Source: Eubacteriales bacterium
Lineage (GTDB): Bacteria; Bacillota; Clostridia; Oscillospirales; Acutalibacteraceae
Assembly (NCBI GenBank): GCA_029225565.1
Contig: JAQXWS010000070.1
Location: forward strand, 1-50,209
Length of the DNA stretch: 50,209 bases
Direction of reading: 5' to 3'
Shown: positions 1 to 50,209 of the stretch, piece after piece
Layout of the letters: the number at the start of each line of letters is the position of its first letter
How positions within the stretch are numbered: the first letter of the stretch is position 1
The notes under the pieces: model-generated
Told to the model about the DNA's origin: nothing
The model's input: only the letters and a program-made list of their open reading frames with translations
The model's database searches: none
Made by a program: the position numbers and the translations under genes

Positions 1-40
1 CCAAGTCGTCGATTCGTCTGACTATTCCGGTTGCTTTCAT
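1..40 (-). CDS. spoVT: Stage V sporulation protein T, 5' end only
   Basis: Thirteen codons run off the left edge of the window: M-K-A-T-G-I-V-R-R-I-D-D-L. This is the conserved start of SpoVT, the AbrB-fold transcription factor that adjusts sigma-G dependent gene expression in the forespore. A GAGGG ribosome binding site lies a few bases upstream of the ATG. The match of all 13 residues to the family's N-terminal swapped-hairpin DNA-binding segment is strong for so short a piece, but the rest of the gene is outside the window. Confidence 0.85.
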   Translation of the reverse strand, partial: MKATGIVRRIDDL

Positions 41-75
41 AATATCCCTCTTTCATAATTGATAATTCGCAATAC

Positions 76-105
76 TATTTTGCACCAATAGAGTTTTTAT
101 ATACC
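76..105 (-). promoter_or_regulatory. Possible sigma-G-type promoter of spoVT
   Basis: Reading the minus strand, GGTATA (105-100) is followed after 17 bases by CAAAATA (82-76), about 35 bases before the spoVT start. This resembles the sigma-G pattern TGMATA-17/18-CATACTA, and spoVT is a sigma-G gene in Bacillus subtilis. The -10 matches only five of seven positions, so this is a suggestion. Confidence 0.4.
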
Positions 106-132
106 AAAGGCAAAAAGGAATTTTTAGGCAAC

Positions 133-157
133 AAAAAAGACGGATTTCTCCGTCTTT
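133..157 (-). terminator. Rho-independent terminator (minus direction)
   Basis: AAAGACGGA (136-144), a TTTC loop and TCCGTCTTT (149-157) form a hairpin; on the minus strand it is followed by six T. It lies immediately next to the 37-bp repeat at 160-196 and would stop minus-strand transcription before spoVT. Confidence 0.7.
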
Positions 158-159
158 CA

Positions 160-196
160 GCGTGTAGAAATTTATAATTTGACTTTTTCTACACGC
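160..196. repeat. 37-bp palindromic repeat, copy 1
   Basis: Arms GCGTGTAGAAA (160-170) and TTTCTACACGC (186-196) flank a 15-base centre. The whole 37 bases recur as an exact reverse complement at 50076-50112. Both copies lie directly beside an intrinsic terminator, separated by the same TTTCA. It looks like an interspersed intergenic repeat of REP or MITE type; no transposase is seen. Confidence 0.8.
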
Positions 197-199
197 CGA

Positions 200-222
200 G
201 GGAGAATTTTCAAAATTCTCCC
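200..222. repeat. Perfect inverted repeat
   Basis: GGGAGAATTTT (200-210), a single C and AAAATTCTCCC (212-222) form a perfect 11-bp inverted repeat directly after the 37-bp repeat. There is no T tract on either side, so it is not a standard terminator. It may be part of the same repeat element. Confidence 0.6.
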
Positions 223-281
223 TGTGTTATATGACTATCCTACTGAAATACGACTGATGTGTAAAGGATCATCTTTTGCGC

Positions 282-306
282 AAAAAGGCAGGGCGTGTGC
301 CCTGCC
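282..306 (-). terminator. Terminator of the BFD-like gene
   Basis: GGCAGGGC (287-294), loop GTGT, GCCCTGCC (299-306), followed on the minus strand by five T. It lies 13 bases past the stop codon of the BFD-like gene. Confidence 0.85.
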
Positions 307-319
307 GACAAAACACTTA

Positions 320-496
320 TTACTTAAATTCTTCAATAAGCTCTTCTACTCTTGGCTCGCAGCCTCCGCAGTGAGTTGATGCGCCTGTAGCTTCCTTTAC
401 TGCCTCAAGAGTTGTGTTGCCTGCCTCAACAGCGGCCTTGATGTCGCCTGCAGTAACATTGCCGCAAAAACAGATTGTCTCGTCCAAATCTACCAT
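320..496 (-). CDS. BFD-like [2Fe-2S]-binding protein
   Basis: A 58-residue protein consisting only of a bacterioferritin-associated-ferredoxin-like fold. Cysteines 9, 11, 43 and 46 give the C-x-C ... C-x-x-C pattern that binds a [2Fe-2S] cluster in this family. Such free-standing domains act in electron transfer or iron handling; the partner cannot be told here because the neighbours are unrelated. The start at 496 follows GGGAGG at good spacing; an in-frame ATG five codons upstream has no ribosome binding site. An extended -10 (TGTTATAGT) lies upstream. It is a monocistronic gene with its own terminator. Confidence 0.8.
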   Translation of the reverse strand: MVDLDETICFCGNVTAGDIKAAVEAGNTTLEAVKEATGASTHCGGCEPRVEELIEEFK

Positions 497-638
497 ACTT
501 TCACCTCCCAAAAATATTCATTACACATACTATAACACATATTTGTGCAAAATAAAAGAGCAATAATAGTATTTTTCACCAAAGAAATAATATACCGGCA
601 AAAAACAGTTCAAAAAAATAACGATGCTCTATTTCGTA

Positions 639-667
639 TTGTGCTGAGAGCTGATATATGGTAAAAT
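639..667 (+). promoter_or_regulatory. Promoter of ligA
   Basis: TTGTGC (639-644), a 17-base spacer and TAAAAT (662-667) fit a sigma-A promoter 80 bases before the ligA start. A GC-rich segment with GGCGCC lies between promoter and gene. Confidence 0.6.
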
Positions 668-749
668 AGCGATATAACATATTTGGCGATGGCGCCACCG
701 AACAGCCGGGCGGCGCATACACTCACCGCAGGATAATAACGAGGTAAAT

Positions 750-2729
750 ATGGACAACAAACAAAAGATAGAAGAATTGGTAAAAAAGCTTAACCGGGCC
801 TCACAGGCGTACTACAACGACCGTGACGAAATAATGAGCAATTACGAGTGGGACGCAATGTTTGACCAACTGGCAGAGCTGGAGAAACGCACCGGCTACA
901 TTCTGCCGGACAGCCCCACACAAAGCACCGGCGCACAGGAAAGTATGGGCGACGGAAACAGAGAGGCTCACGAATATCCTGCCCTGTCCCTGGCAAAAAG
1001 CAAGGATGTATCCGTGCTGGAAAAATGGGCGGGAGACAGAAAAATCTGGCTATCCTGGAAATTGGACGGTCTGACCCTGGTTGCCACCTACGACGACGGC
1101 CGACTCACAAAGCTGATGACCCGCGGCAATGGCACAATCGGCACAAACATAACATACCTTGCACCGTATATAAAGGGACTTCCTACAAGTATTACCGACA
1201 ACGGACATCTGGTTGTCAGGGGCGAAGCAACAATATCCTATACCGACTTTGCTCTCATCAATGACCTGATAGAAAATGATGACGAAAGATATGCCAATCC
1301 CCGCAACCTGGTATCGGGTACCATGGCGCTGGACAAGTCAAGAGCCCGGGAGGTTAAAGAGCGCAGAGTTACATTCAACGCCTTTACGCTGGTGCACTGC
1401 GACGATACTGTAGTTTCCTGGGGCAAAAGGATGGACTACCTGGACAGTATGGGATTCACCACCGTTGACAGAGAAGAAACCAATGCCAACGCATTGAACT
1501 ATACTATTGAAAAGTGGACCCATCGGGTACAAAGCGGAGAAATGGACATACCTGTTGACGGTCTGGTTATCACATACGATGACACGGAATACGCAAAGAC
1601 CGGCTCTGTAACCGGACACCATGCCACCAATGCGGGCATGGCGTTCAAGTGGCAGGACACAAAAGCCGAGACCGTGCTGGACCATATAGAATGGAGCTGT
1701 GCGGCATCCACCATTTCTCCCGTTGCGGTATTTGACCCGGTTAGGTTGGAAGGCACGGAGGTAAAACGCTGTCTGCTTTGTAATATCAGCGAAATGAAAC
1801 GACTGGGTATCGGCGCCGACAGAAAAACAAATATGACCGTTATCAAAGCCAATATGATTATCCCAAAATGCGTTGCTGCCGACGGTCACGGCACCACATT
1901 TGAAATTCCAAATAAATGTCCCGTATGCGGCGCCGCCACCGAAATTCACATAGGGAGCGTAACCGGAGCCGAGACTCTGCACTGCACCAATCCAAATTGC
2001 ACCGCAAAGCATATAAAAAAATATCAGCGATTTGTCAGCAAATCGGGTATGGATATTGACGGACTGTCTGTCGAAACGGTGGTCAAATTTATTAACAACG
2101 GCTTTATTACCGATTTTGCCGACATATATCACATTGCAGACCACAGGGACAGCATTGTCAATATGGAGGGCTTTGGCGAAAAATCCTTTAGCAACCTGCT
2201 GGCGTCGGTAGAAAAAAGCAGAAGCGTGCATCCTGTCAACTTTATATTTGCTCTGTGCATACCCATGATAGGTCTGGACGCGGCAAAAAGATTTATCGGT
2301 GCATTGGGTACTGAGGGCTTTTTTGACAGGCTGCAAAGCGGAGAGCCCTTTGACAACATAGACGGCATAGGCCCCGAGCGCTCCAACTCGGTACTGCAAT
2401 GGTACAGCGATGAAAAAAATCGGCAATTACTGAACAAACTGCTGGGTGAGGTCGATATTGAAAGTATTGAGCCGAAAACAGACAACAGCGGCACATGCGC
2501 AGGCATCACATTTGTTATCACAGGAGATGTGCATATATTCAAAAACAGAAATGAATTCAAGTCCTATGTTGAGTCCCAGGGCGGCAAGGTTACCGGCTCA
2601 GTATCCAACAAAACCCACTACCTGGTGAACAACGACATAGAATCCACATCCTCAAAAAACAAAAAGGCAAAGGACCTGGGAATACCTGTCATAACCGAGG
2701 ACACCTTTGCAGAAATGTTTGGCAAATAA
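750..2729 (+). CDS. ligA: NAD-dependent DNA ligase, clostridial variant
   Basis: A 659-residue ligase that seals nicks using NAD. The N-terminal domain Ia is followed by the adenylation domain with the nucleotidyl lysine K104 in KLDG, the TRGNG motif at 124-128, YANPRN at 181-186 and DGLV at 270-273. Then come the OB fold, a four-cysteine zinc finger (C390, C393, C412, C417), helix-hairpin-helix repeats around 430-555 and a C-terminal BRCT domain (about 580-659). The length is normal. It differs from Escherichia coli LigA: the residue before KLDG is W rather than E/L, and TRGDG-x2-GE reads TRGNG-x2-GT. I recall similar changes in other Clostridia ligases, so it is probably active. The ATG follows GAGGT. 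I cannot tell whether this is the only ligase of the genome. Confidence 0.9.
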   Translation: MDNKQKIEELVKKLNRASQAYYNDRDEIMSNYEWDAMFDQLAELEKRTGYILPDSPTQSTGAQESMGDGNREAHEYPALSLAKSKDVSVLEKWAGDRKIWLSWKLDGLTLVATYDDGRLTKLMTRGNGTIGTNITYLAPYIKGLPTSITDNGHLVVRGEATISYTDFALINDLIENDDERYANPRNLVSGTMALDKSRAREVKERRVTFNAFTLVHCDDTVVSWGKRMDYLDSMGFTTVDREETNANALNYTIEKWTHRVQSGEMDIPVDGLVITYDDTEYAKTGSVTGHHATNAGMAFKWQDTKAETVLDHIEWSCAASTISPVAVFDPVRLEGTEVKRCLLCNISEMKRLGIGADRKTNMTVIKANMIIPKCVAADGHGTTFEIPNKCPVCGAATEIHIGSVTGAETLHCTNPNCTAKHIKKYQRFVSKSGMDIDGLSVETVVKFINNGFITDFADIYHIADHRDSIVNMEGFGEKSFSNLLASVEKSRSVHPVNFIFALCIPMIGLDAAKRFIGALGTEGFFDRLQSGEPFDNIDGIGPERSNSVLQWYSDEKNRQLLNKLLGEVDIESIEPKTDNSGTCAGITFVITGDVHIFKNRNEFKSYVESQGGKVTGSVSNKTHYLVNNDIESTSSKNKKAKDLGIPVITEDTFAEMFGK

Positions 2730-2733
2730 AATC

Positions 2734-2760
2734 AGCTACTCCTATATGGGGTAGCTTTTT
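2734..2760 (+). terminator. Terminator of ligA
   Basis: AGCTACTCC, loop TATA, and GGGGTAGCT followed by five T, starting four bases after the ligA stop codon. Confidence 0.85.
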
Positions 2761-2803
2761 CACAATATCACATACACCTCATAAGATAAAATGAGGTGGT
2801 AAT

Positions 2804-3577
2804 GTGAATACACTTTCAGTGGTGATGATACCGCTGGCGGGCACTGCTATTGGCTCGCTGATGGTATTCCTTGTAATCAAAAAAATAAACCAAAAAATAG
2901 AAAAAGCGCTGCTGGGATTTGCCGGAGGAGTAATGGTTGCCGCATCAATATGGTCGTTGATAATTCCTGCCATAGATATGTCACCGGGCTACGGCAAATT
3001 GTCCTGGTTGCCTGCAGTTGTAGGCCTTTGGGCAGGAATTGCGCTGCTGCTGATAACCGACAAAGCGGCAGATTATCTGGAGAAAAAAAGCATTGTTACG
3101 CTCCGGGGCAAGGGACTGTCCCACACAGGTATGATGCTGCTGGCAATAGTAATACACAATATCCCTGAGGGTATGGCAGTTGGCGTTAGCTGTGCCGGCG
3201 CACTGCAGGGCGACACGGGAGTCACAATGGCAGGAGCAATGGCACTTGCTGTGGGCATCGGCATACAGAATATACCGGAGGGCGCGATAGTGTCCATGCC
3301 TTTGTACACAGCCGGACTTAGCAAAAGCAAATCCTTTTTTTACGGTGTGATGTCGGGAATCGTGGAGCCAATCGGCGCGGTGCTGACCATACTGCTGGCA
3401 AAGCTGATTTTGCCGCTGCTGCCCTATCTACTGTCCCTGGCAGCAGGAGCCATGCTGTATGTAGTAGCACGGGAAATTATCCCCGATATAAACAGAGGAA
3501 AGCACAGCCTCACCGGCTTACTTGGTGCCGGTCTTGGGTTTTCCACCATGATGATTTTGGATGTTGCACTGGGATAA
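2804..3577 (+). CDS. ZIP family metal transporter (ZupT/GufA-like)
   Basis: A 257-residue integral membrane protein with about eight hydrophobic helices. The two ZIP metal-binding helices are clear: H118-N-I-P-E-G in helix 4 and N-I-P-E-G (156-160) in helix 5, with E188-P in helix 6. The family imports Zn2+ and other divalent metals across the cytoplasmic membrane. The start is GTG: the nearest ATG overlaps a stop, and GAGGTGG lies four bases upstream. It sits between the ligA terminator and the HU gene and seems to be a single-gene unit. The exact metal cannot be read from sequence. Confidence 0.88.
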   Translation: MNTLSVVMIPLAGTAIGSLMVFLVIKKINQKIEKALLGFAGGVMVAASIWSLIIPAIDMSPGYGKLSWLPAVVGLWAGIALLLITDKAADYLEKKSIVTLRGKGLSHTGMMLLAIVIHNIPEGMAVGVSCAGALQGDTGVTMAGAMALAVGIGIQNIPEGAIVSMPLYTAGLSKSKSFFYGVMSGIVEPIGAVLTILLAKLILPLLPYLLSLAAGAMLYVVAREIIPDINRGKHSLTGLLGAGLGFSTMMILDVALG

Positions 3578-3583
3578 AAAATT

Positions 3584-3646
3584 GACATAACAGGGTGTAT
3601 TCTTGACCTGTGCAATGTAAATTGACACCAGTTTTGTTGTTATGTC
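3584..3646. repeat. Widely spaced inverted repeat after the ZIP gene
   Basis: GACATAACA (3584-3592) and TGTTATGTC (3638-3646) are perfect 9-bp inverted arms separated by 45 bases, with a weaker inner GTGT/ACAC pair. It could be a long hairpin or a protein site; there is no T tract. Confidence 0.4.
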
Positions 3647-3732
3647 GCACAAAAATGCCCACTACTTTTTGTACTACTTGCAACAAAAAAAAGCAAAAGC
3701 AACAAAATTGTACCTTTTTGCCCAAAAGCTAC

Positions 3733-3761
3733 TTGTATAACTGTAAATTATGTGCTAAAAT
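3733..3761 (+). promoter_or_regulatory. Promoter of the HU gene
   Basis: TTGTAT (3733-3738), 17 bases, TAAAAT (3756-3761), 35 bases before the start codon. A good sigma-A promoter for an abundant protein. Confidence 0.75.
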
Positions 3762-3795
3762 ACTAATGAATTCAAAAGAAAGGAGATATCCAATT

Positions 3796-4071
3796 ATGAA
3801 TAAGACAGAACTCGCAGCAGTAGTAGCTGAGAAGACAGGCCTCTCAAAGGCTGACGCAGCAAAGGCAGTTGCAGCAACAGTTGACGCAATCACTGATGCA
3901 CTCGTAGAGGGTGACAAGGTTGCTCTTGTTGGTTTTGGTACATTCGCTGTTAAGGAGCGCGCAGCTCGTCAGGGCGTTAACCCACGCACAGGCGAAAAGG
4001 TTACTATCGCAGCAGCTAAGGCTCCTGCATTCAAGGCCGGCAAGGCTCTCAAGGATGCAGTTAATAAGTAA
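3796..4071 (+). CDS. hup: DNA-binding protein HU
   Basis: A 91-residue histone-like nucleoid protein that bends DNA as a dimer. It has the classical HU layout: helical N-terminus beginning MNKTEL, GFGTF at 46-50, and the beta-arm with the intercalating proline in N62-P-R at its tip (about 53-75). The open frame extends upstream for 62 codons, but that part is low-complexity and AAAGGAGATATCC stands just before the ATG at 3796, so the short form is right. Codon choice is strongly biased, as expected for high expression. Its own promoter and terminator make it monocistronic. Confidence 0.96.
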
Positions 4072-4084
4072 TTAGGTATCACTC

Positions 4085-4118
4085 AGCCATCGGACAAGCT
4101 CCGGTGGCTTGTTTTTTT
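4085..4118 (+). terminator. Terminator of the HU gene
   Basis: AGCCATCGGA (4085-4094), loop CAAGC, TCCGGTGGCT (4100-4109), then G and seven T. Confidence 0.9.
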
Positions 4119-4183
4119 GCCCAAAAATTCGGTCCGGATTATGTAAGATATTAACAAAGTGTGTACAATAGGTATAAAATTAT

Positions 4184-4212
4184 TTGATTTTATAATATAG
4201 TAATGATATAAT
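4184..4212 (+). promoter_or_regulatory. Promoter of the large secreted protein gene
   Basis: TTGATT (4184-4189), a 17-base spacer and TATAAT (4207-4212). The region is very AT-rich, so other -10 boxes are possible. Confidence 0.6.
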
Positions 4213-4257
4213 TATCTTGATACTTTATAATCAATTTAATTATTAGGAGTGTTTTTT

Positions 4258-7200
4258 ATGAAGCAAGTAATAAAAAGGAGCGTAGCAATAATTCTTGTTG
4301 TACTGATGTCCCTGTCGTCAAGCATGTATGCACTGGCAGCATCGGTGGACACCGACTTTTCGTTGGAAATCAAGAATGTTACCAAGCACTATGCGGGCAT
4401 GACCTACACTGTTACCGCAAGGCTTGACAATCTGACGGCAGATGAGCTGACTCAGGAGGAATTTTCCTGGAGCATTGATGATGCGTCCACAAGCGCAGGC
4501 GGTTCTGTCAGCAGTATCAGCACTATGAACAAAATTGTCGGTGACGGCACATATACCGTTACCCAGACTGCGTCCGTAAAGCTGCCTGACTCCACCGGCG
4601 TTACTACGGTAACTGCTGCATTTGGCAGCTACTCAAAGACCCTGGATGTAACCAGGCTGGAGCCTATCAGGAGCATCAATATTGCGTCACCGCAGACAGA
4701 TAACAAAGAGTACTATTTTGCCGAAGACGGCACCCTGTACCTTAACTCTGCAACCGGCACAGACCTAAAAAATGAAGATACGCATTCCGCGTACGCTATA
4801 CTCAACTACCAAACCAACGAGACCGACGACGACCATATTGAACCTGCCCTTGCCGGCAACGGAGTAGATAAGGCTCTGTACGATGTAAAAATGGATACTC
4901 CGGGCCAAGTGGGCGTTCGCTTTAAATCCATGAATGCTCCCGAAGCAACAGACCTTGTACTGAGAGCAGTTCCCAGCGGCAGAACCGAGGCTGTAGTAAA
5001 GCTTGTGGAATGTACAAGGCTGAATTACAACGACATATATATCAACAACAACCGTATTTTCTCAGGCAGAGATTACGACCAGAGAGTAGACAAAGAGGAA
5101 CCTGCTGTTGCCGATGCACAGATTTACACCGGTACATCCTACACAGTATCTGCTGCAAACCCATCACCGTCAAGTGCAAATGACACAATAAAATACACTC
5201 TGTACAATAGCGACATGACAAAGCAGCTTGACTGCTACTCCATCGACGCAAAGGGAAATTGCGTACTTAACATTCCCGACAGCGGCAAATATATACTAAA
5301 ATGTACTGCCGTATCCAAGGGCGGATACTTGCCCAGAAGCTACGAGGTTACCGTCGAAATCAGCGCCGCAAAGCCTAACTACATCAGCGGTATCGCACTT
5401 AAGCAGGTGGACGAAAACGGCCAATTCCTGGCAGAGGACTTTGACGCCGCAACCATGTACATGGGCTCCAACCTTGAGGGCGGCAACAAATACAACCTGA
5501 GTCAGCATGTTAAGATTGCCAACACCACAAACTACTCTGCAGAGGATGCGGTTATGTACGAATCCTCGGACAACAAGGTAGTTACCGTTGACAGCAACGG
5601 TATGCTGACAGCCGTGGGCTCCGGCACAGCCACAATCACCGTTTACAGCAAGATGGGTGTTGACGAATTCGGCAACAAAACCGTCTGCGACACCTGTGAC
5701 ATACAGGTTTACCAACTGGTGAACAAAATTAATATATCCTGTCCAAGCTCCACTCTGCCCCAGGGACATTCCATCAAGGCAGAAACTGTTGTGACCCCTG
5801 CACAGCACGACGAAACCATCAGCTGGGGATTGTCGGCGTCCACTCCGGACTCCCAAGGCAATTACCCGCTGCTGATTCAGCAGGACGGCACCGTAACAGC
5901 AAATCCCGAGTACGACTTTGAAGGCAAATCCGAAGTCACAATAAATGTAATCGCAACTGCCAGACTTGAGGGTACCACCATCGCCGAAACAACGGCAATA
6001 TGCCCAATCCGTGTTATCCCGTCGATAAACACCAAATATCTGGAAATTACTGCAAGCCAGCCAAAATACGGATTCCTGGTAGAGGACGCGAACGGAAACT
6101 ACAGCGATAGCAACACCCTGCACCAGGATAGTGACAACGGCGACACCGTCATCACCTACAACGGCGACTCATTCAGCATCAACGGCGTGGGCTACGACAC
6201 AAATCCGTCAGCAGAGAATGCAAACAGAGCAACCGATGTATATAAGTGGACAGTAGCCTACAGCGGCACCGGCAAGCAGTTCGGCGACGAAATGACGCTA
6301 CAGGACGCCGCTACCGGTACAGAAACTAACCCCAACAAATACCTAAACTCGGTACAGTACAGCTCCGGAATTGACACATATACCGTCGTTCCGCAAATCA
6401 ACGGCGTATATAGATTTACCTGCTACGCAGTTAACAGAGGCGACGGTATCTCCGATGCAAAGGCTACCAGCACCTTTACTGTCAAGGTTGTTTACCCGGC
6501 GAAAAATATTTCTTTGTCGGTAGACAGAACTATTATTCCCGTAGGCGAAAGCATTACCGTCAAGACAAATCTCGATTCGTCCGACGCTTACAGATATGAT
6601 GCCGTATCCTACACATCGGTAAACACCACCGTAGCTACGGTACAAAAGGCAGAGGATTACAGCACCAGCTTCAATGTTATAGTCACAGCAGGCAATCTGC
6701 CCACATCCGACTATGTTGAGGCAATAAGAGCAACCACCCGCAGCGGACAGTCGGCAAGCATACGCGCAAGAATTACCGACAACATAAAGAATGCCCTTAT
6801 TGAGTTGGAACAAACCGAATACCTGTACGACGGCACGGAAAAGAAGCCTGCCGTATCCATATATGTAGGTACACAGGGGGAGGATTACCGACTTCTCACC
6901 CAGGGCACCGACTACAACCTAAAATATTACGACAATGTCAATGCAGGTATTGCCAGCATTGAGATAACCGGCATCAACTCCTATGCAGGCTCTACAACGG
7001 TGGTTCATTTTACCATCAACAAAAAGAGCTTGGGCGACGGCACCGTTATGTCGGATTACCTGACCCAGGATGCGCTGGCAAACTACTATGACATAACCCC
7101 GACAAACCCAACTCCGATTCCTAATATTGTGCTTAGGGATACCCAGAGGAACAACACTCAACTGAAAGCAACAACCGACTATGTTATTACTGCAATAAAT

Positions 7201-9507
7201 AACACCACCGCAGGTGTTGCAACTGCAACCGTAACCGGCCAGGGCAACTATGAGGGCAGCTACACATTTGCATACACAGTAATGGACTATATCGGCAATG
7301 TTACCGTATCCTCCATTCCTGACCAAGTGTTCACCGGCAAGGAAATCAAGCCGGAAATCAGCCTTACATATTCCAAGCAAGTTATGGACGAAAACGGCGA
7401 AATCACCATTGTTGACTGGGTACTGGAGGAAGGCAAGGACTATACTCTGTCCTATTCAAAAAATACCAATGTGGGCGAAGCAACTATTAACATCAATGGC
7501 GTAAAGCCCAGCTTCAAGGACACAAAGACAGTCAAGTTCAATATTATACCTATCAAGATTCAGTCAACTAACCCAACCACAAATGTCAAGTTCACCACGG
7601 ATGCCAGCTCCGGTGCCGTAAAGAACTACGGCCTGCTGGAAAAGGACGGCAACACCTACGCCTATCTTAACGACGAAATGACCATACTGGGCATCGGTAC
7701 CGACGCCAACGGCAAGAATACCAACAACACCTACAAGTGGCAGGTAAGACTGGAGGACGGTACTGTAGTTGACCTTCAACAGCCAACCGGCAACACCGAC
7801 CTGGTTGTACAAAACACAAGATACCTGACATACAAGTACAATCCCAACAGCACGGTATATACCGTTTGGCCTCGTCAGCTGGGCACATACTCATTTATCT
7901 GCACAGCTACCGACGGCAACGAGAATACAGCAGTCAACGAAAAGACTATCACCGTAGTTAAGGCAAGTTCAATCTACTTTGACCAAATCAGCAACACCAC
8001 TATCCCGGTAAATGGCAAGGTAACAGCCAGGCTCAACTTCCGTGATATGGACGGCTACAAGTACAATGACTGCACATTCAAGACAAACAATGTTAATGTT
8101 GCCAAGGTTGAAAAGGATGCTGATTACAGCACCACATACCGCATCACAATCACATCCTTGGGTAAGGTCGGCAACGCCACCATTACCGCTACTACAAGAA
8201 ACGGTGCAACAGCATCCATCAATGTAAACGTAAAGGAGGATATTGCATCTGCAACCATTACCGGCATTAACCCCGCCTACGAATACACAGGCTCGGATAT
8301 TAAGCCGGAGCCCATACTGTCGCTGTACGGATATACCCTGAGAAAGGATACCGACTACAGCCTTAGATATGACAACTGTCGTGAGGCGGGTAAGGCTACT
8401 CTTACTATTACCGGCAAGGGCAACGATTTTGCCGGTGAGGTAGTAATCAATTACACCATCAGTACAAAGAGCCTTGCAACCCTGTCTGGCTTGACGGCAA
8501 CTGTTAGGGACCAGTTCTATCGCATTGATGCAAACAATCCTGCACCGGTGCCTAACCTGGATGTAAAGTATGTAAAGGCAGACGGCAGCTCCGTTACCCT
8601 ACAGAAGGACCGTGACTACACCGTAACCTGTACCAACAACACAAAAGCCGGAACGGCAAAAGCTACCGTAAAGGGTATTGGCAACTATTCCGGCACAAAA
8701 ACAGTGTATTACAAGGTATGCGATGACATCAGCAAGGTAAAGATTGCTACCATTGCGTCGCAGTCCTATACCGGCACGGTAAAAACACCTGCTCCAGTAG
8801 TTACCTACAACGGCACAACCCTAAAGAAGGGCGTTGACTACACCGTACGGTACCAAAACAATATTAATGTGGGTACTGCCACAGTATTTATCGACGGCAT
8901 ATCGCCGAAATTCTACGGCACTACCTCCAAGACATTCAAAATCAATCCAAAGAAGGTAAACGGCCTAAAGACCACCAAGCGCACCTCGTCCTCCATTACA
9001 CTATCCTGGACTGCACAGGACAATGTTACCGGCTACCAAATCTACGATACCGTAGCAAAAAAGATAGTAAAAAGGATTGAGGACAAGAACACCAGAACCT
9101 ATACCAGAACGGGACTCACCTCGGGCAAGGAGTACAGATACCAGGTTAGAGCATACGCAAATGTCAACGGCGTTATCTACTACGGCTTATACTCCTCCAT
9201 CACTTACACCTACACCACACCTAAGATTCCCGCCCTAAAGCTGACAACCACCAGCAAAACCGTAAAGGCAAGCTGGACGAAGGTCAGCGGCGTATCGGGA
9301 TACGAAATCCAAAGGAGCACCAAATCCTCCTTTAGCGGTGCAAGCACTACAAAGCTGTCCTCAAGCACTGTATCAAAGAAATATACAGGCCTGACAAAGG
9401 GCAAAACCTACTATGTGAGAATCCGTTCCTACAAAAACATAAAGGTCAACGGCAAAACAGTAAAGGCTTACTCCTCCTGGAAAACATTAAAAATCAAGTG
9501 CAAGTAA
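4258..9507 (+). CDS. Large secreted repeat protein with Ig-like and fibronectin type III domains
   Basis: A 1,749-residue exported protein of unknown role. A signal peptide (K/R near the start, hydrophobic core about 8-26, cleavage near ALA-A) is followed by a mosaic of beta domains. A Big_2-like unit lies near 424-484 (TVDSNGMLTAVGSGTATITV). At least four copies of a unit with the pattern Y-D/T-G-x-x-K-P ... G-x-D-Y ... N-x-N-x-G-x-A-x-I-x-I-x-G start near 844, 1015, 1328 and 1490, with diverged ones between. Two fibronectin type III domains form the C-terminus (about 1565-1749). There is no LPxTG, SLH or membrane anchor, so it is probably released or held by other contacts. ATG 4258 follows AGGAG; an upstream GTG lacks a binding site. 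No enzyme domain was recognised; an adhesin or matrix role is a guess. Confidence 0.8.
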   Translation: MKQVIKRSVAIILVVLMSLSSSMYALAASVDTDFSLEIKNVTKHYAGMTYTVTARLDNLTADELTQEEFSWSIDDASTSAGGSVSSISTMNKIVGDGTYTVTQTASVKLPDSTGVTTVTAAFGSYSKTLDVTRLEPIRSINIASPQTDNKEYYFAEDGTLYLNSATGTDLKNEDTHSAYAILNYQTNETDDDHIEPALAGNGVDKALYDVKMDTPGQVGVRFKSMNAPEATDLVLRAVPSGRTEAVVKLVECTRLNYNDIYINNNRIFSGRDYDQRVDKEEPAVADAQIYTGTSYTVSAANPSPSSANDTIKYTLYNSDMTKQLDCYSIDAKGNCVLNIPDSGKYILKCTAVSKGGYLPRSYEVTVEISAAKPNYISGIALKQVDENGQFLAEDFDAATMYMGSNLEGGNKYNLSQHVKIANTTNYSAEDAVMYESSDNKVVTVDSNGMLTAVGSGTATITVYSKMGVDEFGNKTVCDTCDIQVYQLVNKINISCPSSTLPQGHSIKAETVVTPAQHDETISWGLSASTPDSQGNYPLLIQQDGTVTANPEYDFEGKSEVTINVIATARLEGTTIAETTAICPIRVIPSINTKYLEITASQPKYGFLVEDANGNYSDSNTLHQDSDNGDTVITYNGDSFSINGVGYDTNPSAENANRATDVYKWTVAYSGTGKQFGDEMTLQDAATGTETNPNKYLNSVQYSSGIDTYTVVPQINGVYRFTCYAVNRGDGISDAKATSTFTVKVVYPAKNISLSVDRTIIPVGESITVKTNLDSSDAYRYDAVSYTSVNTTVATVQKAEDYSTSFNVIVTAGNLPTSDYVEAIRATTRSGQSASIRARITDNIKNALIELEQTEYLYDGTEKKPAVSIYVGTQGEDYRLLTQGTDYNLKYYDNVNAGIASIEITGINSYAGSTTVVHFTINKKSLGDGTVMSDYLTQDALANYYDITPTNPTPIPNIVLRDTQRNNTQLKATTDYVITAINNTTAGVATATVTGQGNYEGSYTFAYTVMDYIGNVTVSSIPDQVFTGKEIKPEISLTYSKQVMDENGEITIVDWVLEEGKDYTLSYSKNTNVGEATININGVKPSFKDTKTVKFNIIPIKIQSTNPTTNVKFTTDASSGAVKNYGLLEKDGNTYAYLNDEMTILGIGTDANGKNTNNTYKWQVRLEDGTVVDLQQPTGNTDLVVQNTRYLTYKYNPNSTVYTVWPRQLGTYSFICTATDGNENTAVNEKTITVVKASSIYFDQISNTTIPVNGKVTARLNFRDMDGYKYNDCTFKTNNVNVAKVEKDADYSTTYRITITSLGKVGNATITATTRNGATASINVNVKEDIASATITGINPAYEYTGSDIKPEPILSLYGYTLRKDTDYSLRYDNCREAGKATLTITGKGNDFAGEVVINYTISTKSLATLSGLTATVRDQFYRIDANNPAPVPNLDVKYVKADGSSVTLQKDRDYTVTCTNNTKAGTAKATVKGIGNYSGTKTVYYKVCDDISKVKIATIASQSYTGTVKTPAPVVTYNGTTLKKGVDYTVRYQNNINVGTATVFIDGISPKFYGTTSKTFKINPKKVNGLKTTKRTSSSITLSWTAQDNVTGYQIYDTVAKKIVKRIEDKNTRTYTRTGLTSGKEYRYQVRAYANVNGVIYYGLYSSITYTYTTPKIPALKLTTTSKTVKASWTKVSGVSGYEIQRSTKSSFSGASTTKLSSSTVSKKYTGLTKGKTYYVRIRSYKNIKVNGKTVKAYSSWKTLKIKCK

Positions 9508-9515
9508 AACAAAAA

Positions 9516-9542
9516 GGCGTTCCGTAGCGGAGCGCCCTTTTT
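9516..9542 (+). terminator. Terminator of the large secreted protein gene
   Basis: GGCGTTCCG, loop TAG, CGGAGCGCC, then C and five T, nine bases after the stop codon. Confidence 0.88.
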
Positions 9543-9544
9543 GG

Positions 9545-9573
9545 TTGAAATTATTATGCCGGTGATGTATAAT
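9545..9573 (+). promoter_or_regulatory. Promoter of the ybaK-like gene
   Basis: TTGAAA (9545-9550), 17-base spacer, TATAAT (9568-9573), directly after the preceding terminator and 26 bases before the start codon. Confidence 0.8.
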
Positions 9574-9597
9574 AGTTGCCGAAACGGAGGGTAACTT

Positions 9598-10086
9598 ATG
9601 GCCAAAAAGGATGACAAAACCAATGTAATGCGAGTGCTGGACCAGAGGAAAATAAGCTATCGGCATTACTCCCTGGACAATATGACCACCAACGCCCTAC
9701 AAGTGGCCGAGGGACTGGGTACAGACCCCCAATACCTGTACAAAACCCTGGTAACAGTGGGCAAAAGCAGGGAGCATTATGTATTTATGGTGCCTGCACA
9801 GGACGAGCTGGACCTAAAAAAGGCCGCCCGTGCCGTTGGTGAAAAAAGTATAGATATGATACCCCAAAAGGAGTTGCTGCCGCTAACGGGCTATGTACAC
9901 GGCGGATGCTCCCCCATCGGGATGAAAAAGCAGTACAAAACCACCATACACATTAATGCCCGTGATACAGAAAAAATATTCTTTTCTGCCGGCAAAATCG
10001 GGAGGCAGGTACAGGTGTCCCCCACCGACCTGGAGAGAGTAATCCCCCTGCAATATTACGACATAACAAAAGGCGCTGCAGACTGA
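9598..10086 (+). CDS. ybaK: YbaK/EbsC-type Cys-tRNA(Pro) deacylase
   Basis: A 162-residue protein covering one YbaK/ProX editing domain. The family hydrolyses Cys-tRNA(Pro) formed by mistake by prolyl-tRNA synthetase. The catalytic lysine is in Y-L-Y-K49-T-L-V, and the family motif G-G-C-S-P-I-G follows at about 102-108. Length and order match the bacterial YbaK group. ATG follows CGGAGGG. The gene stands alone, converges with the M23 peptidase gene, and its 3' end overlaps the shared terminator. Confidence 0.9.
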   Translation: MAKKDDKTNVMRVLDQRKISYRHYSLDNMTTNALQVAEGLGTDPQYLYKTLVTVGKSREHYVFMVPAQDELDLKKAARAVGEKSIDMIPQKELLPLTGYVHGGCSPIGMKKQYKTTIHINARDTEKIFFSAGKIGRQVQVSPTDLERVIPLQYYDITKGAAD

Positions 10087-10100
10087 ACTGCAACGCCTTT
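10072..10100. terminator. Bidirectional terminator between ybaK and the M23 peptidase gene
   Basis: GGCGCTGCAG (10072-10081), loop ACTGAA and CTGCAACGCC (10088-10097), with A residues to the left and TTTATT to the right. It overlaps the ybaK stop and can serve both convergent genes. Confidence 0.7.
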
Positions 10101-10108
10101 ATTCTATA

Positions 10109-11416
10109 TTACAGGTAATTCCAGGGGCTTACGCGGGTGCCGTTTACTCTGACCTCAAAGTGGATATGAGGGCCTGTAGAACGGCCTGTATTACCGGACC
10201 TTGCAATGGTCTGTCCCTTGGCAACATAGTCGCCTACGCCGGCAACACAACTGGAATTGTGGCCGTACAAGGTTACAAGTCCGTTGCCGTGGTCAATCAT
10301 AATCAGGTTACCGTAGCCACCGGCATTCCAACCGGAAAAGATTACTCTGCCGGAGCCGGATGCAACCACTGTTGTACCCACAGGACACGGGAAGTCAACA
10401 CCACCGTGGTATCTGCCGTTACTGTAGTTAGGATAGTTGCCGGAAACTCCGTGATAGCTGGACGGATAACAAAATGTGCCTGCATAGGATCCGCTGCCGC
10501 TGGAGGAACCGGACATAGCGCTGGACACCTGTCCGCCCGGCTTTCTTCCCGAGCTTTGGCCGCTATATGATGAGGATGTGTTGGCTGCAATTATGGACTG
10601 AATCTCCTTTTCTACAGCCTCCATCTCCTCACGGGAGGAGCTGATTTCCTCCATATATTCCTTTGTCTGGCCGGACAGCTTGCGCATAAGGGCGTTTGCC
10701 TCGTCTGCCTTGTCGTCCAATTCCTTCTTTGAAGCAGCAATATCGTCTATATTGGACTGTACTTTCTGCTTGTCCTTTTCCAGCTTGGCCTTGTCCTGCT
10801 TATGCTCCTCGCGCTTTTTTTGCAGGGAGGCCTTGTCCTTTTCTATCTCGTCCATACGCTTCATAAGAGCGTCAAGATCATCGCTGTCCTTTTTTGATAC
10901 GGACTTAATCATCTGGGAACGGGTAAGGATTGAGCTGATGTCGGTACTGGTGAGCAACACCTCGATATTGCTTACAGCGCCGGACATATACATTGCTCTC
11001 AGTCTCTCGCTGTACTCCTCAAACAGTTGGTCAAATTCTGCCTGCTTGCGGTCAATATCTGCCTGAATCTTGTCTATCTTATTTTTTGTTTCGGTAATAT
11101 TTGCCTGAATCCCATCAATCTCGCTCTGGAGAGCGTCAACATCATCCTGCAGCACATCAATCTTGTCCTGAAGAACCTGAATCTTAGCATCCAGGGCAGA
11201 GATATATTCCTCTGTATCCTTTTTTTCTGTAGCGATTTCGTCAATTTTATTTTGGGCATTGTTGATTTCGGTCTGAATCTTATCCCTCTTGGCCTCCAGC
11301 TCGGCAGCCGACTTTGCATACGCTGAATATCCGCCGAATATTCCGGAAAAAACAAAAGCTATGCTGAGAAGAAGGGATACTAATCTCTTTTTTTTGCTAA
11401 ATTGCACTGATTTCAC
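10109..11416 (-). CDS. Secreted coiled-coil M23 peptidase (EnvC/PcsB-like FtsEX effector)
   Basis: A 435-residue exported murein hydrolase. A signal peptide (1-34, ending AYA) is followed by a long coiled coil (about 37-275, heptads rich in K, D, E, I), a Ser/Gly-rich linker (about 275-310) and a C-terminal LytM/M23 domain with zinc ligands in H-x-G-V-D and H-I-H-F-E. The start is GTG at 11416, inside the end of ftsX and preceded by AAGGAAGG, so it is translated coupled to ftsX. This order (ftsE, ftsX, coiled-coil hydrolase) is the known arrangement in which FtsEX uses ATP to activate a wall hydrolase during division. Unlike PcsB it carries M23 instead of CHAP. Confidence 0.9.
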   Translation of the reverse strand: MKSVQFSKKKRLVSLLLSIAFVFSGIFGGYSAYAKSAAELEAKRDKIQTEINNAQNKIDEIATEKKDTEEYISALDAKIQVLQDKIDVLQDDVDALQSEIDGIQANITETKNKIDKIQADIDRKQAEFDQLFEEYSERLRAMYMSGAVSNIEVLLTSTDISSILTRSQMIKSVSKKDSDDLDALMKRMDEIEKDKASLQKKREEHKQDKAKLEKDKQKVQSNIDDIAASKKELDDKADEANALMRKLSGQTKEYMEEISSSREEMEAVEKEIQSIIAANTSSSYSGQSSGRKPGGQVSSAMSGSSSGSGSYAGTFCYPSSYHGVSGNYPNYSNGRYHGGVDFPCPVGTTVVASGSGRVIFSGWNAGGYGNLIMIDHGNGLVTLYGHNSSCVAGVGDYVAKGQTIARSGNTGRSTGPHIHFEVRVNGTRVSPWNYL

Positions 11417-12317
11417 TGCCTTCCTTGTTAAGATATTTTCGCATGGTAATCAGGGAGCCGCCTACACCGCTGAAAACGCCGATGAGTACAAATGCGCCCA
11501 GCATAGGCAATGCGTAATCCAGGAATGCCAACGGTACAAGCTTGAGGGAGTCGAATATCTCGGCAAAATTTGCTATAGCCAGCTCATACACGCCCCATAC
11601 CGCAAACAACGAAATCACGCCGGAAATGATACCCAGTATCATACCCTCCACCACAAACGGCAAGCGCACAAAGGAATTGGTGGCGCCTACGGATTTCATA
11701 ATACTAATCTCAAGACGACGGGAATAAACCGTCAGCTTGATGGTGTTGGAAATAATGAACAGCGAGATAGCAAACAGCACGGCAATAATTGCAATGGCGA
11801 TTATGCTTACGCCGCGGCTGATAGTATCCAGCTTCTTTGCGAGATTAGTGTTCTCGCGGACTGTGTCGATATGGTCGAGAGCCTTTATCTCCTTTACTGT
11901 GGAGCTGAATTGTTGCAGGTCAGCCACAGTAACCTTGTATGCGTCCGGCAGCGGAATGTCCTTTGAATTCTCGGTAAAGAATTTTGCCTGAGCCTCTTCC
12001 ATCGTCTTTAGCTGCTGCTCCCAGGCAGTCTCCTTTGCTACAAACTCGACGCTCTCCACATTGGGTATTGCCTTGAGGGAATTGCCCATAGCCTGAATAT
12101 CCTCGTCGGTTGACTTTTTGTCAATAAAGACCATAATTACATTTTCGTCCTCTACTCGGTCAACCAGAGCATTAATGTTGAGGAACATCATTGTTGCCGA
12201 ACCGATGAGCACCAAACAGCTGAGCAGTACACAAACGGACGCAAATGACATCATACGGTTTGTCCAAGTGTTGCGAAATCCTTCTTTGATAAGATACTTC
12301 AAGCTTGATGTATTCAT
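11397..12317 (-). CDS. ftsX: Cell division protein FtsX
   Basis: A 306-residue permease-like protein. A first membrane helix (about 25-47) is followed by an extracellular domain of roughly 120 residues, then three helices near 170-195, 225-245 and 270-295, the usual FtsX topology. It does not transport; it passes the ATPase cycle of FtsE to an extracellular hydrolase. Its ATG overlaps the ftsE stop as TAATG, with GGAGGTGAGC inside ftsE. Its end overlaps the M23 gene by 20 bases. Confidence 0.95.
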   Translation of the reverse strand: MNTSSLKYLIKEGFRNTWTNRMMSFASVCVLLSCLVLIGSATMMFLNINALVDRVEDENVIMVFIDKKSTDEDIQAMGNSLKAIPNVESVEFVAKETAWEQQLKTMEEAQAKFFTENSKDIPLPDAYKVTVADLQQFSSTVKEIKALDHIDTVRENTNLAKKLDTISRGVSIIAIAIIAVLFAISLFIISNTIKLTVYSRRLEISIMKSVGATNSFVRLPFVVEGMILGIISGVISLFAVWGVYELAIANFAEIFDSLKLVPLAFLDYALPMLGAFVLIGVFSGVGGSLITMRKYLNKEGSEISAI

Positions 12318-13147
12318 TACTGCTCACCTCCCTGTGTGTCGTCCGCCTCACCGGCAGACTCTACAATATCGCCAAGATTATCAAACACCTCGGCCACATG
12401 CTCCTGCTTAACGTCCTCCTCGTAGTAGAACATATCGGCAACCTTTTCCGGCTCCTTTGCCTTAAACTTGGCGTATGTCGGATCCGGAGTATCGGACACA
12501 ATCTGGCCGTTTTGGATTACTATTACTCTGCGCTGGAATGATCGCACCAAATCATGCTCGTGAGTTACCATAACAACGGTGGTACCGCTGTTGTTAATCT
12601 TGGTTAGCAGGTCAACAATCTCGTGACTCATCTCCGGGTCAACATTGCCGGTGGGCTCGTCGGCGATAATGAGGTCCGGGTTGTTAACCAGCGCTCTTGC
12701 CAGCGATACACGCTGCTGCTCACCGCCTGACAGCTCATTGGGCATTGAGCGCGCCTTTTGGGACAGTCCTACAAGCTGAAGAATGTAGGGTACACGCTTG
12801 CGAATGTCCTTTTCCTTAGCGCCGATAACACGCATAGCAAATGCTACATTGTCATATACGGACATCTTTGGGATAATACGAAAGTCCTGGAATACAATGC
12901 CCATAGTTCTTCTGTAATAGGGCACATTCTTTTTCTTCATTGTGGCAGATGAGTAGCCGTTAACGATAACCTCGCCCTCGGTAGGCTTCTCCTCGTGCAT
13001 AATAAGCTTTAGCAAAGTACTCTTGCCGGCACCGGATGATCCAACAACAAATACAAACTCGCCGTCCTCGATTTTCATATTAACTTTCTCAAGGGCGTGA
13101 GTACCGTTACTGTCGTATATTTTTGTTACGTCCTTAAATTCTATCAC
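12317..13147 (-). CDS. ftsE: Cell division ATP-binding protein FtsE
   Basis: A 276-residue ABC ATPase. Walker A GSSGAGKS is at 36-43, the signature is LSGGEQQR, and Walker B is LIIADEP followed by TGNVDPE. These are typical of FtsE. The C-terminus is about 50 residues longer than E. coli FtsE and is acidic (ends DDTQGGEQ). The start is GTG at 13147, with TAGGAGAA upstream; longer in-frame starts lie in the promoter. It opens the ftsE-ftsX-M23 operon. Confidence 0.95.
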   Translation of the reverse strand: MIEFKDVTKIYDSNGTHALEKVNMKIEDGEFVFVVGSSGAGKSTLLKLIMHEEKPTEGEVIVNGYSSATMKKKNVPYYRRTMGIVFQDFRIIPKMSVYDNVAFAMRVIGAKEKDIRKRVPYILQLVGLSQKARSMPNELSGGEQQRVSLARALVNNPDLIIADEPTGNVDPEMSHEIVDLLTKINNSGTTVVMVTHEHDLVRSFQRRVIVIQNGQIVSDTPDPTYAKFKAKEPEKVADMFYYEEDVKQEHVAEVFDNLGDIVESAGEADDTQGGEQ

Positions 13148-13201
13148 GACAATTCTCCTAACTTGAATAAAAATTGGGCCGTTCAACCCACTATCATGTA
13201 T

Positions 13202-13230
13202 ATAATATAATATAATAATATATTTTTCAA
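13202..13230 (-). promoter_or_regulatory. Promoter of ftsE operon
   Basis: On the minus strand TTGAAA (13230-13225), 17 bases, TATTAT (13207-13202), in an AT-repeat stretch about 55 bases before the GTG. Confidence 0.65.
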
Positions 13231-13282
13231 GACTTTTATGTTGTTTTTTTGTAAATATTGTTACCATTTTGTAAACCGATAA

Positions 13283-13318
13283 ACAAAAAACAGCCCCACC
13301 GACAGCTGTCAGCGGGGC
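13283..13318 (-). terminator. Terminator of the M28 peptidase gene
   Basis: Minus-strand GCCCCGC, inner TGACAGCTGTC and GGTGGGGC, then TG and six T, 15 bases after the peptidase stop codon. Confidence 0.88.
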
Positions 13319-13333
13319 AAAATCCATATGTAA

Positions 13334-14674
13334 TTACTTCTTTTGAGGGCCGTTGTAGCCGTTTGCCTCCTGGAATGCGGCAATCTTGTCAACTACGCTA
13401 AGACATACATCAAATCCATCGCCGACAGTCTCCATATCAAAACGCTCAGGCATATCGTGCCATGTGTGGTAGTAATATGTAAGCATTGGATTTTGTGCAG
13501 CAAATGTAACCGACTTGATGCCGGCCTTGGTCATAGGGGTGGAGTCGCAGCCGCCTACAGGATTGTGAATACAGTGGTCCTTGGACAAGCTGGGAATACC
13601 CATCTCGTTAAATGTATCCTTAAACATCTTTTCCATATCCGTATCGAAACGGCAGCCCTGCCAATCATCCTTGATTACTACCTCAAAGTAGTCCTTGTCT
13701 GCTACAGAATCGATATTGATATTCCATGCGTTCTTGGTAAGGTCGTCATTGGCATGCTCATGAGCGAATGCCATGGAACCACGCAGACCTGCCTCCTCGG
13801 AGCCCACATTGAGAGCTGTAATACGACAGCCCTTGGGAAGCTTGTCAGGATTCTCCTTATAGTACTTCAGCACCTCGAATGCCAAAGCGCAGCCGGTGGC
13901 ATTGTCCATAGCGCCACGGGATGCGTTACGCTCGCTGGGGTCCCCCCACATAGCAACAAATCCACATCCAACAGCGGTAATTGCCGGCAGGAAATGAAGA
14001 ATGACTCTGAGAATTGCAAAAAATCTTGACTCGGTAAGAGCGATTGCCCAGTCTGCTCCAACAAGTGTAGCCGACTTTATAACACCCATAAAGATACATA
14101 CAGCACACATTACAAAGAAGCAAACTGCACCAAACCCTACCTTGCCGTAGGTAGTGATAAGGCCGTAAATCGGCTTGTCCTTATGCTTGGAGGCGTTTTC
14201 GCTATGCTTCCAGCACCAGCTGGTATCCAAATGGCCTGAGAGAATGATATTGTAATCAACCTTGCCATCCTCCGGCTCAACAGAACCGTAAACATTACGG
14301 CTAATCTCTCTGTGGAAGAACATATCGAACCATGTTTTGTAGAAAAAGCAGCTGAATATCAGCCATGCCAGTGCGATAATACATGCAATACCCATGCCTA
14401 TCCATAGGGAGCTGATTCCCAACGCAACATATACCAGCAAGCTAATACCTACGCCGAACCATCCGGCATAGCCCAGTCCGCCGATACCGGCACGAGGAGA
14501 TACAAAAAACTCCTCTATCTTTGATTTTACACCAATATCTTCCATCTTTTGGGCCATATACTCAGCATATTCCCTCTCGCCGTCCGATCCCGGAAGTCGC
14601 GAGCCCACCTTGTGGGCAGCATAGTTTACAATATCGTATGCCTCTTGGCCATACTTTCTGTTTTCTTCTTTCAT
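13334..14674 (-). CDS. M28 family metallopeptidase with embedded membrane helices
   Basis: A 446-residue zinc aminopeptidase-like protein. The two-zinc site of M28 is complete: H148-x-D150 in SGHLDTS, D257 in GAMDNATG, E293-E294 in GSEEAGLRG, D322 and H403 in YYHTWHD. Hydrophobic segments interrupt the fold: two helices near 66-112 and three near 178-240, between the first and second zinc ligands. This suggests an integral membrane peptidase; the side facing the active site is uncertain. There is no signal peptide. ATG follows GGGAGG. It has its own promoter and terminator. The substrate is unknown. Confidence 0.82.
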   Translation of the reverse strand: MKEENRKYGQEAYDIVNYAAHKVGSRLPGSDGEREYAEYMAQKMEDIGVKSKIEEFFVSPRAGIGGLGYAGWFGVGISLLVYVALGISSLWIGMGIACIIALAWLIFSCFFYKTWFDMFFHREISRNVYGSVEPEDGKVDYNIILSGHLDTSWCWKHSENASKHKDKPIYGLITTYGKVGFGAVCFFVMCAVCIFMGVIKSATLVGADWAIALTESRFFAILRVILHFLPAITAVGCGFVAMWGDPSERNASRGAMDNATGCALAFEVLKYYKENPDKLPKGCRITALNVGSEEAGLRGSMAFAHEHANDDLTKNAWNINIDSVADKDYFEVVIKDDWQGCRFDTDMEKMFKDTFNEMGIPSLSKDHCIHNPVGGCDSTPMTKAGIKSVTFAAQNPMLTYYYHTWHDMPERFDMETVGDGFDVCLSVVDKIAAFQEANGYNGPQKK

Positions 14675-14703
14675 AGTTTTCCTCCCAAATCAAATTAACT
14701 ATT

Positions 14704-14732
14704 ATTTTACACTGTTATCCGTCTTATTTCAA
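14704..14732 (-). promoter_or_regulatory. Promoter of the M28 peptidase gene
   Basis: Minus strand TTGAAA (14732-14727), 17 bases, TAAAAT (14709-14704), 30 bases before the start codon. Confidence 0.75.
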
Positions 14733-14783
14733 TACATAATCATTCCAATTTTGCTGTTATGTACCAAAATTTTGGCAAAAAAA

Positions 14784-16022
14784 TTATGACAAATGATGAA
14801 TAAACAGTCCGGACAACAGCTTCGGCTCAAACCATGTTGACTTCGGCGGCATAATTTGACCTGCGTCTGCAATGCTCATCAGGTCGTCCACCGTGGTGGG
14901 ATACATAGCGAATGCCAGCTGCATATCGGTTGTTGCCCTGCGCTCCAGCTCATCCAATCCGCGAATACCGCCGATAAAGTCGATACGCTGGTCATCCTTT
15001 GGGTTATGTATCCCCAGGATAGGCGCCAACAGATTATTCTGCAAAATACTGACATCCAGTCTTGCCACCGGGTCGGTGTTATCAAATGTGCCATCCTTGG
15101 CGGTCAGCAGGTACCATTTGCCGTCATAAAACATAGTAAAGGAGTGCTTGCTGCCGGGGCGCTCTCTTTGTGCCAGCTGTCGAACATCAAATTTTTCGCC
15201 CACCAGAGCCATATATTGCTCAATGGTATATCCGTTAAGGTCTTTGACAACTCTGTTGTAGTCCATAATCTCCAGGTCATCGTCTGCAAAAGCAACTGCC
15301 AGGAAGTAATTGAATTCCTCCTGACCTGTGTACCGAGGATTTGCCTGCCGGCGCATCTCGCCCACCTTAACGGCAGATGCACAACGATGATGACCGTCGG
15401 CAATATACAGAGATTCGACGCCCACAAAAGCCTTTTGTATAGCAACGCTGACGGACAAATCGTCAATCACCCATACCGTCTGCTTTACGCCGTCGCTGAC
15501 AAAGTCATATACCGGCTCATTGGTTTCAATCCAACCTGCCACAATGCCGTTAATAATGTCATTACTGCGGTAGGTCAAAAAGATGGGGCCCGTATTGGCA
15601 TCACAAATATTGACATGATTAATACGGTCCTGTTCCTTTTTTGCCAAGGTGAATTCATGCTTTTTTATTGTATTGTTCTTGTACTCATCAATTGACGCGC
15701 AGCCAACAATACCGGTTTGCGTTCTGCCGTTCATAACCTGACGGTAAATATACAAGCATGGGGACTCGTCCTGCACCAAGTATCCGTTCTTCTCCAATGC
15801 CAACAAATTTTCCCTCGCCTTTTGGTAAACCTGCGGGCTGTAAAGGTCGGTGCCGGGCGGCAGGTCAATCTCTGCCTTGTCCACATGCAAAAATGATAGT
15901 GGGTTGCCCGATGCCATTTCTCTTGCCTCATCGCTGTTGATAACATCATAAGGCAGCGCCGGTATCAGCGCCTGATTTTCTCTCGATGGCCTATATGCCA
16001 TAAACGGTCTGAATACTGCCAT
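14784..16022 (-). CDS. DUF1015 family protein
   Basis: A 412-residue cytoplasmic protein covering the whole DUF1015 family. Recognisable are the N-terminal F-R-P-x-M-A-Y-R-P, P-Y-D-V-I-N at 24-29, the H-E-F-T motif near 120 and the conserved A-D-G-H-H-R (about 208-213). The biochemical role of the family is not established; in many Firmicutes it lies near serine biosynthesis genes, which is not the case here. ATG follows AGAGGAG. A TATAAT lies about 30 bases upstream without a clear -35. The phage-like operon ends just upstream, and its terminator separates the two. Confidence 0.88.
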   Translation of the reverse strand: MAVFRPFMAYRPSRENQALIPALPYDVINSDEAREMASGNPLSFLHVDKAEIDLPPGTDLYSPQVYQKARENLLALEKNGYLVQDESPCLYIYRQVMNGRTQTGIVGCASIDEYKNNTIKKHEFTLAKKEQDRINHVNICDANTGPIFLTYRSNDIINGIVAGWIETNEPVYDFVSDGVKQTVWVIDDLSVSVAIQKAFVGVESLYIADGHHRCASAVKVGEMRRQANPRYTGQEEFNYFLAVAFADDDLEIMDYNRVVKDLNGYTIEQYMALVGEKFDVRQLAQRERPGSKHSFTMFYDGKWYLLTAKDGTFDNTDPVARLDVSILQNNLLAPILGIHNPKDDQRIDFIGGIRGLDELERRATTDMQLAFAMYPTTVDDLMSIADAGQIMPPKSTWFEPKLLSGLFIHHLS

Positions 16023-16082
16023 TATTTTCTCCTCTAAAAAAACTACTTACATATTATATTATACGCCGATAGTATTGTAAAG

Positions 16083-16112
16083 TAAAAAATAGGCATCGAG
16101 TTTTCGATGCCT
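16083..16112 (-). terminator. Terminator of the phage-like operon
   Basis: AGGCATCGA (16091-16099) and TCGATGCCT (16104-16112) with a four-base loop; on the minus strand TATTTTTT follows. It lies just after the fibre gene stop. Confidence 0.9.
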
Positions 16113-16118
16113 AATAAT

Positions 16119-16595
16119 TTACCTAAAGAGAATTACTACATAGCCAACGCCGTTGGTATTGTAGTTACGGTACTCGCTGACATTAACCGGTGTGGAGCTT
16201 TGGGTCACCTTCAGCGTTGTTCCGTTGAGTGTAAGTCCGGGATTGCCGCCCTGGGTGGATACAAAGCCAAAATAATTGTAGTGGGACTTGTTGGTAAAAT
16301 CCGATAGCCCCGGCGGATAATTGGCTGCGAACACAATGCCCCACCTGGGTGTAAAGCCGGACTCTATGTCGATGCTCCTGGTCGAAGAGCCGTTCCCGGT
16401 ATATACTTGGATGTGGTAAGGCTTGTTCCAGGCGGCCTTGTCCACACCGGTAACATGAACCCCGCTGTCGGCAATGTGTTGGGAAACAGCGCTGTCAATC
16501 AGCAAATTGTCCTGATTAAAGTCCTGCATTTTTGGACGATCGGTGCCCACCCATTGATTAAGCCCCAAATTGTCCGTCTTGTTTGTACTACTCAT
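16119..16595 (-). CDS. Short phage tail fibre / tail collar-like protein
   Basis: A 158-residue protein with the N-terminal pattern TDNLGLNQWVGTDRP and the D-F-N-x-D-N segment (1-35) seen in the baseplate-attachment part of prophage fibres. The rest is rich in G, N, S, T and Y, as in beta-rich receptor-binding tips. It is much shorter than typical fibres (400-1000 residues). Last gene of the operon; ATG follows GGAGG four bases after the previous stop. Function by position and N-terminal resemblance. Confidence 0.7.
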   Translation of the reverse strand: MSSTNKTDNLGLNQWVGTDRPKMQDFNQDNLLIDSAVSQHIADSGVHVTGVDKAAWNKPYHIQVYTGNGSSTRSIDIESGFTPRWGIVFAANYPPGLSDFTNKSHYNYFGFVSTQGGNPGLTLNGTTLKVTQSSTPVNVSEYRNYNTNGVGYVVILFR

Positions 16596-16598
16596 ATA

Positions 16599-17045
16599 TT
16601 AAACCTCCATTGTATCTATCATATTCCACAGCAGATTCAGATTGTCGTTGTAATGCCATGTGGAATTGCCGGCATCAATTATGTCCCAAGCTGCACCTGT
16701 GCCGAGACATTGCACCTCAATAAAAATATTGCCCCATTTCTGCCAAAAATCACTAAGCTTGTCCGGTGGAATATGGCGCAAAATCATTTTTCTTTTATAG
16801 CCGTAATAACTACCGCCCAGTTCTTGTATTGCCACTTCAAAGTTAGGAAAAGTAAAATCCTGCAGCGGAGCATAATCCACTCCGACGGGAGAAAAAATCC
16901 TATCCTCCGCCTCATTATTTTCCCTTGCGACAGCATCTATGCCGGCACAGTAGCCGTCAATTTCGGCTGCGGTGATTGTGCCCTCGTCCGTGCTGAGTCC
17001 CAGCATAGAAAACAGGCTAATCAGCCTATCCCTCACATTACTCAT
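16599..17045 (-). CDS. Baseplate-to-fibre protein, XkdU/gpI-like
   Basis: A 148-residue protein following gpJ, the place of PBSX XkdU (DUF2313) or P2 gpI, which links baseplate wedge and tail fibres. The start ATG at 17045 lies inside the last codons of the gpJ gene, with GAGGT upstream, so translation is coupled. It contains a conserved-looking L-L-W-N-M-I-D end and a V-G-V-D-Y-A-P segment. Assignment relies mainly on gene order and size. Confidence 0.6.
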   Translation of the reverse strand: MSNVRDRLISLFSMLGLSTDEGTITAAEIDGYCAGIDAVARENNEAEDRIFSPVGVDYAPLQDFTFPNFEVAIQELGGSYYGYKRKMILRHIPPDKLSDFWQKWGNIFIEVQCLGTGAAWDIIDAGNSTWHYNDNLNLLWNMIDTMEV

Positions 17046-18075
17046 CCATCAACACCTCGCAATTGTTGAGGGCAAGGAATCTGCCGTTGTTGCAAATCAC
17101 ATATCTGCCCACCTGTGTTGGACTGGTAACTCGGCAATCGCCCAGTTGGGACAGCCTGTACTCCAGGTAATCCAGGTCCAGATTTTCATTGATACGAAGG
17201 CCGCTGCACACCGAGCTGACCAACGCTTTGATTGCGTCGGCATCTGCATTTGTTCTAATTGCGTCCACCTTTATATCAAACTGCTGTGGATGTGTGCCCT
17301 TCAGCGTATATCCTGTGTCAATCATAGCAAATACCTCCAAGCAATTATCGACCTCGTCGCGCATCTCGTATGTCAGCTTGCCCTCTGTAGTTCGCACCCA
17401 CACATACACATCGTAATCGCTAAGAATATTAACCCGACAATCAATGATAAATGGAAGCTTCATAACCAAGGCTTCAACATATTCTATACTGATACAATTA
17501 CCCAGCCTGAAGCTGTCCATAATCCTGCCTCGCAAACGCTCGTCGCTTTCGTTATCGCTTCCTCCGGCAAAGCTGTCATCATTTGTCACAGCCTCAACGC
17601 CCATGGGAGCGTTGACCATACAGGTAACAGCGCCACGGGGACAATTATACTGTGAGCCTATCTCCAAGGCTGTTGCAGATACCTCCGCTGATTTTGTGCC
17701 GGCCGGTATAGTACAGGCAGCATCTGTTATGTACTGAATGAATGGCTTGTCCTCCAAGGAACAAATAATGCCCATGGGAATACTAATGTCATTAACGGCA
17801 GGCTGGGACACGGAGAACCTTAGCACTCCGTGAGCTTTTGTACCTGTGTGCCTTTGTATATCTCTCATAGCTGCGTGCCGGTCAAGATAGTCCCCGGTAG
17901 CCGTCTGAGGAAAGGCCTGCTTTAGCAAAAAATCGTTTTTGCACCCCAGAGAAAATAACTCGCTGGCAACAGCCTGAAAACGGGCGTCAATATCGCCCAT
18001 ATTGTCCACATTCCTGCCACAGCTGTCAAAAAATGCTTTTTTCATAGCCGTCAGTATCTCATCGTAGGTCTTCAT
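17038..18075 (-). CDS. Baseplate J family protein
   Basis: A 345-residue wedge protein of the gpJ/XkdT family (T4 gp6 equivalent). Typical elements are the N-terminal D-x-R-F-x-A-V-A-S-E segment near 28-38, the D-Y-L-D-R-H-A motif near 63-69 and the central G-G-S-D-N-E-S-D-E-R-L-R-x-R (about 172-185), which marks this family. It is full length. It overlaps gp25 upstream by 17 bases and XkdU downstream by 8. In contractile particles this protein joins gp25 to form the ring around the hub. Confidence 0.88.
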   Translation of the reverse strand: MKTYDEILTAMKKAFFDSCGRNVDNMGDIDARFQAVASELFSLGCKNDFLLKQAFPQTATGDYLDRHAAMRDIQRHTGTKAHGVLRFSVSQPAVNDISIPMGIICSLEDKPFIQYITDAACTIPAGTKSAEVSATALEIGSQYNCPRGAVTCMVNAPMGVEAVTNDDSFAGGSDNESDERLRGRIMDSFRLGNCISIEYVEALVMKLPFIIDCRVNILSDYDVYVWVRTTEGKLTYEMRDEVDNCLEVFAMIDTGYTLKGTHPQQFDIKVDAIRTNADADAIKALVSSVCSGLRINENLDLDYLEYRLSQLGDCRVTSPTQVGRYVICNNGRFLALNNCEVLMDE

Positions 18076-18394
18076 ATTTTACGCTCACCTGCCTTTCTTC
18101 ATTATTAATCACCAGATAATAGGTGATTGTGTCTTCGTTTTGCACAGCATTCTTTACATACACTCCGTCAAAATCGTACAACGCCTGACGGGCGCATGCC
18201 AGCGCGTACTGCGCCAAAGGACGCATATCCCCCTGTAATGCCGTGCCGTAATCCTTATTAGGATAGAATTTGCCGCGCTTAATACCCAAGTGCATGGTCA
18301 CATCCTGAAGTATCCGGGGTATGTGCTCCACCGTTTGCAGTCCGCTGTCTTGGTCGGCAGTAGCATAGTCGCCGTTTATAATCAAATCTGTCAC
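18059..18394 (-). CDS. gp25/gpW-like baseplate wedge protein (XkdS-like)
   Basis: A 111-residue protein with the size and position of T4 gp25. The segment I-K-R-G-x-F-Y-P-N-K-D-Y-G-T (about 38-51) resembles the core of this family, which in contractile systems contacts sheath and gpJ. Starts by ATGA overlap with the spike gene. All key baseplate partners lie next to it. Confidence 0.78.
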   Translation of the reverse strand: MTDLIINGDYATADQDSGLQTVEHIPRILQDVTMHLGIKRGKFYPNKDYGTALQGDMRPLAQYALACARQALYDFDGVYVKNAVQNEDTITYYLVINNEERQVSVKYEDLR

Positions 18395-18744
18395 TGCTTA
18401 ATCACTCCATCCTTATCTATAATCAAGGAATTGATGACAACCGAGCCATCATTTCGCAAAGTAATGGTAGCACCGCCCTGGGAACGCAGCTGTATCTCGC
18501 CGCTGGCCAAGGCGGTAAATTTGGCTAAAGTTCCCATTATAGCCTGACCTCGCCCGGCAGGGATAATGAGCACTTCCTCCCCCACGGGAGGCAGGGCGGT
18601 GTAGCCGTAGGGCATATACATATCTGTATTGCGTGAGGTTACGGTTGACCCTGCCTCAATATTGTCGGCAGACGAGATAGTAACGCTGCCGTTTTGGGCT
18701 TTTTCCTCCTGTGGGGTTGTATTAATATTTTTACTCAGCCACAT
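18391..18744 (-). CDS. Baseplate spike protein, gpV/gp45-like
   Basis: A 117-residue protein lying between hub and gp25. The middle G-E-E-V-L-I-I-P (about 56-63) fits the OB-fold of baseplate spikes; after it come regular short beta repeats (G-E-I-Q-L-R-S-Q-G-G-A-T-I-T-L-R-N-D-G-S), as in the needle part. ATG 18744 follows GGAGGAG; a longer in-frame start has no ribosome binding site and overlaps the hub gene deeply. It should form the central puncturing tip. Confidence 0.75.
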   Translation of the reverse strand: MWLSKNINTTPQEEKAQNGSVTISSADNIEAGSTVTSRNTDMYMPYGYTALPPVGEEVLIIPAGRGQAIMGTLAKFTALASGEIQLRSQGGATITLRNDGSVVINSLIIDKDGVIKQ

Positions 18745-19687
18745 AATCAATCTCCTCCATATCAATGGTCCGTCGCAATGTCACCACAGTGGATACGCCG
18801 CTTTTGTCCATAGAATATCTGATTGAGGATACCTCCAGCGCACCGGTCCTGCCAAAGTAACCCAACTGAAGCTCCACAGTATCCCACAGATTACCCTGCC
18901 ACACTTCAGCCAGCCGCAACTGATATGTCATATAGTCATCACCGGCCTGAGTTAGCTGATTGTGGAGAATATAGTTTTTTTGCCAATCAGGAAAAGCGCC
19001 GAGATTTTGCTTTTTTGTACAGCGAATCCTCCTGGAGCAAAAAAAGTTGCTTCTGTAGTGATTGATATAATCCCTGCTGTCGCCGTTCTTGTAGTCAATA
19101 GCGCTGATTACATCACCGCGGTTGATAACACGGCGAGCGCTGACTATACTGTGGGGACTGATTGCGGATTTTTTCCCTTGACGGGCAGGTACTATGCAAT
19201 TATCAGCTGTTACAAAAATCCCGTTGCCGGTCATACCGTACACAAAATCATTTATAGCAGCCCAACAGCTCTTGCCGGCAGTCACAAGATAATTGCCGTC
19301 ACAGGCAATATTGGGTAACCGGTTGGTAAATCCGTATTCCTTTGCGTTGAGAACATACAGCGCCTGGGTACAGGGATGACTGTAGTTAAAAGGCTTGGCC
19401 TGATTATCCACCAGCAAGCAGGCTGACGACCTGGCATAAACAAAACAGGTAATCCCGTCGTCGTTTACTGTCTCGCGCTGGGTATCTACATAACCGTTGA
19501 ATATACATTTGGAATCAGTGAATACCCTGATGCTGTACAGCTCCGCCAACGCACGGGAATGGGTAAAATACAGTCGCAGTCCGTGACATGGTGCGTCCAC
19601 ATCCATTGACAACTCATAGGACAGTATGTTATCAACATCGACTGTCCCATCATCAATATCAGTAAGCTCAAACCTTAATTCAGCCAT
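18731..19687 (-). CDS. Baseplate hub, late control D / XkdQ-like
   Basis: A 318-residue protein with the layout of gpD/XkdQ (T4 gp27 equivalent), which forms the trimeric hub holding the spike. The conserved centre includes a G-K-S-x-W-A-A-I-N-D-F segment (about 147-158) and an N-G-I-F-V-T-x-D stretch, typical of the family. It overlaps the LysM gene by 13 bases and the spike gene by 14. ATG follows GGAGG. Confidence 0.8.
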   Translation of the reverse strand: MAELRFELTDIDDGTVDVDNILSYELSMDVDAPCHGLRLYFTHSRALAELYSIRVFTDSKCIFNGYVDTQRETVNDDGITCFVYARSSACLLVDNQAKPFNYSHPCTQALYVLNAKEYGFTNRLPNIACDGNYLVTAGKSCWAAINDFVYGMTGNGIFVTADNCIVPARQGKKSAISPHSIVSARRVINRGDVISAIDYKNGDSRDYINHYRSNFFCSRRIRCTKKQNLGAFPDWQKNYILHNQLTQAGDDYMTYQLRLAEVWQGNLWDTVELQLGYFGRTGALEVSSIRYSMDKSGVSTVVTLRRTIDMEEIDYVAE

Positions 19688-20190
19688 ACCTTGTCCCCCT
19701 CCTTTACACTAAACATATCCCGGTAATCATTGCTAAGGAACAATGTGTCCGTATCCACATGGCATCTGTTGGCAATATCATACAGGTTTTCTCCGCTGCG
19801 AGCATAGGTAAAGCCAAGATTGTAGCTGCTCTGCTTGTCGTTACTGTCCTGAACAAACTTAAAGGAGTAGTCAACCCGGTTTTTGGCTGCATCGTAAGCA
19901 ATATCCAGGTCAGTAAAATACGCCCTGAATACCATTGCGTCCGGCACAAAAAGGTGTGCGCTGCCTTTGTGGTCGAAGATACGCATAAGCTCCGTGGCTT
20001 TTTCCAATGCGTCGTTGCCCAAAAATACTCCGTTGCCGCTGACAACTGTGGGTTGGATACTGATTTCCTGAGCCTTTGTACTGCCAAAGGGTACCACTTG
20101 TTTGCTTATCTTCTTGCTCTTGTTAATTTGAATACTGGAGGGATTGGCGTCCAGCACCAGTCCCTTGTAGCATAGCTTGATATATTGCAT
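19675..20190 (-). CDS. LysM-containing baseplate/tail assembly protein, XkdP-like
   Basis: A 171-residue protein. The N-terminal part (about 1-115) is beta-rich; the C-terminal part (about 120-171) is a LysM unit: Y-D-I-A-N-R-C-x-V-D ... L-F-L-S-N and a V-K-E-G-D-K-V-W end. PBSX XkdP and phage gp53-like proteins have the same composition and lie between tape measure and hub. Here no tape measure precedes it. ATG follows AAGGAGG. Confidence 0.75.
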   Translation of the reverse strand: MQYIKLCYKGLVLDANPSSIQINKSKKISKQVVPFGSTKAQEISIQPTVVSGNGVFLGNDALEKATELMRIFDHKGSAHLFVPDAMVFRAYFTDLDIAYDAAKNRVDYSFKFVQDSNDKQSSYNLGFTYARSGENLYDIANRCHVDTDTLFLSNDYRDMFSVKEGDKVWLN

Positions 20191-20205
20191 AGTTTACCTC
20201 CTTAA

Positions 20206-20286
20206 TTATTTGTCGTATCGTCTGGAGTCCAGCATTATGTAGTCGCTGACATCCTGGGATACGGTGTAACTGTCGTTATCGTTCAT
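20206..20286 (-). CDS. 26-residue ORF in place of the tail tube/sheath/tape-measure genes
   Basis: A 27-codon frame (M-N-D-N-D-S-Y-T ... S-R-R-Y-D-K, stop TAA). The ATG lies within the last codons of the preceding connector gene (11-base overlap), with GGAG nine bases upstream, and the stop is 15 bases before the LysM gene start. It is acidic at the front and basic at the end. It is either a true micro-protein or the relic of a larger tail gene. No similarity recognised. It is the only content between the connector block and the baseplate block. Confidence 0.5.
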   Translation of the reverse strand: MNDNDSYTVSQDVSDYIMLDSRRYDK

Positions 20287-20689
20287 CACTGTCATCTCCA
20301 AACTCAAGTCGGTCGTAGTATGTGAGCGCGCACTTGGCGGTATAGCATCGCAACAGGTCATCACAATCAATCTGGGTCAGGCGTATTCCCTGCACGCTAT
20401 TGTCAACACAGTTGCGCAAAAACCTTGACACAATATCGGTAGCCACCGGTGAGCCCATCTTATGCGGCACAAAAAAATGCGCGTCAATATCGTACCTGCC
20501 ATACATCACATTGCCGCCCAGCTCCACATTGTCACAATTAACGCCGCCCGGTGATAGTGTAATGACAATGCGGTCCAGAGCCGTAGGCTTGATAGCATAG
20601 GGATAAGCCTTGATAACAGAGGCGTCCTGCAGCTGAGGACATTGGGACAGCTTGTGCTGTAGGTCATCAATATGTCTATCCAAATACAT
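20276..20689 (-). CDS. Head-tail connector / tail completion-like protein
   Basis: A 137-residue protein that ends the connector block. By size and order it fits a tail terminator or completion protein (PBSX XkdJ or HK97 gp10-like). The start MYLDRH at 20689 has GAGGG eight bases upstream; the ATG five codons earlier has none. Overlaps the preceding gene by 14 bases. Function by position only. Confidence 0.55.
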   Translation of the reverse strand: MYLDRHIDDLQHKLSQCPQLQDASVIKAYPYAIKPTALDRIVITLSPGGVNCDNVELGGNVMYGRYDIDAHFFVPHKMGSPVATDIVSRFLRNCVDNSVQGIRLTQIDCDDLLRCYTAKCALTYYDRLEFGDDSDER

Positions 20690-21041
20690 CGCTGTCACCC
20701 TCATATATCAATTTCAGCACACCGGAGTAGAATTGCACCGTATCCCCAACCAGTACTCTGTCACTGCGCACAAAGTAGAATTTTTTGCCGTCGGACTCAA
20801 ATATATCTGCCTGGGTAAGTTGGGTTATATCACAGCCGGCAGGGCCGTAATATAAATAGTAATCGGTATATGCGCCGCCCAATCTAGTGGTGGTCGATTC
20901 AAATTTGGACTTCAGTCGGCGCCATACCTGCTGAATAACAGCCCCTACCGTCTCCACGGTGCCGTCCGCCTTTGTTATGGTACAGGTTCTGCCGCATTTT
21001 GCCAGCTGTCCGGCAATAATGTCGCTCATATCAATCTTCAT
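20676..21041 (-). CDS. Putative head-tail joining (stopper-like) protein
   Basis: A 121-residue beta-rich protein between the adaptor and the completion protein, in the place of XkdH-like stopper proteins. The C-terminal half (Y-F-V-R-S-D-R ... V-Q-F-Y-S-G) fits a small beta barrel. ATG 21041 follows AGGAGG; the longer frame overlaps the previous gene and has no binding site. Assignment from gene order. Confidence 0.5.
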   Translation of the reverse strand: MKIDMSDIIAGQLAKCGRTCTITKADGTVETVGAVIQQVWRRLKSKFESTTTRLGGAYTDYYLYYGPAGCDITQLTQADIFESDGKKFYFVRSDRVLVGDTVQFYSGVLKLIYEGDSDVFG

Positions 21042-21051
21042 ATCGCGCCTC

Positions 21052-21405
21052 CTATACATCCATAAATGCAAATTGCTCGTCCCTGACCAAATCCCCTACA
21101 TCTGCCAGAGCAGAAAGGTATATCTCCTTGGCAAGAGAGTGATTGTCGTTTTCGGCAAGCATCACATCCCCTGCCTTAAATGTGGATACGGTGGCACCCG
21201 ATGACTTGATTAGTGCAATCTCGTAATTGGTCTTGGCTGCTATATAGTATCCGTAGCGTGACTCATCACCGGCGGAGCAAAGCTCGACCCCCTGAATTAA
21301 TAGGTCATAGTTCTTGTCCAGAATCGGAGCATACTGCTCCAGCTCCTGCCGGGACATAGCGCTCATGGCTAACAGTATATCCAGCACCTTATCCTTTGTA
21401 ATCAC
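21052..21405 (-). CDS. Putative head-tail adaptor (gp6-like)
   Basis: A 117-residue mainly helical protein (L-L-A-M-S-x-M-S-R-Q-E-L near the start) directly after the capsid gene, the usual place of the gp6/gp15-type adaptor that sits under the portal. It starts with GTG at 21405, preceded by AAAGGATG. Name by position; sequence alone gives no firm match. Confidence 0.5.
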   Translation of the reverse strand: MITKDKVLDILLAMSAMSRQELEQYAPILDKNYDLLIQGVELCSAGDESRYGYYIAAKTNYEIALIKSSGATVSTFKAGDVMLAENDNHSLAKEIYLSALADVGDLVRDEQFAFMDV

Positions 21406-21425
21406 ACTATCATCCTTTCGCCAAA

Positions 21426-22415
21426 TCAGTTCATTACCTTGATAGCATCGGTAAAGATTGGAGAAAATCCTACTGTAGAAGTGACGGAGGCTCTCTCCAG
21501 CTGACGGTCAATAAGGCGGTCAAAGTCGGTAACAATATCGCCGAACTGTACCATCTCAACCGCATATCTCTTGTCCAATGCCATAATTGATTGACCGGAT
21601 ACCATCGGTACGCACAGCACCTGCGAGCCCATAGGCGTAATCGGCGCTCCTGTTCCGTGGAATGTCTGACCGGCTCTTGCGTCCTTAAATTCGGAAAGGT
21701 TGAGAAGATTGGCCATAGTCTGTGAATCAACCAGCATAGTGGACATATTGTACGGATTGAATGAGTTCCAAAGCTTAACAAGGTCGGTGTACTGAACGCC
21801 CTTTTCGGCATCCTCAAAATTCATAATCTCAACATCGTCCGTCAGCATTGACCTTACGCAATCCCTGAGCTGACATGCGGAAATGAATTCGCCGATTTGC
21901 TTTAGCGCTACGGTAAAGATGTCCAGCTTTTGTGATTTGATTGCCTCGTATGAGGCTGTGAGCATTCTGCCTCGCTTGTACAGAGGGGTCAGGGTTTCCT
22001 TTGTTTTAATTGTGGTTTCGGGAATGAATGCGCCCTCAATAATTACATCGTCGGCATTTGGGCTTTCGTTGCTGACACTCTCGATAGCACGATAATCCAG
22101 AGAATCCACCTTTGTTACGCTGGCAACAATCTGTTCCACAATATTTGACTCATTAATACCCTGGCGTACCGCACGGGAAATATACTCCGGAAAAAGCGCT
22201 GCAGAATCAGTGGTAGCAAAAAACTTTGATACCGGGTCAGAATTTGCACCCGACACCTTGATGTCGAATCTCTTCAGCTGGCGCTGATATGCATCCAGAC
22301 CCTCAAGCTCTGTACCCTTGTAGTTTTCGGATGGGTCAATATCCTCAAGAGCCGCATTAAAGCCCTTTGATGAGGTGTAAAGACCCTTGTCCAATCTTAT
22401 GTTATCGTATGACAT
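21426..22415 (-). CDS. Major capsid protein, HK97-like
   Basis: A 329-residue protein following protease and decoration genes. The N-terminal about 70 residues are helical and charged. From about 75 the sequence (A-L-F-P-E-Y-I-S-R-A-V-R-Q-G) resembles the capsid proteins of PBSX-type prophages (XkdG group). A conserved loop with G-T-G-A-P-I-T-P-M-G lies near 258-267. Length and operon position are those of an HK97-fold shell protein. ATG follows GAGGAGG. Confidence 0.78.
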   Translation of the reverse strand: MSYDNIRLDKGLYTSSKGFNAALEDIDPSENYKGTELEGLDAYQRQLKRFDIKVSGANSDPVSKFFATTDSAALFPEYISRAVRQGINESNIVEQIVASVTKVDSLDYRAIESVSNESPNADDVIIEGAFIPETTIKTKETLTPLYKRGRMLTASYEAIKSQKLDIFTVALKQIGEFISACQLRDCVRSMLTDDVEIMNFEDAEKGVQYTDLVKLWNSFNPYNMSTMLVDSQTMANLLNLSEFKDARAGQTFHGTGAPITPMGSQVLCVPMVSGQSIMALDKRYAVEMVQFGDIVTDFDRLIDRQLERASVTSTVGFSPIFTDAIKVMN

Positions 22416-22439
22416 ATTAAAATTCCTCCTCGTGAATAA

Positions 22440-22793
22440 TTAAAGAATAAAACCGACGGTCTTATTGGCCGTATCTACTGTCAGCACCTTGCTGAACACA
22501 CCCTTTTGAGCAGAGGTTGCCGCAATCTGTACAGCGCCCTTGCCGTCGCCGATAAATTCAACAAATCCGCATTTAGGCGCTGTGCTCACATAACGAGCCT
22601 CAACATAGCCCTCGGTTTGAACGCCGATATATTCGCCTCTTACGGTAGTACAAATGCCAATAATGTTTTGGCTGTTTGTTGCCAAAACAACTGAGCCGTC
22701 CTGGGCAATGGTTACTGCATCGCCGGGCTTAATATCGGCACTTGATTTTGGCATAGTGATAACCTGTGCATCGTATCCCTTGTATGAAATCAT
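22440..22793 (-). CDS. Head decoration protein-like
   Basis: A 117-residue small beta-rich protein between protease and capsid genes, with hydrophobic strands and a V-T-I-A-Q-D-G-S-V core. Position and size fit lambda gpD-like decoration proteins that stabilise the expanded shell. ATG follows AGGAGG. Moderate confidence since few motifs exist in this family. Confidence 0.6.
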   Translation of the reverse strand: MISYKGYDAQVITMPKSSADIKPGDAVTIAQDGSVVLATNSQNIIGICTTVRGEYIGVQTEGYVEARYVSTAPKCGFVEFIGDGKGAVQIAATSAQKGVFSKVLTVDTANKTVGFIL

Positions 22794-22804
22794 AATTATT
22801 CCTC

Positions 22805-23764
22805 CTAAATTTTAAACTCTGAATAGTTGTTGTTTTCTGTCTTTTCCTGTGGCAGCAGCTGTGGAGACATTGATGCTTTTGCTCCGGCTTTTTTCATACC
22901 GTCACGGAATCCCAATAGCTCGTCAGTTGTCATAACTGCTGTTATTGAGCCAAACAGCTTTTTGTCCATGGACGGAAAGGCGTTGCCAAACAAAGCAACT
23001 ACCTCCTTTGCCAACTGCTTTTTGTACTCCTCTCCCAGGAGCGCATCCTGACGAAGGCCGTCAATATACGATGACAATTCCATAGCCTGGGATTTGGTAA
23101 TAGTCAGCTCGCTGTCACATAAGTCCATTGACTTGATAATCTCGTCCATATCTACATCCTCCTTAATACCGAACGACTTTGTTACCCCTGCCTCTCGCTG
23201 GGCAGGTACAGCAACAAAACTGAACTCGTACGCATCTGTGGGCTGGGACAAAATTGTGTGGCACACCTTGTTGCCGTACTTTTTGCCCTTAATATGGCTG
23301 CAGTGAGAGGTTCTGTGGTCCTCGCCGCAAACGGAGCATACAGCCCCTGCCATCGAACAAGACACGGATACCTCCTTTTTTATACCGGCATCAATATCGT
23401 CAATTAGTCCGCGATTGGCATCATTGTTCAGCATATACACTCTTGCCATAAGGCAGTAAAGCGGCTGTCCGTCAGCGGTAAGCCTGCCCTTCTGCTTTTC
23501 CACATAGGTATCGAATATTCTCGCTCTCTGGTCCGCGCTGCGCATGGAGTGGTCGCTTATGCCTGTCTTGCCCACAAACATAGGTGCCAGCTGCTCCAAC
23601 GCCTCTACGGAAAAACGCTCGTAGTCACGGTCAATATCATTGTTGCACAGGCTGACGCTGAAGATATATACCTCCTCCGGTGCCAGCTCTCTGCGAGCAT
23701 AAGCGCTTATCAGCTGCATATCCTCCGGTGTTGCAACACTCTTTTGGATTAGACTATTGCTCAT
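22805..23764 (-). CDS. Prohead protease / scaffold-like protein with Cys-His cluster
   Basis: A 319-residue protein after the portal gene. The N-terminal half (about 30-210) looks like a prohead protease domain: a G-K-T-G-I-S-D-H-S segment with histidine, then V-S-V-S-C-S carrying a possible nucleophile serine. A cluster C-S-V-C-G-E-D-H ... S-H-C-S-H may bind zinc. The C-terminal half (about 210-319) is helical and charged and could be the scaffold that is cut away. Begins by ATGA overlap with the portal gene. Serves capsid maturation if the name is right. Confidence 0.68.
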   Translation of the reverse strand: MSNSLIQKSVATPEDMQLISAYARRELAPEEVYIFSVSLCNNDIDRDYERFSVEALEQLAPMFVGKTGISDHSMRSADQRARIFDTYVEKQKGRLTADGQPLYCLMARVYMLNNDANRGLIDDIDAGIKKEVSVSCSMAGAVCSVCGEDHRTSHCSHIKGKKYGNKVCHTILSQPTDAYEFSFVAVPAQREAGVTKSFGIKEDVDMDEIIKSMDLCDSELTITKSQAMELSSYIDGLRQDALLGEEYKKQLAKEVVALFGNAFPSMDKKLFGSITAVMTTDELLGFRDGMKKAGAKASMSPQLLPQEKTENNNYSEFKI

Positions 23765-24903
23765 TCTTCTGCCTCCTTAATAATTTTGTCTGCCTCGGCA
23801 TTGTAAAGTCTTGCTTGAGCCTGCTCTGTAGCATCCTGCAAAGTAATCTCGTCCCACAGCACATCCACATTGCCGTAATATCCTACGGTATCCAGGTACG
23901 CCGTGGCTATCCTGCAAAGCACAGGAGTGATTACCCTCCTGTAAGCCCACAATTCTGTGGTGAGTATGTCCGCCTGCTGCTGGCTCATCCTCTCTGTAGA
24001 AGACCAGCTGAGTCCGAACATATATGGCATAAGTCCGGTCTTGGCAATGATTTGCTCCAGCATTTGGCGTACAGGAATTTCGCTGTCCAAAACCTGATTG
24101 TCGGCGCCGATAACGCTGACCTTTACATCACCCACTGCCACAAAGTCCTTTACGGCGTCCTTGCTGCTCATGGCGTCCTTCCATGCCGATGCCATTTGGT
24201 TGGCTCTCTCCTTTGCAAACGCCTTGTCCGTTGCGTCGTTCTGGGGCTTGTAGGTCACGGCATACCGCAGATTGCCCACACGCTCCCAATTGGTGCCTAT
24301 GGTGTTATATATAGTCAGCAAAATATCGCTGACAAAGGGCAATCCCCTAAGCAAGCTGGTGCCCAGTATTTTGCCCGGCTCCGGATTGATTACCGAAAAC
24401 AGTAATTTGCTCTTGTCCTGTATTTGAACAGGGGTACCTGTGCCGGTGTTAAAAAATTCCAGCTCCAGCCCAACGCCGCGCTTGACATCAATATTATCTA
24501 AGCCGGCGTTATACAGCCCATAAAAGCAGTCGCCGTCCACCAGCATCTCGCCGATAGCTGTGCCGTAGGTCAGCAACTGTGCCATATAGTTATCCACAAA
24601 GGTCTGCAGTCCCTGCTGATTGCCGCCGACGGTAACCGAATCAAAAAAACTGTTTATACGGTCATCCAGAACATCGTCGCCGGTAACAAATCTGAATCCG
24701 CCCATAAGGCGAACAATCTTGTTGATGGCGCTGTCGATAATAGGCACGCCCTCACGCAAAGAAGCATATACCCGATTGTTTACATCAGCCAACGGCGTGT
24801 ACCCGTTCATAAGATAAAAGGGATGAGCATTTAGGGTACAGGTCTGCACGCTGGAGGTGTTTTTTGGAGCGTCGCTCTTTTTATCTCGTCTTAATATGCC
24901 CAA
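23761..24903 (-). CDS. Phage portal protein
   Basis: A 380-residue protein between large terminase and protease, the usual place of the portal. It has the family pattern: a helical N-terminal wing with D-S-A-I-N-K-I-V-R-L-M-G-G-F, a P-G-K-I-L-G-T-S-L-L-R-G-L segment (about 186-198) and the long helix after S-S-T-E-R-M-S-Q-Q-Q. Twelve copies would form the DNA gate. The start is TTG at 24903, with AAGGAAGTG upstream and no nearer ATG. It is shorter than many portals (450-520) but looks intact. Confidence 0.82.
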   Translation of the reverse strand: MGILRRDKKSDAPKNTSSVQTCTLNAHPFYLMNGYTPLADVNNRVYASLREGVPIIDSAINKIVRLMGGFRFVTGDDVLDDRINSFFDSVTVGGNQQGLQTFVDNYMAQLLTYGTAIGEMLVDGDCFYGLYNAGLDNIDVKRGVGLELEFFNTGTGTPVQIQDKSKLLFSVINPEPGKILGTSLLRGLPFVSDILLTIYNTIGTNWERVGNLRYAVTYKPQNDATDKAFAKERANQMASAWKDAMSSKDAVKDFVAVGDVKVSVIGADNQVLDSEIPVRQMLEQIIAKTGLMPYMFGLSWSSTERMSQQQADILTTELWAYRRVITPVLCRIATAYLDTVGYYGNVDVLWDEITLQDATEQAQARLYNAEADKIIKEAEE

Positions 24904-24907
24904 GGCT

Positions 24908-26161
24908 TCACTTCCTTTCTACTGCAATAGAAAACGAACAGTCATCTCTGTCCCCGTCAATAACAGTTTGGACAAAGTATCTGATGTCGTCCATTGCGTG
25001 GTCATTTTCCTTTTTTGGTGCATCTCGCTTTATGTCGTTGTCCCAGCGATAAACAGAGAATTCCCTGATGGTATCGGTACAGCATGGGGCAATATAGAAC
25101 TCCTCGTCCTTGAGAGCCTGGCACACTCGGTTGATGCCCTTGAGCACATCGTTGTCCGCCTTGATAATCCTGTATTCCCCATGCCTGCGTACCGTCTCAA
25201 TAAAAGAGGCAGCCGACGGGTCAATTATCAGCGCGGTAACAGCTCTGTCCCCTGCCAAGGCCTTTAGCTGAGCATAGTATTCCTCGTCCGTCAATTGCAC
25301 ACCCCTGTCACGGGAGGAATGATAGTACTCATCTATGCGATACCACTTGTCACCCGATTTGCCCCACAGTCCCAACGAAAACGGATTGACCGTGCCATAA
25401 TCACAGGACAGATAATATTGGGTATAGTCCTCGGCGCTGCGGATATGTCGCTCGCCGTCAAACATAGGGTACACAAGTCCGTCGGCAGCCACCCACTTGC
25501 CCTCGATAAATCGCCGATAGAATGCACCTGAATATAGATTTTTGTATCGGGCTTTTATTTCTGCCGATAGGGATGGATTGTCGTTCATGGTAAAATGGAG
25601 ATAGAGCATACCCTTTTCGTCAGCCTTTTTTATCCACTCATTATAAAACCAATGAAATGGGTGCTCCGGATTGCAGTTGAACCAAAATCGTGAGCCGTCC
25701 AGAGAGCATCTTGCCAGCGCCTGCTCCACAAAGGAACGCGGCATCAGCGCAACCTCGTCAAATAGGACACCTCCCAGGGTCATACCCTGAATAAGCGATG
25801 CAGAGCTCTCGTCCCTGCCGCCAAACAGATAAAATCTGTTTTTTACATTGCCCTTTTTGATTTCCAGATAATTTCGACTTATCCTCTCGCTGACAGAAAA
25901 GCCAAGACCGGTCAATATTGGTACCATGGGTGTAACCACATTCCGTCTCAGAGAGGTGATTGTCTTGCCACACAGCGCAAAGGATGTATCACCGAAATTG
26001 TAAAACGCCCATGATACAAAGGACAGGGACATACACAGCGTCTTGCCGCTGCGCACGGCACCGTCGCATATCAGACCGTTCCTGTCGGCATAGGGACTGG
26101 TGCGACACCACCAGGTCAGGGCTGTCATCTGCTTTGGCGAAAATGCAGAAAACTCAATCAT
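24908..26161 (-). CDS. Phage terminase large subunit (PBSX-type)
   Basis: A 417-residue packaging motor. ATPase: Walker A G-A-V-R-S-G-K-T at 34-41 and Walker B V-L-F-D-E at 132-136. RNase H-like nuclease: D-Y-G near 260, I-I-D-P-S further on and D-H-A-M-D-D-I-R near the end supply the acidic metal site. All motifs are intact. The start ATG at 26161 overlaps the small subunit stop by 8 bases, with GAGTG before it; the open frame extends further upstream without a start signal. It belongs to the PBSX/SPP1 terminase group, so headful packaging is likely. Confidence 0.92.
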   Translation of the reverse strand: MIEFSAFSPKQMTALTWWCRTSPYADRNGLICDGAVRSGKTLCMSLSFVSWAFYNFGDTSFALCGKTITSLRRNVVTPMVPILTGLGFSVSERISRNYLEIKKGNVKNRFYLFGGRDESSASLIQGMTLGGVLFDEVALMPRSFVEQALARCSLDGSRFWFNCNPEHPFHWFYNEWIKKADEKGMLYLHFTMNDNPSLSAEIKARYKNLYSGAFYRRFIEGKWVAADGLVYPMFDGERHIRSAEDYTQYYLSCDYGTVNPFSLGLWGKSGDKWYRIDEYYHSSRDRGVQLTDEEYYAQLKALAGDRAVTALIIDPSAASFIETVRRHGEYRIIKADNDVLKGINRVCQALKDEEFYIAPCCTDTIREFSVYRWDNDIKRDAPKKENDHAMDDIRYFVQTVIDGDRDDCSFSIAVERK

Positions 26162-26477
26162 CGCTATCACTCTGCGCCATATTTTGCGCTCCCTTTTCCA
26201 GGGCGGCAAAAAAGCTAAGCCCGCTGTCATTGCTGCCGGACCGATACCGAGCCAATCCCTCGCAGGCCTTGATACGGTCAAAAAACTTGATTTCCATACC
26301 ACCGCCCCGAGGTCGCTTTATCTCGCTGACATTAATCAAATTCAGCTTGCCTAAGCTTGCGATAATCTGCTCGTCAGTCATAAACAGCAGACTGACTGCA
26401 TCGCTGACATCCCCAAATGCCAATGCCGTCAAGCCCTCCTTAATTTGGTCGTCAATACTGCGCTTTCTCCTTGCCAT
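26154..26477 (-). CDS. Terminase small subunit-like protein
   Basis: A 107-residue basic-to-acidic protein. The N-terminus (MARRKRS) and a helical part are followed by S-E-I-K-R-P-R-G-G-G-M-E-I-K-F-F-D-R (about 57-74), a pattern I recall from small proteins preceding PBSX-type large terminases. It should recognise DNA for packaging. ATG 26477 follows GGGAG at ten bases; an upstream in-frame TTG is too close to that site. First gene of the operon, 20 bases after the leader hairpin. Confidence 0.72.
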   Translation of the reverse strand: MARRKRSIDDQIKEGLTALAFGDVSDAVSLLFMTDEQIIASLGKLNLINVSEIKRPRGGGMEIKFFDRIKACEGLARYRSGSNDSGLSFFAALEKGAQNMAQSDSDD

Positions 26478-26498
26478 AAAACTCAATCTCCCTTCAGC

Positions 26499-26550
26499 AA
26501 AAAAGCCTAATCACAGAAGTCCTTACCAAGAAGTCCTTCCATAATTAGGC
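26499..26550 (-). terminator. Terminator-like leader hairpin before the phage-like operon
   Basis: Minus strand: GCCTAAT (26550-26544), 32 bases, ATTAGGC (26511-26505), then six T (26504-26499). The loop holds two direct copies of AAGGACTTCT (26538-26529 and 26524-26515) 14 bases apart. The hairpin lies between the predicted promoter and the first gene, so it would act as an attenuator. Confidence 0.65.
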
Positions 26551-26561
26551 CGAAAAACGGG

Positions 26562-26567
26562 ATTATA
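26562..26567 (-). promoter_or_regulatory. Predicted -10 of the phage-like operon
   Basis: TATAAT on the minus strand. The -35 at 17 bases would be TCCAAA (26590-26585), a poor match that coincides with one arm of the nested dyad. This suggests a promoter needing an activator. Confidence 0.45.
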
Positions 26568-26584
26568 TTCACTTTTAATGTATA

Positions 26585-26653
26585 TTTGGACCTAAAAACC
26601 GGCAAATAAATTTATTTTTGCAAAAATATGCACAAAAGCCGAATAAGTCCAAA
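26585..26653. promoter_or_regulatory. Nested dyad upstream of the phage-like operon
   Basis: Outer arms TTTGGACCTAAAAACCGGC (26585-26603) and GCCGAATAAGTCCAAA (26638-26653) are imperfect inverted copies: TTTGGAC and GCC/GGC match, with a length difference inside. At the centre is the perfect palindrome ATTTTTGCAAAAAT (26614-26627). The arrangement suits a regulator site or a long RNA/DNA cruciform. Confidence 0.55.
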
Positions 26654-26677
26654 TTCTTCTGTCCCTTTAATTAGAGC

Positions 26678-26704
26678 AAAAGCTCCACCCGTCTTGGGTG
26701 GAGC
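26678..26704 (-). terminator. Terminator of the fructose PTS operon
   Basis: GCTCCACCC and GGGTGGAGC with a short loop, followed by TTTT on the minus strand, seven bases after the ptsI stop. Confidence 0.88.
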
Positions 26705-26711
26705 AAAACAA

Positions 26712-28325
26712 TTATTTACATTGACAAATACTGCGCTTGGTAGCCGGGATTGATGACGGGGTTACAGAAAATTCATCCAGTCCCCACTCCACCAGCATGG
26801 GCAACAGTTCAGGGTCGGCAGCAGCCTCGCCGCACATACCCACCGAAATACCGGCTGCCTTGCCGTTTTTAATAGTCATCTCAATAGCACGCAGAACCGA
26901 CGGCTGCATAGCGTCGTACAGATGCGCCACAGCAGTGTTGCCGCGGTCCACAGCCATTGTGTAGCCTGTAAGGTCGTTTGTACCGATGGAGAAAAAATCT
27001 ACCTCCTTTGCCAGCAGGTCGGATATAAGTGCGGCAGACGGAGTTTCTATCATAACGCCCAGCTGTACATCGGCATATCTCATACCGGCATTTGCCAGCT
27101 CCGTCTTGCACTCATCCACAACGGCTGCTGCAGACCTGACCTCCTCCACAGTGGTTACCAGCGGGAACATAATCTTTATATTCCCGAGGACTGCCGCACG
27201 CAATATGGCTCTGAGCTGTGTCTTGAATAACTCCGGATGGTCAAGGCAGTATCTGATACCCCTATGACCCAAAAACGGATTGTCCTCCTTGGCAATATCC
27301 AAATAGTCTATCGCCTTATCTCCGCCAATGTCCAATGTACGGATAATAATTTCTTTTCCGTCCATTGCTCTTGCTACAGTAGAATACGCCTCATATTGCT
27401 CGTCCTCGGTGGGCAGACTGTCCCTGCCCATAAACAAAAACTCTGTACGAAACAGGCCGATACCCTCGCCGCCGTTCTGTATAACATTTTGGGCGTCCTC
27501 CGGATTGCCAATGTTACCGTACACCTTCTTTTTTACTCCCGACCGGGTAACAGCCTCTCTGTTAAAATACTCTGTCAGGCTCTCCTTTTCTTCAATAAAC
27601 ACTCTCTGCTTGCCGGCATACAGGGACAACTCGTCAACGGAGGGCTCCACAATTACCTTGCCCTTAAATCCGTCCACTATCAGCTCACAGCCGTCAATCA
27701 ACTTGTCTACTGCATTAGGAACCGACAGCACAGCAGGGATTCCCATTGCTCTGGCAAGTATTGCGCTATGACTGGTTACGCCGCCAATCTCCGTGACGAT
27801 ACCCACAACATTGTCCTTATTGATTTGGGAGGTCATAGATGGGGTAAAGTCCTTGGCAACAAGTATTGAGCCCATTGGCACGGCAGATATATCCACACTC
27901 TGCACTCCCAACAGCAACCGCAGCAGACTGTCGCGAATATCCCTTACATCCGAGGCACGCTGACGGGTCAGCTGGTCGTCCGCGCCGGAGAAAACATCAA
28001 TGAACATATTGCAAACAGCGTCCACACCGGCCTCTGCCACAGCACCGCCGTCAATATTGTCCTCCATCTGTGACAGCATGAACGGGTCCTGCAGCATCAC
28101 AATATGGCCCTGCAAAATCTCGGCCTCATGGTCACCGGCATTCTTCTTTAATTCCTGTGTCAAGGCATCGGTTTCGGCAATATATTCGTCAACCGCCTTG
28201 CGCAGTCTGGCCTTTTCCTTTTCGGCTGTAGAATACTTTACTGCAGAATAATCCAGATTTATGTCCCTGATTATCACAGCATTACCAATGCCGTAACCCT
28301 GTGATGCGCCAATTCCCTTTAGCAT
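26712..28325 (-). CDS. ptsI: PTS enzyme I (phosphoenolpyruvate-protein phosphotransferase)
   Basis: A 537-residue cytoplasmic enzyme that takes phosphate from PEP and hands it to HPr. The phosphorylated histidine is H186 in G-G-V-T-S-H-S-A-I-L-A-R. The C-terminal PEP-binding barrel has the E-T-P-S-A-A motif, S-I-G-T-N-D-L-T and the conserved cysteine in G-M-C-G-E. Length is slightly short of the usual 570. ATG follows GAGGT. Last gene of the fru operon, placed so that the general PTS proteins rise with fructose uptake. Confidence 0.96.
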   Translation of the reverse strand: MLKGIGASQGYGIGNAVIIRDINLDYSAVKYSTAEKEKARLRKAVDEYIAETDALTQELKKNAGDHEAEILQGHIVMLQDPFMLSQMEDNIDGGAVAEAGVDAVCNMFIDVFSGADDQLTRQRASDVRDIRDSLLRLLLGVQSVDISAVPMGSILVAKDFTPSMTSQINKDNVVGIVTEIGGVTSHSAILARAMGIPAVLSVPNAVDKLIDGCELIVDGFKGKVIVEPSVDELSLYAGKQRVFIEEKESLTEYFNREAVTRSGVKKKVYGNIGNPEDAQNVIQNGGEGIGLFRTEFLFMGRDSLPTEDEQYEAYSTVARAMDGKEIIIRTLDIGGDKAIDYLDIAKEDNPFLGHRGIRYCLDHPELFKTQLRAILRAAVLGNIKIMFPLVTTVEEVRSAAAVVDECKTELANAGMRYADVQLGVMIETPSAALISDLLAKEVDFFSIGTNDLTGYTMAVDRGNTAVAHLYDAMQPSVLRAIEMTIKNGKAAGISVGMCGEAAADPELLPMLVEWGLDEFSVTPSSIPATKRSICQCK

Positions 28326-28343
28326 AATAGTTACCTCGTAATG

Positions 28344-28610
28344 TTATTCCTCTCCAAAGCCCGACTCTATCATTTCGGAAGCTGCCGCCAGCATTTCTTT
28401 TTCGTCGGAACCCTGACATTCCACAGTAATATCGCTGCCGTACTTAATACAGGCAGCCATAATATTCATAATGCTCTTGCCGTTAATTCTCTTTTCGCCG
28501 AACAATATGAACACATCACTCTGAAAAGTGGTCATCTTTGTTACAAACAGGTTTGCTGGTCGCATGTGGAAGCCCATTTTGTTTTTGATTGTAAAGCTCT
28601 TTGATACCAT
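28344..28610 (-). CDS. ptsH: Phosphocarrier protein HPr
   Basis: An 88-residue PTS phosphocarrier. The active H15 lies in M-G-F-H-M-R-P-A, and the regulatory S46 in N-G-K-S-I-M, the site used by HPr kinase in Firmicutes. So it can serve both sugar uptake and CcpA-linked catabolite control. ATG 28610 follows GAGAGAGGT; the longer open frame starts without a binding site. It lies between fruA and ptsI. Confidence 0.95.
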   Translation of the reverse strand: MVSKSFTIKNKMGFHMRPANLFVTKMTTFQSDVFILFGEKRINGKSIMNIMAACIKYGSDITVECQGSDEKEMLAAASEMIESGFGEE

Positions 28611-28673
28611 ATTATATACCTCTCTCATATTATCCTTGGGGCGACAAAGGTCGCCCCTGTTATTATCGGTCAA

Positions 28674-30614
28674 TTAAGCCTTTGTTCTGTCCTTTTTCAG
28701 TATAGCAAGCATAAACGCACCTACTACTGAGCCTGCCAGCAGTGCTACTACATAGAGCAGTGGGTTGTCGCATACGATAAAGGTGAATATTCCGCCGTGG
28801 GGTGCAGGGCAAGCAACATTGAATATTGATGTCAGCGCTCCTGCAACAGCAGAGCCCACCATACAGGACGGGATAACTCTAAGCGGGTCAGCGGCAGCGT
28901 AAGGGATTGCCCCTTCGGTGATAAAGCACAGACCCATCAGATAGTTTACGGGACCGTTCTTGCGCTCCTCGTCGGTCCACTTGCTTTTGCTAATCATAGT
29001 AGAAATTGCGATTGCAATAGGAGGCACCATACCGCCAATCATAACGGCAGCCATAATCCATGTGTCGCCGCTGGTAATTGCGGCAGTACCAAACACATAG
29101 GCAGCTTTATTGAACGGGCCGCCCATATCCGTAGCCATCATTGCCGCCAGCACAACGGACAGCAGTAATTTGCTGACAGAGCCCATGGAGCTGAGGAAGT
29201 TGGCAAGCATTGTATTGAGAGCGCCGATTGCCGGGTTTATCAAGCACATAATCGCACCTACGATAAAGGCGCCGAACAGCGGATACAGGAACACCGGCTT
29301 TATACCGTCCATTGCCTCCGGAATCCAAGAGAACGCTTTTTTTAACAAATTAATCACGATACCTGCAAGAAAGCCTGCCAGCAATGCACCCAGGAATCCC
29401 GATACGGCGGAGCCGTCGCCCTTGATGTCATTGTTCTCAAAAAAAGCAGGAAATGTGTAGCCGTTGGCGGCAATCATACCGCCCAGCATACCCGGCAGAA
29501 GACCGGGGCGGTCAGCAATTGACTCTGCTATATATCCCGACAAAATCGGCAGCATAAATGCGAATGCGACCTTGCCAATCCAAAACGGTACGGCGGCGGC
29601 GTGACTTGTAAAGCCGAATGTACCGCCCACATTTGCGTTGCCTGCAATTGTGTCAATCAAAAAGCCTAATGCAATCAGGATACCTCCGCCTACAACGAAT
29701 GGCAGCATGTGGGATACACCATTCATCAGATGCTTGTACAGTTTGTGACCGAAGGTCTCCTTTTCGTCATCGTCGGCAATCTCTGCCTTGCCACCCTCCG
29801 AGTGGTAAACTGCGGCCTTGCCGTCAACAATCTTTTGGATAAGCTCTTGGGGTTTATTTATGCCGGCAGATACCGACGCCTTTACCACAGGCTTGCCGTC
29901 AAAACGAGCCATATCCACATTTTTGTCAGCCGCTATAATAATACCGTCGCACTGAGCAATCTCCTGCTTGGTAAGCACATTCTTTGCACCGCCGGAGCCG
30001 TTCGTCTCGGCCTTTAAAAGATAGCCCATCTCTTTTCCGGCCTTCTCCAAAGCCTCGGCAGCCATATATGTGTGTGCAATACCGGTGGGACACGCCGTAA
30101 CTGCCAGGATTCTGTATACCTGCTTTACGGCAGATTCCACCCTTGGCTCATCAGGATACTTTTCCCTCTCCTTAGCGTCAATAATACTAAGGAACTCCTC
30201 CGGAGTTTTTGCCTCTCTCAAGGCATTGCAGAATTCCGGCTCCATAAGCATAACCATCAATCGGGACAGTATTTCCAGGTGCATATCCCCATCCATAGGT
30301 GCCGCAATCATAAACAAAATATCGGATGCCTTTCCGTCCGGTGCGTTATAATCTACTCCGGCGGGTACTGTTATTGCAGAAAGGCCCGGCACCTTTACGC
30401 TATCCGACTTGGCATGAGGTACTGCAATTCCCTCGCCGATAGCGGTTGTGCCCTGCTCCTCACGGGCAAGAATGGACTGCTTGTAGGCATCAACATCTGC
30501 CAGATTGCCCACAGCGTCGTGCAGCAATACCAATTTGTCGATAGCTTCGCCCTTTGAGGCAACCGAGGTGTTAAGCTCAATTGCATCTCTTTTCAGCAAG
30601 TCTATTATCCTCAT
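28674..30614 (-). CDS. fruA: PTS fructose transporter, fused EIIA-EIIB-EIIC
   Basis: A 646-residue transporter that imports fructose as fructose-1-phosphate. EIIA is at 1-150 with H67 in A-V-P-H-A-K-S. EIIB is at about 165-270 with C175 in A-C-P-T-G-I-A-H-T-Y-M-A-A. EIIC (about 290-640) has some nine membrane helices and the G-x-H ... A-P-H-G-G-I-F signature near the end. The ABC order is that of Bacillus FruA. ATG follows AGGAGG. Next to fruK, which acts on its product. Confidence 0.95.
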   Translation of the reverse strand: MRIIDLLKRDAIELNTSVASKGEAIDKLVLLHDAVGNLADVDAYKQSILAREEQGTTAIGEGIAVPHAKSDSVKVPGLSAITVPAGVDYNAPDGKASDILFMIAAPMDGDMHLEILSRLMVMLMEPEFCNALREAKTPEEFLSIIDAKEREKYPDEPRVESAVKQVYRILAVTACPTGIAHTYMAAEALEKAGKEMGYLLKAETNGSGGAKNVLTKQEIAQCDGIIIAADKNVDMARFDGKPVVKASVSAGINKPQELIQKIVDGKAAVYHSEGGKAEIADDDEKETFGHKLYKHLMNGVSHMLPFVVGGGILIALGFLIDTIAGNANVGGTFGFTSHAAAVPFWIGKVAFAFMLPILSGYIAESIADRPGLLPGMLGGMIAANGYTFPAFFENNDIKGDGSAVSGFLGALLAGFLAGIVINLLKKAFSWIPEAMDGIKPVFLYPLFGAFIVGAIMCLINPAIGALNTMLANFLSSMGSVSKLLLSVVLAAMMATDMGGPFNKAAYVFGTAAITSGDTWIMAAVMIGGMVPPIAIAISTMISKSKWTDEERKNGPVNYLMGLCFITEGAIPYAAADPLRVIPSCMVGSAVAGALTSIFNVACPAPHGGIFTFIVCDNPLLYVVALLAGSVVGAFMLAILKKDRTKA

Positions 30615-30640
30615 ATTAATTCCTCCTAATAATATTTTTA

Positions 30641-31552
30641 TTACTCATTAAAGCCGTTTTTAAGCACAGCAATAATTTCGTCCTTTGTTGCCAGCTCCGG
30701 GCTGAATGCGGTGGCGTTGCCACAGGCAGAGCCCAGCTTCAGGGCATAGGAATAGTCATTTTTTTCTATATACCCTGCCAAAAAACCGGCTACCATACTA
30801 TCCCCACATCCCACGGAATTAACAAGTTCGCCGGGTGCTACTCCTATACTGTGGCTGTTGCCGTATTCATCTATCAGCATTGCGCCCTTTGAGGCTCGGG
30901 ATACCAGCACATTTACCGCACCCATATCCTGCAGCCTTTTTGCATATCTGACAATATCCTCGTCGGTATCCACTGTAGTACCGAACAGGTCGCCCAGCTC
31001 GTGATGATTCGGCTTTACCAAAAACGGCTTGTACTGCAGCACATTCATCAGTAGGTCACCTGTTGCGTCCACCGCAACATTAACTCCTCTGTCAGCAACT
31101 CGTAACAGTATGCGTCGGTAAATATCATCCGGCAGATTGGCAGGAATTGAGCCTGCCAGCACAAGATAGTCCCCCGACTGTATGCCCTCCAGTTTTGATA
31201 GAAGAGCCTCAATGTCTGCGCTGTTTATGTGGGGACCGTTGGCATTAATATCAAGCTGAGTGTCTGCCTTAATCTTTACATTAATTCTAGTGTTACCGGA
31301 TTTTAGATAATTAAAATCACAATTAATTCCGTCATTAATCAACATTTTTTCCAATTCCTTGCCGGTAAACCCTGCCAGGAATCCCAACGCCGTATTTTTT
31401 ATTCCCAATCGAGAAAGTATAACCGATACATTTATGCCCTTGCCGCCGTAGTATATCTCCTCTGCGGTGGTACGGTTAATGTCGTCATACCTCAGCTTTT
31501 CCACATGCATCACATAATCCAGCGCCGGATTTAATGTAACTGTATATACCAT
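30641..31552 (-). CDS. fruK: 1-phosphofructokinase
   Basis: A 303-residue PfkB-family kinase that turns fructose-1-phosphate into fructose-1,6-bisphosphate. The N-terminal G-G-K-G-I-N-V-S (about 37-44) and the C-terminal V-G-C-G-D-S-M-V-A-G (about 247-256) with catalytic aspartate are present. ATG lies one base after the fruR stop codon, with the ribosome binding site GAGGTG inside fruR, so the two are translationally coupled. Confidence 0.95.
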   Translation of the reverse strand: MVYTVTLNPALDYVMHVEKLRYDDINRTTAEEIYYGGKGINVSVILSRLGIKNTALGFLAGFTGKELEKMLINDGINCDFNYLKSGNTRINVKIKADTQLDINANGPHINSADIEALLSKLEGIQSGDYLVLAGSIPANLPDDIYRRILLRVADRGVNVAVDATGDLLMNVLQYKPFLVKPNHHELGDLFGTTVDTDEDIVRYAKRLQDMGAVNVLVSRASKGAMLIDEYGNSHSIGVAPGELVNSVGCGDSMVAGFLAGYIEKNDYSYALKLGSACGNATAFSPELATKDEIIAVLKNGFNE

Positions 31553-31553
31553 A

Positions 31554-32300
31554 CTACAACACCTCTTTGATTATAGTCTTTTCCTTAAGCTTATCATCGG
31601 GACAATAATCACATACTATGCACGCGCTGTCTATTGGAGCAAAGGATACTGCCGTAACCATGCCGAATTTGGTATGGTCGCACAACACGTATGACACAAA
31701 GCTGCGTTCCATAGCCACCGCCTTAAGCATTGCCTCCTCGGTGTCCGGAGTGGTAAATCCCTGCTTGTCGCTGACTCCGTTGCTGCCGATAAAAGCCTTG
31801 CTGAAATTGTATTTTTGCAAATTAGTGGCAGCCACAAGACCGATGATTGCCTCTGTGGTACTCTTTAGTTCTCCGCCGATAACAAAAACTCTGCAGCCCT
31901 TCGACGCCAGCTCCTTGGCGTGAGCAATGCCGTTGGTAACAAATGTTGCGCCGCTGTTCTCTATATATTTTGTCATCAGATATGTAGTGGTGCCTGCGTC
32001 GATAAACACAAAATCACTGTCTTCAATCTGGGTGGCTGCATATTTGGCTACTGCGGTCTTTTCGGCAATGTTAAGCAGTGCTTTTTGCTCCATATTGTTT
32101 TCCTTTGGCAAAAATTCCTGGTGGGATACCGTTGCACCTCCGTGCACCTTGTTCACCCTGCCCAGCTGTGCCAGCGCCACCAGGTCACGCCTGATGGTGG
32201 ACTCACTGGTGTCAAATTTTTCTGCCAGCTCGGTTACCGTTGCCGAGCCTCTTTGTCGTAGCAACTCAATAATTTGTGTTCTTCTGTCCTGTGTTAACAT
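31554..32300 (-). CDS. fruR: DeoR-family repressor of the fructose operon
   Basis: A 248-residue regulator. The N-terminal HTH (about 5-57) has the DeoR signature T-S-E-S-T-I-R-R-D-L and G-R-V-N-K-V-H-G-G-A. The C-terminal sugar-phosphate sensor has D-x-G-T-T-T (about 101-106). In this family fructose-1-phosphate usually releases the repressor. It is the first gene of the operon and so controls itself; a matching dyad lies over its promoter. ATG with GGGTGAT upstream. Confidence 0.92.
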   Translation of the reverse strand: MLTQDRRTQIIELLRQRGSATVTELAEKFDTSESTIRRDLVALAQLGRVNKVHGGATVSHQEFLPKENNMEQKALLNIAEKTAVAKYAATQIEDSDFVFIDAGTTTYLMTKYIENSGATFVTNGIAHAKELASKGCRVFVIGGELKSTTEAIIGLVAATNLQKYNFSKAFIGSNGVSDKQGFTTPDTEEAMLKAVAMERSFVSYVLCDHTKFGMVTAVSFAPIDSACIVCDYCPDDKLKEKTIIKEVL

Positions 32301-32331
32301 TTGTGATCACCCAATGCCTTCCTTTACCCAA

Positions 32332-32360
32332 ATTGTACAATATCGCTCACATTCAGTCAA
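32332..32360 (-). promoter_or_regulatory. Promoter of the fruRKA-ptsHI operon
   Basis: Minus strand TTGACT (32360-32355), 17 bases, TACAAT (32337-32332), about 32 bases before fruR. Confidence 0.85.
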
Positions 32361-32368
32361 TAGTGAGC
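32345..32368. promoter_or_regulatory. Probable FruR operator
   Basis: GCTCAC (32345-32350) and GTGAGC (32363-32368) form a 24-bp dyad that covers the -35 box and part of the spacer of the fru promoter. Binding here would block RNA polymerase. It is the only such dyad I found in the region. Confidence 0.65.
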
Positions 32369-32484
32369 AACAATTCTCGTAAATAACCACCAAAACACCT
32401 TGTTTTCTTTGTGCATATAGCAACAATATAGAACGGTCTGTGCGCATATTTGCTCATTTTGTATTGTTCAGTCATAAAAATAAG

Positions 32485-32514
32485 CAAAAAATAAAGAGGC
32501 CGTTAAGCCTCTTT
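32485..32514 (-). terminator. Terminator of the large protein / LRR operon
   Basis: Minus strand AAAGAGGC, loop, GCCTCTTT, then AT and T-rich tract, about 28 bases after the LRR gene stop. Confidence 0.85.
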
Positions 32515-32541
32515 ATATATTATTTACATATATTTACATAA

Positions 32542-33894
32542 TTAACTGTATCGGTAATCCTTGGAGAGCTTTGCATAATCCTTGGCGTTAATAAATCCGT
32601 CTGTGACTACATCCAGCTCCTCCATATAATTTGAGTCGCCCCGTGACGCACCAAAAGAGTCCATAAAGTCCAAGGTGTCCTCGATCTGGCAATCGGCACA
32701 CTTAACCTGTACCTGACCGTGCTTAAAGGTTACGAATACAAAATTATGCTTAGCGTCCCACAGAGCATATATGTTCATATCTGCGGTTACACCATTTGCC
32801 TCCTGTGACCATCCTGCAAAGGTCTTGCAGGCGGGGGCCTCGGTAATCTCCGGCGCAACAGCATTTTCGCCGGAAAGCACCACCTGACTGTCATACAAGG
32901 TGGTCATAGTATCGTCCATGTAATATCTGACCACATGGAACCCACGGGAAACATTGATATGTACGCTCATATTATCGGCACCGGTGTTGCCTGTATAATA
33001 CTTGTAGTCCACTCCATCCAGAATTTTTTCCGGGTCGTGAGTGACAAAATATCCTGCGCTAAAGCCGGAAACCTTGTTGTTGCCCTCGCCCTCATCAAAT
33101 GAGGTTGAAACAATACGGTCCTCGCGAATAAAGTCATGGGCAATAGAAATCTCGCTGCCCTCGACCTCTGCCACCGCATCAACAGTTTGGTTGTCCAGCA
33201 TATAGGCTGTGACCTCCTGTAATCCGGAATTTGTTGACAAATCCAGCTCCCACAAATGGTTGTTGGCGCAGTATATTGTCTGCAACGCTGTAAGACCGCG
33301 AATATTGATTTCGGTTAACTCGTTTTGCTGACAAAACAGCTCTTCCAAATTAACACAGGCAGTAGCGTCCAATGACTTAAGATTGTTTATTTGGCAATTG
33401 AGTCTGGTCAGGGCAGTACAGCCGCTGACATCCAGAGCAGTCAACTCATTACTTGCGCAATTGAGCCAGGTCAAATTGCTCTGTGTACCCAGGGTCAGGG
33501 TTGTCATATTGTTGCCCTGGCAGGTAAGTTGAGCCAGATTGCCGAGTCCGGATACATCCAACGACTCCAGTCCTACGCCGCCACAGTACAACCTCTTAAG
33601 GTTGGAAAAATACTCTATACCGGCAAGGTCATATATTTCTGCCGTTTCGCCGCAGTAATTCTCCAACAGGGCGCTAAGACTGATTTCGGTGGTCTGTCTC
33701 TCGTCCAGGGACAAAAATCCGTCTCCGTCGCCATCATATTCGTTGCTGACTACAGTGCGCCAGTTCTTGTCGGGAAAATTGGCAGAATCAATAGCCACAG
33801 CGTCAGCGCCGTATGCCAGCAGTCCCACTGTGAGACTGCCGGCCACCATACTGATTGCCAAAAGTGAGGATATGTATTTTTTTATATGCTTCAT
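32542..33894 (-). CDS. Secreted leucine-rich repeat protein
   Basis: A 450-residue exported protein. Signal peptide 1-30 (KHIKKY, hydrophobic core, LAYGA). An EF-hand-like loop D-G-D-G-D-G-F-L-S-L-D-E follows near 54-65. Then about seven leucine-rich repeats of 20-21 residues with the pattern L-x-x-L-x-C-x-x-N-x-L-x-x-L-D (about 90-245). After a beta region comes an InlB B-repeat-like segment (F-A-G-W-S ... M-N-I-Y-A-L-W-D, about 355-382). The end (D-G-F-I-N-A-K-D-Y-A-K-L) resembles half of a dockerin. No wall anchor. The ATG lies one base after the stop of the 2,183-residue gene, so the two are translated together. Binding to proteins or glycans outside the cell is likely, target unknown. 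Confidence 0.82.
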   Translation of the reverse strand: MKHIKKYISSLLAISMVAGSLTVGLLAYGADAVAIDSANFPDKNWRTVVSNEYDGDGDGFLSLDERQTTEISLSALLENYCGETAEIYDLAGIEYFSNLKRLYCGGVGLESLDVSGLGNLAQLTCQGNNMTTLTLGTQSNLTWLNCASNELTALDVSGCTALTRLNCQINNLKSLDATACVNLEELFCQQNELTEINIRGLTALQTIYCANNHLWELDLSTNSGLQEVTAYMLDNQTVDAVAEVEGSEISIAHDFIREDRIVSTSFDEGEGNNKVSGFSAGYFVTHDPEKILDGVDYKYYTGNTGADNMSVHINVSRGFHVVRYYMDDTMTTLYDSQVVLSGENAVAPEITEAPACKTFAGWSQEANGVTADMNIYALWDAKHNFVFVTFKHGQVQVKCADCQIEDTLDFMDSFGASRGDSNYMEELDVVTDGFINAKDYAKLSKDYRYS

Positions 33895-33895
33895 A

Positions 33896-36800
33896 CTATA
33901 CACTCTCCCTACGCGAGATAACCAACTGTATTCCACAGGTAACCGTACTGCCGTCATTATTGGTTACGGTACAAGTAATATTGGATACATTGATTGCCTT
34001 TGCCCTGCCCTTTAGGGTCAGCGCAACCTTGCCGTTGGAATCAATGGTAACATACTCGGATGCAGAAGATGTCCACTTAACAGATGTGGGCTCGGTTGCA
34101 TTTGCAGGATTTGTTACATATCCCATCTGGATACCGTCAAAGTCTGAGTAAGTAAGATTATAACCGGTCTTGGTTACAGTACCTTCGACTGCGGTGCCGT
34201 CACAAGTAAGACCGATAGAGCTGATGTTGATTACATTATCTACCAGGTTGATAGGCAGCCATGTTACCGTCTCTCTGTCATAGGTATCCACTACCGTCGC
34301 CATAACAGTAACTTTCAGGTTGCTGTCTGTATTTCTGGTGATGGTCATTGAGGTACCGCTTGCTGAATATGTTGCGTCCGGATTGTCCATTATGGAAAGA
34401 GTGATGCTCTTGTACATAGCGTCGGCATTCACAACATATCTGACATTGATTCGGTTATTTGCATCCACGGCATAGGCATTGTCCTTTATCAATGTGATGC
34501 TGCCGGTCTTGAAGGTAATCTTTGCAGGAATGAAGGGGTGTCCCTCCAGGTCGGTCATAGCCTCCTGCAAATTGGTGCATGCCTCATTGATTTCGTCCTG
34601 GGTTGCGTACACATTGGCGTACACATCCTTGGCAGCCAAGTATGCGTTGTTGAAGGCTGTACCGTACTGATACTCATAATCCGTATAGGTAATCAGCTCT
34701 GCCTGAGCGATTGCCTCCTGCAGGGCGCCTGTATCCCATGTGGTGTACGCATTGATTGTGCCCACATAGCCGCCGTCCTTGGCAGTAACGGTAATTACCG
34801 ATGTGCCCTGGGTCAGGAATGTAACATTGCCGGACTCGTCAACAGTAGCCACACTCTCGTCGGATGAGGTGTAAATACAATCCTTTACACAAGTGCCTTT
34901 TACAGCCAAGCTGCTAAGGCCTAAATTTACCTTAACCGGCTTAACCTCGGCAGGTGCGCCGAATATCATCTCGTCCTCAAAGGTTACACCTGTAACGCCG
35001 AATCTGACAAATGATACATTTACCGTCTTGCTGTAGGTCTCATCGTTGATATTGGTTACTGTGCAGGTAATTCTTGCAACGCCTGCGTTTGCCGTATTAT
35101 TAGTTACAACACCGCGGTTGGAAACGGTGATATTCTCGTTGTCCGACTCCCACTTGATGTCGGTGTAAACACTCTGTGCCGGCAGCTCGTTGGCCTTCAG
35201 TACAATCTCGCAGTTATTGAGAGCTGCGCCGGTATAACGAATATAGCCGGGATTCGGAGTGGTTATATTGTCGCTCTTTTGGTAAGTAATGTCCACACCT
35301 GTGGTAGGAACATACTTAATCAGTCCTGCGTAGGCTGCGTCTATGGCGGCAATATGCTGATTAACCTCTGCCTGAGTAGCCTTGCCCTCCTTAACTATAA
35401 CATCGGAATCCGCAATCTCCTGTGTAAGCACGGACAGGGTGTCCTCTGTGTAGGTGTAGTCGGCTATGCTGTTGAGGTGGTCACCGTAGGTCTTAACCTT
35501 GCTTGCCAATACAGAAAAGTCCGTCTGTACCTCCACAAAAATCTTTTTGCTGTATCCGCCGTCCAAGGTGGTGGCTGTAACAGTAGCGCTGCCCTTATCC
35601 ACCGGAGTCAGTACTCCCGTGCTGTTTACGGTAACAACATTTGGATTTGATGACACAAATTCTACTGTATCCAAATCGGGCTCGCCCTCAACGGAATAAT
35701 CAATCTGGCGAGGTGCGTCGGTTGCCAGCATTGTGATATTGGTGTCGGCAACATTAAGTCCTGTACAGGTAACATCTGCCAATACAACATCCACCGTGCG
35801 TGACACAGTTCTGTCAAAATAATCGGTGGTGATAACGGTCACTCTTGCGTAGCCGGCGCTCGCCTTTTTCTTAGGTGTCAGCTGGACGGAATCGCCGTTA
35901 ATGGCTGTGTCCATATTGCTGACAGCGTCAACTCTCCACTCAATGCTCTTATACATTGCGTTGCTTGGCTCCACAGAAGGAGTCAGCACTACCCAGTTGT
36001 AGTTGTTATAATTGCTATAGTTACCGTCATCAAGATTTACCGACAGGGCATTATTGCCGGCCACGGTGCCGGTAGCTACTGTTGAAGATGAGCCTGTCAA
36101 CGGCTTCTTGGTTGTGGTGTAAGATATAGCGATATTTTCTACCGCAATATTTGGATGTGCCAGCAACGCTTCGCCTGCGGAGGTCAGCTGTTCTGTCGCT
36201 TCGTCAATCTGGTCCTGGGTCTTGGTCATATCGGTGAGTACATCCTGAGCGTCGGCATAGGCAGAAACAAATGCCATAGCATATTCGTACTGGTACTGGG
36301 TGTAGTCCACATCCTTGTATTGACTCAATGCGGCCTTTAGAGCTGTACGGTCGCCTGCAGACGATACTGCGCACTGGCCGCTGATACCGCCGTCGTAGGA
36401 TACGCAACGAACAAAGGTAGAGCCTGCGCTGCGGAATGTAACAACGCCGTTCTCGTCAACAGTAGCGATATTCGGGTCGTCGCTCTCCCAGTAATAATCC
36501 TGGATTGCGGCTGCACCCACATGGTTCAATGATGTACCGGTTGGCTCAATAGTAACATTAAGCTTGTAGGTTGTGCCAATCTCGCCGGATATTGAATCCT
36601 CGCTGAGTATTACTCCCGTTACCGGAAAGTATGAGAATGATACCCAAACGCTGTCTGTAAACTCCTGACCGAAGTGATCCACAACCGTACAGGTGATACT
36701 GCCGTAGCAGGAATTGTTGGAGGTTGGTGAGCACTTGCCGTCCGTGGTAACAGAAATCGCGTCCGTGGATGACTCCCACCTTACTGCCGTGTAGGTTGCA

Positions 36801-39800
36801 TTGTTTGGATAAAGTCTGACATTCAGGTCAAGTACGGCATTCTTGTAGCTAAGGCCGTCCTTGAGCAGGGACAGGTCATACTGATAGAACTCGGATGTTG
36901 CCTCGCCGTCAAGGTAAAGCTCTACATTCTTTATGAACACATACTTCTTCAGTCCGTTGAATGCGCTCTCCAGTCGATTGTACATATCGTCAACCTGTAC
37001 CTGGGTATATGTTCTGTGGCTGAGCATATCGGTTGCATCAGTCATAGCCTGCTCATATACCTCCCAGGTCTCCGGATAATAACTGTCCTTGTTCAAATTC
37101 AGGTCTGTGTACTGATTTACCAGTAACTGCAGCTTGCTGTAATTGGTAACAACATGTACAGTACACTCTGCCGTATATCCGCCGTCGGCGGTGGTACATA
37201 CGATAACACAGTCGCCGCCGTAATTGAATGTAACTACGCCGTTATTATCCACAGATGCAATTGCCGGGTTGGTGGAATACCACTCAACATTCTGCACAGA
37301 GGCAGTTGAGTTGCCCAGCACATTGACAGGACTGACAGTAGGTGTCAGGGTTGCGGTTTCGCCAATCTTGCCCAACGGAATGTCGGTAGTATCCAGAGTC
37401 ACTCCTGTTGCTTGAGTTCTGGCAAAGGATACTGTCGCGCTGTCGGAAACCTTGTTGCCGCTGTAGTCGGTAATAGTACAAGTGATTACCGCGGTGCATG
37501 GGTCGTTGACAGTAGGAGTGCACACGCCGTTCTTGTCAACGGCGATGTCGCCGGTGGAGCTGGTCCACTCAACGCTGCTGTACATAGCTGACGCCGGGAA
37601 TGCATCGTAGTTAAAGTCATAGCTGTAATTCTTGTAGCTGGTAGTGGAGCCCACGCTGACAGTCACTCTGTTGTTCTTGAGTACTGTATCGTTGGTGCCG
37701 CGAACATCCACACGGCTGATACCTACAAATCCGCCCACCTTGATGAATGCCTGCAACAATGCGTCTGCATAGGTGTCAACCGTCAGCTGGGACGCCATAT
37801 CCTGCTCGTAATATACGGAATATGCCAAATCCAGCTTCTTCATATATTTTTTGTAGTCGGCCTTATTCTCCGGAGTTTGGAGCACAATGGTCTTTTCGCA
37901 AAGATTGATGATGCTCTTGAGTCGGGATTTATCCGGCTTTACGGTAACGGTGCATCTGGCTGTAATACCACCGTCGGCAGATACACAGTACAGAGTAGCC
38001 GTACCCACATCGTTGGCGTGGATTACTGCGTCGCTGTTTTCGTTACCCTTGCCTGTAACGGAAAATACATCCTCGTCCGAGGAATACCAGTTGGCATTGT
38101 AGCAAGCATAAGCCGTGCCTGTCCATGAGCCCTTGAAGCTCATTGTATGGGTAGCCTCAGCCTCCTTGCCGTTAATCAGGGTAATGGAATCCTGGTCAAT
38201 CTTGTTATCAATAGCGGTATTACGGGTAACACATACTGTGATTACATTGGATTTTACATCGCCATCGCTGGACAGGGCGTACAGATTGAAGGTCTCTGCA
38301 ATCTCGTTGCCTGCCTTATGGGATATGGTAATGGTGTGAGTATCCTCGCTGACCTCCACGCTGAAGTTGCTGTTGTCACACACCCATGTCAATGTAGGGT
38401 CGGTAGCATCCGCCGGATACACATTGGCAGTAACAACTGCGCCGCGCTGGTAATAAGCCTCGCCCACACCGGTGTTGACTGTATAGTACTCATAATCCTT
38501 GCCGGCAATGGTAATTGTGTTATGGGTATCCAATGACGCGCCTGAGCCGGTGGCGCCGGTTGCGGCAATATCTATGCTATCCACCGCTATACCGGTGAGT
38601 ACGTCCTTTGTGGCAGTTTTTGAGCTAATCTCGTAAAATGAGCCGTCGGACAAATAATATCCCGTACGAGCCTGAACAGCTATGGTGGAGTTACCTCCTC
38701 CCACAGCAACATAGTGTCCCTTGGCGTTAATTGTGCCTACGCCGTCGGTAACGGGCTTGCCTTCCTCTGCCCACTCATATACAGGATTGTTGTCCTCGTC
38801 AACGCCCGTCTGCATACCCCAGGTTATGTACAGATTTTCGCTGTCGGCAACACGCTGAGGATATACCGTGTAGGTGTAGTCGGCCTCTGCGCCGATGCCT
38901 ACAATTTTCTTGCCGTTAATATCCACCGCCGACAGGTACTTACCCGTCTTGCCGGTAACGGTAACCTCCACCGTTCTGATTACATTGTTGGTGGTGGATA
39001 CCGCAGTAATCGTTACCGTCTGCTTTGACAGTTCGCCAAGAGAGCCGCCTGCGTCCAGACCGGTTACCACACCGTGCTCATCCACAGATGCAATGGTCGG
39101 GTCTGAGGATGACCAGACAACGTCGCTCTTGTTACCGGTTGACGGCTCCACATTGCCTATTGTCAGCTGGGTCATAGCCCCTTCCTTGACGGTGGTGATA
39201 CCCTCAATGTCAAAGGCTGTTATTGGCTGGGAATCAACTACGGTAAAGGTGATGGAATCATTATATGCCATTTGGAGTACGAGATTGGCGAGAATCTCTG
39301 CCGCTGTTGCAGTCAGCTGAACCGGGTCGGCAGTATTGCCCACAATTTGGTAAATAGCAAAGCAAGCGTCCAGAATACCTGCCAGCACTGCTCTGTTCAT
39401 ATCAAGACCCATGTATTCAATCAAAACTTTAGCAATTTTGTCGGTATTAAGGGTGCCGGTATTCTCCAGCTTGTAAAAGTAGTTTACCATCTCCAAAATC
39501 TTTTGGATAACCTGCTCGGAGTCAGGCGATGCCATAATGGTAACCTCACCCTTGTTCTTAAACTTAACCAGACCGCCGTCACTTACGGTAGCAACTACCT
39601 TGCCGGTGGAAAAGATTGATGTGGACTTTACGGAATATTGAGTACCGAAGTTCAATCTCTGGGGTGTGGTGAGAGCATACAACTGAACCTCATTGCCGGT
39701 TGCCTGAGTGGTAGGTATTGCGCCTTTGTTGGTGATATGAGTACCGTTTGGCAGGAATGCGGCATACCACTCCTCGTTCTTGGTAACGACAAAATGAACC

Positions 39801-40447
39801 TCGTCGTCTGCAACCAATGTGCCTGTTCCGTCATATAGCTGGCAGTGAATGTCCGAATTGATATTGTCCAGATACTTCCTCAAGGAATCCACCAGCTCGC
39901 CCTGATATGCCTCGATATAGTCGGCAAGGATGGACTCGGAGCCAAAGGCAGCGATAACCAAATCGCAGATAGCCTCGGTATCCATGGTATCCAGGTCAAC
40001 ATATTCATTGAACAGCGCCTTCTCGATGATTGTGGCCATAATTGTGCCGACAATAGGGGTCGGTCTTACCTCATTGTTGAGCCAAGCCTTGATTACGGCA
40101 CCCTTTGATGAGTCGAAGCCCTTAACCTTACCGGTTTGGTCAACATCAACCAGCTCCGGTGCTTCGCTATACCACTTGACATAGCCGTTGTTGGGCATCG
40201 AGCCGTCGATAATGGTGTACTTGAGCTGGAGGGTCTCACCCTCAACAAGGTAATGCTTGAATTCGGTCTCACCGTCCTCCTCGTATGTGGGGACGATGGT
40301 ATTGGTGTCGCTGTAAAAAATCTGCAGGTTGTAGTAGCCCTCTACGCCATCGCCTGCAAAGACCGTGGCAGCAGGCACAAGACCCACTGTCGCAATCAGC
40401 GTTGCCAATGCGATACTAAGCATCCTTTTCATAAATTTCGATTTCAT
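33896..40447 (-). CDS. Giant secreted protein with five Ig-like plus helical-bundle modules
   Basis: A 2,183-residue exported protein. A signal peptide (1-32, ending TVFAG) is followed by an N-terminal part of about 430 residues, Big_2 domains (pattern W-x-S-S-D-x-x-I-A-S-V-D-x-x-G-V-V-T) and then five modules of about 265-270 residues. Each has a FIVAR-like helical unit starting near 840, 1102, 1370, 1642 and 1908 (L-x-x-A-x-x-Q/K-Y ... Y-T/A-x-x-Q-x-E/D-I), plus two Ig-like domains. It ends with a Big_2-like domain and no anchor. FIVAR/Big mixtures are usual in surface adhesins and glycan-active proteins, but I see no catalytic domain. ATG 40447 follows GGAGGAG; the longer frame runs through the promoter. 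Cotranscribed with the LRR gene. Confidence 0.85.
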   Translation of the reverse strand: MKSKFMKRMLSIALATLIATVGLVPAATVFAGDGVEGYYNLQIFYSDTNTIVPTYEEDGETEFKHYLVEGETLQLKYTIIDGSMPNNGYVKWYSEAPELVDVDQTGKVKGFDSSKGAVIKAWLNNEVRPTPIVGTIMATIIEKALFNEYVDLDTMDTEAICDLVIAAFGSESILADYIEAYQGELVDSLRKYLDNINSDIHCQLYDGTGTLVADDEVHFVVTKNEEWYAAFLPNGTHITNKGAIPTTQATGNEVQLYALTTPQRLNFGTQYSVKSTSIFSTGKVVATVSDGGLVKFKNKGEVTIMASPDSEQVIQKILEMVNYFYKLENTGTLNTDKIAKVLIEYMGLDMNRAVLAGILDACFAIYQIVGNTADPVQLTATAAEILANLVLQMAYNDSITFTVVDSQPITAFDIEGITTVKEGAMTQLTIGNVEPSTGNKSDVVWSSSDPTIASVDEHGVVTGLDAGGSLGELSKQTVTITAVSTTNNVIRTVEVTVTGKTGKYLSAVDINGKKIVGIGAEADYTYTVYPQRVADSENLYITWGMQTGVDEDNNPVYEWAEEGKPVTDGVGTINAKGHYVAVGGGNSTIAVQARTGYYLSDGSFYEISSKTATKDVLTGIAVDSIDIAATGATGSGASLDTHNTITIAGKDYEYYTVNTGVGEAYYQRGAVVTANVYPADATDPTLTWVCDNSNFSVEVSEDTHTITISHKAGNEIAETFNLYALSSDGDVKSNVITVCVTRNTAIDNKIDQDSITLINGKEAEATHTMSFKGSWTGTAYACYNANWYSSDEDVFSVTGKGNENSDAVIHANDVGTATLYCVSADGGITARCTVTVKPDKSRLKSIINLCEKTIVLQTPENKADYKKYMKKLDLAYSVYYEQDMASQLTVDTYADALLQAFIKVGGFVGISRVDVRGTNDTVLKNNRVTVSVGSTTSYKNYSYDFNYDAFPASAMYSSVEWTSSTGDIAVDKNGVCTPTVNDPCTAVITCTITDYSGNKVSDSATVSFARTQATGVTLDTTDIPLGKIGETATLTPTVSPVNVLGNSTASVQNVEWYSTNPAIASVDNNGVVTFNYGGDCVIVCTTADGGYTAECTVHVVTNYSKLQLLVNQYTDLNLNKDSYYPETWEVYEQAMTDATDMLSHRTYTQVQVDDMYNRLESAFNGLKKYVFIKNVELYLDGEATSEFYQYDLSLLKDGLSYKNAVLDLNVRLYPNNATYTAVRWESSTDAISVTTDGKCSPTSNNSCYGSITCTVVDHFGQEFTDSVWVSFSYFPVTGVILSEDSISGEIGTTYKLNVTIEPTGTSLNHVGAAAIQDYYWESDDPNIATVDENGVVTFRSAGSTFVRCVSYDGGISGQCAVSSAGDRTALKAALSQYKDVDYTQYQYEYAMAFVSAYADAQDVLTDMTKTQDQIDEATEQLTSAGEALLAHPNIAVENIAISYTTTKKPLTGSSSTVATGTVAGNNALSVNLDDGNYSNYNNYNWVVLTPSVEPSNAMYKSIEWRVDAVSNMDTAINGDSVQLTPKKKASAGYARVTVITTDYFDRTVSRTVDVVLADVTCTGLNVADTNITMLATDAPRQIDYSVEGEPDLDTVEFVSSNPNVVTVNSTGVLTPVDKGSATVTATTLDGGYSKKIFVEVQTDFSVLASKVKTYGDHLNSIADYTYTEDTLSVLTQEIADSDVIVKEGKATQAEVNQHIAAIDAAYAGLIKYVPTTGVDITYQKSDNITTPNPGYIRYTGAALNNCEIVLKANELPAQSVYTDIKWESDNENITVSNRGVVTNNTANAGVARITCTVTNINDETYSKTVNVSFVRFGVTGVTFEDEMIFGAPAEVKPVKVNLGLSSLAVKGTCVKDCIYTSSDESVATVDESGNVTFLTQGTSVITVTAKDGGYVGTINAYTTWDTGALQEAIAQAELITYTDYEYQYGTAFNNAYLAAKDVYANVYATQDEINEACTNLQEAMTDLEGHPFIPAKITFKTGSITLIKDNAYAVDANNRINVRYVVNADAMYKSITLSIMDNPDATYSASGTSMTITRNTDSNLKVTVMATVVDTYDRETVTWLPINLVDNVINISSIGLTCDGTAVEGTVTKTGYNLTYSDFDGIQMGYVTNPANATEPTSVKWTSSASEYVTIDSNGKVALTLKGRAKAINVSNITCTVTNNDGSTVTCGIQLVISRRESV

Positions 40448-40517
40448 CTCATACTCCTCCGATGAATTCTTATTTTGTAAAACTATTAATAATTTATTAA
40501 TAATTTTACTTGTGTAA

Positions 40518-40546
40518 ATTATATAATATAATACAACAATAGTCAA
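40518..40546 (-). promoter_or_regulatory. Promoter of the giant secreted protein operon
   Basis: Minus strand TTGACT (40546-40541), 17 bases, TATAAT (40523-40518). A near-consensus sigma-A promoter about 70 bases before the start. Confidence 0.85.
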
Positions 40547-40663
40547 TGCGATACCGTCCGTCATAATTGCCAAAGTTTAACACTCAAATTTGTGCAATGA
40601 GTAGATTTTTCCTTATTCTTTCATCGGTAATAATGACAAAAAATGTCAAAATCGGCGCCTCGG

Positions 40664-40692
40664 TTGACTTTGCAAAAGCATTATATTAGAAT
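40664..40692 (+). promoter_or_regulatory. Promoter of thyA-folA
   Basis: TTGACT (40664-40669), 17 bases, TAGAAT (40687-40692), 38 bases before thyA. Confidence 0.82.
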
Positions 40693-40730
40693 ACTAATCG
40701 GCACTACATTGCAAATTAAGGAGTGATATT

Positions 40731-41633
40731 ATGTCCAAGTGGGACAAGGATTATCTGGACCTCTGCAGGAGGATATTATCCGAGGGCGTGGAGGTAAAAA
40801 ATCGCACCGGCATCAACACCGTCAAGGTACCCTCACACCACTTTCATTTCGATTTGAGGGAGGAGTTCCCCATTCTTACCACAAAGCAGCTGTTCATTCG
40901 CCAGGCTATACTGGAGATGCTGTGGATATATCAGGCACAGAGCAACGATGTTCGCTGGCTTCAGCAGCGAGATGTAAATATATGGAACGAGTGGGAAATT
41001 GACGAAAACGGCGTATGGCACGCGGAGCAGATGCTCCCGGACGAAAACGGCAATCTGGTAAAGCAGGCTGTACACAAGGAATTCGGCAAGGAATATGCCC
41101 ACACCATCGGCACGGCATACGGCTATATTGTCAACAAATTCCGTATGACCCAAAACCTGATTGATAAGCTGAAAAACAATCCACAGGACAGACGCATGTT
41201 GATGACCCTGTGGCAAAATGACTATCTGGACACAGCGGTGTTGCCCAGCTGTGTATGGTCCAGCGAGTGGGATGTGACCGACGGATACCTCAACTGCTGG
41301 GTACACCAGAGAAGCTGTGATGTGCCTCTGGGTCTGCCGTTCAATGTAACCCAATATGCAGTACTGCTGTGTATGCTGGCCCAGGTATGCGGCCTCAAGC
41401 CGGGCACTATGGACTGGAGCATAAAGGACGCCCATATCTATGTTAACCAGATAGACGGCATCAAGGAGCAAATTGCCCGTCAGGATGCCAACGGCGACCT
41501 ACCGGCTCCCAAGCTGTGGCTGAATCCGGAGGTTGACGATTTCTTCAAATTTGACAATTCCCGCGACTGCAAGGATGTAAAGCTGATTGACTACCGACAC
41601 ATGGGCAAAATCAGTTTCCCTATCGCACAGTAA
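40731..41633 (+). CDS. thyA: Thymidylate synthase
   Basis: A 300-residue enzyme that methylates dUMP to dTMP with methylene-tetrahydrofolate. The catalytic cysteine is C174, in L-P-S-C-V-W rather than the usual P-C-H. The phosphate-binding R-S-C-D (194-197), L-G-L-P-F-N (200-205), D-x-H-I-Y-x-N (233-239) and other family blocks are kept. Start follows AAGGAG. It forms an operon with folA, which regenerates the folate it uses. Confidence 0.95.
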   Translation: MSKWDKDYLDLCRRILSEGVEVKNRTGINTVKVPSHHFHFDLREEFPILTTKQLFIRQAILEMLWIYQAQSNDVRWLQQRDVNIWNEWEIDENGVWHAEQMLPDENGNLVKQAVHKEFGKEYAHTIGTAYGYIVNKFRMTQNLIDKLKNNPQDRRMLMTLWQNDYLDTAVLPSCVWSSEWDVTDGYLNCWVHQRSCDVPLGLPFNVTQYAVLLCMLAQVCGLKPGTMDWSIKDAHIYVNQIDGIKEQIARQDANGDLPAPKLWLNPEVDDFFKFDNSRDCKDVKLIDYRHMGKISFPIAQ

Positions 41634-41645
41634 GAGGTATATATT

Positions 41646-42119
41646 ATGACAATTAGTATAATTGCAGCTGTAGGCAAAAACAACGAGCTTGGCAAAGGCA
41701 ACGGCCTAATATGGCACTATAAAGAGGATATGCAGTTTTTCAAAGCCACTACAACGGGCCACACCGTAATTATGGGCAGACGCACATTTGAGTCCCTGCC
41801 CAAGGCACTGCCTAACAGAAAGAACATCGTAATCTCCTCCAACCCGGATTACAGTGCAGATGGCGCAACCGTAGTAACCACGCCTGATGAGGCATTATCT
41901 GCCGCCGACGGCGACGAGGTATTCATCATCGGTGGCGGCAGGGTATATGCAGAATTTTTGCCCCGGGCGGACAAGCTGTACCTGACCGAAATCCAAGATG
42001 AGTGTCCCCAGGCAGACACATATTTTCCCTCCTTCAGCAAGTCAGAATACAACCGTCGTGTACTTGCCGAGCATAATATCAACGGCGTAGTGTTTCGCCA
42101 CGTATTATACACAAAGTAA
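41646..42119 (+). CDS. folA: Dihydrofolate reductase
   Basis: A 157-residue enzyme reducing dihydrofolate with NADPH. The N-terminal I-A-A-V-G-x-N-x-x-L-G (6-16), the acidic active residue E27 in H-Y-K-E-D, the G-R-R-T-F-E-S-L (44-51) and the nucleotide motif I-I-G-G-G-x-V-Y (about 95-102) are all present. It lies 12 bases after thyA and recycles the dihydrofolate made there. Confidence 0.95.
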   Translation: MTISIIAAVGKNNELGKGNGLIWHYKEDMQFFKATTTGHTVIMGRRTFESLPKALPNRKNIVISSNPDYSADGATVVTTPDEALSAADGDEVFIIGGGRVYAEFLPRADKLYLTEIQDECPQADTYFPSFSKSEYNRRVLAEHNINGVVFRHVLYTK

Positions 42120-42137
42120 TAATAGGAGCTGCAAAAA

Positions 42138-42371
42138 ATGAATATAAATCCAATGATGTTGCTAAAAATAAAGGACGGCGTAAAAGAGTTTAACGCCCGT
42201 CACCCAAAGTTAAAAAGATTCCTGGTGGGTACTATGCACAAGGTTGATGTGGGCTCCGTGCTGGAAATCAGCATCACCGACCCTGACGGTAACAAAATAC
42301 GCACCAACTTCAGAATAACCGACGAAGACAAGGAGTTTATGAGCAATCTGATGTCCATGCTGGGACAGTAA
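42138..42371 (+). CDS. Small conserved hypothetical protein
   Basis: A 77-residue protein in the thyA-folA operon, 18 bases after folA, with AGGAG before the ATG. It has two helical ends (N-P-M-M-L-L-K-I-K-D-G at 4-14, F-M-S-N-L-M-S-M-L at the end) and a beta middle with G-S-V-L-E-I-S-I-T-D-P-D-G. I believe similar small proteins occur in other Clostridia, but I know no function. It is soluble with no metal-binding pattern. Confidence 0.75.
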   Translation: MNINPMMLLKIKDGVKEFNARHPKLKRFLVGTMHKVDVGSVLEISITDPDGNKIRTNFRITDEDKEFMSNLMSMLGQ

Positions 42372-42380
42372 ACAAAAAAC

Positions 42381-42417
42381 GGCAGGAATGCAATCGCAAA
42401 CCTGCCTGATTTTTTTG
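42381..42417 (+). terminator. Terminator of the thyA-folA operon
   Basis: GGCAGG (42381-42386), 14-base loop, CCTGCC (42401-42406), TGA and seven T. It runs up to the end of the convergent trxA gene. Confidence 0.8.
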
Positions 42418-42418
42418 C

Positions 42419-42724
42419 TTATTTTACTAAATTAATAATGTCCTGCTTGTCAATTAAGCCGACGGATTGGTTAACAACCTCTCCCTGCTGAAAAACCAGC
42501 AAGGTAGGAATTGACATAATGCCGTACTGCAAGGCAATCTCTCTTGCCTCGTCGCAATTGACCTTGCACACCTTGATGTCGTCCATCTCCTCTGCAACCT
42601 CGTCAACCAACGGGGACAGCATCATACACGGTCCGCACCACTCTGCCCAAAAGTCAACCAGTACCTTGCCCTCGGCACGAAGCACCTCTGCCTCAAAATT
42701 GTCAACAGTAATATTAGTAACCAT
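42419..42724 (-). CDS. trxA: Thioredoxin
   Basis: A 101-residue single-domain thioredoxin. The active site W-C30-G-P-C33 and the cis-proline motif S-I-P-T-L (about 72-76) are intact. It reduces protein disulfides using thioredoxin reductase, which is not in the window. ATG follows GAGGTG. It has its own promoter; the terminator of rpsR lies upstream. Confidence 0.96.
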   Translation of the reverse strand: MVTNITVDNFEAEVLRAEGKVLVDFWAEWCGPCMMLSPLVDEVAEEMDDIKVCKVNCDEAREIALQYGIMSIPTLLVFQQGEVVNQSVGLIDKQDIINLVK

Positions 42725-42757
42725 ATTTTTTCACCTCTTTATATTATTCACAAATAA

Positions 42758-42786
42758 ATAGTAACATAAACCCACGATTTTTGCAA
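42758..42786 (-). promoter_or_regulatory. Promoter of trxA
   Basis: Minus strand TTGCAA (42786-42781), 17 bases, TACTAT (42763-42758), 33 bases before the start. Confidence 0.65.
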
Positions 42787-42817
42787 CAAAAAAAGACCTC
42801 GAACAATGTCGAGGTCT
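42787..42817 (-). terminator. Terminator of the rpsF-ssb-rpsR operon
   Basis: AGACCTCGA (42794-42802) and TCGAGGTCT (42809-42817), then seven T on the minus strand. Its T tract abuts the trxA -35. Confidence 0.92.
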
Positions 42818-42829
42818 GATTGCCATATA

Positions 42830-43063
42830 TTAGTCAGATGAATATGGGAGAAGAGCAAGGTGCCTAGCTCTCTTGATAGCTGTAGTGAGCTCTCTCTGGT
42901 GCTTTGCACAAGTGCCTGTTACACGACGAGGGAGAATCTTTGATCTCTCTGATACAAACTTTCTGAGCTTGGATACATCTTTGTAATCAATAACCTCTGC
43001 CTTCTCAACGCAGAACTGACAAACCTTTTTGCGGCTCTTTCTTGGGCCCTTAGTATATGCCAT
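42830..43063 (-). CDS. rpsR: 30S ribosomal protein S18, zinc-ribbon form
   Basis: A 77-residue small-subunit protein that pairs with S6 on 16S rRNA. It keeps the metal-binding pattern C15-x2-C18 ... C52-x2-H55, the so-called C+ form; organisms with two S18 copies use a C- form under zinc limitation. The central [10 protein letters not shown] is typical. Last gene of the rpsF-ssb-rpsR operon. ATG follows AAGGAGG-like GGAAAA spacing. Confidence 0.96.
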
Positions 43064-43098
43064 GGTCTTTTCCTCCTTAGTGAGTATAGTAAAATTTC

Positions 43099-43530
43099 TT
43101 AGAATGGAAGGTCGTCGTCATCGTCAACAATCTCTTCAAAATCGCTGTTGTCGGCGCTGGAATAACTTGGCGCCGGCTGACTGAAGCCACCTGCTGCATT
43201 TCCGGATTCGGACTTTGAGCCGCAGAATGATACGTTGTTGGCAAGAACCTCAACCTGCTTGCGATTGTTACCGCTTTTGTCGGTGTAATTGCTGGTCTGG
43301 AGTGTACCCTCCACAGCAATCATACTTCCCTTATGGAAAAATCTGCTGATAAATTCAGCTGTCTGTCTCCATGCAACACAGTCGATAAAGTCTGCCTTGC
43401 GCTCCTCCCCTGCCTTTTGGTAGGATCTGTCGCAAGCAATCTGGAAGCGTATAACCGATACGCCCGACGGTGTTGTCTTGAGCTCCGGCTCATAAGTGAG
43501 TCTGCCCATAAGTGCAACCATATTAATCAT
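43099..43530 (-). CDS. ssb: Single-stranded DNA-binding protein
   Basis: A 143-residue protein with an N-terminal OB fold (1-105; [11 protein letters not shown] near the start) that forms the ssDNA-binding tetramer. A short flexible linker and the acidic tip ending D-D-D-D-L-P-F follow; the tip recruits replication and repair proteins. It sits between rpsF and rpsR as in most Firmicutes. Confidence 0.96.
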
Positions 43531-43544
43531 AGATAGACCTCCTG

Positions 43545-43835
43545 TTACTCGCCCTTAGCGACGATGAGTGAACGGAGAACGCCATCGGTAATGTTGATTA
43601 CACGGTCGAGCTCTGCAGGGAATGATTCTTCACAAGCGAAGTTAATAAGAACATAGTAACCCTCTGTTTCGTAGTTGATTGGGTAAGCAAGCTTTCTCTT
43701 GCCCCACTCCTCAACTTCGCCGAGAGTGCCATTCTTAGAAATAAGGTCAGTAAACTTGGTCTTAAGAGCCTCTACTGCCTCTTCACCCTTGGAAAGTGAA
43801 TAAACCATAACGATTTCGTAATTTCTTAATGCCAT
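43545..43835 (-). CDS. rpsF: 30S ribosomal protein S6
   Basis: A 96-residue protein of the S6 fold, partner of S18. It begins M-A-L-R-N-Y-E-I-V-M and contains the typical G-x-x-x-x-x-E-E-W-G-K-R-K-L-A-Y-P-I (about 52-70). ATG 43835 has AAGGAGGTGC upstream; the open frame reaches 22 codons further but without a start signal. First gene of the operon. Confidence 0.96.
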   Translation of the reverse strand: MALRNYEIVMVYSLSKGEEAVEALKTKFTDLISKNGTLGEVEEWGKRKLAYPINYETEGYYVLINFACEESFPAELDRVINITDGVLRSLIVAKGE

Positions 43836-43870
43836 TCTTAGCACCTCCTTCTGGACTATTGGCGCAATTT

Positions 43871-43882
43871 CCTTGCGCAAGG
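43871..43882. promoter_or_regulatory. Palindrome in the rpsF leader
   Basis: CCTTGCGCAAGG is a perfect 12-bp palindrome in the 5' leader; GCGCAA/TTGCGC offers an alternative overlapping hairpin. In many bacteria S6:S18 represses its own mRNA through a leader structure; I could not fit the published motif, so role unknown. Confidence 0.35.
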
Positions 43883-43909
43883 ATTGCTCAACATCTGTCA
43901 AGCCTTGCT

Positions 43910-43938
43910 ATTATACCAACAAAAAATCATCTTGTCAA
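43910..43938 (-). promoter_or_regulatory. Perfect-consensus promoter of rpsF-ssb-rpsR
   Basis: Minus strand TTGACA (43938-43933), 17 bases, TATAAT (43915-43910): exact consensus. The -35 is part of the 3' arm of the radC terminator. Confidence 0.93.
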
Positions 43939-43959
43939 GAAATTTCTCAACAAGATGAT
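43920..43959 (-). terminator. Terminator of radC, overlapping the rpsF promoter
   Basis: Minus strand ATCATCTTGT (43959-43950), loop, ACAAGATGAT (43935-43926), then six T. It starts three bases after the radC stop and contains the rpsF -35 box. Confidence 0.85.
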
Positions 43960-43961
43960 AA

Positions 43962-44666
43962 TTAGTCAAAATAATCCTTGCTGTCCTCCATACACCGCAT
44001 CGAGGCAGCATCTTCGTCGCCCACGATAATATGGTCCACAAATTGCACACCTATGGAGCGCAGCATTTGCAGAACACCCAAGGTAAAGTTGAAATCTGCG
44101 GCAGACGGATAAGCGTCGCCGTTTGGGTGATTGTGTGCCAGTATTATTCTGCTGGCGTTATCCCTAAGAACAACGGACATAATATCCTTTGCCGATACGC
44201 CCACAAAATCGCTGCCGCCGGTTGCAACTATACTGCAGTTGATAACCTTAAGACTGCTGGACAGGGACACAATGGCAATTTTTTCGTCCCTCTCGTCTGC
44301 CAGCACCCGTTTGCAGTAATCAATTGCGTCCTCGGTACTGATAATATCAGATGTTCTGTGCAGCTTGTTATACTCTACGCGACCGCAAATCGCCTTAAAC
44401 AAAGACAACAACACCGCCGTATTTTCTCCAATACCGTCAACTGTCTGCAGCGCCCACGGCTCCGCATTGAATACACCCTCCAGCGAGCCAAAGGTGTTCA
44501 TCAACCTATAGGAAAGCTCCTTTACATCATGGCGGGGAATAACCAGCGATAGATACAATTCCAGTAATTGATGGTCAGCCATGTGCTCGGCGCCGTGTTC
44601 CAAATAGGCTTTGCGCATACGCTGTCTGTGACCGTTACGACTGTACTCCTGTGTTTTCTCTTTCAT
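43962..44666 (-). CDS. radC: RadC family JAB-domain protein
   Basis: A 234-residue protein. An N-terminal helix-hairpin-helix part (about 10-95) with D-G-I-G-E-N at 77-82 precedes the JAMM/JAB domain (about 108-230) with H178-N-H180-P-N-G, S188 and D191, the metal-site residues. The cellular role of RadC is unsettled; older DNA-repair claims were withdrawn. The ATG at 44666 lies four bases after the DUF4250 stop with no clear ribosome binding site, so it probably depends on coupling. The longer frame overlaps DUF4250 fully. Confidence 0.9.
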   Translation of the reverse strand: MKEKTQEYSRNGHRQRMRKAYLEHGAEHMADHQLLELYLSLVIPRHDVKELSYRLMNTFGSLEGVFNAEPWALQTVDGIGENTAVLLSLFKAICGRVEYNKLHRTSDIISTEDAIDYCKRVLADERDEKIAIVSLSSSLKVINCSIVATGGSDFVGVSAKDIMSVVLRDNASRIILAHNHPNGDAYPSAADFNFTLGVLQMLRSIGVQFVDHIIVGDEDAASMRCMEDSKDYFD

Positions 44667-44670
44667 ATAA

Positions 44671-44847
44671 TCACACAAATCTATTGCTCTCGGCGTCATA
44701 CTCAAAGCCTGCCGACCTAAGGCGAATAATAATATCCTGCCTGTCCTCCCCCATATCATCGCACATAGCGTCCAGAGAGGGGTAACAGTCGCGCAGCTTG
44801 GTATTAACAACGCTGAGCAGCATAAATGGGTCCCGGGGTAATGCCAT
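44671..44847 (-). CDS. DUF4250 family small protein
   Basis: A 58-residue protein too short for common ORF cut-offs. It begins M-A-L-P-R-D-P-F-M-L-L-S-V-V-N-T-K-L-R-D, the hallmark of DUF4250, and ends with F-E-Y-D-A-E-S-N-R-F. Function unknown. Its ATG is one base after the stop of the ABC ATPase gene, and radC follows after four bases, so all three are likely translated as a coupled set. Confidence 0.88.
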   Translation of the reverse strand: MALPRDPFMLLSVVNTKLRDCYPSLDAMCDDMGEDRQDIIIRLRSAGFEYDAESNRFV

Positions 44848-44848
44848 A

Positions 44849-45646
44849 CTAATCAGCCAACAGCATTCTGTCGTTATCCAGTTCCTCGCCGGATGTGAGC
44901 TTGAATTTGTTCAAAAGGTCCGCTGTGGTAAGGGCCTTCTTTTCTTCGCCGGATACATCATAGATAATCTTGCCTTCATTCATCATAATCAGCCTGTTGC
45001 CGATATTAATGGCGTCCTTCATATTATGAGTAATCATAATGGTGGTCAAGTTGTTTTCCGATACAATCTTTTCGGTAAGGTCAAGCACCTTCTTTGCCGT
45101 CTTGGGGTCCAGAGCAGCAGTATGCTCATCCAAAAGCAGCAGCTTAGGCTTCTTTAACGTAGCCATAAGCAAGGTAACAGCCTGTCTCTGTCCACCGGAC
45201 AAAAGACCTACCTTGGAGGTCAGTCGGTTCTCCAGTCCCAGGTCAAGACTGCGCAGCAGTTCCACATACTCCTCTTTTTCCTTATGCTTTACACCGGGGG
45301 CAATAGTCCTTTTTTTGCCCCGACGGGAAGCCAAAGCCAAATTCTCCACAATCTGCATTGTGGCAGCAGTACCGGTCATAGGGTCCTGGAACACTCTGCC
45401 GATGTACTTTGCTCTCTTGTGCTCAGGCAGCTTGGTAACATCCACACCGTCAATGATAATATTGCCGCAGTCAACAGGATATACGCCTGCGATCATATTG
45501 AGCATAGTTGATTTTCCGGCGCCGTTGCCGCCGATTACGGTAACAAAATCGCCCTCGTTAAGCACAAGGTCAACGCCGTTAAGCGCCTTTTTTTCGTTAA
45601 TGGTGCCGGGGTTAAAGGTCTTGTGTACATTCTTAATCTCTAACAT
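44849..45646 (-). CDS. ABC transporter ATP-binding protein
   Basis: A 265-residue ATPase with Walker A G-G-N-G-A-G-K-S (about 39-46), Q-loop V-F-Q-D-P, signature L-S-G-G-Q-R-Q-A and Walker B L-L-L-L-D-E-H-T-A-A-L-D-P. It belongs with the permease and lipoprotein next to it. The combination is of the BMP/TrpXYZ-like type often annotated as tryptophan or nucleoside/sugar-like uptake; the substrate is unknown. It starts in a TAATG overlap with the permease gene. Confidence 0.9.
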   Translation of the reverse strand: MLEIKNVHKTFNPGTINEKKALNGVDLVLNEGDFVTVIGGNGAGKSTMLNMIAGVYPVDCGNIIIDGVDVTKLPEHKRAKYIGRVFQDPMTGTAATMQIVENLALASRRGKKRTIAPGVKHKEKEEYVELLRSLDLGLENRLTSKVGLLSGGQRQAVTLLMATLKKPKLLLLDEHTAALDPKTAKKVLDLTEKIVSENNLTTIMITHNMKDAINIGNRLIMMNEGKIIYDVSGEEKKALTTADLLNKFKLTSGEELDNDRMLLAD

Positions 45647-46590
45647 TACGCCTTGACCTCCTTCTTATTCTTCACATTCTTTTGTGCAATCTTTGCCTTC
45701 CAGAACGGAACGCCCAGGAACAACGCTACAACCAAAGCGGTAAACAGCTTGAGGTCGTTGGGGTCAAACTTAAAGTCGATGCTGCCAACCTGAATCTTAA
45801 GGCGCAGAACAAAGGTGATAACTACATAGTAGATTACACCGCCCAACGCAACAGCCAGCAGACGAAGTGCAAAATTCTTAAATATCTTGCCAAAAATTAC
45901 CTCGCCGATAATAACGGCAGCAAGGCCGATAACGATTGCTCCGCGGCCCATATTGATGTCGGCAAAGCCCTGATACTGGCACAGCATAGCGCCGGACAGA
46001 GCCACGATACCGTTGGATAACACAAGGCCGATAACCTTGTTTGTGTCGGTATTTATGCCGTTGGCACGGGACATAGCCTCATTACAGCCCGTTGCACGAA
46101 TGCCGTGGCCAAGCTCGGTGCCAAACAGCCAGTACAAAAATACTATAAGCACCACAACAAACACTGCGCCCAAAAGCAATGACTTGTTAATATCATTCAA
46201 CGAGAAAATAAGGTTGTGGTTACGGAAGCTCAGCGGAGCATTGGCTCTGCCGCCCAAAATACGCAGGTTGATAGAGTACAACGACAGTTGAGTGAGAATA
46301 CCTGCCAGGATTGCAGGAATACCGAACTTGGTATGGAACATACCGGTAACAAAGCCGGCTATACATCCCGCAATAACGGACAAAAGCATACTAACCCACA
46401 CATTCAGTCCGTTGCCCATACATACTACCATAACAGCGCCGCCGGTACTCATAGTACCGTCAACTGTAAGGTCTGCCACATCCAGTACCCTAAAGGTGAT
46501 GAACACGCCTATTGCCATAACGCCCCAAATAAGGCCCTGTGCCACAGCACCGGGCAGGGCAGCAAAAAATCCACCAAAAACTTCTGCCAT
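45646..46590 (-). CDS. ABC transporter permease
   Basis: A 314-residue inner-membrane protein with about nine helices, of the branched-chain amino acid/ribose permease type. The segment G-T-E-L-G-H-G-I-R-A-T-G-C-N-E-x-M-S-R-A-N-G-I (about 168-190) is the cytoplasmic coupling loop typical for the family. ATG 46590 follows AAGGAG. It lies after the binding protein gene, with a hairpin between them. Confidence 0.88.
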   Translation of the reverse strand: MAEVFGGFFAALPGAVAQGLIWGVMAIGVFITFRVLDVADLTVDGTMSTGGAVMVVCMGNGLNVWVSMLLSVIAGCIAGFVTGMFHTKFGIPAILAGILTQLSLYSINLRILGGRANAPLSFRNHNLIFSLNDINKSLLLGAVFVVVLIVFLYWLFGTELGHGIRATGCNEAMSRANGINTDTNKVIGLVLSNGIVALSGAMLCQYQGFADINMGRGAIVIGLAAVIIGEVIFGKIFKNFALRLLAVALGGVIYYVVITFVLRLKIQVGSIDFKFDPNDLKLFTALVVALFLGVPFWKAKIAQKNVKNKKEVKA

Positions 46591-46685
46591 TTCTTTTCTC
46601 CTTCTTATTCGCTTTAAATCGCTAAAAACATAATGGTATAATAACAAAATCCGGCGCAAAAATCAAGCCTTATATCATAATAATA

Positions 46686-46710
46686 TAAAAGAGGCGTACG
46701 GTGTACGCCT
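46686..46710 (-). terminator. Hairpin between binding protein and permease genes
   Basis: GAGGCGTAC, short loop, GTACGCCTC, then TTTTAT on the minus strand. A leaky terminator here would give more binding protein than permease. Confidence 0.7.
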
Positions 46711-46728
46711 CAGATTGGGTAATATTGA

Positions 46729-47745
46729 TTATTCCTCTGTCTCTGTCATATCAATCTCTTGGTATGTGTCGGGAACTGTGATGCCGAGGTTGTCGCATCT
46801 CTCCTTAACAAATTTGTTGACAGGCTCAGAATCGTATGCAATCTCCATTGTTGCAGGGTCTGCACCGTTCTTGAGAATCTCGATAGCCATCTCGCCGGTC
46901 TTCTTGCCGATGGAGTAGTAGCTGATGGACAGTGTAGCAACGCCGCAGCCCTTAGCGATACCCTCCTCGCCACAGATGATAGCCTTCTTAGCCTTGGTGG
47001 CAATTGGGTCGATAATACCGGTTGATGATGCCATTGTGTTGTCGGTAGGAATGTAGAGAACATCTGTCTCGTCACAAGCAGTCTGTGTTACGGAAGCAAC
47101 ATCGTTTGTGTCGGCAACTGTGTATGTCTTTGCCTCGATGCCCAGCTTCTTGAGCTCTTCGGAAACAACCTGTGCCTGATATACAGAGTTAGCCTCGGCT
47201 GTGCAGTAGATGATACCGCAGGTCTTAGCGTCGGGAACAAGGTCCTTAACCATCTTTGCCTGGTCTGCAAGGGGTGCAAGGTCGGATGTACCAGATACAT
47301 TGATACCTGTAGTACCCTTAAAGTCGGCAATGTCCAGTGCTACGCCGTACTCGGTAACGGATGTGCCGAGAATCGGAATAGTAGTTGTAGCAGTAGTTGC
47401 AGCCTGGAGCGCAGGTGTTGCGTTAGCCATAATAAGGTCAACCTTGTCGCCCACAAAGCCGTTGCAAATAGTGGAGCATGTTGCCGAATCACCGGCAGCA
47501 TTCTGCTCGTCAATAACTACATTGTCGCCGAACTCTGCAACAAGTGCGTCCTTAAAGCCCTTTGTTGCCTCGTCAAGTGCAGGGTGCTGTACCAACTGGC
47601 AAATGCCTACCTTGTATGTCTTTTGTTCATCAGCGGCTCCTGATGTGCCTTCGTCTGTCTTTGCGGCAGAGCAACCGGCAAAAAGGCCGCCCACCATAAC
47701 AGCAGAAAGTGCTACGGCAGTAATCTTTTTAACCATCTTGTTCAT
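46729..47745 (-). CDS. ABC transporter substrate-binding lipoprotein
   Basis: A 338-residue lipoprotein. The signal has K/R residues, a hydrophobic core and lipobox L-F-A-G-C25. The mature part looks like the two-lobed ABC substrate-binding family PF04392 (V-G-I-C-Q-L-V-Q-H-P-A-L-D near 46-58, and V-T-E-Y-G-V-A near 130). This family includes the tryptophan/tyrosine-type binding proteins. First gene of the operon; no T-box was seen in the 80-base leader. Confidence 0.88.
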   Translation of the reverse strand: MNKMVKKITAVALSAVMVGGLFAGCSAAKTDEGTSGAADEQKTYKVGICQLVQHPALDEATKGFKDALVAEFGDNVVIDEQNAAGDSATCSTICNGFVGDKVDLIMANATPALQAATTATTTIPILGTSVTEYGVALDIADFKGTTGINVSGTSDLAPLADQAKMVKDLVPDAKTCGIIYCTAEANSVYQAQVVSEELKKLGIEAKTYTVADTNDVASVTQTACDETDVLYIPTDNTMASSTGIIDPIATKAKKAIICGEEGIAKGCGVATLSISYYSIGKKTGEMAIEILKNGADPATMEIAYDSEPVNKFVKERCDNLGITVPDTYQEIDMTETEE

Positions 47746-47781
47746 TGTGATTAACTCCTTTTATAGTTTTGTGGTAATCAC

Positions 47782-47810
47782 AGTTTAGCACATAAAAGCG
47801 TTAAAGTCAA
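47782..47810 (-). promoter_or_regulatory. Promoter of the ABC transporter operon
   Basis: Minus strand TTGACT (47810-47805), 17 bases, TAAACT (47787-47782), 36 bases before the start codon. Confidence 0.78.
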
Positions 47811-47831
47811 CAAAAAATTCAAAGTTTTTCA

Positions 47832-49028
47832 TCACTTGTCAGATTGCTCCAGCATGGTTTGGGCAAAAATGCCGTATCCCCGCTGTGGATTGGAGATAAT
47901 CACATGGGTTACTGCGCCCACCAACTTGCCGTTTTGGATTATCGGACTGCCCGACATACCCTGCACTATTCCGCCGGTATATGCCACCAGCCTTTTGTCA
48001 GCCACACGCAGCAAAATATTGCGTTGCTGATTGTCCTTGTTATACGATATACGGCTGATATACACATCAAACTCCTGGGGTCCTGAGTCATCCACCGTAC
48101 AAATAATCTTTGCAGGGCCTTTTTGTACCTCTTGCTTGGAGGCGACGGGATATTTTTTCAGCCCGTCCGGAATTTTTGAAAAATCTCCATATACACCGCA
48201 GTAGGTGTTGGACTTCAGCTTACCTATTGTGTCGCTGCCGAAGCTGCACACCAGCGAACCGGTACTGCCCACGCTGCCCTTTTGTATTTTGGATACGGAT
48301 GCGCCTACAGCCTCCCCCTCCAGCATGGGCATTATCTCGTTGGTATCCACATCGTTGACCTGGTGACCCAGCGCTCCAAAGGTACCGGCCTGCGGGTTAA
48401 AAAAAGTGATGGTGCCGATACCGGCTGTGCTGTCCCGCACCCACATTCCCGCCTTGTAACAGCCCTCGTGAGAATCATATACCGGCTTTAGACTAAATGC
48501 CCGGTACCTGCCGTCCCTCTTGATTTTTAACACAAAATCCATGCCGTTGTTGTCATTCAGTATCTCCTGCACCTGATCGGAAGAATACACCCTTGTGCCG
48601 TTTATCTCCACAATAATATCGCCGACCTCGATACCTGCGTCCTTGGCAGGGTTGACCCGCTTGGTATCGGTATCTATACCCTGTGTACCCACCACAATAA
48701 CCCCGTCGGTATAAAGCTTTATACCAAAGGGCTGTCCGCTGACATACACCTGCTGAGTTTCCCGATTGGTAACCGTAACATCCTTTACCGGTACTACACC
48801 GAAAAGACGCACCGTCCTGCGGCGAGGATTGGCGGACTGACTGTCAACCCACCTTGCGTCGCTGACGGTAGTATCGGCATACGAATATATGGCAGAAAAC
48901 GGAATTTCATTACCGTCATAAGTAACAATACTGTCGGGCAACATCCCATTGCCAACAGCAATCAATCCCATCAGCACAGCGCATACCCCTGCCAATATGA
49001 TGTCAAAAATTCTAATTACCTTGCGCAT
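47832..49028 (-). CDS. spoIVB: SpoIVB serine peptidase
   Basis: A 398-residue sporulation protease. One N-terminal membrane helix (about 6-26), a PDZ domain (about 104-180) and the S55 catalytic domain with H222 in G-A-L-G-H-Q-V-N-D and S359 in G-M-S-G-S-P. It is made in the forespore and cuts SpoIVFA to start sigma-K processing. ATG 49028 follows GAGAGGTG; the GTG five codons earlier is less suited. spo0A, its usual neighbour in Clostridia and Bacilli, is not next to it here. Confidence 0.95.
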   Translation of the reverse strand: MRKVIRIFDIILAGVCAVLMGLIAVGNGMLPDSIVTYDGNEIPFSAIYSYADTTVSDARWVDSQSANPRRRTVRLFGVVPVKDVTVTNRETQQVYVSGQPFGIKLYTDGVIVVGTQGIDTDTKRVNPAKDAGIEVGDIIVEINGTRVYSSDQVQEILNDNNGMDFVLKIKRDGRYRAFSLKPVYDSHEGCYKAGMWVRDSTAGIGTITFFNPQAGTFGALGHQVNDVDTNEIMPMLEGEAVGASVSKIQKGSVGSTGSLVCSFGSDTIGKLKSNTYCGVYGDFSKIPDGLKKYPVASKQEVQKGPAKIICTVDDSGPQEFDVYISRISYNKDNQQRNILLRVADKRLVAYTGGIVQGMSGSPIIQNGKLVGAVTHVIISNPQRGYGIFAQTMLEQSDK

Positions 49029-49088
49029 ATAAACACCTCTCACAATATTTTGTCCAAAAGGCGCAAAATAATAATAGTCAATTTTTTA

Positions 49089-49117
49089 TTGCAACCGCGG
49101 AATATATGTGTTAAAAT
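49089..49117 (+). promoter_or_regulatory. Promoter of yebC
   Basis: TTGCAA (49089-49094), 17 bases, TAAAAT (49112-49117). It would give a leader of about 140 bases. Confidence 0.55.
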
Positions 49118-49163
49118 ACTTTCGTTCAATAAACAAAGAGGCGTACAGTACTGAATTTGTATT

Positions 49164-49232
49164 ATCACAATTTTACCCTCAAAATTTGCGTCACCCCTTG
49201 TCCTGCTGCAGCAAGGGAAATGTGATTTTTTT
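49164..49232 (+). promoter_or_regulatory. Structured leader of yebC with terminator-like end
   Basis: ATCACAATTT (49164-49173) pairs with AAATGTGAT (49218-49226) with one bulged A. Inside, CCCTTG (49195-49200) pairs with CAAGGG (49212-49217). The outer stem is followed by a run of seven T. It may be an attenuator or a small structured leader. Confidence 0.5.
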
Positions 49233-49264
49233 ACTTTTGCGGCATGGAAGGATAGGTGATTATT

Positions 49265-50011
49265 ATGAGCGGACATAATAAATGGAGCACCATCAAGCGC
49301 AAAAAGGGCGCTAATGACGCTGCCCGTGCAAAGGTGTTCACAAAAATCGGCAGGGAGCTTGCTGTTGCCGTAAAGAACGGCGGCCCGGACCCTAACAACA
49401 ACGCAAAGCTTCGCGATGTAATCGCAAAGGCTAAGCAAAACAATGTTCCCAACGATAACATAGACCGTATGCTAAAAAAAGCTGCCGGCGAGTCCGACAG
49501 CACCAATTATGAGGAAATCATTTACGAGGGATACGGCCCATCGGGAGTTGCCGTTGTTGTTGAGGCGCTTACCGACAACCGCAACCGTACTGCCGGCGAG
49601 GTCAGACACTACTTTGACAAGGCGGGCGGCAATATGGGTAATCCCGGCTCTGTTACATTTATGTTTGAGCGCCAGGGCGTTATCGTGATAGAAAAAGAGG
49701 ATGTTGACGAGGACCAACTGATGGAGGACGCTCTGGAGGCAGGCGCCAGCGATTTTCTCACCGATGATGAAGAAATCTTTGAGATTCGCACCGAACCCAA
49801 CGATGTGGGGGCAATCCGTGACGAACTGGCAGGCAAGGGATACGCCGTCGTTTCCTCGGAGGCAGCATACATTCCCTCCACATACACCCGTCTGGACGAC
49901 CCGGAGGATATGAAAAAGATGGCTCGTATGATCGATATGTTCGACGAGAATGACGATGTGCAGAACATCTACCACAACTGGGAAAATGAGGACGAATACG
50001 ACGAGGACTGA
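49265..50011 (+). CDS. yebC: YebC/PmpR family protein
   Basis: A 248-residue protein with the family start M-S-G-H-N-K-W-S-T-I-K-R-K-K and the central P-x-G-V-A-V-V-V-E-A-L-T-D-N-R-N-R-T (about 86-103). Members have been described as transcription regulators and, more recently, as ribosome-associated factors that help translation of difficult motifs. ATG at 49265 matches the conserved N-terminus; the ATG three codons earlier is unlikely. Ends with a long acidic tail. Confidence 0.95.
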   Translation: MSGHNKWSTIKRKKGANDAARAKVFTKIGRELAVAVKNGGPDPNNNAKLRDVIAKAKQNNVPNDNIDRMLKKAAGESDSTNYEEIIYEGYGPSGVAVVVEALTDNRNRTAGEVRHYFDKAGGNMGNPGSVTFMFERQGVIVIEKEDVDEDQLMEDALEAGASDFLTDDEEIFEIRTEPNDVGAIRDELAGKGYAVVSSEAAYIPSTYTRLDDPEDMKKMARMIDMFDENDDVQNIYHNWENEDEYDED

Positions 50012-50045
50012 TTCATGTTTTCCTACAATACATAATCATAAGCAC

Positions 50046-50073
50046 AAAAAACGCCACCCATCGGGTGGCGTTT
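50046..50073. terminator. Bidirectional terminator after yebC
   Basis: AAACGCCACCC (50049-50059), loop ATC, GGGTGGCGTTT (50063-50073), with an A tract on the left. Stronger T tract on the minus strand, but can serve yebC. Confidence 0.8.
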
Positions 50074-50075
50074 CA

Positions 50076-50112
50076 GCGTGTAGAAAAAGTCAAATTATAA
50101 ATTTCTACACGC
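50076..50112. repeat. 37-bp palindromic repeat, copy 2
   Basis: Exact reverse complement of 160-196, with arms GCGTGTAGAAA (50076-50086) and TTTCTACACGC (50102-50112). It follows the yebC terminator, separated by CA, in the same relation to the hairpin as copy 1. Confidence 0.8.
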
Positions 50113-50209
50113 TGACAGACTTCGAGAAATGGGATTGAATTTCGTTTTCTTGCGAGGGAAGATGTACGATGGTACCTCGACTGAGCAAAAAACGAAAAAC
50201 GCCAAAGCG
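50113..50209. other. Unassigned right end
   Basis: No gene assigned. On the minus strand one frame stays open from the window edge to TAG at the end of the repeat (ending ...F-S-K-S-V-S-V). Since it ends inside the repeat it could be repeat-derived sequence rather than a gene. Confidence 0.3.

Follow-up and report, generated by a model that had tools for sequence, protein, structure and literature searches.

A candidate gene-transfer-agent-like element of Acutalibacteraceae with head and baseplate genes and neither sheath nor tube

Introduction

What could a phage-derived operon build if it encodes a head, a neck and a baseplate without a sheath or tube? Such an operon lies in a 50,209-nucleotide stretch of DNA, here called the window, from an Eubacteriales bacterium of the family Acutalibacteraceae (contig JAQXWS010000070.1). 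PBSX-type contractile phages order their genes as head, neck, LysM, hub, spike, gp25-like, J, XkdU-like and fibre, and place the sheath, tube, chaperone and tape-measure genes after the neck and before LysM. A preliminary description of the locus proposed a domesticated, gene transfer agent (GTA)-like system or a split phage with its tail genes elsewhere. To our knowledge, GTAs are known from few lineages.

Gene content and predicted folds

The operon runs from ~26486 to 16119 on the minus strand as a 10.4 kb block with a single direction of transcription. ORF reading of the window confirmed that it is uninterrupted, with all frames open and adjacent genes overlapping or nearly touching, as first described. 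Profile scans of 16 operon ORFs bore out the described head and baseplate, with matches to terminase, portal, capsid, J and hub; neither sheath nor tube was found among them, nor any gene for integrase, repressor or lysis, the check for tube and lysis genes covering the locus and the loci of relatives. The contrast drawn with tailocins also stands, as these have sheath and tube without a capsid, whereas capsid and terminase are present here. The features are as follows.

26566..26591, minus: conserved control-region motif GTCCAAATATACATTAAAAGTGAATA, overlapping TATAAT at 26562-26567
26505..26550, minus: attenuator-like leader hairpin with T-run (26499-26504), directly before the operon; -23.2 kcal/mol
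26154..26477, minus: small terminase-like protein, by position; Terminase_2 E 0.016, below cut-off; earlier TTG start at 26486 possible
24908..26161, minus: large terminase (TerL); phrog_2 1.3e-47
23761..24903, minus: portal; phrog_30703 1.5e-116
22805..23764, minus: phrog_16951 protein (1.2e-93, family without assigned function), probably prohead protease/scaffold by position
22440..22793, minus: head decoration (cement)-like protein; phrog_4588 virion structural protein 7.6e-16
21426..22415, minus: major capsid protein; phrog_3922 7.3e-73, PF25209 6.8e-10
21052..21405, minus: con1, head-tail adaptor-like; no match of its own; weak matches to head-tail adaptor families in relatives L059 (E 0.007) and L203 (E 0.015)
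20676..21041, minus: con2, stopper-position neck protein, by position; no family match
20276..20689, minus: con3, predicted tail terminator, by fold; no or weak family matches
20206..20286, minus: 26-residue protein, putative tape-measure C-terminal relic; motif YIMLDSRRYD in an ORF conserved in the genus
19675..20190, minus: LysM baseplate protein with predicted tube-like N-terminal domain, by fold; LysM repeat by profile, PF01476 0.013, below cut-off
18731..19687, minus: baseplate hub; phrog_177 4.4e-6
18391..18744, minus: spike-like protein; PF06890 0.0028, below cut-off; phrog_25991 2e-11, family without assigned function
18059..18394, minus: gp25-like baseplate protein, by position; phrog_975 baseplate protein 0.15, weak
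17038..18075, minus: baseplate J (wedge); PF04865 1.1e-24, phrog_6 2.2e-46
16599..17045, minus: XkdU-like protein, by position; no family match
16119..16595, minus: fibre; phrog_33092 1.2e-7 over residues 1-42, family without assigned function
16090..16113, minus: terminator-like hairpin ending the operon

The operon has a GC content of 48.1% against 47.4% outside it, and Rfam and tRNA scans of the window gave no match. It is flanked by housekeeping genes; gene names such as DUF1015, coaX, enzyme I, ribosomal-protein, RNF, YerC and twitching-motility were assigned by eye. The small terminase-like gene was found in all but one of the genus loci (40/41), the exception being cut by a contig end, and the cement-like gene was not found in part of them. 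The RSGK and DE motifs of TerL are invariant in 103/103 loci and three Asp residues in 105/105. In relatives a similarly sized slot separates J from fibre, matching the XkdU-like position; the iterated XkdU profile drifted onto J, which makes counts of XkdU presence unreliable.

The AlphaFold model of con3 (pLDDT 89) has as its first Foldseek match a Salmonella protein without assigned function, followed by the pyocin R2 collar, Mu terminator, lambda gpU and T5 p142 at TM scores of about 0.4–0.65. On this fold con3 is predicted to be a tail terminator. For the LysM protein model (pLDDT 86, pTM 0.64), the best Foldseek matches are baseplates from phiCD508 and from contractile injection systems, with tube proteins next, and a tube-like domain is predicted. 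PDB sequence searches gave 0 matches with con3, and with a tube sequence a best E of 0.18 and a tail tube gp13 at 0.4.

Distribution, inheritance and selection

The portal gene was found in 71 of 80 genus genomes, at one place in each, and in 47/51 of those of high quality; of the nine portal-less genomes (9/80), four are of high quality. In the family it is present in 176/300 genomes and 80/135 genera, and in the order in 70/394 genomes, with one match per genome in both sets except for G247 with two. Contig cuts apart, gene order is the same in all 40 fetched genus loci, a check proposed with the preliminary description. Eubacterium coprostanoligenes ATCC 51222 (L037) shares this order and has a J frame that is shorter. 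Because the operon is conserved across the genus, a chance arrangement is excluded. The 3' neighbour is a DUF1015-type gene in 29/40 genus loci and coaX in two more, both identified by eye, in agreement with the described placement between housekeeping operons. Several of the loci L031-L051 duplicate contigs of L072-L111, and five contigs were fetched twice (L055/L146, L064/L171, L060/L186, L045/L143 and L053/L151).

Trees of 25 genomes point to vertical inheritance. The rpoB tree has 17/22 splits in common with the head genes and 17/22 with the baseplate genes, compared with at most 2 under shuffled labels and 10/14 for the neighbouring DUF1015 gene; the operon trees thus fit rpoB about as well as the neighbour's tree does. 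Families and the genus separate in the tree. An exchange of the baseplate module was considered and is unneeded, as the LysM and hub tree places the genus beside relatives to which it is also close by head genes.

For the closest pair of loci, L105/L110, dN/dS lies between 0.05 and 0.16 over the 12 operon genes listed. When all usable pairs are taken, some short genes have high medians (con3 0.69, gp25 0.54, cement and con1 0.46), perhaps reflecting saturation. Broken copies comprise terL in G041 (L091), the phrog_16951 gene in G047 (L084), and portals in G004, over two frames, and in G024, with one TGA. Contig cuts aside, the 41 genus loci contain few gene breaks and two shortened J genes. 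Presence at one place, congruence with rpoB, low closest-pair dN/dS, host-like composition and constant arrangement together uphold the domesticated, GTA-like reading, and judging by these sequences the element is vertically inherited and present across the order.

A series of tail states

The operon of the window is one state in an order-wide series of tail loss. Relatives have a short contractile tail, a tube only, a baseplate only, as in the window, or no baseplate, and in the last a fibre domain is sometimes fused to the neck. The preliminary description held that close relatives with a full tail at this locus would indicate a recent deletion; none occurs in the 40 fetched genus loci. Full-tail relatives are found in other genera and families (L059, L150, L153, L160, L179, 11/13 f14 loci and L198). 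The tail loss is therefore old, and the operon is not a recent deletion. A Dollo count gives 10 losses of sheath, 13 of tube and 12 of baseplate in a set without L073, L094, L149, L152 and L193; of the baseplate losses, up to three depend on the contig-cut loci L189 and L201 and on L186, in which LysM is present. Tube calls were made by profile and can miss; in L148 and L204, con3 and LysM stand ~500 bases apart and no tube was called.

The ~85 bases between con3 and LysM, described as empty of tail genes, in fact hold a conserved ORF of 26 residues with its ATG at 20286 and its end at 20206, or up to about 31 residues with an earlier start. The motif ORF precedes LysM in 40/40 LysM-containing genus loci (the window and 39 of the 40 fetched). 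In 13/17 sheath-bearing relatives the protein preceding LysM, a tape-measure-position protein of 95-229 residues, ends in this motif at its C-terminus; L179 and L198 keep the sheath without it. The motif regular expressions were shaped after inspection of genus and relatives' sequences, and the pattern behind the 13/17 count does not fit the genus motif, which was counted in a separate search.

A profile trained on the genus microproteins alone was scored on 25,896 ORFs of 78 other loci. Of 19 distinct matches (E<=10), 17 are the ORF ending just before LysM; seven of these lie in sheath-bearing loci and two are one contig fetched twice. Most single E-values are weak (0.003-9). The motif suggests that the 26-residue ORF is a relic of the tape measure, so the earlier statement that the operon has no tape measure holds for a full-length one and fails for this putative C-terminal remnant. 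In phage 80alpha, tape-measure C-termini bind the hub protein Tal, according to the available part of that study (PMC11661146).

Control region and orphan replication genes

In the window's own genome the genus control-region pattern matches only the operon site, with 2 mismatches, and a search with it found no co-regulated second locus there; the reversed pattern has 0 matches in 80 genomes. Orphan phage replication genes lie behind the same control region in seven sister genomes. A P4-type primase was rejected as a universal partner, with matches in only 10/80 genomes; among six places looked at, the control region was found at G013, G015 and G043 and not at G031, G025 and G046. DUF6291 was rejected likewise, with 11 places in only 9/80 genomes, of which 5/11 have the control region within the fetched stretch and six do not (G014, G012, G015:C13, G046, G071 and G013:C26). 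Terminator-like hairpins occur in 16/39 genus leaders vs. 8/195 base-shuffled ones, and by the criterion applied a hairpin in every leader was discarded.

Proposed mechanism

The favoured reading, with a probability of about 0.64, is an element of phage origin that has been domesticated, is vertically inherited and functions like a GTA. Induced cells would build a small icosahedral head, which the terminase would fill with DNA, presumably of the host, and which adaptor, stopper and terminator rings would close. The tube-like LysM ring and the hub may dock straight under the terminator in place of a tube and carry spike, J wedge and fibre, with the baseplate mounted directly on the head. The 26-residue protein would be the remaining C-terminal anchor of the tape measure, sitting in the hub and plugging it until release. 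Cells would be lysed by genes elsewhere and the particles would deliver their DNA to recipient cells.

A broader reading, held tentatively and at somewhat less than even odds, joins these observations. The tail of one inherited particle lineage would have been dismantled stepwise, from contractile to bare tube to no tube, while the tape measure dwindled from about 160-230 residues to a hub plug of 26 residues and, elsewhere, a fibre domain became fused to the neck, and a one-ring tail would deliver the DNA. The switch of sister species would also fire phage replication genes, either for amplifying packaged DNA or as small hitch-hikers that replicate during particle making.

Should the GTA-like reading hold, such a particle is inherited by much of an order of gut and rumen bacteria, with consequences for models of gut gene flow. 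The relatives would form a natural series in which to ask what parts of a tail DNA delivery requires, and the shared control region offers a handle for finding the inducing signal. We know of no tape measure smaller than 26 residues, if the microprotein is indeed one.

Alternative explanations

An unlikely alternative is that the domesticated particle serves to kill neighbours or to affect them in some other way, for example as a PBSX-like or podovirus-shaped bacteriocin, with packaged DNA being incidental. LysM, spike and fibre are kept, and PBSX particles carry host DNA that they do not inject, an analogy drawn in the available part of a 2026 paper on FpGTA, the GTA of Faecalibacterium (PMC12946183). 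However, without a sheath there is no contraction-driven puncture, and relatives retain head and terminase without Baseplate_J anywhere in the genome (0/12 genomes with Baseplate_J). As head and terminase are kept in these J-less relatives, selection in them follows packaging and not the tip.

It is quite improbable that the operon belongs to a virus, working or of satellite type, that is integrated and still moves while a helper or distant genes provide what it lacks. The replication genes under the shared control region in seven sister genomes would fit such an element, as would portal relatives in five faecal 'Bacteriophage sp.' records, but one of these records, MT835508, looks like a bacterial chromosome. 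The operon ORFs also include no integration, immunity or lysis genes, integrase and repressor among them, and the element has one place per genome (71/80), recurring neighbours and rpoB-matching trees.

A split phage, with tube and possibly sheath genes elsewhere completing a normal tail, is very improbable. FpGTA itself is reported in two operons about 125 kb apart (PMC12946183, in part). Yet searches of the window's own genome (1.76 Mb, 85 contigs, 91% complete) with the sheath profiles Phage_sheath_1 (E<=1) and phrog_279 gave no match, a near-full-length sheath occurs in only 2/80 genus genomes, one of which (G019) is portal-less, and the tape measure is reduced to about 26 residues. The proposal of tail genes elsewhere was thus not borne out for the sheath; for tube and lysis genes the check covered the locus and relatives' loci, and no lysis gene was recognised by eye among the ORFs downstream of the operon in 40 genus loci. 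A decaying, functionless prophage remnant is scarcely tenable, as the repeated tail losses and the broken genes of G041, G047, G004 and G024 are set against few breaks among 41 genus loci, low closest-pair dN/dS, invariant catalytic residues and persistence across families.

Comparison with known systems

The GTA-like reading can be set beside several known systems. The operon shares the head-to-fibre gene order of PBSX-type phages and differs in its lack of sheath, tube, chaperone and full tape measure, in place of which stands the putative ~26-residue relic. It resembles phiCD508 and diffocin in the fold of the LysM baseplate protein and, for diffocin, in tube and collar folds (by Foldseek titles). 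Both of these have sheath and tube, whereas the operon has neither.

RcGTA has a tube and a siphophage-type tip. RcGTA and BaGTA belong to other hosts and lineages; like the operon, they are described, in the available text, as endogenized, vertically inherited capsid and terminase clusters (PMC9662315). BaGTA is associated with run-off replication (PMC2697382, in part), which resembles in idea the co-regulated replication genes of the sister species. The available text on RcGTA and BaGTA defines GTAs as tailed-phage-derived particles with mostly random host DNA, endogenized often over several loci, which cannot package their whole own genome, are vertically inherited and deliver DNA to other cells (PMC9662315). 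At the gene level, the operon has tailed-phage-derived terminase, portal, capsid, baseplate J and hub, is fully endogenized among housekeeping neighbours with second loci in seven sister genomes, and co-diversifies with its hosts as judged by rpoB.

Faecalibacterium and the host of the window presumably belong to one order. One genome-contig scan returned no Faecalibacterium record among its 36 loci, and the papers listed by literature searches include no other report of this element and one that mentions FpGTA. By the description of its genes and particles, FpGTA is the closest known system, and a particle of similar kind has already been described in Faecalibacterium by the 2026 paper, which calls it the first GTA found in the human gut microbiome (PMC12946183). 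In the available portions, both are conserved gut-bacterial operons with small and large terminase, portal, capsid, baseplate and fibre genes. FpGTA differs in having two operons, the second with holin and endolysin, against one recognised here, and, going by the accession numbers of its portal and capsid, RCH50851.1 and RCH50849.1, one gene between the two, against two genes in the window (PMC12946183). The word "sheath" is absent from that paper's main text, and the FpGTA particles are described as ~40 nm in size, without an identifiable tail and with ~9 kb of DNA (PMC12946183).

Operon content and tail ends

The head, neck and baseplate genes of the window form one minus-strand operon, which starts with a small terminase-like gene (26477) and ends with a fibre gene (16119), with all frames open and adjacent genes overlapping or almost in contact. 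The features at its borders and the microprotein discussed below are as follows (flanking genes named by eye).

14784-16022, DUF1015-type gene, flank
16090-16113, terminator-like hairpin, operon end
20206..20286 (-), microprotein ORF between con3 and LysM
26566-26591, control-region motif
26712-28325, PTS enzyme I gene, flank

Profiles matched the large terminase, portal, phrog_16951 protein, decoration-like protein, major head protein, hub, spike and baseplate J; LysM fell short of the cut-off in the operon ORF scan. Profile scans of the operon ORFs turned up no sheath or tube gene and no gene for an integrase, repressor or lysis protein, and no sheath was matched across the host's own genome assembly (91% complete). 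Base composition is host-like, at 48.1% GC in the operon and 47.4% in the host.

Structural models predict that both ends of a tail are retained in this element. The model of con3, the last neck protein (pLDDT 89), has a Salmonella protein of unknown function as its top structural match, followed by the tail terminators of pyocin R2 (collar), Mu, lambda (gpU) and T5 (p142). For the LysM model (pLDDT 86) the best matches are baseplates from phiCD508 and from contractile injection systems, followed by tube proteins and a chain titled as the neck of an empty gene transfer agent (GTA) particle. LysM would thus provide one tube-like ring able to sit straight beneath the terminator.

A putative tape-measure relic

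Between con3 and LysM lie 85 bases, which code for 26 residues, MNDNDSYTVSQDVSDYIMLDSRRYDK, preceded by GGAG; an ORF with this motif fills the gap in 40/40 genus loci having LysM. At the corresponding position the goat-rumen relative L059 encodes a sheath (phrog_279, 3.8e-42), a tube-type protein and a protein of 134 residues whose C-terminus reads ..SMEEISRFFERDARRYG, along with a chaperone-position gene. Sheath and tube were also called in 11/13 loci of a different family, f14, where the protein directly before LysM has 159-229 residues and ends ..RD[SA]RR[YF]D.. in 10/11 LysM-bearing loci, L186 being the exception.

A profile built on genus microproteins only was applied to 25,896 ORFs from 78 other loci and matched 19 distinct ORFs at E<=10. 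Seventeen of these are the ORF ending directly before LysM (two of the seventeen, in L064 and L171, come from a single contig), and seven belong to loci with a sheath; the two misses lie in L057 and L196. A stricter motif pattern was found in 13/17 sheath-bearing loci, in proteins with a median of 173 residues (95-229), and in 11/22 tube-only loci, with a median of 57 (25-170). For the remaining four sheath-bearing loci, the motif was seen by eye in L153 and by profile in L150, and was not found by stricter pattern, eye or profile in L179 and L198. We read the microprotein as a putative tape-measure C-terminus. The hub protein Tal of phage 80alpha is bound by tape-measure C-termini (PMC11661146).

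A proposed reduction of the tail among relatives

Relatives fall into several states. Sheath and tube are present in L059, L150, L153, L160, L179, L198 and the 11 f14 loci; tube only in, for example, L145, L147, L161 and L164; and neither in the window genus, L144, L146, L171 and L181. A further state has no baseplate. Baseplate_J was found in 0/12 baseplate-less genomes, with the model's sensitivity for this family's J checked on the window only. The last gene is plain con3 in 5/12 and, in 7/12 (L142, L143, L149, L155, L156, L163, L167), a fusion of the tail terminator to a fibre-like C-terminal domain. Dollo scoring of 100 loci on the tree gave 10 losses of sheath, 13 of tube and 12 of baseplate, although as many as three of the baseplate losses depend on doubtful rows; the order of these events is read from this tree, which is midpoint-rooted. 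In family f26 (L188, L194, L196, L199, L200), profiles find head genes, con1 and LysM/hub-like genes alone in most fetched loci, and other genes begin soon afterwards in L188 and L196.

Conservation, inheritance and distribution

Within the genus the element is fixed: 71/80 genomes (47/51 high-quality ones) have the portal, at a single place in each; the portal is split over two frames in G004, carries one stop in G024 and lies in pieces near contig ends in G009 and G056. Gene order is identical across the 40 portal-bearing loci fetched for comparison, L073 and L094 being truncated where their contigs stop. In part of these loci no decoration gene was found, L091 (G041:C2, a three-contig genome) has a broken terL spread over three frames, the phrog_16951 gene is split over two frames in L084 (G047), and L080 and L085 carry a shortened J. 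Within the fetched stretch the 3' neighbour is the DUF1015-type gene in 29/40 loci and coaX in two more (L093, L096).

The operon is inherited vertically. Among the 25 of 30 queried genomes with rpoB, head genes and baseplate genes each share 17/22 tree splits with rpoB, vs a maximum of 2 in 200 label shuffles; the DUF1015 neighbour shares 10/14 (17 genomes). Mantel tests gave r of 0.82 and 0.79, reached by 0/999 permutations. In a TerL, portal and capsid tree of 105 loci the genus is a single clade (41 tips, support 0.975) and families are mostly apart, with some deep nodes weak. The dN/dS of 12 operon genes is 0.05-0.16 for the pair L105/L110; medians across all usable pairs range from 0.08 to 0.69, the high values being those of short genes. 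The terminase RSGK and DE do not vary in 103/103 rows, nor do the three nuclease aspartates in 105/105.

At higher ranks, the portal profile matched 176/300 genomes of the family (151/230 high-quality; 80/135 genera) and 70/394 of the order (68/315 high-quality), once per genome except in G247 (two). Named isolates with matches include Eubacterium coprostanoligenes, Clostridium methylpentosum, an Anaeromassilibacillus and Candidatus Soleaferrea massiliensis. Six records matched in a phage collection: a Microcystis phage (27% identity) and five unannotated human faecal scaffolds. In one of these scaffolds, 'Bacteriophage sp.' MT835508 (L202), a head-only element lies amid ribosomal-protein, RNF-type and transporter genes (by eye); the scaffold looks like bacterial chromosome, perhaps obtained as packaged DNA or contamination.

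Control region and partner genes

Upstream of terS, many genus loci carry a control region, marked by the motif GTCC(A/G)ATTATGCATAAAnnGTGAATAAAA, often doubled, together with a leader hairpin. One search pattern gave 29 matches in 19/80 genomes vs 1 match for the reversed control, and a second matched 19/80 vs 0; no second control-region match was found in the host's own genome. Outside the operon, seven genomes have the region ahead of orphan phage replication genes: P4-type primase (G013, G015, G043), DUF6291 (G013, G015, G016, G020, G043) and a DnaD-like helicase loader (G006, G047), most genus copies of these families having the region absent or unchecked. The loci of these orphan genes are listed here; most also have the leader hairpin.

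L262:7996-8592
L263:3933-5366
L264:2577-3116
L265:5724-7292
L266:11446-12144
L267:475-1215
L269:1-1313
L270:5034-5597
L288
L296

Their neighbours vary by species (by eye). In some species, this arrangement points to a regulon or to hitch-hiking cassettes; the main reading is independent of either. In L324 (G066:C80) a copy of the control region lacking the hairpin lies ahead of a gene of YerC/TrpR type (named by eye); it could be regulatory sequence on its own or what a lost cassette left behind. A similar ~100-base repeat follows the leader hairpin in the L074 leader (G015) and L264 (G013), two loci in two species.

Comparison with known gene transfer agents

From its sequence, the window's element probably works like a gene transfer agent (probability roughly 0.64), confidence being slightly reduced by the additional broken gene copies in the genus. 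It shows three of the six features in the GTA definition of PMC9662315, the other three being experimental; hence the wording 'works like' and not a proven agent. The closest description is that of FpGTA from Faecalibacterium (Borodovich et al., PMC12946183), which is encoded in two operons and forms particles with ~40 nm heads, no identifiable tails and ~9 kb DNA; the same account describes GTA-like packaging in several genera. The sections of it consulted here mention neither the present genus nor a series of tail losses or a relic of a tape measure. Judged by this description, the window's element is probably of the FpGTA kind.
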